DNA of 27,814 nt from a virus. Within the stretch, counting starts at the first letter, position 1. Each line of letters starts with the position of its first letter. The position numbers and the translations under genes were made by a program. Location of the stretch: positions 1 to 27,814 of IMG/VR virus record IMGVR_UViG_3300018875_000070. One strand, given 5' to 3'. The notes below the pieces were generated by a model that made no database searches, was not told the DNA's origin, and saw nothing but the letters and a program-made list of their open reading frames with translations. Shown one piece after another: positions 1 through 27,814 of the stretch.

Positions 1-891
1 TTCCAGATTGACCCCGCCGAACCCTGCGCCGGTCGCCGGATCGGTGAATGCCGCCCCTGTGGCCCGCATCACGCTGTTGGCGAGTTCAAACGACAGCCGC
101 TGAACGTCGCCCTTCAGGCGCTCCATCTGGGCTCGCAGCTGGGTTTCGAGCACCGCTGCGCTCTTCGTGGCATAATCTTCGAGGCCCTTGGCCGCATCGC
201 CATAAGCATCCTTTACCGAGCGGATCAGATCCGCGTGCGCTTTGAGGCGGTCGTCAAGGGACTCGACCTTTTCCCCAGCACTCGTGAAATATTGGATGAG
301 CGCGCCACCTGCCGCGATAGCGCCGATGGTCACGAGGTTGACCGGGCTGAGAAGGGACATGAATGCCCCGCCGAGAGCCGTCACGACACCTCTGAGGCCA
401 CCAGGCCCGCTTCCCAGAACCTGACCGATCTGTGTGCCCTGCTGGAGGGCGACAGTCAGAGGGCTCGTGCCAGAGGCCAACTGCACGGCGATGTCATTGA
501 ACTGCGCGGCAAGGTTGCCGGTCTGGCTGAGCAGGTTGCTATTGGCAGCAGCCACCGTGCCAAAGCGAGCGCGCAGTTTCTCCAGAGATGCCGCATACTG
601 ATCCGCATCGATCTTGCCCTGGTTTAATGCCCGATCAAGTATCTGCTGGCCACGAGCCATCTGTTGCTGAGCGCGGAACGCCGGGTCGATCTGCATTGTC
701 AGCCGCTCGAAGGCCCTGCCAACATCGATCTGACGCTTGGCGTTGGTATCGGTGACCTTTGCAACCTCTTCGCTTGCCTGCGCAACACGGCCATGAGCTT
801 CAGAGACCTTGTTAAGATCAGAGGTAACTTTATCCAACCCCTCGGACCGACCACGGACTTCAACGGTGTCAATTGTGTTAAGTGCTGCCAT
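1..891 (-). CDS. phage tail tape measure protein, N-terminal part (cut by window edge)
   Basis: Translation from the ATG at 891-889 stays open to base 1, giving about 297 residues of a longer protein. The N-terminus (MAALNTIDTVEVRGRSEGLD) is followed by a helical heptad-rich stretch. Then comes a region with AAQFNDIAVQLASGTSPLTV and LQQGTQIGQVLG, which is the hallmark of the prophage tail length tape-measure family (TMP_2 type). A glycine-rich hydrophobic stretch (SLLSPVNLVTIGAIAAGGA) lies around residue 180-195. The protein sets tail length and is probably involved in DNA passage at infection. It lies directly downstream of the tail assembly chaperones, as in other siphophages, apart from one inserted plus-strand gene. 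The C-terminal part is outside the window. Confidence 0.9.
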   Translation of the reverse strand, partial: MAALNTIDTVEVRGRSEGLDKVTSDLNKVSEAHGRVAQASEEVAKVTDTNAKRQIDVGRAFERLTMQIDPAFRAQQQMARGQQILDRALNQGKIDADQYAASLEKLRARFGTVAAANSNLLSQTGNLAAQFNDIAVQLASGTSPLTVALQQGTQIGQVLGSGPGGLRGVVTALGGAFMSLLSPVNLVTIGAIAAGGALIQYFTSAGEKVESLDDRLKAHADLIRSVKDAYGDAAKGLEDYATKSAAVLETQLRAQMERLKGDVQRLSFELANSVMRATGAAFTDPATGAGFGGVNLE

Positions 892-983
892 TGGTGCAAT
901 CCGGTTTTCTAGGAGCAGCCACAAGGGTGAGTGCTTGCATCAGTCTCACACATCGGGAATGTTATCCCCGTCTGGGGGAATCA

Positions 984-1316
984 ATGGAAAAGTTCATAGG
1001 CGCCATTTTTCTGGCAGGAGTACCGCTCCTACTTGCCGCGGCTATGCCGGTAGGCGGAATGTACGTAGCAGCTTCCGTGCTGGCGCTACTGTCTTTTGGT
1101 ATGCTCGCCATAGCTACGGGCGGCATTCACGAGGTGGCCGCGGCAGTCCTTCTGGTTGGAGCATTCCTCTGCGTCGGCTTCGCCAATCTTGCCCGGGTTC
1201 TGACAGAAGTTCAGACAGTTGCCGCGCATTTCAGCCGCCGTCTCTCTCCCCCTGAAGTATCGTCTGGTGGCCAAGAGGCTACCCGCGAGCGCGAACCCTC
1301 AAGCACCGGTAGCTAA
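984..1316 (+). CDS. small multi-pass membrane protein (moron in tail operon)
   Basis: A 110-aa protein on the strand opposite to all surrounding tail genes. I start it at the ATG at 984, preceded by a GGGGGAA purine tract; an in-frame upstream extension to 882 has no good signal. Three hydrophobic segments are visible: about residues 4-24 (FIGAIFLAGVPLLL), 25-45 (MYVAASVLALLSFG) and 50-70 (VAAAVLLVGAFLCVGF). A short charged C-terminal tail follows. The last 4 bases overlap the end of the minus-strand chaperone gene, so the two converge. I recognise no family. Its position between tape measure and chaperone, and its reversed orientation, suggest an independently expressed lysogenic conversion gene, for example a superinfection-exclusion membrane protein; that role is inference. 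Confidence 0.6.
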   Translation: MEKFIGAIFLAGVPLLLAAAMPVGGMYVAASVLALLSFGMLAIATGGIHEVAAAVLLVGAFLCVGFANLARVLTEVQTVAAHFSRRLSPPEVSSGGQEATREREPSSTGS

Positions 1317-1660
1317 GAGCTCTTCGGCCTCCGCTTCGCCATCTCGGTCATGTACGTGCCGTCCATGCTGCGGATGAGGAAGAAGAACCGCTCGAACTCG
1401 TCAGGATCAGTGAGCCCGTAGCGGCGGGCGTAACAATCAACGGCAGTCCAAGGAATCGGACCGGCGGCTCCGAAGCCGAGCGGGCGATCGTTGTTCAGAT
1501 CCCAGAACGCCCGCCAGACGAAGAGGAGGTGAGGCGCGACTTCGGGCTGTTCAGCAACCGATTGCGCTAGGTCTTCGCCCCGCTCGGCAGCCACTTCCTG
1601 AAGCCACTCGGATATTCCGCTCTGCCCCCAGGAAAGCCGCCACAGCAGGGCGTCTGTCAG
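1313..1660 (-). CDS. tail assembly chaperone, frameshift-extension (GT-like) segment
   Basis: This frame encodes 115 residues from base 1660 to the TAG at 1315-1313. It overlaps the end of the upstream chaperone gene in the -1 frame. It has no ATG at its 5' end; a GTG at 1594 is the first usual start, but coding-like sequence (LTDALLWRLSWGQSGISEWL) extends back to the slippery site. The segment LLFVWRAFWDLNNDRPLGFG, followed by PIPWTAVDCYARRYGLTD and EFERFFFLIRSMD, is typical of the second tail-chaperone product of siphophages. The most likely product is a fusion of about 251 aa made by -1 ribosomal frameshifting at 1660-1666, analogous to lambda gpG-T. Independent initiation at GTG 1594 is the alternative. 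Confidence 0.8.
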   Translation of the reverse strand: MTDALLWRLSWGQSGISEWLQEVAAERGEDLAQSVAEQPEVAPHLLFVWRAFWDLNNDRPLGFGAAGPIPWTAVDCYARRYGLTDPDEFERFFFLIRSMDGTYMTEMAKRRPKSS

Positions 1661-2067
1661 TTTTTTGCGTCTTCCTCGACGCCGAGGGCGCCCTCGTCGG
1701 CCACGATGCTCGCAGCCCAGGCGACGGCATCACGGAAGCGGCGCCATTTCGGGTTGAGCAGAAGTTCCTTTGCCTGCTCCTTGGAGTACGGCGCGGGCTT
1801 GCCATTGATCATGACGCCATCCCAATCGAGGAGAACCGTCTCGAGGAGGCAGGTCGCGGTGATGCGGTCGAGTTCCTCCGGGTCGATCTTGCCGCCCTGC
1901 TTCTTGGCGCGCGGCAAAGCATCGATGAGACGGGCCTGCAGCTTGCGATAATCGGCATTGCCGACGCCGCGCACCTTCAGGCGCAAATCGCCCATCTCCG
2001 GGATGTGATCGACCCAAGCCCCCTGCTCAAAGCGGGTGGCATCAATCGCGATATCATTCAGCTCCAT
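1657..2067 (-). CDS. tail assembly chaperone (gpG-like short product)
   Basis: A 136-aa protein starting at ATG 2067 (MELNDIAIDATRF). The frame runs open further upstream, but that part overlaps the preceding gene and has no coding character. It contains LRLKVRGVGNADYRKLQARL and LLETVLLDWDGVMINGKPAP, a pattern common to tail-assembly chaperones and tail proteins of HK97-like phages. The start overlaps the end of the upstream 64-aa gene by 14 bp, suggesting translational coupling. The final codons form the slippery sequence that links this frame to the downstream extension. Short and long products would chaperone the tape measure during tail-tube assembly. Confidence 0.8.
   Translation of the reverse strand: MELNDIAIDATRFEQGAWVDHIPEMGDLRLKVRGVGNADYRKLQARLIDALPRAKKQGGKIDPEELDRITATCLLETVLLDWDGVMINGKPAPYSKEQAKELLLNPKWRRFRDAVAWAASIVADEGALGVEEDAKN
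1660..1666 (-). promoter_or_regulatory. programmed -1 ribosomal frameshift slippery heptamer A-AAA-AAC
   Basis: On the minus strand the zero-frame codons are GAC GCA AAA AAC TGA. The heptamer A AAA AAC has the canonical X XXY YYZ phase and is followed at once by the zero-frame TGA stop (1659-1657). A -1 slip continues as CTG ACA GAC GCC into the open frame that ends at 1313. A weak stem (CGCC/GGCG, 7-nt loop) lies about 10 nt downstream; I see no strong pseudoknot. The gene pair sits between tail tube and tape measure, exactly where siphophages conserve this frameshift. Confidence 0.85.
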
Positions 2068-2248
2068 TCTGAGCGTCCTTCTTTGCCGTGGCCTTGGGCC
2101 CGGTCTTGCTGGTTTCCTTGGCGAGGCCCTTGCTGACGAGGATGTCGGCATAGGCATCCGACACCTCGACAACCTCGCCCTTGGCGAATGAGACTTTCTT
2201 CGACGCAGGATAGCCGTCGAAGTTGTCGGTGATCTCTACGGACTTCAT
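2054..2248 (-). CDS. small virion-region protein, 64 aa
   Basis: Starts at ATG 2248 (MKSVEITDNFDGYP), overlapping the tail-tube stop codon by 4 bases (ATGA). Residues 17-45 (KVSFAKGEVVEVSDAYADIL and VSKGLAKE) resemble the short 'beta-strand plus terminal helix' domain also seen in the 76-aa protein at 5191-5421. A lysine/alanine-rich tail follows (SKTGPKATAKKDAQNGAE). Such proteins occur beside tail and capsid genes in many alphaproteobacterial siphophages, but I know no assigned function. Tight overlap on both sides shows that it is co-translated with the tail-tube and chaperone genes. Confidence 0.65.
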   Translation of the reverse strand: MKSVEITDNFDGYPASKKVSFAKGEVVEVSDAYADILVSKGLAKETSKTGPKATAKKDAQNGAE

Positions 2249-3174
2249 GCCACTGCCCTCGTGATTTTGATGCTGCACTGCTCGGTCGAATCGTAGACGG
2301 CACGGATCGGCATGCTCACGATCACGTCGTCGCTCTGGCCACCGGCGCGCACCTCGCCATTGCCGAAGATGACCTTGGGCAGCAGGAAGGTGTATTTCTG
2401 GCCGGAGGCGAGGCCGAGCGTGAAGGAAATCGAGCCCGAGCCGTGGTCGAGAACTTTCTGGTAGAGGTCGTTCGACTGGAAATAGGTCTCGATGGTGCCC
2501 GTCACGTCGCACATGCCCTCCCCGAGCTCGTCGGAGTAGACATTGCCGACCAGAGGCCGGTTGCGCAGGTTGTTGGCGATCTGCAGGTTCAGCGTGCGGG
2601 TCGGCGGGTTAGCGCCCAGGCCGGTCACATTCAGGTTCGCCACGCTGGCAGACGAGGACATGACCGGGGTGGAGGCCGGGGCGGCATAGGTCGCACCCGT
2701 CACCGCGGCGTCGTCCAGTTCTTCCCGAACGCCCATCAGGTCCATGGTGCCGGTTACGATCTGGCGCGAAGCAATGTCGAAGCTGATGGAGTTGACCATC
2801 ACGCCCATGAAGCGGCGGTAATTCTCGACGCCGCCGACCGTCAGCGCCTCCTCGAAGGTGAGGCTCTGCCGGGTCGTGCCGTTCTTGAGCACGTTCGTGG
2901 CCCAATTGTTGAAAAGGGCCGCCGCCAGGATGTCATCGAAGCTGCCGTAGGAGAACTCGAACGGATAAGAACCCGTCACATCCATGCCGGTCAGGATCTC
3001 GTCGCGGATGTTGCGATCGGCTTGGACCTCTTGAGAGGTCGCGGTCGACTTGTTCGTCCGCAGGCCGCCGCCCGTGGTGCGCAGCGTCTTGAACGAAGGG
3101 GTTGCGGGCGTCTGCCCGTAGGCGGTCTCCGCGACATAAGCGACGCGGCGGCTGGCGCCAGTAGCGTAGGCCAT
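2245..3174 (-). CDS. major tail tube protein
   Basis: A 309-aa protein with ATG at 3174 and a good ribosome binding site (CAGGAGA) upstream on the minus strand. The N-terminus MAYATGASRRVAYVAETAYG, with the following TPATPSFKTLRTTG, is the usual opening of the siphophage tail-tube family (Phage_tube-type). The body is beta-rich, with repeated Thr/Val/Gly strands (DVTGSYPFEFSYGSFDD; GTMDLMG; GTIETYF) and ends in MPIRAVYDSTEQCSIKITRA. Many copies polymerise into the tail lumen. It lies between the tail terminator and chaperone genes, the expected place. Size is typical for this family. Confidence 0.88.
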   Translation of the reverse strand: MAYATGASRRVAYVAETAYGQTPATPSFKTLRTTGGGLRTNKSTATSQEVQADRNIRDEILTGMDVTGSYPFEFSYGSFDDILAAALFNNWATNVLKNGTTRQSLTFEEALTVGGVENYRRFMGVMVNSISFDIASRQIVTGTMDLMGVREELDDAAVTGATYAAPASTPVMSSSASVANLNVTGLGANPPTRTLNLQIANNLRNRPLVGNVYSDELGEGMCDVTGTIETYFQSNDLYQKVLDHGSGSISFTLGLASGQKYTFLLPKVIFGNGEVRAGGQSDDVIVSMPIRAVYDSTEQCSIKITRAVA

Positions 3175-3204
3175 TGGTCAGGTCTCCTGCAGTGAAAGGG
3201 GTGG

Positions 3205-3615
3205 TCAGCCGATGCGGTCGAACTGATACGGGACGGCGATCGAAAGCCGGTAGAAGTTGCCTTCGTCGTTGTTGTCGTCGATGGCAGGCGGGGACGGCGC
3301 GAAGGTCTCAACACCATCGAAATGTTTCCCGCGATAGAGCGCGCGCAGTTCATCGGCCCACTGAAGCATCGTAGAGCGGTCCTCATCCCGGTTCATGAGC
3401 AGCACGAGACGCGCGACACCCTCTTCACGCCAGACATTGGCCCCCGGTGCCCCAACCGAAATCTGCTCCTCATTGGCGACGGGGTATTGGAACTGGAGAA
3501 AGGATGCGCTCTCATCGGCGCGCTCGGTCTTGTGGAGGAGCCCATTGATGGGGCACCGACTCCAGTTCTCGACAGCCCGTGTCTCGAAAGCATTCACGAC
3601 AGCTTCACTAGCCAT
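3205..3615 (-). CDS. phage tail terminator-like protein (DUF4128 family)
   Basis: A 136-aa protein starting at ATG 3615. The pattern WSRCPINGLLHKTER near the start, then YPVANEEQISVGAPGANVWR, a central RLVLLMNRDEDRSTMLQWAD and a final LSIAVPYQFDRIG fits the DUF4128 / minor tail (terminator) family. The predicted role is to cap the tail tube and join it to the head, forming a hexameric ring as lambda gpU does. It lies directly upstream of the tail-tube gene and 7 bp downstream of the gp10-like gene, which is the conserved order. Confidence 0.75.
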   Translation of the reverse strand: MASEAVVNAFETRAVENWSRCPINGLLHKTERADESASFLQFQYPVANEEQISVGAPGANVWREEGVARLVLLMNRDEDRSTMLQWADELRALYRGKHFDGVETFAPSPPAIDDNNDEGNFYRLSIAVPYQFDRIG

Positions 3616-3622
3616 GGTCGTC

Positions 3623-4246
3623 CTAGATTGTGATCACGATAGCCGGAGTGCGGTTCTCACGATCCGCCTCACGGCGCTGCTTTGGCGTGCCCTCGCTCGA
3701 TGCCAACGGCGTGCGATAGCTGAAGCGGATGTTGGCCATGTTGCCGAAGCGCTTCTTGGCGAGAGTGGCGACCGCCTGAAACACGCCATCCGGCGCCTGG
3801 TCCGACAGACCGCGCTCGATTTTGCGGGCGTAGGGCTGAGTATTCAGGAAAACCGCCTCCTTGAAGGGCGGGACCGGCTGGCCGGGGTCGAGTTCAACGC
3901 CATCAACGAAGAAGGCGAAGGACCGCTGATACTCGCCCGTCAGGACCGGTGCATGAATGACGAGCTGCTCACCGATCCAGGAGAACAAATCATCCAGAAG
4001 CTCGAAGTCGAAGACGATCACGCCATCCGGCTTCACCGACTCCAGCGGAGCGCCCTCGCGGCGGTCCACGAAGGTTTGGTGCGGCGGCACACGGCCAAGA
4101 GCCTGCCGGTTGATCTCCTGGGCCTCGGCAAGGCGTTCCCGCGCATAGGCCGCGAGGCGGGCGCTCTGCGCCTGAGGCGAGAGCGTGCGCTGCATGATCA
4201 ACTCGATGTTCCGGTTGATCGGGGTGATCTTCGTCCGAACGGCCAT
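3623..4246 (-). CDS. HK97 gp10-like head-tail joining/tail completion protein
   Basis: A 207-aa protein starting at ATG 4246 (MAVRTKITPINRN), which overlaps the stop of the preceding gene by one base (TGATGG). The frame remains open far upstream, but that part is a shadow of the 111-aa gene. Features visible are DFELLDDLFSWIGEQLVIHA with PVLTGEYQRSFAFFVDG, and NTQPYARKIERGLSDQAP with VATLAKKRFGNMANI; the 'TG.YR.S... N...YA..IE.G' layout is that of HK97 gp10 proteins. Longer than the common 120-150 aa form because of an N-terminal helical extension. It acts at the neck during head-tail joining. Confidence 0.7.
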   Translation of the reverse strand: MAVRTKITPINRNIELIMQRTLSPQAQSARLAAYARERLAEAQEINRQALGRVPPHQTFVDRREGAPLESVKPDGVIVFDFELLDDLFSWIGEQLVIHAPVLTGEYQRSFAFFVDGVELDPGQPVPPFKEAVFLNTQPYARKIERGLSDQAPDGVFQAVATLAKKRFGNMANIRFSYRTPLASSEGTPKQRREADRENRTPAIVITI

Positions 4247-4581
4247 CAGCCCTTCACCTGAAGCTCGATCCGGACCAGAACGTCGTTCATCTTCACGGGC
4301 ACGGCCGCCATGATGGAGCGCACGCGCCCGTCGATTGTGATCCAATCGCCTTCCTGCAGCATGCCACTGGGCCAAGTCTTCAGGCTGGACGGCGACAGGA
4401 TGACCTTGCTGTCCTTCTGCGTGATGCCGCCGACGAGTTCCTCGGGATCGTAGCCGCGGACATGCGCCTTCACGGTCGCCGTTGCGGCCGGCGCCGAGGT
4501 CGTGCCGCGGCGAAGGGCAACGGTCTGCCCGTATTTGGCGATGGCACGGTCCAGCTGCGCGATAGCCTGTTGAGGGGTCAT
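4246..4581 (-). CDS. phage head closure / head-tail joining protein
   Basis: A 111-aa protein starting at ATG 4581, immediately after the TGA of the connector gene (no gap). The first 20 residues are helical, followed by a beta-rich body: VKAHVRGYDPEELVGGITQ, SKVILSPSSL, MLQEGDWITIDGRVRSIMAA, VRIELQVKG. The GD.I..DG.. motif is usual in SPP1 gp16/lambda gpFII-type stoppers. Position between the gp6-like connector and the gp10-like protein fits a head-closure role, in which it seals the portal after packaging. Assigned from size, fold pattern and order rather than from a specific catalytic motif. Confidence 0.65.
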   Translation of the reverse strand: MTPQQAIAQLDRAIAKYGQTVALRRGTTSAPAATATVKAHVRGYDPEELVGGITQKDSKVILSPSSLKTWPSGMLQEGDWITIDGRVRSIMAAVPVKMNDVLVRIELQVKG

Positions 4582-5187
4582 TCAGAAATACCGCCGGTAG
4601 GGCTGTAGGAGGCTTTCGGCGGTCGGATCCGGAAGGCGACTGCCGGCCCCTGGCACCCAATAGTCTGTCCTGCTCACGCCATCGACGCTCTCGCTCTTAA
4701 CGAGCGGGTCGCGCTGCCGTGCCGACCACATCGCGCCGACTAGGAGCAAGGCGGCATGCTCGATGGTGGCTGGGAGGTTCGCTCCCTCCTGTCCTGGCAG
4801 AACCCATCCTGCCGAATAGGTGATCTCGACAAGACCGCCCCAAGACATGATCACGTCACCTGTCAACCGCGAGAGCACATTGCGGTCAGGATCGAGATAG
4901 TAGCCATCCGGAGGAAGGAGTTCACCGGCCTCGCGCACCTCCGTAAGGGCTGCGGGCGAACGCTCGAGAAGAATGGTTGAGCAGGGCCGGCAGATGAAGT
5001 TGGTCTGTTTCACGAGCTCACGGCCAAAGGAGCGACCGCAGAAGTCGACCGCCATCTGGCTCGCCGTGTCGATCAGTCCCTGAACAACGGCACTCGATGC
5101 GTCACCGTCCGTGATGCCATAGCGGGCGCGCACGGTCTCAACCGTCGTCAGTCGTGTAGCCGTTGCTGGCGTCAGAACGGTGAGCAT
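4582..5187 (-). CDS. head-tail connector protein (HK97 gp6 / phiE125 gp8 type)
   Basis: A 201-aa protein starting at ATG 5187. It opens with LTTVETVRARYGITDGDASS and the helix AVVQGLIDTASQMAVDFCGR, and includes PPDGYYLDPDRNVLSRLTGD and LVEITYSAGWVLPGQEG with LPATIEHAALLLVGAMWSAR. The sequence 'YSAGW.LP' followed by the 'A.L.L....' helix is diagnostic of the phiE125 gp8 / gp6-like connector family. These proteins form a ring below the portal. The C-terminus is extended by about 35 aa relative to short members. Its gene follows the capsid and a small unknown gene, as expected. Confidence 0.82.
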   Translation of the reverse strand: MLTVLTPATATRLTTVETVRARYGITDGDASSAVVQGLIDTASQMAVDFCGRSFGRELVKQTNFICRPCSTILLERSPAALTEVREAGELLPPDGYYLDPDRNVLSRLTGDVIMSWGGLVEITYSAGWVLPGQEGANLPATIEHAALLLVGAMWSARQRDPLVKSESVDGVSRTDYWVPGAGSRLPDPTAESLLQPYRRYF

Positions 5188-5190
5188 AGT

Positions 5191-5421
5191 TTAGCCTTTG
5201 CGGGGCTTCTTGGCAGGCGCCGCCTCTGCTTTGTTGGCAGGGGCTTCCTCCACCTTGTTCTGAGGCGCGGATTCGCTCTTGGCAGCGCCGACTTTTTCAA
5301 GCACCCCCAGTGAGACGAGGTGCTTGGCCTCAGCTTCGGTCAGTTCGCGGGTGTCGCCCTCGAAATATTGCTTTTCGCCGTCCATCTGCCGAAGGACTTT
5401 GTAGGTGAACTTTTCAGCCAT
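5191..5421 (-). CDS. small protein with Ala/Lys/Glu-rich tail, 76 aa
   Basis: Starts at ATG 5421 with a clear ribosome binding site (GAGAGGAGAAGC) upstream on the minus strand. Residues 1-45 form a compact domain (KFTYKVLRQMDGEKQYFEGD then LTEAEAKHLVSLGVLEKVG), in which the last helix resembles that of the 64-aa protein at 2054-2248. Residues 46-76 are low-complexity Ala/Lys/Glu/Pro. Genes of this kind commonly lie just after the capsid gene in Rhizobiales siphophages; function unknown. It could be a minor capsid-associated or head-tail accessory protein, but nothing in the sequence proves this. Confidence 0.65.
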   Translation of the reverse strand: MAEKFTYKVLRQMDGEKQYFEGDTRELTEAEAKHLVSLGVLEKVGAAKSESAPQNKVEEAPANKAEAAPAKKPRKG

Positions 5422-5485
5422 GGTGCTTCTCCTCTCAGCTCATAGAGAGGGCAGCGGGAGCCGCCCTCCTTGATGAGCAGAGCGA

Positions 5486-6910
5486 TTAGGCCACGCGACC
5501 GAAGTCGCCGTAGATGAAGGCTTCAGGGCGGTAGACTGCAAGGGCAAGCCGCTCTTCCGCCAGGATCGTGACGAGGTTCTTCACGAAGTCATCGTTCTGA
5601 TAGCCAGCTTCGACGCTCGCGTCCCAGCGGTCGAAGACCTGGGCACCGAGCTTGAAGGCGCCGGTGAGGAACTTGTCGACTGCGATTGCCTGCGTCTGCA
5701 CAACCGGGAGGCCCCAGAGGGTCGGCGCGATGCTGCCCTGCGGGTTGCCGATGATGTAACGGCCAACATCGTCCTTCAGAGTCTCGATGAATGCCCAATC
5801 GATCGGGTTCATGACGTGACCGGTTGCCGGATACTCCGCAAGAGCAGCCTGCAGCATGGCCAGACGGATTTGGTCGATGCTGGTTGCCCCGGCAACCGTG
5901 ATCGGCGCCGAATAGGCCGTAGCCTGCGGGATGATGCCGAGCAGGTTCTGGCCCGTGCCATCGCCATTCAAGAGCTGCGCTTCTTCCTTATAGGCGAGGC
6001 CATACAGCAGACGCTGGTCGATGGTAGAGCGAAGCTGCGAGACATCGCTCAGGATCTGACGAGACGCCCTCATCCAATGCGCGATGACCTTTGCAGAGGT
6101 TGTCACGAGGTCGAACTTGATGTCCGACTCAGGTTTCGTGGCACCTTCCGCCACCGGGGCTGCATTGTTGGTGAACCCGGTTTCCTTCACGTATTCCAGC
6201 GAGTTGCCGTCCATGCGACCGGGGGAGATGAGGTCTCGAACCGTCAGGCGGCGCTGCGGAAGGGGCAGAATGCCAGGCAAGCGCGTCGTCTGCACGGCAT
6301 CGCCCACAGACCCGGCAGCATCCGTCGTAGCCGACGTGAGGGTCGCCTTGATCTGCATCCGCCCGCCGGTGGCCGTCTTGGAGAAGCCGGTCGCCTGGAA
6401 CGCCTTGAAGCCCTCGCTCTCGACGAATTGCTCGCCGATGGACTTCTGGGCGTCGTCACCGCTCTCGCGTCCGCCACGGGCGAGCTTCTGCTCGATCTGG
6501 TCGACCTGTTCCTTCAGGCCGTTCATCTTGAGCAGGGCCTCGTCTGCCTTCTCCTTGAGGGAGTTGGTCAGCGTTTCGCCGCTCTTCGCCTTGCCGAGAG
6601 CCTCATCGGCGATGGCCTTGACGGCATCGAACGACTTCTGGAATTCGGCTTTCACTTCGGTGGCGAGCTGCTCGGCCGTCTTGGTGCCACCATCGTTCGG
6701 AGCCTCGAAGAAGATGCGCGGGCCGATGGAGCAGGATGCGAGACGTGCGATGCCGGCGCTGGCACCAGCCGCCACGAGGGTGCCGAGGCTGTAGAGTTCA
6801 CCCGGGCCAACGGGGCCGACAGCGGCGTTGGCGTCCCCGGAGGAGAGAAAGAACACCGACGCCACAAGCGCGAGCGTCAGCATCCCGAAAACAGATCGGA
6901 AAGACTTCAT
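5486..6910 (-). CDS. major capsid protein, HK97 fold, with signal-like N-terminus
   Basis: A 474-aa protein from ATG 6910, with an AAAGGG ribosome binding site 8 nt upstream. Residues 78-147 form a charged coiled-coil delta domain (AEQLATEVKAEFQKSFDAVK and MNGLKEQVDQIEQKLA), the internal scaffold removed by the protease. The capsid fold follows with LPLPQRRLTVRDLISPGRMD, NNAAPVAEGATKPESDIKFD, AHWMRASRQILSDVSQLRST and the C-terminal VRIL-type strand (VTILAEERLALAVYRPEAF). Unusually, residues 1-30 look like a signal peptide (MKSFRSVFGMLTLALVASVF, then FLSSGDANAA) followed by a second hydrophobic stretch near residues 40-57; no internal ATG offers an alternative start until about residue 129. 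Confidence 0.93.
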   Translation of the reverse strand: MKSFRSVFGMLTLALVASVFFLSSGDANAAVGPVGPGELYSLGTLVAAGASAGIARLASCSIGPRIFFEAPNDGGTKTAEQLATEVKAEFQKSFDAVKAIADEALGKAKSGETLTNSLKEKADEALLKMNGLKEQVDQIEQKLARGGRESGDDAQKSIGEQFVESEGFKAFQATGFSKTATGGRMQIKATLTSATTDAAGSVGDAVQTTRLPGILPLPQRRLTVRDLISPGRMDGNSLEYVKETGFTNNAAPVAEGATKPESDIKFDLVTTSAKVIAHWMRASRQILSDVSQLRSTIDQRLLYGLAYKEEAQLLNGDGTGQNLLGIIPQATAYSAPITVAGATSIDQIRLAMLQAALAEYPATGHVMNPIDWAFIETLKDDVGRYIIGNPQGSIAPTLWGLPVVQTQAIAVDKFLTGAFKLGAQVFDRWDASVEAGYQNDDFVKNLVTILAEERLALAVYRPEAFIYGDFGRVA

Positions 6911-6945
6911 GAGATTGCCCTTTCGAGGCTATGGAGGTGGATGGA

Positions 6946-7599
6946 TCAGCCGGCCCGAAGTGATTCCAGGAACCGAACTGCGTCATTCGCCTTCGCCTCG
7001 GGCTCCCCCCGAAGATGCGGCGCTGCCTTGCTCGCAATCGCGGCAGCAAGGCTCTTTGAGAAGCCGCCTGCATCCCGCAGGAACTCCTCGAACTCGCGGA
7101 CGGTCGGCATGTTGCCGGCCTCCAGAATGGATTTGATGCTCGTCACACGAGCCTGGATCAGCATCGGCATCGTGACGAGCGAGATCTCGCGAAGATCGAT
7201 CTTCTTGAGACGGCGGGCGCGCCGCTTGTCGTCGAACTCGGCCCCACCCGGCGGCAGACGATACCCAATGGATAGGCCGCCGATCGTCTTGCGCTTCAGT
7301 TTGCCGTACGCACGACGGGCCAACGGATCATCCTCGATATCAAGATAGCCTTTGACATACAGGCCCTTGGTATCCTCGGCGATATCCGTCCACCCACCGA
7401 TAGGCTCACGCTGGTCGTGCTGCCAGAGCATCGGGATCATGCGGCCTTCCTTCTTGGACTGCACCAGTCCCTCAATGAAAGCACCGGGCTCCACGATGTC
7501 ACCACCCTGATCCAGGGCGCCGAAGATCGAGGCATAGCCCTCGAACTCGCCGGTTTCCTTGAGATCCTTTGTCTCGAAGGTGAAATCAAGCGTCTGCAT
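6946..7599 (-). CDS. phage prohead protease, HK97 U35 family
   Basis: A 217-aa serine protease that cleaves the capsid delta domain and portal region during head maturation. I place the start at ATG 7599 (MQTLDFTFETKDLKETG); it overlaps the portal stop by 14 bp. The strand FEGYASIFGALDQGGDIVEP, followed by GAF, is the family signature. His61 in LWQHDQREPIGG and Ser110 in TIGGLSIGYR are the expected catalytic pair, with LREISLVTMPMLIQARV completing the core. Residues beyond 160 form a helical tail. Lies between portal and capsid genes, the standard order. Confidence 0.93.
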   Translation of the reverse strand: MQTLDFTFETKDLKETGEFEGYASIFGALDQGGDIVEPGAFIEGLVQSKKEGRMIPMLWQHDQREPIGGWTDIAEDTKGLYVKGYLDIEDDPLARRAYGKLKRKTIGGLSIGYRLPPGGAEFDDKRRARRLKKIDLREISLVTMPMLIQARVTSIKSILEAGNMPTVREFEEFLRDAGGFSKSLAAAIASKAAPHLRGEPEAKANDAVRFLESLRAG

Positions 7600-8827
7600 T
7601 GCTGTTCCTCGCAGGTGCAGGGAGCGCGGCTTGGCCGGCCTGCGTGATCGGCACGTTCTGGCTCTGCATCCGGGGCACATTCCCGCCCTCGACGGGCGGC
7701 ATGTTCTCCAGGGCGCGAACCTCGTTGATAGTCATCCAGCCGTTAGTGAGAGCCGATTGGTAGAAGGACGCTCGCGCCTTGCTGTCGCCGCGCAGGAGGC
7801 CCTCAAGGTTGAATTCGATGGTGACGCCAGCCGAGCGGTCCGCGGGCGTCAGGAGTTGCTTCTCGAGCGCCTGCTCGATCCTCTTCAGCCGGCGGCGCAG
7901 GGTGAACTTCTGGAAACCTAGGGTCTGCTGCTCGAGACCCGTTCCCCAGCTCGTGGTCTTCTCGGTATGACCGACCATATGAGGCGGCACGCCAAAGAAA
8001 CGGCAGATTTCCTCGACCGAGAAGGCGCGACTCTGCAGCATCTGAGCGTCTTCCGGATTGATCGTCAGCTGGCTCCACGTCATGCCGCCTTCGGCGATAA
8101 AGGGACGGCCTGCATTGACGGTGCCAAGGAATTTCTCCGTCAGGCGCGCGTCGAGTTCCTCGCGCTGTTGCTTGTTCAGATACTCCTTCACAGACAGAAC
8201 GCCGGAAGGACGCATGCCATTCTGAAACGTCTTCGCGGCGGCCCGATCGATGGCGAGCGAGAGTCCGAAGACTTGGCGACCGAAGGCCAGTGTAGACATG
8301 CCACCGAGAGGATTCCCACCAAAGCCGCGAATATGCAGAACATCCTTGTCCGTGAGAACGTAGGACTTGCGGTCCTGGCTCCAGCGGTACTCGATATCTC
8401 CGTTCTCAAGCCGCCGGACGTTCACGATATCCGGCTGGATGGGCTCCAGAGCGATGATGCGGCCATTCTCGCGGACCTTGCGGGAATAGGCGTTGCCCCA
8501 GAGCTCGACCGATGCCGCCTTGAACTCCCAGTAATCGACCGCCGTCTGATCGTAGTTCGGGCTGTCGTGCAGAAGCCGGTAGAGCGGATGATCGTCTGCC
8601 ACCTCGCGGGCACCACCCTCCTTGGTCCGGTAGACCATAAGCGGCAGGGACGCGATGGTCCCGGCCAGGAGGTTCACGCAGGCCCAGGCCGCCGACAGTC
8701 CGAGGACGCTCGATGCCGTGACGCCCTCCCCCGCGTGGCTTTCGCCTCCAGGCTCACGCCAGCCCGCCGGATCAGTCAGGGACAAGCGTTGGACGAAGAA
8801 CGCTGCCATTTTCTGAAGCAGTTTCAC
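7586..8827 (-). CDS. phage portal protein, HK97 family
   Basis: A 413-aa protein starting at GTG 8827; the GTGA sequence overlaps the terminase stop by 4 bases. It forms the dodecameric DNA channel at one vertex and docks the terminase. Recognisable blocks are AWACVNLLAGTIASLPLMVY, DHPLYRLLHDSPN, WGNAYSRKVRENG, VLHIRGFGGNPLGGMSTLAF, EEICRFFGVPPHMVGHTEKT and QTLGFQKFTLRRRLKRIEQA, all in the conserved order of the HK97-type portal family. The C-terminal GWMTINEVRALENMPPVEGG is the usual closing block. Length is normal for the family. Confidence 0.95.
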   Translation of the reverse strand: MKLLQKMAAFFVQRLSLTDPAGWREPGGESHAGEGVTASSVLGLSAAWACVNLLAGTIASLPLMVYRTKEGGAREVADDHPLYRLLHDSPNYDQTAVDYWEFKAASVELWGNAYSRKVRENGRIIALEPIQPDIVNVRRLENGDIEYRWSQDRKSYVLTDKDVLHIRGFGGNPLGGMSTLAFGRQVFGLSLAIDRAAAKTFQNGMRPSGVLSVKEYLNKQQREELDARLTEKFLGTVNAGRPFIAEGGMTWSQLTINPEDAQMLQSRAFSVEEICRFFGVPPHMVGHTEKTTSWGTGLEQQTLGFQKFTLRRRLKRIEQALEKQLLTPADRSAGVTIEFNLEGLLRGDSKARASFYQSALTNGWMTINEVRALENMPPVEGGNVPRMQSQNVPITQAGQAALPAPARNSNADA

Positions 8828-10689
8828 GCCGGCGCTCCCAGGCTCGCGATGAAGTCGTTCAATGTCCCGCCCTTCGTCGTCAGTTCAGCGTCCGCCGATC
8901 CCGTAGCCATCGCGATCGTCACCAGCCCGTCAATGCGTCCACGTGAACGCTTCTTGTCGAAGGCCCGGTTCTTCTGCCCGTCGCTGATCAGCGCCGCATT
9001 CGCCGCGCACGAGTAAGTCACCGGAGAGGCGTCGATCGTAATCCCGCCCGTGAGGATCCGGTCCTCAAGCCGCTCGATAGAACGCGGCATGCAGAGTTGC
9101 TTGTCCTCGAACATGACCCGGGTGCCCTGGGCATGGCTCACGAGCTTGAGCCCCTGCCCTTCAGGCTTATCCGGGCCTTCGTATTTCCAGACGTCGAGCC
9201 CGACGTCGTCGCAGGCCTTCATGAAGTCCGCCATGCCGGCCGGATCGAAGGCGAGGAATTGAACGTCGTGTTCGGCGACGAGCTGCGCCACCTGCTCCGC
9301 AACATAGGTCTTATCGATCACGGCGCCGGGGACGGCGGTCAAATGCCCTTGCTCAACCCACTGTTCATACGGCGCCTGGTCGGCACGTGCACGGTCAGCC
9401 AGCCCCTGTTGCGTGGTCCAGTACCAAGTCTTGGCCCAGAGATGCCCGTCCTCATCGATCCAGACCGCCGTCAGGGCCGTCAGGTCGTTCTTCTGGGACA
9501 GGTCCAGCGAGAGCCAGCATCGGCACCCTTTCAGCGCCTCTGGATTGACCTCACCCTGAACTGCCGACCATGCCTCTTCCGCAATCCAGAAGTCGATGGC
9601 GCCAATCGGAATCCCGAAGTACAGGCGCTTGACCGACAGGGCCGTCGAGAGCAGCTGGCGCGCCGTGTTGACCTCGCCCCTGATGTTCTCAATCGGGAAC
9701 GTGATGCCGAGTGCCGGCAGGGCCTTCTGCCAAGCCGCCTCGTTGTCGAAAATCGTCTCCCGGTCCGCCTTGTCGACCCGGGCGATGAAAGCGAAAGCCT
9801 CGTCGTCCTTGATCTCGCCCCGGGCGACCTTCTGATAGAACTCCGAATACTCCGTGCCAACGATCTGCGTCGATGCCGGGGTGTTGGTGCCCAGCAGCAT
9901 CAAGGCGTCCCCCGGCATCTTCGCGATCGCGCGGCGCCAAGTCTCGATCGATGTGCCGTGCTTGAACTCATGGATCTCGTCCGCCAGCACTGCTGTCGGG
10001 CGCGGACCCGAGATCGCCTCGCCGTTGGCGAGCGACTGAAACTTGCTGTTCGTCTCCGGATGTTCGATCTTCCACGCGTTGTCGCCCTCGCCGCGGATGA
10101 CGACCTCGCCGCGCTCCTCGAGCGTGTCGGTCTCGTCGCCTCCTGGGATCGGAGCCCGGCACATGGCAACCGCATCCTTGAAGAGCACGTTCGCCGTGGC
10201 CCGGTCCTGGCCGATGGAATAGATCTCAGAGCGCGGGATGCCGTAATAGCCCATCAGGTAGATGCCGATGGCAGCCATCAGCGGCGACTTCGCTTGCCCC
10301 TTGCCTGTCTCCAGCCACCCGGCACGAAACCTCATCCGCCCGCTGTCCTTGCGCCACCCGAACAGCGAGCCGATCACGAAGGTGTGCCATGGCAGCGGGT
10401 GAAACGGCTCCCCTGCCTTGGCCCCTGCCGTCACCGACAGCACCGCCGGGAAGAACCCGAGCGCGTGAGCCGCCTTCTCCGGCGACCAGTGCAATCCGCG
10501 CGCTGGTCCGTCCTTCAGATCCTTCAGATGACGCTCGGCCGCGTGCCTGACGATCTCCCCTGCAACGATCCGGCCCTCGACCACATCGACCGCCCATGCA
10601 GTCGTCGGATCATTTGGATACCGGCTTGAGGTAGGCGTCTGCTGCCCTTTGGACTTTCTTGCCACGCTGTACCTTCGCCGCCTTGCCAC
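8824..10689 (-). CDS. terminase large subunit (HK97/phage terminase-like, YmfN type)
   Basis: A 621-aa packaging motor. Starts at GTG 10689, overlapping the small-subunit gene by 80 bp; the basic leader (MARRRRYSVARKSKG) may be partly untranslated if a later start is used. The ATPase domain shows the Walker A region WLETGKGQAKSPLMAA (about residues 125-140), Walker B AVLADEIHEF (about 233-242) and the coupling motif LMLLGTNTPAST. The C-terminal RNase H-like nuclease begins at CRCWLSLDLSQKNDLTALTA and continues with FLAFDPAGMADFMKACDDVG. It binds the portal and cuts and translocates DNA. Codon usage is strongly GC3-biased throughout. Confidence 0.95.
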   Translation of the reverse strand: MARRRRYSVARKSKGQQTPTSSRYPNDPTTAWAVDVVEGRIVAGEIVRHAAERHLKDLKDGPARGLHWSPEKAAHALGFFPAVLSVTAGAKAGEPFHPLPWHTFVIGSLFGWRKDSGRMRFRAGWLETGKGQAKSPLMAAIGIYLMGYYGIPRSEIYSIGQDRATANVLFKDAVAMCRAPIPGGDETDTLEERGEVVIRGEGDNAWKIEHPETNSKFQSLANGEAISGPRPTAVLADEIHEFKHGTSIETWRRAIAKMPGDALMLLGTNTPASTQIVGTEYSEFYQKVARGEIKDDEAFAFIARVDKADRETIFDNEAAWQKALPALGITFPIENIRGEVNTARQLLSTALSVKRLYFGIPIGAIDFWIAEEAWSAVQGEVNPEALKGCRCWLSLDLSQKNDLTALTAVWIDEDGHLWAKTWYWTTQQGLADRARADQAPYEQWVEQGHLTAVPGAVIDKTYVAEQVAQLVAEHDVQFLAFDPAGMADFMKACDDVGLDVWKYEGPDKPEGQGLKLVSHAQGTRVMFEDKQLCMPRSIERLEDRILTGGITIDASPVTYSCAANAALISDGQKNRAFDKKRSRGRIDGLVTIAMATGSADAELTTKGGTLNDFIASLGAPA

Positions 10690-11041
10690 GTCGAACAGGT
10701 GGGATGCCGAGTTCTACTTCCAGGACCCTGATCTCTTCCCCGGCCTGGCGCATGATGCCCCAGTACGGATTCACCTGTGGGACCTTGGTCCGTTTTGCCT
10801 TCATGATCGTGCCGTGTTCGGCGACCTCCCGGGCCGCCCGGGTGAACTGCACCCGGTACAGCACCAGGCGCTCGATCATGTGGCCGTTTTCGATCGCGAG
10901 CGTCTGCGCTTCCTGCAGGCTGCGGATCACGAGCCCCCACTCGTCATGAGCAAGAGCAATATCGAGTTCGTCGGAGAAGAGCTGCGACCAATCCGGTTCG
11001 GCCGGAACGCCGTCGCCGCCCTGAATTGACGTTAAACTCAC
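10610..11041 (-). CDS. terminase small subunit (P27-like)
   Basis: A 143-aa protein from GTG 11041; GGGGATGA upstream can serve as ribosome binding site and is part of a perfect inverted repeat. Helical throughout: WSQLFSDELDIALAHDEWGL, VIRSLQEAQTLAIENGHMIE, VLYRVQFTRAAREVAEHGTI, then NPYWGIMRQAGEEIRVLEVE and LGIPPVRRGK with a Lys/Arg-rich tail. The 'NP......A......L...LG..P..R' ending is diagnostic of the P27 small-terminase family. It recognises the packaging site. Placed directly before the large subunit and after HNH and the putative cos region. Confidence 0.87.
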   Translation of the reverse strand: MSLTSIQGGDGVPAEPDWSQLFSDELDIALAHDEWGLVIRSLQEAQTLAIENGHMIERLVLYRVQFTRAAREVAEHGTIMKAKRTKVPQVNPYWGIMRQAGEEIRVLEVELGIPPVRRGKAAKVQRGKKVQRAADAYLKPVSK

Positions 11042-11155
11042 GGTTCATCCCCGAAGGGGATGGCCGAAACCCCCCTTCCTAAAATTCATCGCAGTGCGAA
11101 CGGAGGACCCCGGTCGGTCTCGCCCCCTACGGCCTCAGACTTTTGACCGCCCCCC
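11042..11155. other. noncoding region, candidate cos/terminase-binding site
   Basis: A 114-bp gap between HNH and terminase genes. It contains a perfect 7-bp inverted repeat with 3-nt loop (CATCCCC-GAA-GGGGATG, 11046-11062) and C/G runs (CCCCCCTAGGGCC at about 11150-11162). In HNH-terminase siphophages the cohesive-end site usually lies in this gap, so this is the best candidate for cos. I cannot locate the cut from sequence alone. The inverted repeat is also close enough to the small-terminase start to affect its translation. Confidence 0.35.
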
Positions 11156-11530
11156 CTAGGGCCTGCGGTTCCATGGATGGTTCGGATCAGTCGGCCGTCC
11201 CGTCACATCCACACCCACGCACGAGAGACCGCGCTTCTCTTCCCTTTGGATCGCACTGTCATGGCAGGGCTTGCAGGTAGACTCGTGGTTGCTCGGGTCG
11301 ATGAAGAGCTGCCAGTTTCCACGGTGCGGGACGCGGTGGTTGACGACTGTCGCCCTCACCTTCTTGCCCTGCCTCAAGCACCGTTCGCAGTAGGGCTGGC
11401 GACTGAGCTGCGCAGGCCGAGCCTGCTTGGTCCACTCCGGCCTTGAGTACCAGGAGCGATATGGGCTGGCTGACCTTCGCTTGGCGTCGTGCTCTCTCTG
11501 CCTTGCTCTGTAGTCCAGGGGCTTGGGCAT
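11156..11530 (-). CDS. HNH endonuclease of the packaging module
   Basis: A 124-aa nuclease starting at ATG 11530, which overlaps the stop of the 47-aa gene by one base (TGATG). A basic N-terminus (LDYRARQREHDAKRRSAS) is followed by the zinc-binding and HNH core: YCERCLRQGKKV (CxxC), TVVNHRVPHRGNWQLFIDPS, NHESTCKPCHDSAIQREEKR (second CxxC with the closing His). Such HNH proteins lie next to the terminases of cos-type HK97-like phages and are needed with the large subunit for specific DNA cleavage. Family length and position are typical. Confidence 0.9.
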   Translation of the reverse strand: MPKPLDYRARQREHDAKRRSASPYRSWYSRPEWTKQARPAQLSRQPYCERCLRQGKKVRATVVNHRVPHRGNWQLFIDPSNHESTCKPCHDSAIQREEKRGLSCVGVDVTGRPTDPNHPWNRRP

Positions 11531-11673
11531 CAGGCCAGTAACAGTTCCCGGCGCATGGCGTCTTGGCTGTCGAGATGGAGCATGAACACCTGCTTCTTGC
11601 GCATCTCGGATAGCTGCAATTCCGTCTGGTTTTCCCTGAGTGTCAGGGTGAGGAAGCGGTAGAGGATGTCCAT
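11530..11673 (-). CDS. 47-aa protein coupled to HNH endonuclease gene
   Basis: ATG at 11673 to TGA at 11532-11530, encoding MDILYRFLTLTLRENQTELQ then LSEMRKKQVFMLHLDSQDAM and RRELLLA. It is predicted to be a single amphipathic helix pair. The TGATG junction with the HNH start is strong evidence that it is translated and coupled. No clear Shine-Dalgarno is visible upstream, where an AGGAGG occurs only on the other strand. I recognise no family; it may be an accessory of the packaging module. Confidence 0.5.
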   Translation of the reverse strand: MDILYRFLTLTLRENQTELQLSEMRKKQVFMLHLDSQDAMRRELLLA

Positions 11674-11798
11674 AGTGCTACGTTATTACGCATAAGGAGG
11701 CTGGCTCGGCTCCATCGAGTGCTGGTTCCCCGCGACCCTGCTGGATATTGTCCAGCTTGTCCGAAAGGGGTAAGGCACTGGCGGAGTCGGGCAAGTTC
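11674..11798. other. intergenic region between packaging and accessory modules
   Basis: This 125-bp stretch separates divergent genes. It carries an AAGGAGG on the plus strand at 11694-11700 that has no ATG at the right distance. The frame of the next plus-strand gene is open from a TTG at 11748. Promoters for both directions probably lie here, but I cannot point to convincing -35/-10 boxes. Confidence 0.3.
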
Positions 11799-12017
11799 AT
11801 GATCCAGAAACTTCCTTCAATCGACCATTCGGTCTCGTTGCACGCTTATCGTGCCTACCTGCTCAATGAGCAGGGTCGCTTTATGAACGTGATTGAGCTC
11901 TTCTGCCGGGATGACGAGGATGCGATTGAGCAGGCCCGTCGTCTTGCCAATGATCATGCCGTGGAGATCTGGGAGCGTGATCGGAAGGTAGCGCTCATCC
12001 CAGCATCTAACTCCTGA
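11799..12017 (+). CDS. small alphaproteobacterial conserved protein, 72 aa
   Basis: MIQKLPSIDHSVSLHAYRAY, then LLNEQGRFMNVIELFCRDDE, DAIEQARRLANDHAVEIWER and DRKVALIP. The 'YRAYLL...G.......L.C.DDE.AI..A..L...H.VE.W...R.VA' pattern is a short protein family widespread on Rhizobiales chromosomes and mobile elements, without known function. I choose ATG 11799; the frame extends to a TTG at 11748 (17 more residues), which is possible but lacks a good ribosome binding site. The gene converges on the 40-aa minus-strand gene with an 11-bp overlap. Confidence 0.6.
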   Translation: MIQKLPSIDHSVSLHAYRAYLLNEQGRFMNVIELFCRDDEDAIEQARRLANDHAVEIWERDRKVALIPASNS

Positions 12018-12129
12018 ACAGCCCCAGCCTCTCGGTCATGCTCTCTTCCACATACTGGTGAGGAGCGATCTCTACCATGGTCGCTCCATCATCGGAGCGG
12101 ATGTAGGTCTTGCGGGGTTTGGTGGACAT
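12007..12129 (-). CDS. 40-aa protein divergent from toxin-antitoxin operon
   Basis: ATG 12129 to TAG 12009-12007, encoding MSTKPRKTYIRSDDGATMVE and IAPHQYVEESMTERLGLFRS. Only 39 bp separate its start from the toxin start, so the palindrome at 12143-12162 sits in its promoter too. No clear ribosome binding site is seen, and no family is recognised. It might be a real micro-protein or a chance frame; even third-position GC use and the divergent promoter favour a gene slightly. Confidence 0.35.
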   Translation of the reverse strand: MSTKPRKTYIRSDDGATMVEIAPHQYVEESMTERLGLFRS

Positions 12130-12134
12130 ATCGC

Positions 12135-12163
12135 TTGACAATTTGTAGCCTATAAGCTACAAG
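12135..12163 (+). promoter_or_regulatory. toxin-antitoxin promoter with palindromic operator
   Basis: A consensus -35 box TTGACA (12135-12140) is followed at 17-bp spacing by a weak -10 (TACAAG, 12158-12163). Between and over them lies an inverted repeat TTGTAGC-N6-GCTACAA (12143-12162), palindromic but for one base pair. The start codon of the toxin is 5 bp beyond the -10. Such 'TGTAGC..ATA..GCTACA' palindromes are the usual binding sites of the antitoxin, or toxin-antitoxin complex, for HigBA-type modules, giving autoregulation. Confidence 0.75.
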
Positions 12164-12168
12164 TAAGC

Positions 12169-12465
12169 ATGATCGAAGTTCGCCAGACAGCCGAGTATGC
12201 CAAGTGGTTCGACACCCTTCGGGATGTGAACGCCAAGGCCAGGATCAACGTCCGCATCCGCCGTCTCTCCCTTGGCAACCCCGGCGATGTGAAGCCGGTG
12301 GGTGAAGGCGTCAGTGAGATGCGGGTCGATTACGGCCCCGGCTATCGGATCTACTTCGTTCAGCGTGGTCAGGTTGTGGCTCTTCTGCTCTGTGGTGGCG
12401 ACAAGAGCAGCCAGAGCCGGGACATCGAAAAGGCGAAAGCCCTCGCCAAAGAATGGAAGGAGTGA
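12169..12465 (+). CDS. HigB/RelE-type toxin (addiction module killer protein)
   Basis: A 98-aa protein of the phage-derived Gp49-like / RelE-superfamily (putative addiction module killer, TIGR02683 type). Diagnostic blocks are MIEVRQTAEYAKWFDTLRDV, ARINVRIRRLSLGNPGDVKP, the strand VSEMRVDYGPGYRIYFVQRG and VVALLLCGGDKSSQSRDIEK with A.ALAKEWK at the C-terminus. Members are ribosome-dependent or related mRNA interferases. Full length for the family (about 95-105 aa). Toxin-first order, 4 bp ahead of the antitoxin ATG, is typical for this family. Expressed from the palindromic promoter immediately upstream. Confidence 0.92.
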   Translation: MIEVRQTAEYAKWFDTLRDVNAKARINVRIRRLSLGNPGDVKPVGEGVSEMRVDYGPGYRIYFVQRGQVVALLLCGGDKSSQSRDIEKAKALAKEWKE

Positions 12466-12469
12466 GCCT

Positions 12470-12754
12470 ATGCCCCTCGAAACCAAGCCTTGGGATGCTG
12501 CCGAGCACCTCGACAGCGAAGAAGCCATGGCGGCCTATCTCGATGCCGCTCTTGAGGATGGAGACCCTGCCCTCATCTCTGCCGCCCTTGGCGATATCGC
12601 CAGGGCAAAGGGCATGAGCCAGCTTGCCAGAGAGACCGGGCTTTCCCGTGAGAGCCTCTATCGGTCTCTCAGTGCAGAGGGCAATCCTGAGCTTGCAACC
12701 GTCGTCAAGGTTATGAAGTCGCTCGGGCTCAGGCTCTCTGCAGTTCCTGTATAA
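12470..12754 (+). CDS. HigA-like antitoxin, HTH protein (addiction module antidote)
   Basis: A 94-aa protein starting at ATG 12470, 4 bp after the toxin stop; upstream in-frame sequence belongs to the toxin shadow. The N-terminus (TKPWDAAEHLDSEEAMAAYL then DAALEDGDPALISAALGDIA) is the region that wraps the toxin in this family (TIGR02684 type). Residues 48-90 form a Cro/CI-type helix-turn-helix: AKGMSQLARETGLSRESLYR, SLSAEGNPELATVVKVMKSL, GLRL. It neutralises the toxin and binds the operon's palindrome. The pair could stabilise the prophage or act in abortive infection. Confidence 0.92.
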   Translation: MPLETKPWDAAEHLDSEEAMAAYLDAALEDGDPALISAALGDIARAKGMSQLARETGLSRESLYRSLSAEGNPELATVVKVMKSLGLRLSAVPV

Positions 12755-12759
12755 GAAAA

Positions 12760-12785
12760 GCCCCGTGCGATCATCTCGCCGGGGC
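12760..12785 (-). terminator. stem-loop terminator for minus-strand transcription
   Basis: Stem GCCCCG/CGGGGC (12760-12765 with 12780-12785), 14-nt loop. Read on the minus strand it is followed by TTTTCTTA, so it fits an intrinsic terminator for the secreted-protein gene at 12887-13192. Read on the plus strand it has no U-tract, and lies 6 bp after the antitoxin stop. Confidence 0.6.
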
Positions 12786-12802
12786 ACCTGCCTAAAGCTA
12801 AC

Positions 12803-12831
12803 GCACTCCGGGTGAAAATCACCGAGAGTGC
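12803..12831 (+). terminator. stem-loop downstream of antitoxin gene
   Basis: Arms GCACTC/GAGTGC plus GGTGA/TCACC separated by a 2x2 mismatch, with an AAA loop. The stem is followed by TTTGAGAACTTATTT on the plus strand. It probably ends transcription of the toxin-antitoxin operon; the U-tract is weak. Confidence 0.5.
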
Positions 12832-12886
12832 TTTGAGAACTTATTTCTAGCGCAGTGATTCAAGCGTTGCAAGAGTTAAATGCGAC

Positions 12887-13192
12887 TTATGGACACCGCC
12901 GAAGCTGGCGCGACATATCCTCCGAAGCCTCAATGAAATCACGTATTACCGGCACCATTTGTGCGCGCTTCGCATCCATCTCTCGGATCGAGGCAAGCAG
13001 GGCGCCACTCGTCCGCTGCTCAATTGGTCCAGTGTCGAGAGATTCAGCTGCTTCTGCCATCGCACTTACGCCCTCGATCATTTTACGCAAGTGGGTGTCA
13101 AGGTAGCGGCACTCGCTCTTAGAAAGCGGTGCCGCCCATGCTGGCGCGGAAGCAGTGAAAGCGGCAACGGCCGCAACGGTGAGAATACGCAT
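12887..13192 (-). CDS. small secreted protein with PLSKSEC motif (copy A)
   Basis: A 101-aa protein started at ATG 13192, with a GGGGGC purine tract upstream; the frame continues to 13228 without support. A signal peptide is evident: MRILTVAAVAAFTASAPAWA with predicted cleavage before APLS. The mature part begins PLSKSECRYLDTHLRKMIEG, continues EAAESLDTGPIEQ and KRAQMVPVIRDFIEASEDMS, and ends in RQLRRCP. Two conserved cysteines (SKSEC near the start, LRRC at the end) could form a disulfide in the periplasm. It is clearly homologous to the protein at 20307-20615. I know no named family. Expressed alone, facing the terminator at 12760. Confidence 0.75.
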   Translation of the reverse strand: MRILTVAAVAAFTASAPAWAAPLSKSECRYLDTHLRKMIEGVSAMAEAAESLDTGPIEQRTSGALLASIREMDAKRAQMVPVIRDFIEASEDMSRQLRRCP

Positions 13193-13259
13193 ATTGAGCC
13201 CCCAATTTTGAGACCCTGAGTCTATCATGCCTGTGACATAGGGGAATAAGCCGTCTGTC

Positions 13260-13916
13260 TTACTCCGCCGCCTCCAGACGTTGCAGTTCCGTCGCCTTCA
13301 TCTGCACCTTCGTCCCTCGGCCCATGATATCGAGCAGCACTTCCACCCTGCCCTTTGACAGCATGGAAACGACTTGCGCCTGAAGGTCTGCGAAGGCTCC
13401 GACCGTGAGCCGCACGACCTCTCCTGGCTGATACTGCGGCCCGAGATCTGGCAGGCGCGTGAAGTCGAACTCTCCGGCCATCTCCCGCTCAAGCAGCCTC
13501 GCCAGTGGATGGATGGGCGCTTCCTGCCCGTCTCGTGGCTCAGGAGCGGGAATACGAGCTGGGGAGCCGTTGCCGTCGCGGACAAGGCCCTCAACGCCGT
13601 CCACACCTCTCATCCGGTAAAAGTCCTGATCCGGGCGCAGGCCGATGAACAGGTACCGGGGGAAGAGCGGAGACTCGCGGGCTTCCTTCTTCCTGGCGTG
13701 GACGACCCAGCGCTTTGTCTGAGGCAGATACGTCTGATACCCGGCGCGACGGAGGCCGAGCTGCGCCCTCCGCTCGCACTTGGGATTGCAGACGACCACG
13801 AACCAGGTGAAGCCCTCGAAGGTCTCCGGAGGCTCGTGGTTGATGATGCGGCCGATCTTGGCGAAGTGCGCAGGACCGTAGTGGGCAGACAGGACATAGC
13901 GGGGGGTGGTACTCAT
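13260..13916 (-). CDS. NusG/RfaH-like transcription antitermination protein
   Basis: A 218-aa protein starting at ATG 13916, overlapping the previous stop by one base (TAATG). The NGN domain is seen at residues about 35-105: FTWFVVVCNPKCERRAQLGL, RRAGYQTYLPQTKRWVVHAR, LFPRYLFIGLRPDQDFYRMR. A KOW-type C-terminal domain follows: YQPGEVVRLTVGAFADLQAQ, VVSMLSKGRVEVLLDIMGRG and TKVQMKATELQRLEAAE. It binds RNA polymerase and lets it read through terminators or pauses. As the last gene of the left early operon, next to the late region, it is a good candidate for the late-gene antiterminator (functional analogue of lambda Q); this role is inferred. Confidence 0.9.
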   Translation of the reverse strand: MSTTPRYVLSAHYGPAHFAKIGRIINHEPPETFEGFTWFVVVCNPKCERRAQLGLRRAGYQTYLPQTKRWVVHARKKEARESPLFPRYLFIGLRPDQDFYRMRGVDGVEGLVRDGNGSPARIPAPEPRDGQEAPIHPLARLLEREMAGEFDFTRLPDLGPQYQPGEVVRLTVGAFADLQAQVVSMLSKGRVEVLLDIMGRGTKVQMKATELQRLEAAE

Positions 13917-14098
13917 TACGCTGCTGCCTTCCATCCCATGCGGGCGAGGGCTTTCGTGACGGCTGATCGATCCACGCCATAGCGGCGGGCGATCTCGGTG
14001 CGCTTCATGCCCTGGTCGAGCAGGCGAAGGATTTCGCGCTGGTCGAGAATGATCTTGCCGCAATTGGCGTAGGGCTTCTTTTCGGGCCGATAGCTCAT
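13916..14098 (-). CDS. 60-aa helix-turn-helix protein
   Basis: Starts at ATG 14098 (MSYRPEKKPYANCGKIILDQ), overlapping the upstream stop by 4 bases; the frame continues upstream but is a shadow of the winged-helix gene. Residues 21-55 form a homeodomain-like helix-turn-helix: REILRLLDQGMKRTEIARRY, then GVDRSAVTKALARMGWK. This is similar to the DNA-binding part of Hin-type resolvases and to GcrA-like HTH modules, without a catalytic domain. Lies between an OmpR-type protein and a NusG-like protein, suggesting a role in the early-to-late switch. Confidence 0.7.
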   Translation of the reverse strand: MSYRPEKKPYANCGKIILDQREILRLLDQGMKRTEIARRYGVDRSAVTKALARMGWKAAA

Positions 14099-14490
14099 GC
14101 TGCCGCCCTCTGTTCGATCCGTGAACGGAACTGTTCCCGGATTTCTGCAGGCACATGGAAGCCCTGACCCCAGATGGTTTTTATCTCGATGCCGAACGGC
14201 TTGAGCTTGCGCCTGATCTTGCTGATATGAACTTTGACATTGCTGGGACCGTCGGCAGGATCTTCCTTGTCCCAATAGAGAGCGGCGGCAAGGGCTTCCT
14301 TAGTTGCGAGATCACGCGCGAGACAGACGCTCATGATGCGCTGCTCGGTCTTCGTGAGTTTCCATTCGAGAGGCAATTCTACAGCGCCCATGAGAGCAGA
14401 CCTGAGATAGGCATTCTGCTCCTTGAGAAGTTCGTTCTCTTCGCGGAGCCTCTCGTTCAGGCGGGTAAGAGCATTAGACACGGCGCTCAT
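14095..14490 (-). CDS. orphan OmpR/PhoB-type winged-helix DNA-binding protein
   Basis: A 131-aa protein starting at ATG 14490 and overlapping the next gene by 4 bases. Residues 5-33 form a coiled coil (ALTRLNERLREENELLKEQN). Residues 44-115 match a response-regulator output domain without a receiver: WKLTKTEQRIMSVCLARDLA, ALAAALYWDKEDPADGPSNV, KVHISKIRRKLKPFGIEIKT and IWGQGFHVP (the recognition helix and C-terminal hairpin). The coiled coil could replace the receiver as dimerisation module. In alphaproteobacteria the closest well-known protein type is CtrA, so it might read or compete for cell-cycle promoters; that is speculation. Confidence 0.8.
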   Translation of the reverse strand: MSAVSNALTRLNERLREENELLKEQNAYLRSALMGAVELPLEWKLTKTEQRIMSVCLARDLATKEALAAALYWDKEDPADGPSNVKVHISKIRRKLKPFGIEIKTIWGQGFHVPAEIREQFRSRIEQRAAA

Positions 14491-14711
14491 GCGGCCTCTC
14501 CCTTCTTCATGCCGTCGAGGATCTTGGCGAGGCCTGCGCCGATCACGACCGGCTTGTTGGCCTCTGCCTTCAGGCGTTCCAGCGTCTCGAATGGCGTCTC
14601 TTTCGGCTTGGCAGCTTCCTTGGTGTTCATCTCCGGCCTCACAACCTCTTCCCAGAACCGGACTGCGCGGGCTCGCTGCTCGGGTGTCGCCTGATCATTC
14701 GGCTGCTGCAT
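14487..14711 (-). CDS. 74-aa protein of unknown function
   Basis: Starts at ATG 14711 inside the end of the preceding gene (17-bp overlap) and ends in an ATGA overlap with the winged-helix gene. The sequence is polar and helical: ATPEQRARAVRFWEEVVRPE, AAKPKETPFETLERLKAEAN and KPVVIGAGLAKILDGMKKGE. I recognise no family. The overlaps on both sides show operon membership and make translation likely. Confidence 0.6.
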   Translation of the reverse strand: MQQPNDQATPEQRARAVRFWEEVVRPEMNTKEAAKPKETPFETLERLKAEANKPVVIGAGLAKILDGMKKGEAA

Positions 14712-15477
14712 TTTCAGCCTCCTGCAATTCGCGCAGCCCGACGAGGATGCCCTTGCCTGGGCTCTTCAGGATCCGCTCCTTGCGGGCTTGCTCTTCGGGT
14801 GTTTCAGGCCGGCGTTTCGGCTTGCCAGGGCCGCGGTCTTCGGGGCTCGCCGTTGTCGCGATGTTGTGCATGAGAGCATCCAGGCAGGCGCGGCGTTCAG
14901 CCATCTCCTCTTCGGTCAGCGGTTCATAGCCCTCGGCATCGAGCACGAGTTGCAGGCCGACCTTCTGCCCAATGGCGGCAAGCGTCAGGCTCTTCGCGCA
15001 ATCGTGCAGCACCCTCTCAGGCGGGGGGAACGAAGCATCGTATTCGCGGCCGATCTCGCCTTTGAGCCAGCGGGCGTAAGCCTCGCGGACGGCCCAAGCC
15101 GGGAAGTCGCGCAGCACGATCCGGTAGCCCTCCATGCGAGCCCGCATCATGTCATCATCCTGGCGAGCAGTGGCATAGCGGACGATGATGGCGCCGATGG
15201 TTGCGTCGATATCCTTGGCAGGCCCTGGCTGCTCCAGCAGCTCAAGCTCCGCAATCCTACGCTCGATAAACGCCCGCTGCGTCTGGTTCGGCATCGAGGA
15301 AGCCGGGAGCGTGACGACCTTTCGGCCATGTGTCCCGATCCGATAGGCGTCGTTCTTCCTCAGATCCATGCACTTCTGGTTCAGGCTCATAGCCCATGAG
15401 GGCAGCGACTCGAGCCGCGGTGCCTTCGGGTCGAGCGGCGGGATAGGTTCGACCGTTGCGAGTTGATTGCTGGGCAT
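14695..15477 (-). CDS. phage replication-region protein, helicase-loader-like position
   Basis: A 260-aa protein from ATG 15477. Visible blocks are LESLPSWAMSLNQKCMDLRK, VVTLPASSMPNQTQRAFIER, RIAELELLEQ and RDFPAWAVREAYARWLKGEI with DASFPPPERVLHDCAKS. The 'FPAWAVREA...W..GE........PP...L' block occurs in Rhizobiales phage proteins encoded just after a replication-initiator-like gene. The C-terminus is charged and disordered. I infer a replisome role from position only. The N-terminal 73 codons overlap the upstream gene in another frame, an unusually long overlap. Confidence 0.6.
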   Translation of the reverse strand: MPSNQLATVEPIPPLDPKAPRLESLPSWAMSLNQKCMDLRKNDAYRIGTHGRKVVTLPASSMPNQTQRAFIERRIAELELLEQPGPAKDIDATIGAIIVRYATARQDDDMMRARMEGYRIVLRDFPAWAVREAYARWLKGEIGREYDASFPPPERVLHDCAKSLTLAAIGQKVGLQLVLDAEGYEPLTEEEMAERRACLDALMHNIATTASPEDRGPGKPKRRPETPEEQARKERILKSPGKGILVGLRELQEAENAAAE

Positions 15478-16036
15478 TCTTGGCTCCTCGGGAATTGAGC
15501 ATCACGCTGCGGGCGTAGCTGAAGGGGTCGCGGGTTCCGGCGAGCAGGGCAGCGTCGATGCCCTGTTTCACGACATCGGGCGGATGGTCTTTCAGCGCCT
15601 TGCCGATCCAGCGGCCAACCGCCTCCTCGGACTTCCCCGACAGGTCGGCCAGGGCGGCTTTCGAGTTCCAGATCTGATCGTTGATTGAAACTTCCGAAGC
15701 GCGGCCGGCAGGCTGCGCCGATGCGTCAGCATCGGAACTGTGGGGAGGTAAGGAGGGGGGTTGAGTTATATTCTCTTGGGGGGAACCATCGGAGGGGAGG
15801 TCACGCTCTGTCACGGCCTGTAACGCGCTGTCACGCGTGACATGCGTGACAGACTGACGATCACGTTGACGCTTGCGCCGTTGGCGCTCCGCCGCCTGCT
15901 CCCTTTTGGCAGCACGGCGAGCCTCGTCGGCAGCTGCCTGGGCTGCCAGTTGTGCCTTCACGAGAGCCGCCATCTGCTCAGCAGTGAGACCTGCGGCGAG
16001 CATGGCATCGATCATCTCTGGTGACAGCCCGCTCAT
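15257..16036 (-). CDS. phage replication initiator-like protein (DnaD-like organisation)
   Basis: A 259-aa protein from ATG 16036. The N-terminus (MSGLSPEMIDAMLAAGLTAE, QMAALVKAQLAAQA) followed by a strongly basic coiled region (ARRAAKREQAAERQRRKRQR) is the usual front of alphaproteobacterial phage replication proteins, which often continue with DUF1376; that domain is absent here. A Ser/Pro/Gln-rich linker (about residues 65-115) leads to a domain with IWNSKAALADLSGKSEEAVG, RWIGKALKDHPPDVVKQGID and AALLAGTRDPFSYARSVML. Possible origin-binding protein; origin not located. The last 70 residues are encoded over the next gene's start and may be an extension of low value. Confidence 0.6.
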   Translation of the reverse strand: MSGLSPEMIDAMLAAGLTAEQMAALVKAQLAAQAAADEARRAAKREQAAERQRRKRQRDRQSVTHVTRDSALQAVTERDLPSDGSPQENITQPPSLPPHSSDADASAQPAGRASEVSINDQIWNSKAALADLSGKSEEAVGRWIGKALKDHPPDVVKQGIDAALLAGTRDPFSYARSVMLNSRGAKNAQQSTRNGRTYPAARPEGTAARVAALMGYEPEPEVHGSEEERRLSDRDTWPKGRHAPGFLDAEPDAAGVYRA

Positions 16037-16293
16037 GCCGCACCTCGCTTGCTGGCGATGAAGGCTCGCACGTCTTCTTCGTTGGCCTTGAGCCAGCGGA
16101 GGGTTTCGACGGCAGCCTCAAGCGCCGGCTGAGACCGGAGGGTGTTGAGGCGGTCCAGTTCGATCGTCTGGCGCTCGCTGTCCTTCAGGCGGGAGCTCTT
16201 GAGACGTCGCTCGCTCGCTTCCAGGAACCCCCGACGCGAAAGCATATCGCAGGCAACGGCTGAGATTTGTGCGTCGAGGCTTGGGCGCGTCAT
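16033..16293 (-). CDS. 86-aa helical protein of unknown function
   Basis: Starts at ATG 16293 and ends with an ATGA overlap onto the replication protein. Sequence blocks: MTRPSLDAQISAVACDMLSR, RGFLEASERRLKSSRLKDSE, LDRLNTLRSQPALEAAVETL and RWLKANEEDVRAFIASKRG. All-alpha, charged. This short protein type ('...LR.Q.ALEAAV.TL.WL..NE..........') is common in Rhizobiales prophages just before replication genes. No function is known to me. Confidence 0.65.
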   Translation of the reverse strand: MTRPSLDAQISAVACDMLSRRGFLEASERRLKSSRLKDSERQTIELDRLNTLRSQPALEAAVETLRWLKANEEDVRAFIASKRGAA

Positions 16294-16481
16294 GCGGCAG
16301 CTCTCTGTTGGCGATCCTCGGCAATGGCGAGCTTGATGATGCGCTCGACTGTATCGAGACCATCGCGGGAAAGTTCTACGCCCGTCACTTCTCCGTCGAA
16401 GTCCACATCGGCTTGAAACAGGTGTGGCCTATCCCGAAATTCATCGGCAAGGTCACGGGCAAAATCGGCAGCGGTTTTCAT
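16290..16481 (-). CDS. 63-aa protein of unknown function
   Basis: Starts at ATG 16481 and is joined to its neighbours by 4-bp ATGA overlaps at both ends. Encodes MKTAADFARDLADEFRDRPH, LFQADVDFDGEVTGVELSRD and GLDTVERIIKLAIAEDRQQR. Acidic and helical. No family recognised. Confidence 0.6.
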   Translation of the reverse strand: MKTAADFARDLADEFRDRPHLFQADVDFDGEVTGVELSRDGLDTVERIIKLAIAEDRQQRAAA

Positions 16482-16843
16482 ACTGCCGCCTCCATCTGCG
16501 CGGGCTCCTGCGCCACTTCAGCAGGCTCAACGTCGTCCGCGAGTTCCCTTGCGCCCCGTAGCAGGTCCAGATCGCTATAGATCATGCGCGTGTTGTATTT
16601 CGCGCTCTCCACGCCTCTGTCCGGGTCATCAAGGGCTAAGTCGAGAAGCTCGCGAACAGTCTTGGCTTTCTTCACATGATCCCTATGGAATGCGTAGGGG
16701 CGGTTTCCTTCTTCGTATCCAGCGGCCTTAAGGCGCTTGATCTTCAGATCATTTGTTGCCGCCCCCAGGATGGCGCTTGGTTTCAGAACGAAGGCCTTGG
16801 TGCCGTGCTGGAGAAGCATATCGCGCTCAGAGGAAAGAGACAT
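16478..16843 (-). CDS. 121-aa protein of unknown function
   Basis: Starts at ATG 16843 with an excellent ribosome binding site (AAAAAGGAGGTCGAA) on the minus strand, the strongest in this operon. Blocks: MSLSSERDMLLQHGTKAFVL, ATNDLKIKRLKAAGYEEGNR, YAFHRDHVKKAKTVRELLDL and an acidic end rich in Glu/Ala. It resembles a small nucleic-acid-binding protein with a positively charged centre, but I recognise no family. A 33-bp gap separates it from the nuclease gene upstream, the largest in this part of the operon, so translation restarts here. Confidence 0.6.
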   Translation of the reverse strand: MSLSSERDMLLQHGTKAFVLKPSAILGAATNDLKIKRLKAAGYEEGNRPYAFHRDHVKKAKTVRELLDLALDDPDRGVESAKYNTRMIYSDLDLLRGARELADDVEPAEVAQEPAQMEAAV

Positions 16844-16876
16844 TTCGACCTCCTTTTTCTAGGGAGAACGTGGCCA

Positions 16877-17338
16877 TCACCGAACCTCGGTGAACTTGAT
16901 GCGGAGACAGCCCCAATCGTTCAGGACGGTGACGGCATCCTTGAAGGTGTCCACGACGGCGTGAGGGATGCCGTTCTTGTGGCAGAAGGCGGCAAAGGCC
17001 TCCTGATTGTCGTTCAGACTCTCGCCTGCCCGCTTGAGCTCCAGGGCGTGGAAAAGGCCCTGCGGGGATACGATCTGGAAATCAGGCCAGCCCGCCTTCA
17101 GGCCCATCCGCTTGAGCTTGGCGCCCGTCTTGTCGTCACGCAGCTCGCCGGCCGGGAAGTGGGTATAGCGCCAATCCGGATGGCAAAAGTCCTTGAGCAG
17201 CTTCGCGACGGAGAACTGCAGCTTCAGTTCTTTCGGGCTGGGCAGCTGCTCACGCGTGATCACCTCGCCCGTGAACAGCGGCAGCCGAGGCTTTGGGACT
17301 CTCTTACGCGTGCGCGTGCACGTGCGAGGGGCGGTCAT
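16877..17338 (-). CDS. VRR-NUC domain nuclease
   Basis: A 153-aa protein from ATG 17338. A basic N-terminus (about residues 1-20) precedes the PD-(D/E)XK-type VRR-NUC domain: AGWPDFQIVSPQGLFHALEL (Asp of 'PDF', Glu of 'LEL') then KRAGESLNDNQEAFAAFCHK with the conserved Lys and Gln, and NGIPHAVVDTFKDAVTVLND. Phage members act as small structure-specific nucleases or Holliday-junction resolvases in recombination and packaging. It sits immediately after gapR with a one-base stop/start overlap (TGATG). A 22-bp alternating purine-pyrimidine tract lies in its first codons. Confidence 0.87.
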   Translation of the reverse strand: MTAPRTCTRTRKRVPKPRLPLFTGEVITREQLPSPKELKLQFSVAKLLKDFCHPDWRYTHFPAGELRDDKTGAKLKRMGLKAGWPDFQIVSPQGLFHALELKRAGESLNDNQEAFAAFCHKNGIPHAVVDTFKDAVTVLNDWGCLRIKFTEVR

Positions 17339-17595
17339 CAGATCATCCCCAGCGCTTGCATGTAGGTTTCGAGGATGGCGTCCTCTTCCTGCCGCTCGGC
17401 TACGTCCTTGCGGCGGATGGCGACGATCTTCTTGATGGCCTTGGTATCGAAGCCGCAGCCCTTGGCTTCAGCGTAGATATCCCGCTTGTCACCGTTCAGG
17501 CCCTTGATCTCTTCCTCGACGCGCTCGATGCGCTCCACGAAGGCGCGGAGCTGGTCGGCGGCAACGGACTCGGTGTTGAATGCTTGATCGTCCAT
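17338..17595 (-). CDS. gapR: GapR-like DNA-binding protein (DUF2312)
   Basis: An 85-aa protein from ATG 17595. It follows the GapR pattern over its whole length: [60 protein letters not shown] and [14 protein letters not shown]. Chromosomal GapR of alphaproteobacteria is a nucleoid-associated protein that clamps overtwisted DNA ahead of polymerases and assists topoisomerases; it also affects cell-cycle progression. A phage copy in the early operon may relieve supercoiling during phage replication, or change host chromosome behaviour. One-base overlaps with genes on both sides show coupled translation. Full-length for the family. Confidence 0.93.
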
Positions 17596-17897
17596 CAGGC
17601 GGCAGCCTTTCCGGTCTTGAGGGTGCGATAGACGGCTGAATGGGCGCAGCCGAGACGCGCTGCGATCTGGCGATAGTTGAGGCCCTGGTCCTGAAGCGCC
17701 TTGCAGACGTTGAAGGCGATCTTCTTGCGAGGCCCACGCTTAAGAGGGCCGAAGGGAAGTTGAATGCCCTTGATACGCTCGTGGACAGCTCCCCTACCCT
17801 TCACCTTCGCGAGCGCTTGGATCTCGCTGATGCTGTGACCTTTGGCGCGAAGGGCTTTGATAGTGGTGATGGTCTCGTCAGGAAGGCGGCGGCTCAT
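17595..17897 (-). CDS. 100-aa protein with two helix-turn-helix segments
   Basis: ATG at 17897 ([20 protein letters not shown]); the open frame extends upstream but only as a shadow. Residues 7-40 form a first HTH ([20 protein letters not shown] then [12 protein letters not shown]), and residues 62-98 a second ([37 protein letters not shown]). Resembles tandem resolvase-type HTH modules without a catalytic domain. Likely a regulator or DNA-organising protein of the early operon. It ends in a one-base overlap with gapR. Confidence 0.68.
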
Positions 17898-18397
17898 GCG
17901 GCACCCCCATTCCGGCGCATAGGCACAGGGGCACTCAGATCGCGCTTGGCGTCCCGCCTGAACTCGGCAATTTCGATCTGCAGCTGCGCGGCAAGAGACT
18001 CCAGCTGCACCAGCTCCACGGCATCGATGCCGTCCCTGCGGGCTTCCTGCAGCTTCACCATCAGAGCGCATGCAGCGCGGGTCAGATCGGTGGCATGTTC
18101 GTCGTAATCCGCCTCCTGCTTGAGGGAGCGATCACGCGGAACGAGGTCGCAATCGTGCAGGTCTGCCAGGATGCGCGTGACGATGGGCGCGTTGGCCTTC
18201 GCCTCCAGATCGGCAATCACGTCGACCGGAGCGTTGGTCATCTCGTGAGGGCTGCCATAGCGAGAAAGGCGGGCCGGATCCACGCGGGTGATTTCAGCAG
18301 CCGCCTTCGGGCCGCCGACCTCAGGATGCTTGATCAGATCGTCTTGTGCCTTCTTCAGACGGTCGTAATCGATGCGGGCGAGATAACGAGAGTTCAT
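17894..18397 (-). CDS. CII-like (CP76-type) phage regulatory protein, tentative
   Basis: A 167-aa protein from ATG 18397. The first 70 residues (YLARIDYDRLKKAQDDLIKH, GGPKAAAEITRVDPARLSRY, GSPHEMTNAPVDVIADLEAK and ANAPIVTRILADLHDCDLVP) follow the layout of CP76/CII-type regulators: helix-turn-helix, then a 'D..........I...L' segment. The C-terminal half is helical (ATDLTRAACALMVKLQEARR, LVQLESLAAQLQIEIAEFRR) and could oligomerise. It would be the first gene of the GapR/nuclease sub-operon. No enzyme motif; the family assignment rests on pattern only. Confidence 0.5.
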   Translation of the reverse strand: MNSRYLARIDYDRLKKAQDDLIKHPEVGGPKAAAEITRVDPARLSRYGSPHEMTNAPVDVIADLEAKANAPIVTRILADLHDCDLVPRDRSLKQEADYDEHATDLTRAACALMVKLQEARRDGIDAVELVQLESLAAQLQIEIAEFRRDAKRDLSAPVPMRRNGGAA

Positions 18398-18477
18398 GCC
18401 ACGTTCTCAGGAATAATTGCGATGACGATGGACAGGAGGGGTGCGAAAACAGCAGCCGTAGCGAGGGGGCTGAAACG

Positions 18478-18663
18478 ATGGGTGACGGCAAAGACAGCAA
18501 GGCGAAGGGAGCCAGCGACAGACAGGTTCGCGCCCACATTCGCCGCGTGCTGAAGCAGCTGTTGCCGAAGGGCGGTGAGAAGAAGCCGGAGAGAAAGACG
18601 TGCACGGACGGGGCTACGGGGGTTGGAAGCCCCGCCCGTGCCGCTACCATCGGAGGCGGCTAA
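18478..18663 (+). CDS. 61-aa basic protein of unknown function
   Basis: ATG at 18478 preceded by GAGGGGGC at suitable distance. Encodes MGDGKDSKAKGASDRQVRAH, IRRVLKQLLPKGGEKKPERK then a Gly/Ala-rich end. The first part is basic and helical. The last third contains a long inverted repeat (18602-18641) that also spans the codons, so the C-terminus may be constrained by RNA structure rather than protein function. Another frame (from 18421) is open too; I prefer this one for its ribosome binding site. Opposite in direction to the surrounding operon. Confidence 0.4.
   Translation: MGDGKDSKAKGASDRQVRAHIRRVLKQLLPKGGEKKPERKTCTDGATGVGSPARAATIGGG
18602..18641. repeat. 14-bp inverted repeat (strong hairpin) inside 61-aa gene
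   Basis: Arms GCACGGACGGGGCT (18602-18615) and AGCCCCGCCCGTGC (18628-18641) pair in 13 of 14 positions around a 12-nt loop. No T-run follows on either strand. It could be an attenuator, an mRNA-stabilising stem between the two plus-strand genes, or a Rho-type terminator stem. Confidence 0.6.
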
Positions 18664-18682
18664 ACGACCGATGGAGACTGGA

Positions 18683-18955
18683 ATGACGAGAAACGAGAGG
18701 CGCGCCCACGACCTCGCACAGCAGATCGGGCTAATGGCACTACTAAGGGCATTGATTGCTTCACTCGCCCCGGCCAACCGCGACGAGATGAAGGCGTTCA
18801 TCAGAGCCTTAGAGGAAAAGGCAGTGACAAGCGTGGAGGAGAACGTCCCCTTCCCCGATGCCAATGAGGCAACGAACACGTTCATTCGGGAAGCAGCATC
18901 CGGGTACATCACTCGGATCCTTGCTTCGATCCAGCATCCGTCAGACCGGCAGTGA
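18683..18955 (+). CDS. 90-aa helical protein of unknown function
   Basis: I start at ATG 18683 (MTRNERRAHDLAQQIGLMAL) because GGAG lies 6 nt upstream; ATG 18671 in frame is the alternative. Continues LRALIASLAPANRDEMKAFI, RALEEKAVTSVEENVPFPDA and NTFIREAASGYITRILASIQ. Two amphipathic helices with an acidic turn; no family recognised. It follows the 61-aa gene by 19 bp and converges on the minus-strand membrane gene with a 47-bp overlap. Confidence 0.6.
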   Translation: MTRNERRAHDLAQQIGLMALLRALIASLAPANRDEMKAFIRALEEKAVTSVEENVPFPDANEATNTFIREAASGYITRILASIQHPSDRQ

Positions 18956-19148
18956 CCGCGCCAAGGCGCACGTCGATGGCGGATAGGCTGCAAACATCAA
19001 TGCCAATTGGCCGCTCGAACGTCGGATGGCAGACTTCGAAGGCTACCGGAACGAATGGGGCAGGCTTCCGAGGCCTACCCCGCCACAGAGCGGCAACTGA
19101 CAGACCAAAGGCCACCACAGACAAAGCGAGGGCGATATGAACTTCCAT
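18909..19148 (-). CDS. 79-aa single-pass membrane protein
   Basis: Starts at ATG 19148 (MEVHIALALSVVAFGLSVAA), overlapping the Cro-like stop by one base (TGATGG). Residues 3-21 form one transmembrane helix followed by a basic stop-transfer (WRGRPRKP). The soluble remainder (FVPVAFEVCHPTFERPIGID, VCSLSAIDVRLGAVTAGLTD) would face the cytoplasm. No family recognised. Directly downstream of the cro-like gene it would be made early in lytic growth. Confidence 0.55.
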   Translation of the reverse strand: MEVHIALALSVVAFGLSVAALWRGRPRKPAPFVPVAFEVCHPTFERPIGIDVCSLSAIDVRLGAVTAGLTDAGSKQGSE

Positions 19149-19402
19149 CACGCGGCCCTCTCTTCGTGCGAAGAGGGGCGATCGATGTACTCGGGCCACT
19201 TCACGTCGCGAGGCCAGTTGGCGGAAAGCCATTCCATCACCCGGTCAAAGGTACGGACAGTGAAGCCCTGCCCCTCGGAGATCCGGGCAAAGAAGGTGTT
19301 GTCGTTGAGCGCCCGCTTGCCGATGGTGGCCGGGGTGACCCCTGTGGCCTTCTCAAACAGGGCGGCGCATTCAAAAAGGTGGGTGCGGAGTGTCTCTTCC
19401 AT
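19148..19402 (-). CDS. Cro-like regulator
   Basis: An 84-aa protein from ATG 19402, first gene leftward of the cI operator region and divergent from cI. Blocks: LRTHLFECAALFEKATGVTP, ATIGKRALNDNTFFARISEG, QGFTVRTFDRVMEWLSANWP. The 'T.ATIG.RAL.D..FF.RI..G....T.DRV..W...NWP' pattern is a small HTH family encoded opposite CI-type repressors in alphaproteobacterial prophages. The probable function is to repress cI transcription by binding the shared operators and commit to lytic growth. Position and size match Cro; the DNA-binding helix is assigned from pattern. Confidence 0.75.
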   Translation of the reverse strand: MEETLRTHLFECAALFEKATGVTPATIGKRALNDNTFFARISEGQGFTVRTFDRVMEWLSANWPRDVKWPEYIDRPSSHEERAA

Positions 19403-19415
19403 ACGGACAATATGA

Positions 19416-19486
19416 ACGGAAATTTCCGTACATGCAACAGGAAACTTCCGTGTCGCTTCCGTTTCTGGAAAAGCGGATAATTCCGC
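19416..19486. promoter_or_regulatory. cI/cro operator cluster
   Basis: The 86-bp gap between the divergent regulators holds related sites: ACGGAAATTTCCGT (19416-19429, perfect palindrome), CAGGAAACTTCCGT (19439-19452 region, 11 of 14 matches) and GCGGATAATTCCGC (19473-19486, ending 2 bp before the cI ATG). Shared core: CGGA-N4-TCCG. A further TTCC-N6-GGAA lies at 19457-19470. The same core recurs at 20751-20792. These are best read as CI/Cro binding sites; the last one would give CI autorepression of its own translation start region. Confidence 0.75.
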
Positions 19487-19488
19487 CT

Positions 19489-20265
19489 ATGAGACAGAAC
19501 AGCCCTGAGCGCCTCCGAAACAACCTCCAAGCCCTGATTGACTCCAAAGGGATAGACGCGACCAACTTGGCAAAGAAGATTGGTCGTAAGCCGGACTACC
19601 TTCGTGACTTTCTCAATGGACGGAAGAAATCCATCGGGGCAGCGGAGGTGACGGCCCTTGAAGAGGAGTTCGCCTTGAAGCCGGGGTCTCTGTTCAAATT
19701 TGAGTTAGGGGAAGAGGATGGCATTCGGCGCGTCCCGGTCGGGCAGGAGTTCGACCCGGATCCAGAATTCATTGAGGATCGCGCAAATCACGCTATCGAG
19801 ATACGCATTCAGCGAGGCGACCTAAAGCCAGGCGAGGTACCAGAGCGGAACGTGGTCGCTGGCCTTGGCGAGGGCGGCCTCGCGCCCGGCGTAATGGTAG
19901 ACGGGAAAGTTTTGGACGGTGTGCGCGCGGTTTGGAGACTGCCGGTGGATTACCTTCACACCGAATTGCGCGCGCGGGAAGGCGATGTTGATTTCATCCC
20001 GGTTGATGGCGACTCAATGATTCCAACGCTCCTGCCAGGAGATAGGGTCATGATCAACCGAAATCAGACAGCGCCCTCTCCAGATGGCCTGTTCGCGATC
20101 TTTGATGGCATTGGCATCGCCGTGAAGCGGTTGGAGGTCGTGAAGGGTAGCAACCCCGTAAAGATCCGCATCAAATCGGATAACCCTGCTCACGGGACGG
20201 ATGAGATCCTCGCCGACGACTTGCAGGTAATTGGGCGCGTGGTTTGTAAAGTTACGCGCCTGTGA
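19489..20265 (+). CDS. CI-type phage repressor, LexA/S24 family
   Basis: A 258-aa repressor; start chosen at ATG 19489 (MRQNSPERLRNNLQALIDSK) because the upstream frame runs through the operators. HTH at residues 10-45 (DATNLAKKIGRKPDYLRDFL, NGRKK). The C-terminal S24 domain has Ser176 in VDGDSMIPTLLPGDRVMINR and Lys213 in GIGIAVKRLEVV, the Ser/Lys dyad. An Ala-Gly pair at 124-125 (NVVAGLGEGG) in the linker is a likely self-cleavage site, so RecA-stimulated induction is expected. It keeps the prophage silent by binding the CGGA-N4-TCCG sites on both sides. Confidence 0.93.
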   Translation: MRQNSPERLRNNLQALIDSKGIDATNLAKKIGRKPDYLRDFLNGRKKSIGAAEVTALEEEFALKPGSLFKFELGEEDGIRRVPVGQEFDPDPEFIEDRANHAIEIRIQRGDLKPGEVPERNVVAGLGEGGLAPGVMVDGKVLDGVRAVWRLPVDYLHTELRAREGDVDFIPVDGDSMIPTLLPGDRVMINRNQTAPSPDGLFAIFDGIGIAVKRLEVVKGSNPVKIRIKSDNPAHGTDEILADDLQVIGRVVCKVTRL

Positions 20266-20289
20266 CGGGCTTCTGTTCTTATCTAGAGC

Positions 20290-20306
20290 GGGAGCGGATC
20301 GCTCCC
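20290..20306. terminator. stem-loop between convergent cI and secreted-protein genes
   Basis: Perfect 7-bp inverted repeat GGGAGCG-GAT-CGCTCCC. It lies exactly between the cI stop (20265) and the stop codon of the minus-strand gene (20307), so it may end transcription from both sides. No proper U-tract follows on either strand. Confidence 0.5.
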
Positions 20307-20615
20307 CTATTGCAGAGAGCACATTCGTAGCAGGAATGCCACGTCGTTTGCTGCTTTGACGTATTCCCGCATAGCAGGGACAAGTTGGTTTCGTTTTGCT
20401 TCAAGCTCGGCAAACGATTTCAACATATTGGCATCCAGCCTATTCTTAATGCGATCATAGTTCACGCTCTCTGCCGCGTCTGCCATCTTCCCCATGGCCA
20501 AAACTACTTGGGCTGTAGCTTTGTGCAGATAGTCGCATTCGGATTTGGATAGGGGATCTGCACAAGCAGCGGAGCTAGCCAGCGCCGCAGCGAGATAAAT
20601 AAGAACAAAGCGCAC
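20307..20615 (-). CDS. small secreted protein with PLSKSEC motif (copy B)
   Basis: A 102-aa protein for which I choose GTG 20615, because GGAGAGG lies just upstream; an ATG at 20660 adds 15 unlikely residues. Signal peptide MRFVLIYLAAALASSAACA, cleavage likely before DPLS. The mature part starts PLSKSECDYLHKATAQVVLA, then KMADAAESVNYDRIKNRLDA, EAKRNQLVPAMREYVKAAND and ends LLRMCSLQ. It aligns over its whole length with the protein at 12887-13192, including both cysteines, the 'AAES' and 'KR.Q.VP..R......A' blocks. Function unknown. Being adjacent to cI and away from lytic operons, it may be expressed in the lysogen. Confidence 0.75.
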   Translation of the reverse strand: MRFVLIYLAAALASSAACADPLSKSECDYLHKATAQVVLAMGKMADAAESVNYDRIKNRLDANMLKSFAELEAKRNQLVPAMREYVKAANDVAFLLRMCSLQ

Positions 20616-20750
20616 TGGACCCTCTCCATAGGTAGCGATTCGATCAGAGTATCTTCTCATTCAAGGAACAGCCCCTGCAATAAGCGAGGCCACGTACGTC
20701 GGCTGTGGATTCTGGGAACAAAACGAAAACATTTTTTCCGTATCATGCGG

Positions 20751-20800
20751 AAGGAAATTTCCGTTTTTAAGTTGACATACGGATTTTTCCGTGCAGACTG
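20751..20800 (+). promoter_or_regulatory. rightward early promoter with repressor operators
   Basis: A consensus -35 TTGACA at 20772-20777 faces right; a weak -10 (CAGACT) follows at 20794-20799. One operator, ACGGATTTTTCCGT (20779-20792), fills the spacer, and another, AAGGAAATTTCCGT (20751-20764), lies just upstream. Both match the cI/cro cluster (13 of 14 with its perfect site for the second). A further half-site pair TTCCG-N7-CGGAA is at 20736-20752. CI bound here would occlude RNA polymerase. Downstream, CTCATC-N11-GATGAG forms a small hairpin, followed by GGAG and ATG 20829. Confidence 0.75.
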
Positions 20801-20831
20801 AGCTCATCACCTCACCGGAGATGAGCCCATG

Positions 20832-20843
20832 CAGACCCTCCCC
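20832..20843 (+). repeat. 12-bp direct repeat, left copy, flanking SLATT cassette
   Basis: CAGACCCTCCCC, identical to 21732-21743 and exactly 900 bp from it. It starts at codon 2 of the reading frame beginning at ATG 20829 and directly abuts the stop codon of the minus-strand SLATT gene. Confidence 0.85.
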
Positions 20844-21578
20844 TCACTTGACGGAATTGGTCCCTTCGATCTCGCAGCGTCGAGGAAACGGCGTATCAAC
20901 GTATCGCCTCCAATTACGCAGGAGTCGCTGTCTGGTCGTTACGACCTTCAGATAGCGTTCCGGACGGTCGAGCGCGGCCTGAGCGAAGTTGTAAGCAAGC
21001 GCATCAACAGCGTGGTAGGTCGGCGGCTCCTCAGCGACAAGGGCTCGCATCTTTCGCCTGATCTCTGCGGGAGTACTGTCAGCAAATTCAGCGTGCAGAG
21101 CCAGGAAGCGCCGTCTCAGGTCGCCGTGGACGTGCTCCTTTTTGGCAAGCCCAACGATGAGCTGTATAGCGCCGATAACGCTGGTTGCCGCGGCGATGAT
21201 GCGACCATCGAACTGAAAGTAGGTCGGCAGCATATCGGACAGGGCAATCACAGTGCCCAGTCCCGATACGAGCACAAAGAAATCGAGCAGCCGGTTCCAG
21301 AAGGCGAAGTGTGCCTCCCGGTCCTCATGATATCGGATGTTGTGGAGAAGGCTGATTTCGCAGGCTTCAGCGTCCGTCAGTTCTTTCTCGGATCCTTGGG
21401 CCGATTCCAGTCGGTCGGCTCCCAATTCTTCTTCTCCTGGTCGATCTTCTCCTGGCGGCGTCGCTCCTCCAGTTCCTCCCGGCGCCTGCGCTCCTGCTCC
21501 TCGCGAAGCCGCTCCAATTCCCGTTCGCGGTCCCTGTCCATCATCAACGGCGGGGTTGAGGTTTTCGGGGTCGGCCAT
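20844..21578 (-). CDS. SLATT-like two-transmembrane effector protein
   Basis: From ATG 21578 (MADPENLNPAVDDG; AAAGGG upstream) the frame is 244 codons. Residues 67-225 carry the SLATT pattern (SMODS/SLOG-associating 2TM effectors): SLLHNIRYHEDREAHFAFWN, transmembrane helices at about 97-113 (LDFFVLVSGLGTVIAL) and 127-145 (IIAAATSVIGAIQLIVGLA), RRRFLALHAEF, then EEPPTYHAVDALAYNFAQAA. SLATT proteins are thought to act as membrane-disrupting effectors in nucleotide-sensing immunity; this one has no sensor or cyclase beside it. Residues 14-66 are Gly/Ala-rich and appear to be read out of frame (see 21377-21541), so the true start or a frameshift is uncertain. Confidence 0.7.
   Translation of the reverse strand: MADPENLNPAVDDGQGPRTGIGAASRGAGAQAPGGTGGATPPGEDRPGEEELGADRLESAQGSEKELTDAEACEISLLHNIRYHEDREAHFAFWNRLLDFFVLVSGLGTVIALSDMLPTYFQFDGRIIAAATSVIGAIQLIVGLAKKEHVHGDLRRRFLALHAEFADSTPAEIRRKMRALVAEEPPTYHAVDALAYNFAQAALDRPERYLKVVTTRQRLLRNWRRYVDTPFPRRCEIEGTNSVK
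21377..21541 (-). CDS. 54-aa coiled-coil segment overlapping SLATT gene (other frame)
   Basis: The alternative minus frame encodes MDRDRERELERLREEQERRR, REELEERRRQEKIDQEKKNW and EPTDWNRPKDPRKN, then TGA at 21379-21377. Codon third positions are almost all G or C here, while the SLATT frame over the same bases uses many GGA/GAA/GCA codons, so this is probably the coding frame of the interval. No ribosome binding site precedes its ATG. It ends in AGA AAG AAC TGA, where a -1 slip on A-AAG would continue into the SLATT domain (ELTDAEAC). It may thus be a separate gene, or the real N-terminal domain of the effector. Confidence 0.5.
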   Translation of the reverse strand: MDRDRERELERLREEQERRRREELEERRRQEKIDQEKKNWEPTDWNRPKDPRKN

Positions 21579-21634
21579 GAGGGCACCCTTTCCATTCGTG
21601 ATCTCCAATCGGTTACAGCGGTTGGTGGTTGCGA

Positions 21635-21665
21635 GGCTCGTGCGAGCCGCATACTCGCACGAGCC
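21635..21665. repeat. perfect 12-bp inverted repeat upstream of SLATT gene
   Basis: GGCTCGTGCGAG (21635-21646) and CTCGCACGAGCC (21654-21665) with 7-nt spacer CCGCATA. It lies 57-87 bp before the SLATT ATG on the minus strand. No T-run follows on either strand, which speaks against a terminator and for an operator or structured leader. Confidence 0.75.
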
Positions 21666-21731
21666 AATAAGATAACGCCCCAACAAAGGAAGTCTTTCCC
21701 GTGTAGGGTTTCATCCACAAGGGAAGGGTCT

Positions 21732-21743
21732 CAGACCCTCCCC
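21732..21743 (+). repeat. 12-bp direct repeat, right copy, flanking SLATT cassette
   Basis: CAGACCCTCCCC, identical to 20832-20843. It also pairs with GGGAAGGGTCT (21721-21731) as an imperfect 11-bp inverted repeat, so the cassette edge can form a hairpin. Confidence 0.85.
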
Positions 21744-21839
21744 ACCTTCACTCTTGAAACCGTCCGCGATGGCTTTGCCGTCGTGTTCCTGATCGGCGTT
21801 GTTGCGCTCGGCTGTGTGGCTCTCGGTGGGAGCTACTGA
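21732..21839 (+). pseudogene. displaced small membrane-protein gene, 3' part
   Basis: The frame from the repeat to TGA 21839 encodes QTLPTFTLETVRDGFAVVFL and IGVVALGCVALGGSY, a single transmembrane helix. It has no start codon of its own. Joined at the repeat to ATG 20829 with its ribosome binding site (GGAG), it would be a 36-aa protein MQTLPTFTLETVRDG... and would be the first gene of the right operon, 1 bp before the ATG at 21841. The 900-bp insert preserves the frame, so a 336-codon open frame still spans it, but the inserted codons are antisense to the SLATT gene. Confidence 0.6.
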
Positions 21840-21840
21840 G

Positions 21841-22077
21841 ATGGGCGAGGTCATCCCCTTTCGTCCGCGTCGTCGCGCGGCCCAGCCAATCACAATCCAG
21901 CAAATCGACATCCGCGACATCCTGAATGTCACGATGGGCGGGCGTAGATGCCCGCATTGCACGGGTCGCGGCTGGATCTTCACGCAAGACACCTACGGTC
22001 TGTCAGTAGTCCCCTGCCCTTGCGGCGGCACGGATGAAGACCGGATCGAAATACCTGACTTCGACGGAGCTGCATGA
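21841..22077 (+). CDS. 78-aa zinc-ribbon-like protein
   Basis: Starts at ATG 21841, 1 bp after the preceding stop; GGGAGC lies upstream. Encodes MGEVIPFRPRRRAAQPITIQ, QIDIRDILNVTMGGRRCPHC, TGRGWIFTQDTYGLSVVPCP and CGGTDEDRIEIPD. The pattern CPHCxGxGW...CPCGG resembles DnaJ-type zinc ribbons. Similar small proteins occur in Rhizobiales phages near the ERF recombinase. Function unknown; it may bind RNA or a host protein. Confidence 0.7.
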   Translation: MGEVIPFRPRRRAAQPITIQQIDIRDILNVTMGGRRCPHCTGRGWIFTQDTYGLSVVPCPCGGTDEDRIEIPDFDGAA

Positions 22078-22193
22078 TGGGCACCTACAACGCCATCATG
22101 GGTAGCGTCTTCGCTGTCATCCTGCTCGGCTCTGCCGCTTACGCTCTCGTCGTCTGCATGTGGCCTGTGAAGGCTGATCGGGAGGCGCGGTGA
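22077..22193 (+). CDS. 38-aa single-pass membrane protein
   Basis: The ATG at 22077 (or the in-frame ATG 3 bases earlier) to TGA 22193. Encodes MGTYNAIMGSVFAVILLGSA then AYALVVCMWPVKADREAR, one transmembrane helix (about residues 8-28) with a charged cytoplasmic tail. Overlaps stop codons of both neighbours (TGATG), so it is translated by coupling. Confidence 0.55.
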   Translation: MGTYNAIMGSVFAVILLGSAAYALVVCMWPVKADREAR

Positions 22194-22363
22194 TGGAGCA
22201 GACCGTTCAACCCGAGCGCATTACCGCCTGGCAGCCCAAGAACCGCAAGCTGCGCAACCTCCACTCTCGCAAACCATTCAGGCGCTGCGACTGTGAGCGG
22301 TACTTTGGGACCGAGGATGCCGCCCGCCGTCATTGGCGAGACAGCCACGGGAGGAAGGCATGA
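22193..22363 (+). CDS. 56-aa C2H2-like zinc-finger protein
   Basis: ATG 22193 to TGA 22363. Encodes MEQTVQPERITAWQPKNRKL, RNLHSRKPFRRCDCERYFGT and EDAARRHWRDSHGRKA. CxC followed by HxxxxxH makes a C2H2-like zinc finger with a basic N-terminus, plausible for DNA or RNA binding. Coupled to the genes on both sides by 1- and 4-bp overlaps. Confidence 0.6.
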   Translation: MEQTVQPERITAWQPKNRKLRNLHSRKPFRRCDCERYFGTEDAARRHWRDSHGRKA

Positions 22364-22491
22364 CCTTCAAAAGCCCGGAGTGCCGCGCCTTCTCTCGCAA
22401 GGCTGAAAACCTCGCGCTTTTCTTCGTGGCGGCCGTGACCCTCGCAGCCCTTGGCGTCCTGTTTCATTCCATCTGGGTTCTGCGTCCATGA
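22360..22491 (+). CDS. 43-aa single-pass membrane protein
   Basis: ATG 22360 to TGA 22491. Encodes MTFKSPECRAFSRKAENLAL, FFVAAVTLAALGVLFHSIWV and LRP. One transmembrane helix at residues 18-40, preceded by a basic region. ATGA overlap upstream and downstream. No family recognised. Confidence 0.55.
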   Translation: MTFKSPECRAFSRKAENLALFFVAAVTLAALGVLFHSIWVLRP

Positions 22492-22631
22492 AACAGGTCG
22501 TCATCACTCCCCGCTGGCGAGGCCCTGAAACCAAGCGGATCGCCCGCCGCAAGATCGAAACAACCTCCCGGCTCTGCAAGGAGCTGGGGCTGCCGAAACC
22601 GATCCTGAAACTCCCGAAGGACAAGCATTAA
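22488..22631 (+). CDS. 47-aa basic protein
   Basis: ATG 22488 to TAA 22631. Encodes MKQVVITPRWRGPETKRIAR, RKIETTSRLCKELGLPKPIL and KLPKDKH. Strongly basic, no membrane segment; possible nucleic-acid binding. Begins in an ATGA overlap and ends in a TAATG overlap with the coiled-coil gene. Confidence 0.55.
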   Translation: MKQVVITPRWRGPETKRIARRKIETTSRLCKELGLPKPILKLPKDKH

Positions 22632-23362
22632 TGAGCGCCGCTGTTGCCACTATCGGGCATAACAATCCTCCGGAGCCGACGCCATTCGAGAAAATGGAAG
22701 CGGAGATCCTGGTCCTGTTCGATCAGGCCAAGGGCTTTCTGGACGGTGAGCCTATTGCCGACCAAAAGCAGGCCGATGCGGTTGGTCTGCTCGATAGCAT
22801 GATCATGAAGGCCCGCAAGCTCGCCGATGAGCTGCGCGTCGAAGAGAAGCGCCCGCACGATGAGGCGGCCAAGGCAGTGCAGGAGAAATTCAAGCCGCTG
22901 CTGACCCGCTGCGATCTAGCAAGGGATGCCTGCAAACAGGCCCTGACACCCTACCTGCGCAAGCTGGAAGAAGAGAAGCGCGCCAAGGCTGAGGAGGCTC
23001 GCCGGGGCGCCGAGGAAGAACGGCGCAAAGCCCAAGAGGCCCTGCAGTCGGCCCATCGCTACGATCTTGAGGCGCGCGAAGCTGCCGAGGCTCAGCTCAA
23101 GCAAGCAGAGGCTGCAGAGAAGGCTGCAAACCGCGCGGAGAAGGACAAGGCGCATGTGGCCGGCACCGGTCGTGCCAAGGGGCTGCGCACCACTTACCGC
23201 GCTGAAGTCACAGACTACACCGCCTTCGCTCGTCACCTGTGGGCCAACCACAAGGACGAATACCAAGAGTTCTTGGATGGCATGGCCTCCAAGCTCGTGA
23301 GCCGTGGCGTGCGTGGCGAAAGCGTCCCCGGCCTCAAGGTCCATGAAGAGAAGGTGATGTGA
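22631..23362 (+). CDS. coiled-coil protein preceding ERF recombinase
   Basis: A 243-aa protein from ATG 22631. It starts MSAAVATIGHNNPPEPTPFE; the 'IGHNNPPE' opening is common in Rhizobiales phage proteins of this region. Residues 75-185 form a long charged coiled coil (KLEEEKRAKAEEARRGAEEE, EAREAAEAQLKQAEAAEKAA). A C-terminal domain follows: GRAKGLRTTYRAEVTDYTAF, ARHLWANHKDEYQEFLDGMA, SKLVSRGVRGESVPGLKVHE. Encoded just before the ERF gene with a 2-bp gap, so it may act with the recombinase, but no function is known to me. Confidence 0.72.
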   Translation: MSAAVATIGHNNPPEPTPFEKMEAEILVLFDQAKGFLDGEPIADQKQADAVGLLDSMIMKARKLADELRVEEKRPHDEAAKAVQEKFKPLLTRCDLARDACKQALTPYLRKLEEEKRAKAEEARRGAEEERRKAQEALQSAHRYDLEAREAAEAQLKQAEAAEKAANRAEKDKAHVAGTGRAKGLRTTYRAEVTDYTAFARHLWANHKDEYQEFLDGMASKLVSRGVRGESVPGLKVHEEKVM

Positions 23363-23364
23363 CC

Positions 23365-24099
23365 ATGAAGATGTCCGAACAGATTAACGAGTTGGCCGAA
23401 GCCCTGGCTAAGGCGCAGGGTGCGATTGCGAACGCCAGCAAGGATGCTCAAAACCCTCACTTCCGCTCGAGCTATGCCAACCTTGCATCTGTGCGAGAGG
23501 CCATTCGCGGCCCGCTGTCGGAGAACGGGCTTGCCTATACTCAGCTCGTGCGCACTGAACAGGGCAAGGTGCAGATCGAGACCATGCTGATCCATAAGTC
23601 GGGTCAGTATATGGGAGAGACGCTAGACATCCCCCTGGCAAAGCAGGATGCGCAGGGCATCGGTTCTGCGACTACCTACGGGCGCCGCTACTCCCTCATG
23701 GCATTGATCGGCATCGCTGCCGAGGAGGATGACGACGACGGCAACGTTGCGACCGCCAACGCGCCCTCTCACCAGCGCCATGAGCCTCCTAAGCCGCAGA
23801 CTGCCCTTAAGCAGGTGCAGGTTCCGGAACCCTCTCCTGCCGAGGAAATGGTTCAGGCGCTCAAGGCCCGCCTCTCTATCTCCTCGCTCGACAAGCTCTG
23901 GCAGAACCCGAACTTCAAGCGGGAATACAGCCTGCTCAATCCAGAGGATCAGGCATGGGTGAAGTCGGTCGATGCTTCTCGCCGCAAGGAGCTGGAAGCG
24001 GACTCCGACCCTACTGCAATACCTGGGCAGAGCGACCCGCCTGAGCCCAAGCAGCAGAGCAAGGTCTCACAGCTTGCCGACGATCATATCCCGTTCTGA
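23365..24099 (+). CDS. erf: ERF-family single-strand annealing recombinase
   Basis: A 244-aa protein; I choose ATG 23365 (MKMSEQINELAEALAKAQGA) with GAAGG upstream over GTG 23359. The ERF core is clear: NPHFRSSYANLASVREAIRG, PLSENGLAYTQLVRTEQGKV, ETMLIHKSGQYMGETLDIPL, then QGIGSATTYGRRYSLMALIG and IAAEEDDDDGN. It anneals complementary single strands for phage recombination and possibly circularisation. The C-terminal third is a variable linker, ending in DDHIPF, the acidic tip pattern used to bind SSB. A NinB-like gene follows. Confidence 0.93.
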   Translation: MKMSEQINELAEALAKAQGAIANASKDAQNPHFRSSYANLASVREAIRGPLSENGLAYTQLVRTEQGKVQIETMLIHKSGQYMGETLDIPLAKQDAQGIGSATTYGRRYSLMALIGIAAEEDDDDGNVATANAPSHQRHEPPKPQTALKQVQVPEPSPAEEMVQALKARLSISSLDKLWQNPNFKREYSLLNPEDQAWVKSVDASRRKELEADSDPTAIPGQSDPPEPKQQSKVSQLADDHIPF

Positions 24100-24114
24100 G
24101 GCTAAGAGCTGAGC

Positions 24115-24549
24115 ATGACCACTCGCGTCGTCGCCACCGAAGCAGACCGTCAGGGCCTAATGCGCCTGCTCCAGGCTCGCGAGCTGCCGTTCACGGTCGA
24201 AGTCGTGAAGGGCAAGCGGCGATCCGTGGACCAGAATAGGTTGCAGCGCCGCCTCCTGAACGAGATCGCAGAACAGACAGGTCAGACGGCCGAAGAAGTC
24301 CGCGCCTATTGCAAGCTGACCCTGGGCATTCCAATCCTCCGGGCTGAGAGTGAACTGTTCGCTCAGAAGTACGACGAGCATATCCGCTCCCTGCCCTACG
24401 AGACGAAGCTCGCGATGATGGCAGAGCCGTTCGACTTCCCGGTTACCCGGCTGATGACCACGGCGCAGAAGACCCGCTACTTGGATGAGATCCAGCGTCA
24501 TTTCGGTGAACAGGGCGTCGTCTTCTCATCTCCGCTGGAGGCTGCGTGA
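24115..24549 (+). CDS. NinB-like recombination protein
   Basis: A 144-aa protein from ATG 24115. Blocks: FTVEVVKGKRRSVDQNRLQR, RLLNEIAEQTGQTAEEVRAY, CKLTLGIPILRAESELFAQK, FDFPVTRLMTTAQKTRYLDE and IQRHFGEQGVVFSSP. The 'K..RS.DQN...' and 'P.TR.MTT.Q...YL.....H....GV' segments define the NinB (YbcN/lambda Orf-like) family, which in lambda helps recombinases load on SSB-covered DNA. Encoded directly downstream of ERF, a usual pairing. Confidence 0.88.
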   Translation: MTTRVVATEADRQGLMRLLQARELPFTVEVVKGKRRSVDQNRLQRRLLNEIAEQTGQTAEEVRAYCKLTLGIPILRAESELFAQKYDEHIRSLPYETKLAMMAEPFDFPVTRLMTTAQKTRYLDEIQRHFGEQGVVFSSPLEAA

Positions 24550-24938
24550 TGGTCTTCCGTATTTGCGAGGATGTCGGCACGACCAAGCGCCGGAAGATGA
24601 CGCCGCGGCGAGCCCTGAAGCTCTGGGAGATGCACAAGGGCATCTGCGTTCTGTGTCATGAGCCGATCGATGGGGCCCGCGAGGATTGGTTCATCGAGCA
24701 TCTGATCGCGCTCGAAAATGGCGGCTCGGATGAGGACGACAGCGGCAACCTCGGGCCTGCTCATCTCTGGCACAAGGCCGCGAAGGATGCCGCCGATCAC
24801 AGCCTCGCGGCACGCTCAAAACGACAGAAGCAACGCCTGCTCGGGATCAACAAGCGCAAAGGGCCGCCTATGCCAGGCAGCAAGGACTCGCCCTGGAAGC
24901 GGAAGCTCGATGGCACGCTCGTTCGCAGAACCAGGTGA
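24549..24938 (+). CDS. HNH endonuclease (early region)
   Basis: A 129-aa protein starting at ATG 24549 in a TGATG overlap with the NinB-like gene. Motifs: GICVLCHEPIDGAREDWFIE (CxxC), HLIALENGGSDEDDSGNLGP (the conserved His and Asn of HNH), AHLWHKAAKDAADHSLAARS (closing His). The C-terminus is basic (KRKGPPMPGSKDSPWKRKLD). A second HNH, distinct from the packaging one at 11156-11530. Likely works with ERF/NinB in recombination or as a homing-type nuclease. Confidence 0.87.
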   Translation: MVFRICEDVGTTKRRKMTPRRALKLWEMHKGICVLCHEPIDGAREDWFIEHLIALENGGSDEDDSGNLGPAHLWHKAAKDAADHSLAARSKRQKQRLLGINKRKGPPMPGSKDSPWKRKLDGTLVRRTR

Positions 24939-24978
24939 AGCCCCGCCCCCTCTATCGCCAAGCCTCCTAGGAAAGAAC

Positions 24979-25449
24979 ATGCCAGATCTCGTGAAACGAT
25001 TGACGATCAGCGGTCCTTACCATGCCACAGGCGAGGTCCATCCTCATCTTCGGATCGATGCCCCTGATCGCATTGTAGCTTGCGTCTATTGCGTCGATGA
25101 GGATTGGGAACGCACACGACGCGAAGCGGACACGATCATCGCCGCCCTATCGACTCCAGGGGGAGAGTGGAAGCCTATCGAGACGGCTCCGAAGGATGGG
25201 ACGCCTATCGTCGGTGCATACTTCAACCAGCCGTGGGCGGAAAGCCACCGCGAAGGGAGGATCGTGCGGTGTTGGTATCAGCCTGAGTTCGGGAGCTTCA
25301 TATCGGGCTGCCGCGAAATGACACTTGCTCGCGGATACACGTTCGAAGACGGCAGCACTCGACGGCTTCACTCACCAGACAAGGAAGACATCACCCACTG
25401 GATGCCTCTCCCCGTTTCTCCTCTCTCCAAGGAGAACGAGCATGGGTAA
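24979..25449 (+). CDS. DUF551-containing phage protein
   Basis: A 156-aa protein from ATG 24979 (MPDLVKRLTISGPYHATGEV), with GGAAAG upstream. The DUF551-type part begins at EWKPIETAPKDGTPIVGAYF and ends with DITHWMPLP; between lie the strands GRIVRCWYQPEFGSFISG. The first 75 residues are a variable region. The domain is very common in phages and has no known activity. It overlaps the next start by 8 bp. Confidence 0.8.
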   Translation: MPDLVKRLTISGPYHATGEVHPHLRIDAPDRIVACVYCVDEDWERTRREADTIIAALSTPGGEWKPIETAPKDGTPIVGAYFNQPWAESHREGRIVRCWYQPEFGSFISGCREMTLARGYTFEDGSTRRLHSPDKEDITHWMPLPVSPLSKENEHG

Positions 25450-25744
25450 GCATACGCCTGGACCTTGGACGTTCACGAAGGCACGGACCATCATCCACAT
25501 TTCAAACGGTGTGCGGCCTATAGCGGAGGTGCCGTGCAGGGCCGATAAGCGCACCGTCTATCCCGAAGCCGAAGCGAACGCCCGCCTGATCGCTGCCGCT
25601 CCCGAGATGCTGGAAGCGCTGAAGGCTTTCGCAGAAATGCCAACGAGCGATGAGAGCCCCGGTACCCATCCAGACCATGACATGGATGAACTCATTTTCG
25701 CCGCCCGCGCCGCCATCGCCAAAGCAGAGGGCTCCCATGTCTGA
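25442..25744 (+). CDS. conserved phage protein (HTPGPW / 'RLIAAAPEML' family)
   Basis: A 100-aa protein from ATG 25442. It opens MGKHTPGPWTFTKARTIIHI, then VRPIAEVPCRAD, and contains EAEANARLIAAAPEMLEALK, the hallmark of a small, widespread prophage protein family of unknown role. It ends in an acidic helical tail (HDMDELIFAARAAIAKAEG). Genes on both sides overlap by 8 bp. Confidence 0.75.
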   Translation: MGKHTPGPWTFTKARTIIHISNGVRPIAEVPCRADKRTVYPEAEANARLIAAAPEMLEALKAFAEMPTSDESPGTHPDHDMDELIFAARAAIAKAEGSHV

Positions 25745-26138
25745 GACACACAAAGCCCCTGAGAGCGGGGGAGAGAATATGATGTTGCCTTCCGTCGAAG
25801 CTGACGCTTCTCCTCAGGAAAGCTCAATGGCAGTTTCACCCAGTCGCTATGTTGCGCCGCCTGACATACGTTGCGCACTTGAGAAGAGCGCCGCTCTCGT
25901 TGCAGCCCTGTGCGACGATGATAGTCGTGTCGTAAAATTTACTGGAGTCTGGTCTCACCTGGGGACAACGACAGTCGGTGCAGTTCTCGATGAAGCGGAT
26001 GCCGCACTCAGCAGCACCTGTAGCGTCAGCGATGAGCACCCATCGGGCCGAGACCTTGGGCTCGGGGCGAAGCCTGCCAGCGCGATCCGCGAAGCGGAGA
26101 CGCCCGTCACCCCACCGGCAAAAGGAGAGACGAGATGA
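25737..26138 (+). CDS. 133-aa protein of unknown function
   Basis: ATG 25737 (MSETHKAPESGGENMMLPSV) to TGA 26138. Middle part: SRYVAPPDIRCALEKSAALV, AALCDDDSRVVKFTGVWSHL and GAVLDEADAALSSTCSVSDE. The first 40 and last 30 residues are low-complexity and polar. No family recognised. 4-bp overlap (ATGA) with the DUF4326 gene indicates coupling. Confidence 0.55.
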   Translation: MSETHKAPESGGENMMLPSVEADASPQESSMAVSPSRYVAPPDIRCALEKSAALVAALCDDDSRVVKFTGVWSHLGTTTVGAVLDEADAALSSTCSVSDEHPSGRDLGLGAKPASAIREAETPVTPPAKGETR

Positions 26139-26485
26139 GCGAACCTGTGCGCGTTCAGCTTTCTCGCAAGAAGGGTTGGAGGATGCCGCCGAATACCGTG
26201 AAGGTGGATCGCACGACGCGATGGGGGAACCCGTACAATTGGAAACTCGGCGTTGAAGTAGGCAATGAAGCATGGGCCAAGGGCGCGGCGGTTGATCTGT
26301 TCAGGCAATGGCTCAAGGACGGTCGCGGCCCATCGGCACCCACCGATGAAGACTATCGCTCCGCCCTGCGGGGCAAGAACCTCGCTTGCTGGTGCCGCCT
26401 CGACCAGCCTTGTCATGCCGATGTGCTTCTAGAGCTGGCGAACAGGCCGATATGCGAGGCCCTCCCCAAACAGGAACAGGGGTAA
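26135..26485 (+). CDS. DUF4326 protein
   Basis: A 116-aa protein from ATG 26135. The family pattern is complete: VRVQLSRKKGWRMPPNTVKV, DRTTRWGNPYNWKLGVEV, then LRGKNLACWCRLDQPCHADV and LLELANR. The 'R.T.WGNP' and 'L.GK.L.CWC.......CHAD.L' motifs, with conserved Cys and His, suggest a metal-dependent or nucleotide-modifying function, but none is established. Common in phage early regions. Confidence 0.88.
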   Translation: MSEPVRVQLSRKKGWRMPPNTVKVDRTTRWGNPYNWKLGVEVGNEAWAKGAAVDLFRQWLKDGRGPSAPTDEDYRSALRGKNLACWCRLDQPCHADVLLELANRPICEALPKQEQG

Positions 26486-26489
26486 GGAC

Positions 26490-26897
26490 ATGGGACAGGA
26501 ACTCAGGCGCGAAGACGTTACAGACGACATGCCACTGCGTCTGGACCTTGCCGCAAAGCTGGCCTTCCCTGACGGATCAATCGGGCTCTCCAGCCTCCGC
26601 CGCGAAGCCGCAAGGGGGAACCTTGAGGTCTTCCGGGTTGCCGGTAAGCATATGACCACCCTTCGCGCCATTCGAGAGATGTTGGAAAGATGCCGCGTCA
26701 AGCCAAGCCAGCCCGCCTCTGGCTCAAGCCAGCCAGCCATGATCGTGGAGCTGTCTGGGTCATCCTTGATCGAGGAAAGCAGATCAGCACGGGCTGCCCT
26801 GAATCTGCGGCTGGAGAAGCTGAGAGGAAACTTGCCGAATACCTCGCAGGCAAGCGAGAGCCCGCCAAGGCAGAGGGCCCGCGCAGCCCGTCGATAG
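26490..26897 (+). CDS. excisionase-like DNA-binding protein
   Basis: A 135-aa frame from ATG 26490. Residues 15-70 resemble a winged-helix/MerR-like excisionase of Rhizobiales prophages: MPLRLDLAAKLAFPDGSIGL, SSLRREAARGNLEVFRVAGK, HMTTLRAIREMLERCRV ('G.SSLRREA.RG.L.....AGK...T...I.EM...CR'). It lies just before the integrase, as excisionases often do. The last 69 codons lie over the integrase start, a 208-bp overlap, so the functional part is probably the first 75 residues. It would steer the integrase toward excision. Confidence 0.75.
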   Translation: MGQELRREDVTDDMPLRLDLAAKLAFPDGSIGLSSLRREAARGNLEVFRVAGKHMTTLRAIREMLERCRVKPSQPASGSSQPAMIVELSGSSLIEESRSARAALNLRLEKLRGNLPNTSQASESPPRQRARAARR

Positions 26898-27814
26898 TGC
26901 CCGTGGCAGACGTGCTGAGCGTCTATCTGGATGAGGTCGTGCCAAAGCAGGCGAATGTCGCCAAAGCGGCCGAACGGATTACGAGGCTTGCCGAATGGTG
27001 GGGCGACAAGATGCTTTCCGAGGTCACACCAAAGACCTGTCGGGAATATGCGGAGGCCCGCACGACGGGCGGCGCCAGACGCGACCTGGAGGATCTACGG
27101 GCCGCGATCAATCACCATGCACGGCGCAACCTTCATGTTGGGCTTGTGATTGTGGATCTGCCCCCAAAAGGCAAAGCCCGCGAGGAATGGCTGACGCGTG
27201 AGGAGGTCGCACGGCTCGTGTGGGTCTGCTACCGGCATGGGCGAACGGTTCGCCTGCCGAGGGGGCGGAACAAGGGGGCTGTCATCGAGAGCACCTGGCA
27301 CGATCTGCGCCATCTCGCCCGCTTCATCCTGTTCTCTCTCTACACCGGCAGCCGTTCAGGCGCGGTACTCTCCGCCTCGCTCTACAAGGGGCCAGGGCGC
27401 AGCTATATCGATCTGGAGAATGGCGTTTTCTATCGTCTGGCAGAGGGGAAGCAGGAGACGAACAAACGACAGCCGCCTGTCCGCCTCCCGCCACGCCTCA
27501 TTGCTCATGTCCGCCGCTGGAAAGAGAAGAAGATCATAGCCACGCATGTGGTGGAGTGGGAAGGACTGCCGGTCAAATCGATCAAAGTTGCCTGGGCGCG
27601 GGCCCTCAAGCTCGCCGGGATTACCAAGAAGGCTCCGCCTCACACTCTTCGCCACACGGCAGCGACATGGCTGATGCAGCAGGGCGTCGATAAATGGGAG
27701 GCGGCGGGCTTCCTCGGTATGTCCACGGACGTGCTGGAGCGGACCTATGGGAAGCATCACCCGGATTTCATGGCCGAGGCGGCGTCGGCTATCACCAGGA
27801 AAAGAAAGCGTTAA
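26690..27814 (+). CDS. int: phage tyrosine integrase
   Basis: A 374-aa tyrosine recombinase from ATG 26690 (GGAAAG upstream), stop codon at the last bases of the window. N-terminal arm-type DNA-binding strand segment (RLWLKPASHDRGAVWVILDR), SAM-like core-binding domain at about 70-155, catalytic domain from 168 (WLTREEVARLVWVCYRHGRT). Catalytic residues: Arg222 in LYTGSRSGAVLS, probable Lys near 254, His318 and Arg321 in PHTLRHTAATWLMQQ, Trp336 and Tyr353 in VLERTYGKHHPDF. All present, so it should be active. attP/attR should lie just beyond the right edge. Confidence 0.94.
   Translation: MPRQAKPARLWLKPASHDRGAVWVILDRGKQISTGCPESAAGEAERKLAEYLAGKREPAKAEGPRSPSIVPVADVLSVYLDEVVPKQANVAKAAERITRLAEWWGDKMLSEVTPKTCREYAEARTTGGARRDLEDLRAAINHHARRNLHVGLVIVDLPPKGKAREEWLTREEVARLVWVCYRHGRTVRLPRGRNKGAVIESTWHDLRHLARFILFSLYTGSRSGAVLSASLYKGPGRSYIDLENGVFYRLAEGKQETNKRQPPVRLPPRLIAHVRRWKEKKIIATHVVEWEGLPVKSIKVAWARALKLAGITKKAPPHTLRHTAATWLMQQGVDKWEAAGFLGMSTDVLERTYGKHHPDFMAEAASAITRKRKR

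Follow-up and report, generated by a model that had tools for sequence, protein, structure and literature searches.

A SLATT-like two-gene module inserted into the first early gene of a phage genome

Introduction

SLATT proteins are predicted to act as effectors that form membrane pores (PMC7159879). Pairs of TIR and SLATT genes are known from phages (PMC9503650), and DRT10 no longer confers defence when its SLATT gene is missing (PMC12632851). In B3-like Pseudomonas phages, Fc02 olg1/olg2 is a case of an exclusion gene that is expressed in lysogeny and lies antisense to early lytic genes (PMC9936078). Morons and superinfection-exclusion genes are found beside the phage repressor. Mobile insertion cassettes and MITE-like elements (e.g. 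MIC231) carry passenger genes without a transposase, and produce target duplications of about 10–12 bp.

The locus described here shares traits with each of these. It lies in the window, which is the whole analysed stretch of 27,814 nt and is the IMG/VR virus record itself, a single virus contig from a temperate phage. As in SLATT effectors with two transmembrane segments (2TM; SMODS/SLOG-associated, CBASS-like, firmicute-phage TIR-SLATT, DRT10), long helices and a 2TM hairpin are predicted for the main product of the insert, and its homologues occur in phages and near conflict genes, including a caspase-family neighbour in Rhizobium. Unlike those systems, the insert has no nucleotidyltransferase, TIR or reverse transcriptase gene, and has a small disordered partner instead. 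Like the repressor-side morons, it places an accessory gene in the immunity region, and homologues often lie directly downstream of cI (that of Pseudomonas phage TC7 adjoins repressor C), whereas the module in the window splits the gene that opens the early operon and is oriented head-on to the early promoter. With the MIC and MITE-type cassettes it has in common passenger genes without a transposase between target duplications, but it lacks terminal inverted repeats and is present as a single copy. The module is antisense to early lytic genes, as in Fc02, but olg1/olg2 are native overlapping genes with no insertion (PMC9936078); since the arrangement differs, and tblastn with the TC7 homologue reached no other phage record, the two were not taken to be the same module.

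The early region

The features that frame the insertion are as follows.

19489..20265, plus strand: CI-type repressor with an S24 peptidase domain (PF00717, E=4e-12; phrog_4)
20772..20777, plus strand: early promoter TTGACA, flanked by operator-like ACGGAAA/TTTCCGT boxes
20801..20828, plus strand: translational leader of the gene p36, CTCATC...GATGAG, conserved in 14 phages
21841..22077, plus strand: next early gene, 78-aa Cys-rich (CPxC...PCPCGG) protein
23359..24099, plus strand: ERF single-strand annealing protein (PF04404, E=2e-25)

The palindrome GGAAATTTCCGT occurs at 19418, near the start of cI, and at 20753, by the early promoter. Judged from their sequence, these sites are likely repressor operators, and control of the early promoter by CI is plausible. 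The leader of p36 is conserved in related phages (L029-L041, L002) despite otherwise different promoters. As a structured RNA it was rejected, with five pairs and no compensatory change; because compensatory changes are lacking, it is regarded as sequence conservation rather than a proven RNA structure. A phylum-wide search for the host with the 78-aa gene returned weak, implausible matches only.

Between the repressor and p36, the relatives L029-L041 carry variable accessory genes, among them several minus-strand ones and some that are lipoprotein-like. The stretch from cI to the early promoter may thus be an accessory hotspot in this phage group, as this variability suggests. In the window, the minus-strand genes at 20307-20660 and 12887-13228 encode two small proteins that resemble each other, both with an apparent signal peptide (ADPLSKSEC... 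and AAPLSKSEC...), apparently paralogues. Elsewhere on the plus strand there is a toxin-antitoxin-like pair (12169-12465 and 12404-12754), with Pfam matches to Gp49 (E=2e-5) and to an HI1420-type antidote (E=1e-31).

An insertion within p36

20829..20843, plus strand: start codon and codons 2-5 of p36, identical in the relative L005/L029
20832-20843: left 12-bp repeat, within the preceding feature
20844..21731: inserted segment, 888 bp, missing from every related phage
21721..21731: right-hand end of the inserted segment, GGGAAGGGTCT, matching the adjoining repeat in inverted orientation at 10 of 11 positions
21732..21743, plus strand: right 12-bp repeat, CAGACCCTCCCC
21744..21839, plus strand: remainder of p36, intact, with a stop that adjoins the next gene (TGAGATG)

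The initial annotation proposed that a gene cassette had entered a 36-aa membrane-protein gene, and its geometry is confirmed: CAGACCCTCCCC is present twice (20832-20843 and 21732-21743) with a spacing of 900 bp, the reading frame opens at ATG 20829 and has its tail at 21744-21839, and the stop codon of the SLATT gene (TCA on the plus strand, 20844-20846) abuts the left repeat. The right junction (21721-21743) reads GGGAAGGGTCT-C-AGACCCTCCCC, a near-perfect palindrome. By itself a 12-bp exact repeat is unremarkable, because the window has about ten distinct pairs of exact 12-mers no more than 1.5 kb apart. The insertion is held to be real because of the comparison with uninterrupted relatives.

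Related loci were found with the 78-aa gene as bait (11 loci) and with an alignment of p36 (13). Uninterrupted p36 is present in 13 IMG/VR phages, 12 with a complete gene (34–36 aa) and one in which it is ended by the contig edge, so the 36-aa gene is real, and these empty sites support an insertion with a 12-bp duplication. The complete copies are of the MQTLPTFTLEALRDGFAVVFLIGVVALSCVALGGGY type, begin with ATGCAGACCCTCCCC or a variant, and hold a single copy of the sequence; in several of the uninterrupted phages the exact 12-mer follows the ATG once. L005/L029 runs straight across the site: the 43 nt of 20801-20843 are identical to the window, and the sequence then continues at 92% from window position 21732. 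A 33-aa counterpart takes the same position as p36 in L002. The uninterrupted gene is taken as ancestral because it is kept while upstream promoters and operators differ among the phages, and from the 13 uninterrupted copies and the L002 counterpart it follows that the state in the window is derived. By comparison with these relatives, the 888-bp segment in the window is a derived insertion that duplicated 12 bp (n = 1); the other p36 loci examined are all empty. A search of INPHARED with p36 gave no match.

The arrangement is known from a single virus contig, as would be the case for an assembly or chimera artefact, but this is very improbable: both flanks of the insert are native, the insert itself can be recognised as a gene pair of phages, and the k-mers used by assemblers are usually longer than 12 bp.

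There is no sign of decay in the interrupted gene, because each residue of the split p36 is found in some intact copy, among which pN/pS is 0.53. The insert is also free of stops in frame with both halves of p36, giving a plus-strand ORF of 336 aa (20829-21839). The estimated chance of a stop-free insert in the p36 frame is about 0.06 (0.38 for the SLATT portion, 0.15 for what remains), and that of a stop-free insert together with retention of frame about 0.02; this is no more than suggestive. Stop-free stretches of 296 codons account for 3% of all frames in the window, so no selection is needed to explain the open one. The 336-aa ORF was rejected as a real protein in the main reading: GC by codon position indicates coding on the minus strand, and comparable open antisense frames are not rare in the window.

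Gene content of the insert

20844..21380, minus strand: SLATT-like 2TM protein of 178 aa, probably starting at CTG 21380-21378
21377..21544, minus strand: companion mini-protein, 55 aa, charged, 85% polar (MMDRDRERELERLREEQERRRREELEERRRQEKIDQEKKNWEPTDWNRPKDPRKN)
21545..21731, minus strand: leader of the gene pair, containing a perfect inverted repeat of 12 bp (21635-21646/21654-21665)

Where a single minus-strand gene had been annotated, the insert holds two, a companion mini-protein and a SLATT-like protein. GC by codon position shows 21380-21575 to be coding in the frame of the companion and not in that of SLATT, which is coding only from about 21380. At the homologous start the SLATT gene of the window has no ATG, GTG or TTG; the CTG overlaps the TGA of the companion by 4 nt (CTGA), and in the homologues from TC7 and Klebsiella a Met stands at this position or beside it. 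An alternative start would be the ATG at 21578, adding 65 residues that are read in the other frame. No sigma-70 consensus promoter was found for the module; if it has one of its own, this must lie in the leader.

Two hydrophobic segments are present in the 178-aa protein, which belongs to phrog_11791 (E=1e-18). Its AlphaFold (AF2) model (pLDDT 86, pTM 0.79) shows a 2TM fold with a long N-terminal helix and cytosolic helices. The top Foldseek matches of the model are viral proteins annotated as SLATT (prob 1.00, E ~1e-3), the best being from Pithovirus (TM 0.70, rmsd 1.9 over 149 columns), so the earlier assignment to a SLATT-like 2TM product is upheld by structure. The Pfam SLATT models gave no match to the window protein, and the best homologue reaches SLATT_1 only at E=0.06-0.09; because no Pfam SLATT model is reached, the protein is filed as SLATT-like by fold only. 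PADLOC gave no match, NCBIfam nothing useful, and the same was true of solved structures, by sequence and by fold. As a single-protein query against IMG/VR, the window protein had no match. With only two small ORFs encoded, a generator of a nucleotide signal is absent from the insert.

A recurrent pair in other phages

Loci with SLATT homologues were found in IMG/VR (68), bacterial genomes (10), plasmid records (2) and a single phage record. A small polar ORF, defined as one of 40-110 aa with at least 74% polar residues that ends near or just beyond the SLATT start, abuts that start in 69 of the 80 homologues, as against 2 of 110 control genes at the same loci. Many of the 80 homologues are close copies of one another, and the companions form 39 groups. 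The companion in the window sits in this same place; it is rich in Glu and Arg and not in Pro, while across the homologues companion ORFs are usually Pro-rich. Their tails are conserved (VVDTLxPPPRP, NTISESRPVPPPPRRDP, VVNTLPPPPPLP). In two cases the tail is fused to a larger protein (L123, 2520-2909; L119, 782-1243), that of L123 being weakly HTH-like. As in toxin-antitoxin systems, a small, partly disordered partner precedes the putative toxin.

The upstream neighbours of the SLATT homologues are CI-type repressors in at least 20 of 53 cases, and the pairs in other phages usually differ in placement and orientation. On a Rhizobium plasmid (L017:2459-3597), a caspase-family gene precedes a Pro-rich mini-ORF, after which comes a SLATT-like gene that lacks annotation. 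No published description of the pair was found in a literature search that lacked most subscription papers. Present in dozens of other phages, the mini-protein and SLATT pair is probably an immunity module, so far undescribed, and it is more novel and of more interest than the insertion itself.

Route of insertion

The initial annotation had also supposed a mobile or swappable unit, which might be found elsewhere. There is one instance: no second copy or close relative of the insert was found in IMG/VR, INPHARED or PLSDB, and a DNA-level search of the region in INPHARED and PLSDB gave no match, nor did a search of IMG/VR with the leader hairpin as a cassette signature. Within the insert there is no transposase or integrase, and the insert ends do not match each other as terminal inverted repeats of its own. 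A non-autonomous cassette of ~0.9 kb, moved by a recombinase or transposase acting in trans, making 12-bp duplications and restoring p36 by precise excision, would fit the exact duplication and the empty sites expected of a transposable element (13 are uninterrupted), as well as the compact unit with a gene ending at its boundary, the insert length that preserves the frame, and the 11-bp inverted copy at the right end, which could be a recognition feature. Given the three absences above and the emptiness of all remaining p36 loci, such mobility is unlikely.

A one-off illegitimate recombination, by which an ordinary phage moron entered through chance 12-bp homology, inactivating p36 and with no adaptive placement, is possible, if somewhat doubtful. 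It agrees with the single occupied site, the presence of ERF and the commonness of exact 12-mer pairs in the window, but less well with a p36 tail that has not decayed, a boundary exactly at the SLATT stop codon, and the inverted right end.

Proposed working of the module

The explanation that accounts best for the whole is that a SLATT guard module, expressed in lysogeny, was inserted head-on into the early operon. It is moderately probable. Against it count the single instance, the module's lack of a recognisable sigma-70 promoter and of an ATG, GTG or TTG at the SLATT start, a companion rich in Glu and Arg instead of Pro, the different placement and orientation usual for the pair in other phages, and the negative results with the Pfam SLATT models and PADLOC. 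The early operon of the ancestors would have opened with the intact 36-aa membrane gene. A foreign 888-bp module of two genes would then have entered p36 after codon 5, with duplication of 12 bp, either by short-homology annealing through the phage ERF or by non-autonomous insertion; since the phage encodes ERF, annealing would be an ordinary route. In the lysogen, a CI-type repressor would close the early promoter, and minus-strand transcripts of the module, starting in its own leader, would let it protect the lysogen from other phages. The SLATT-like protein would most likely act as a membrane-disrupting effector, which the small partner may restrain or trigger.

The placement of the module at the first position of the early operon, facing the promoter, agrees with what was first noted. 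Given this head-on arrangement, transcription from the early promoter upon induction would run through the module and silence it. Because no stop interrupts the p36 frame within the insert, ribosomes starting at ATG 20829 could reach the p36 stop, and such read-through to a point beside the next gene would limit polarity.

More widely, temperate phages of several proteobacterial groups may share this undescribed two-gene immunity module, in which a disordered mini-protein (often with a [D/N]T-x-PPP or ISESRPxP-type proline motif at its end) is translationally coupled to a SLATT-like pore protein and no nucleotide signal is needed, and which would here have been transferred as one defined piece into the opening gene of the early operon, where transcription from the opposite direction would confine it to lysogeny. 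This is put forward tentatively, as quite possible though short of probable. The empty and occupied sites provide a well-defined example of a phage gaining a pair of putative immunity genes in its early operon without visible loss. SLATT proteins are usually read as effectors that await a signal from a nucleotide or nucleic acid. A form widespread in phages, with a tiny disordered protein as its sole partner, would be a minimal and easily tested system, and would offer a direct way to ask what gates SLATT proteins.
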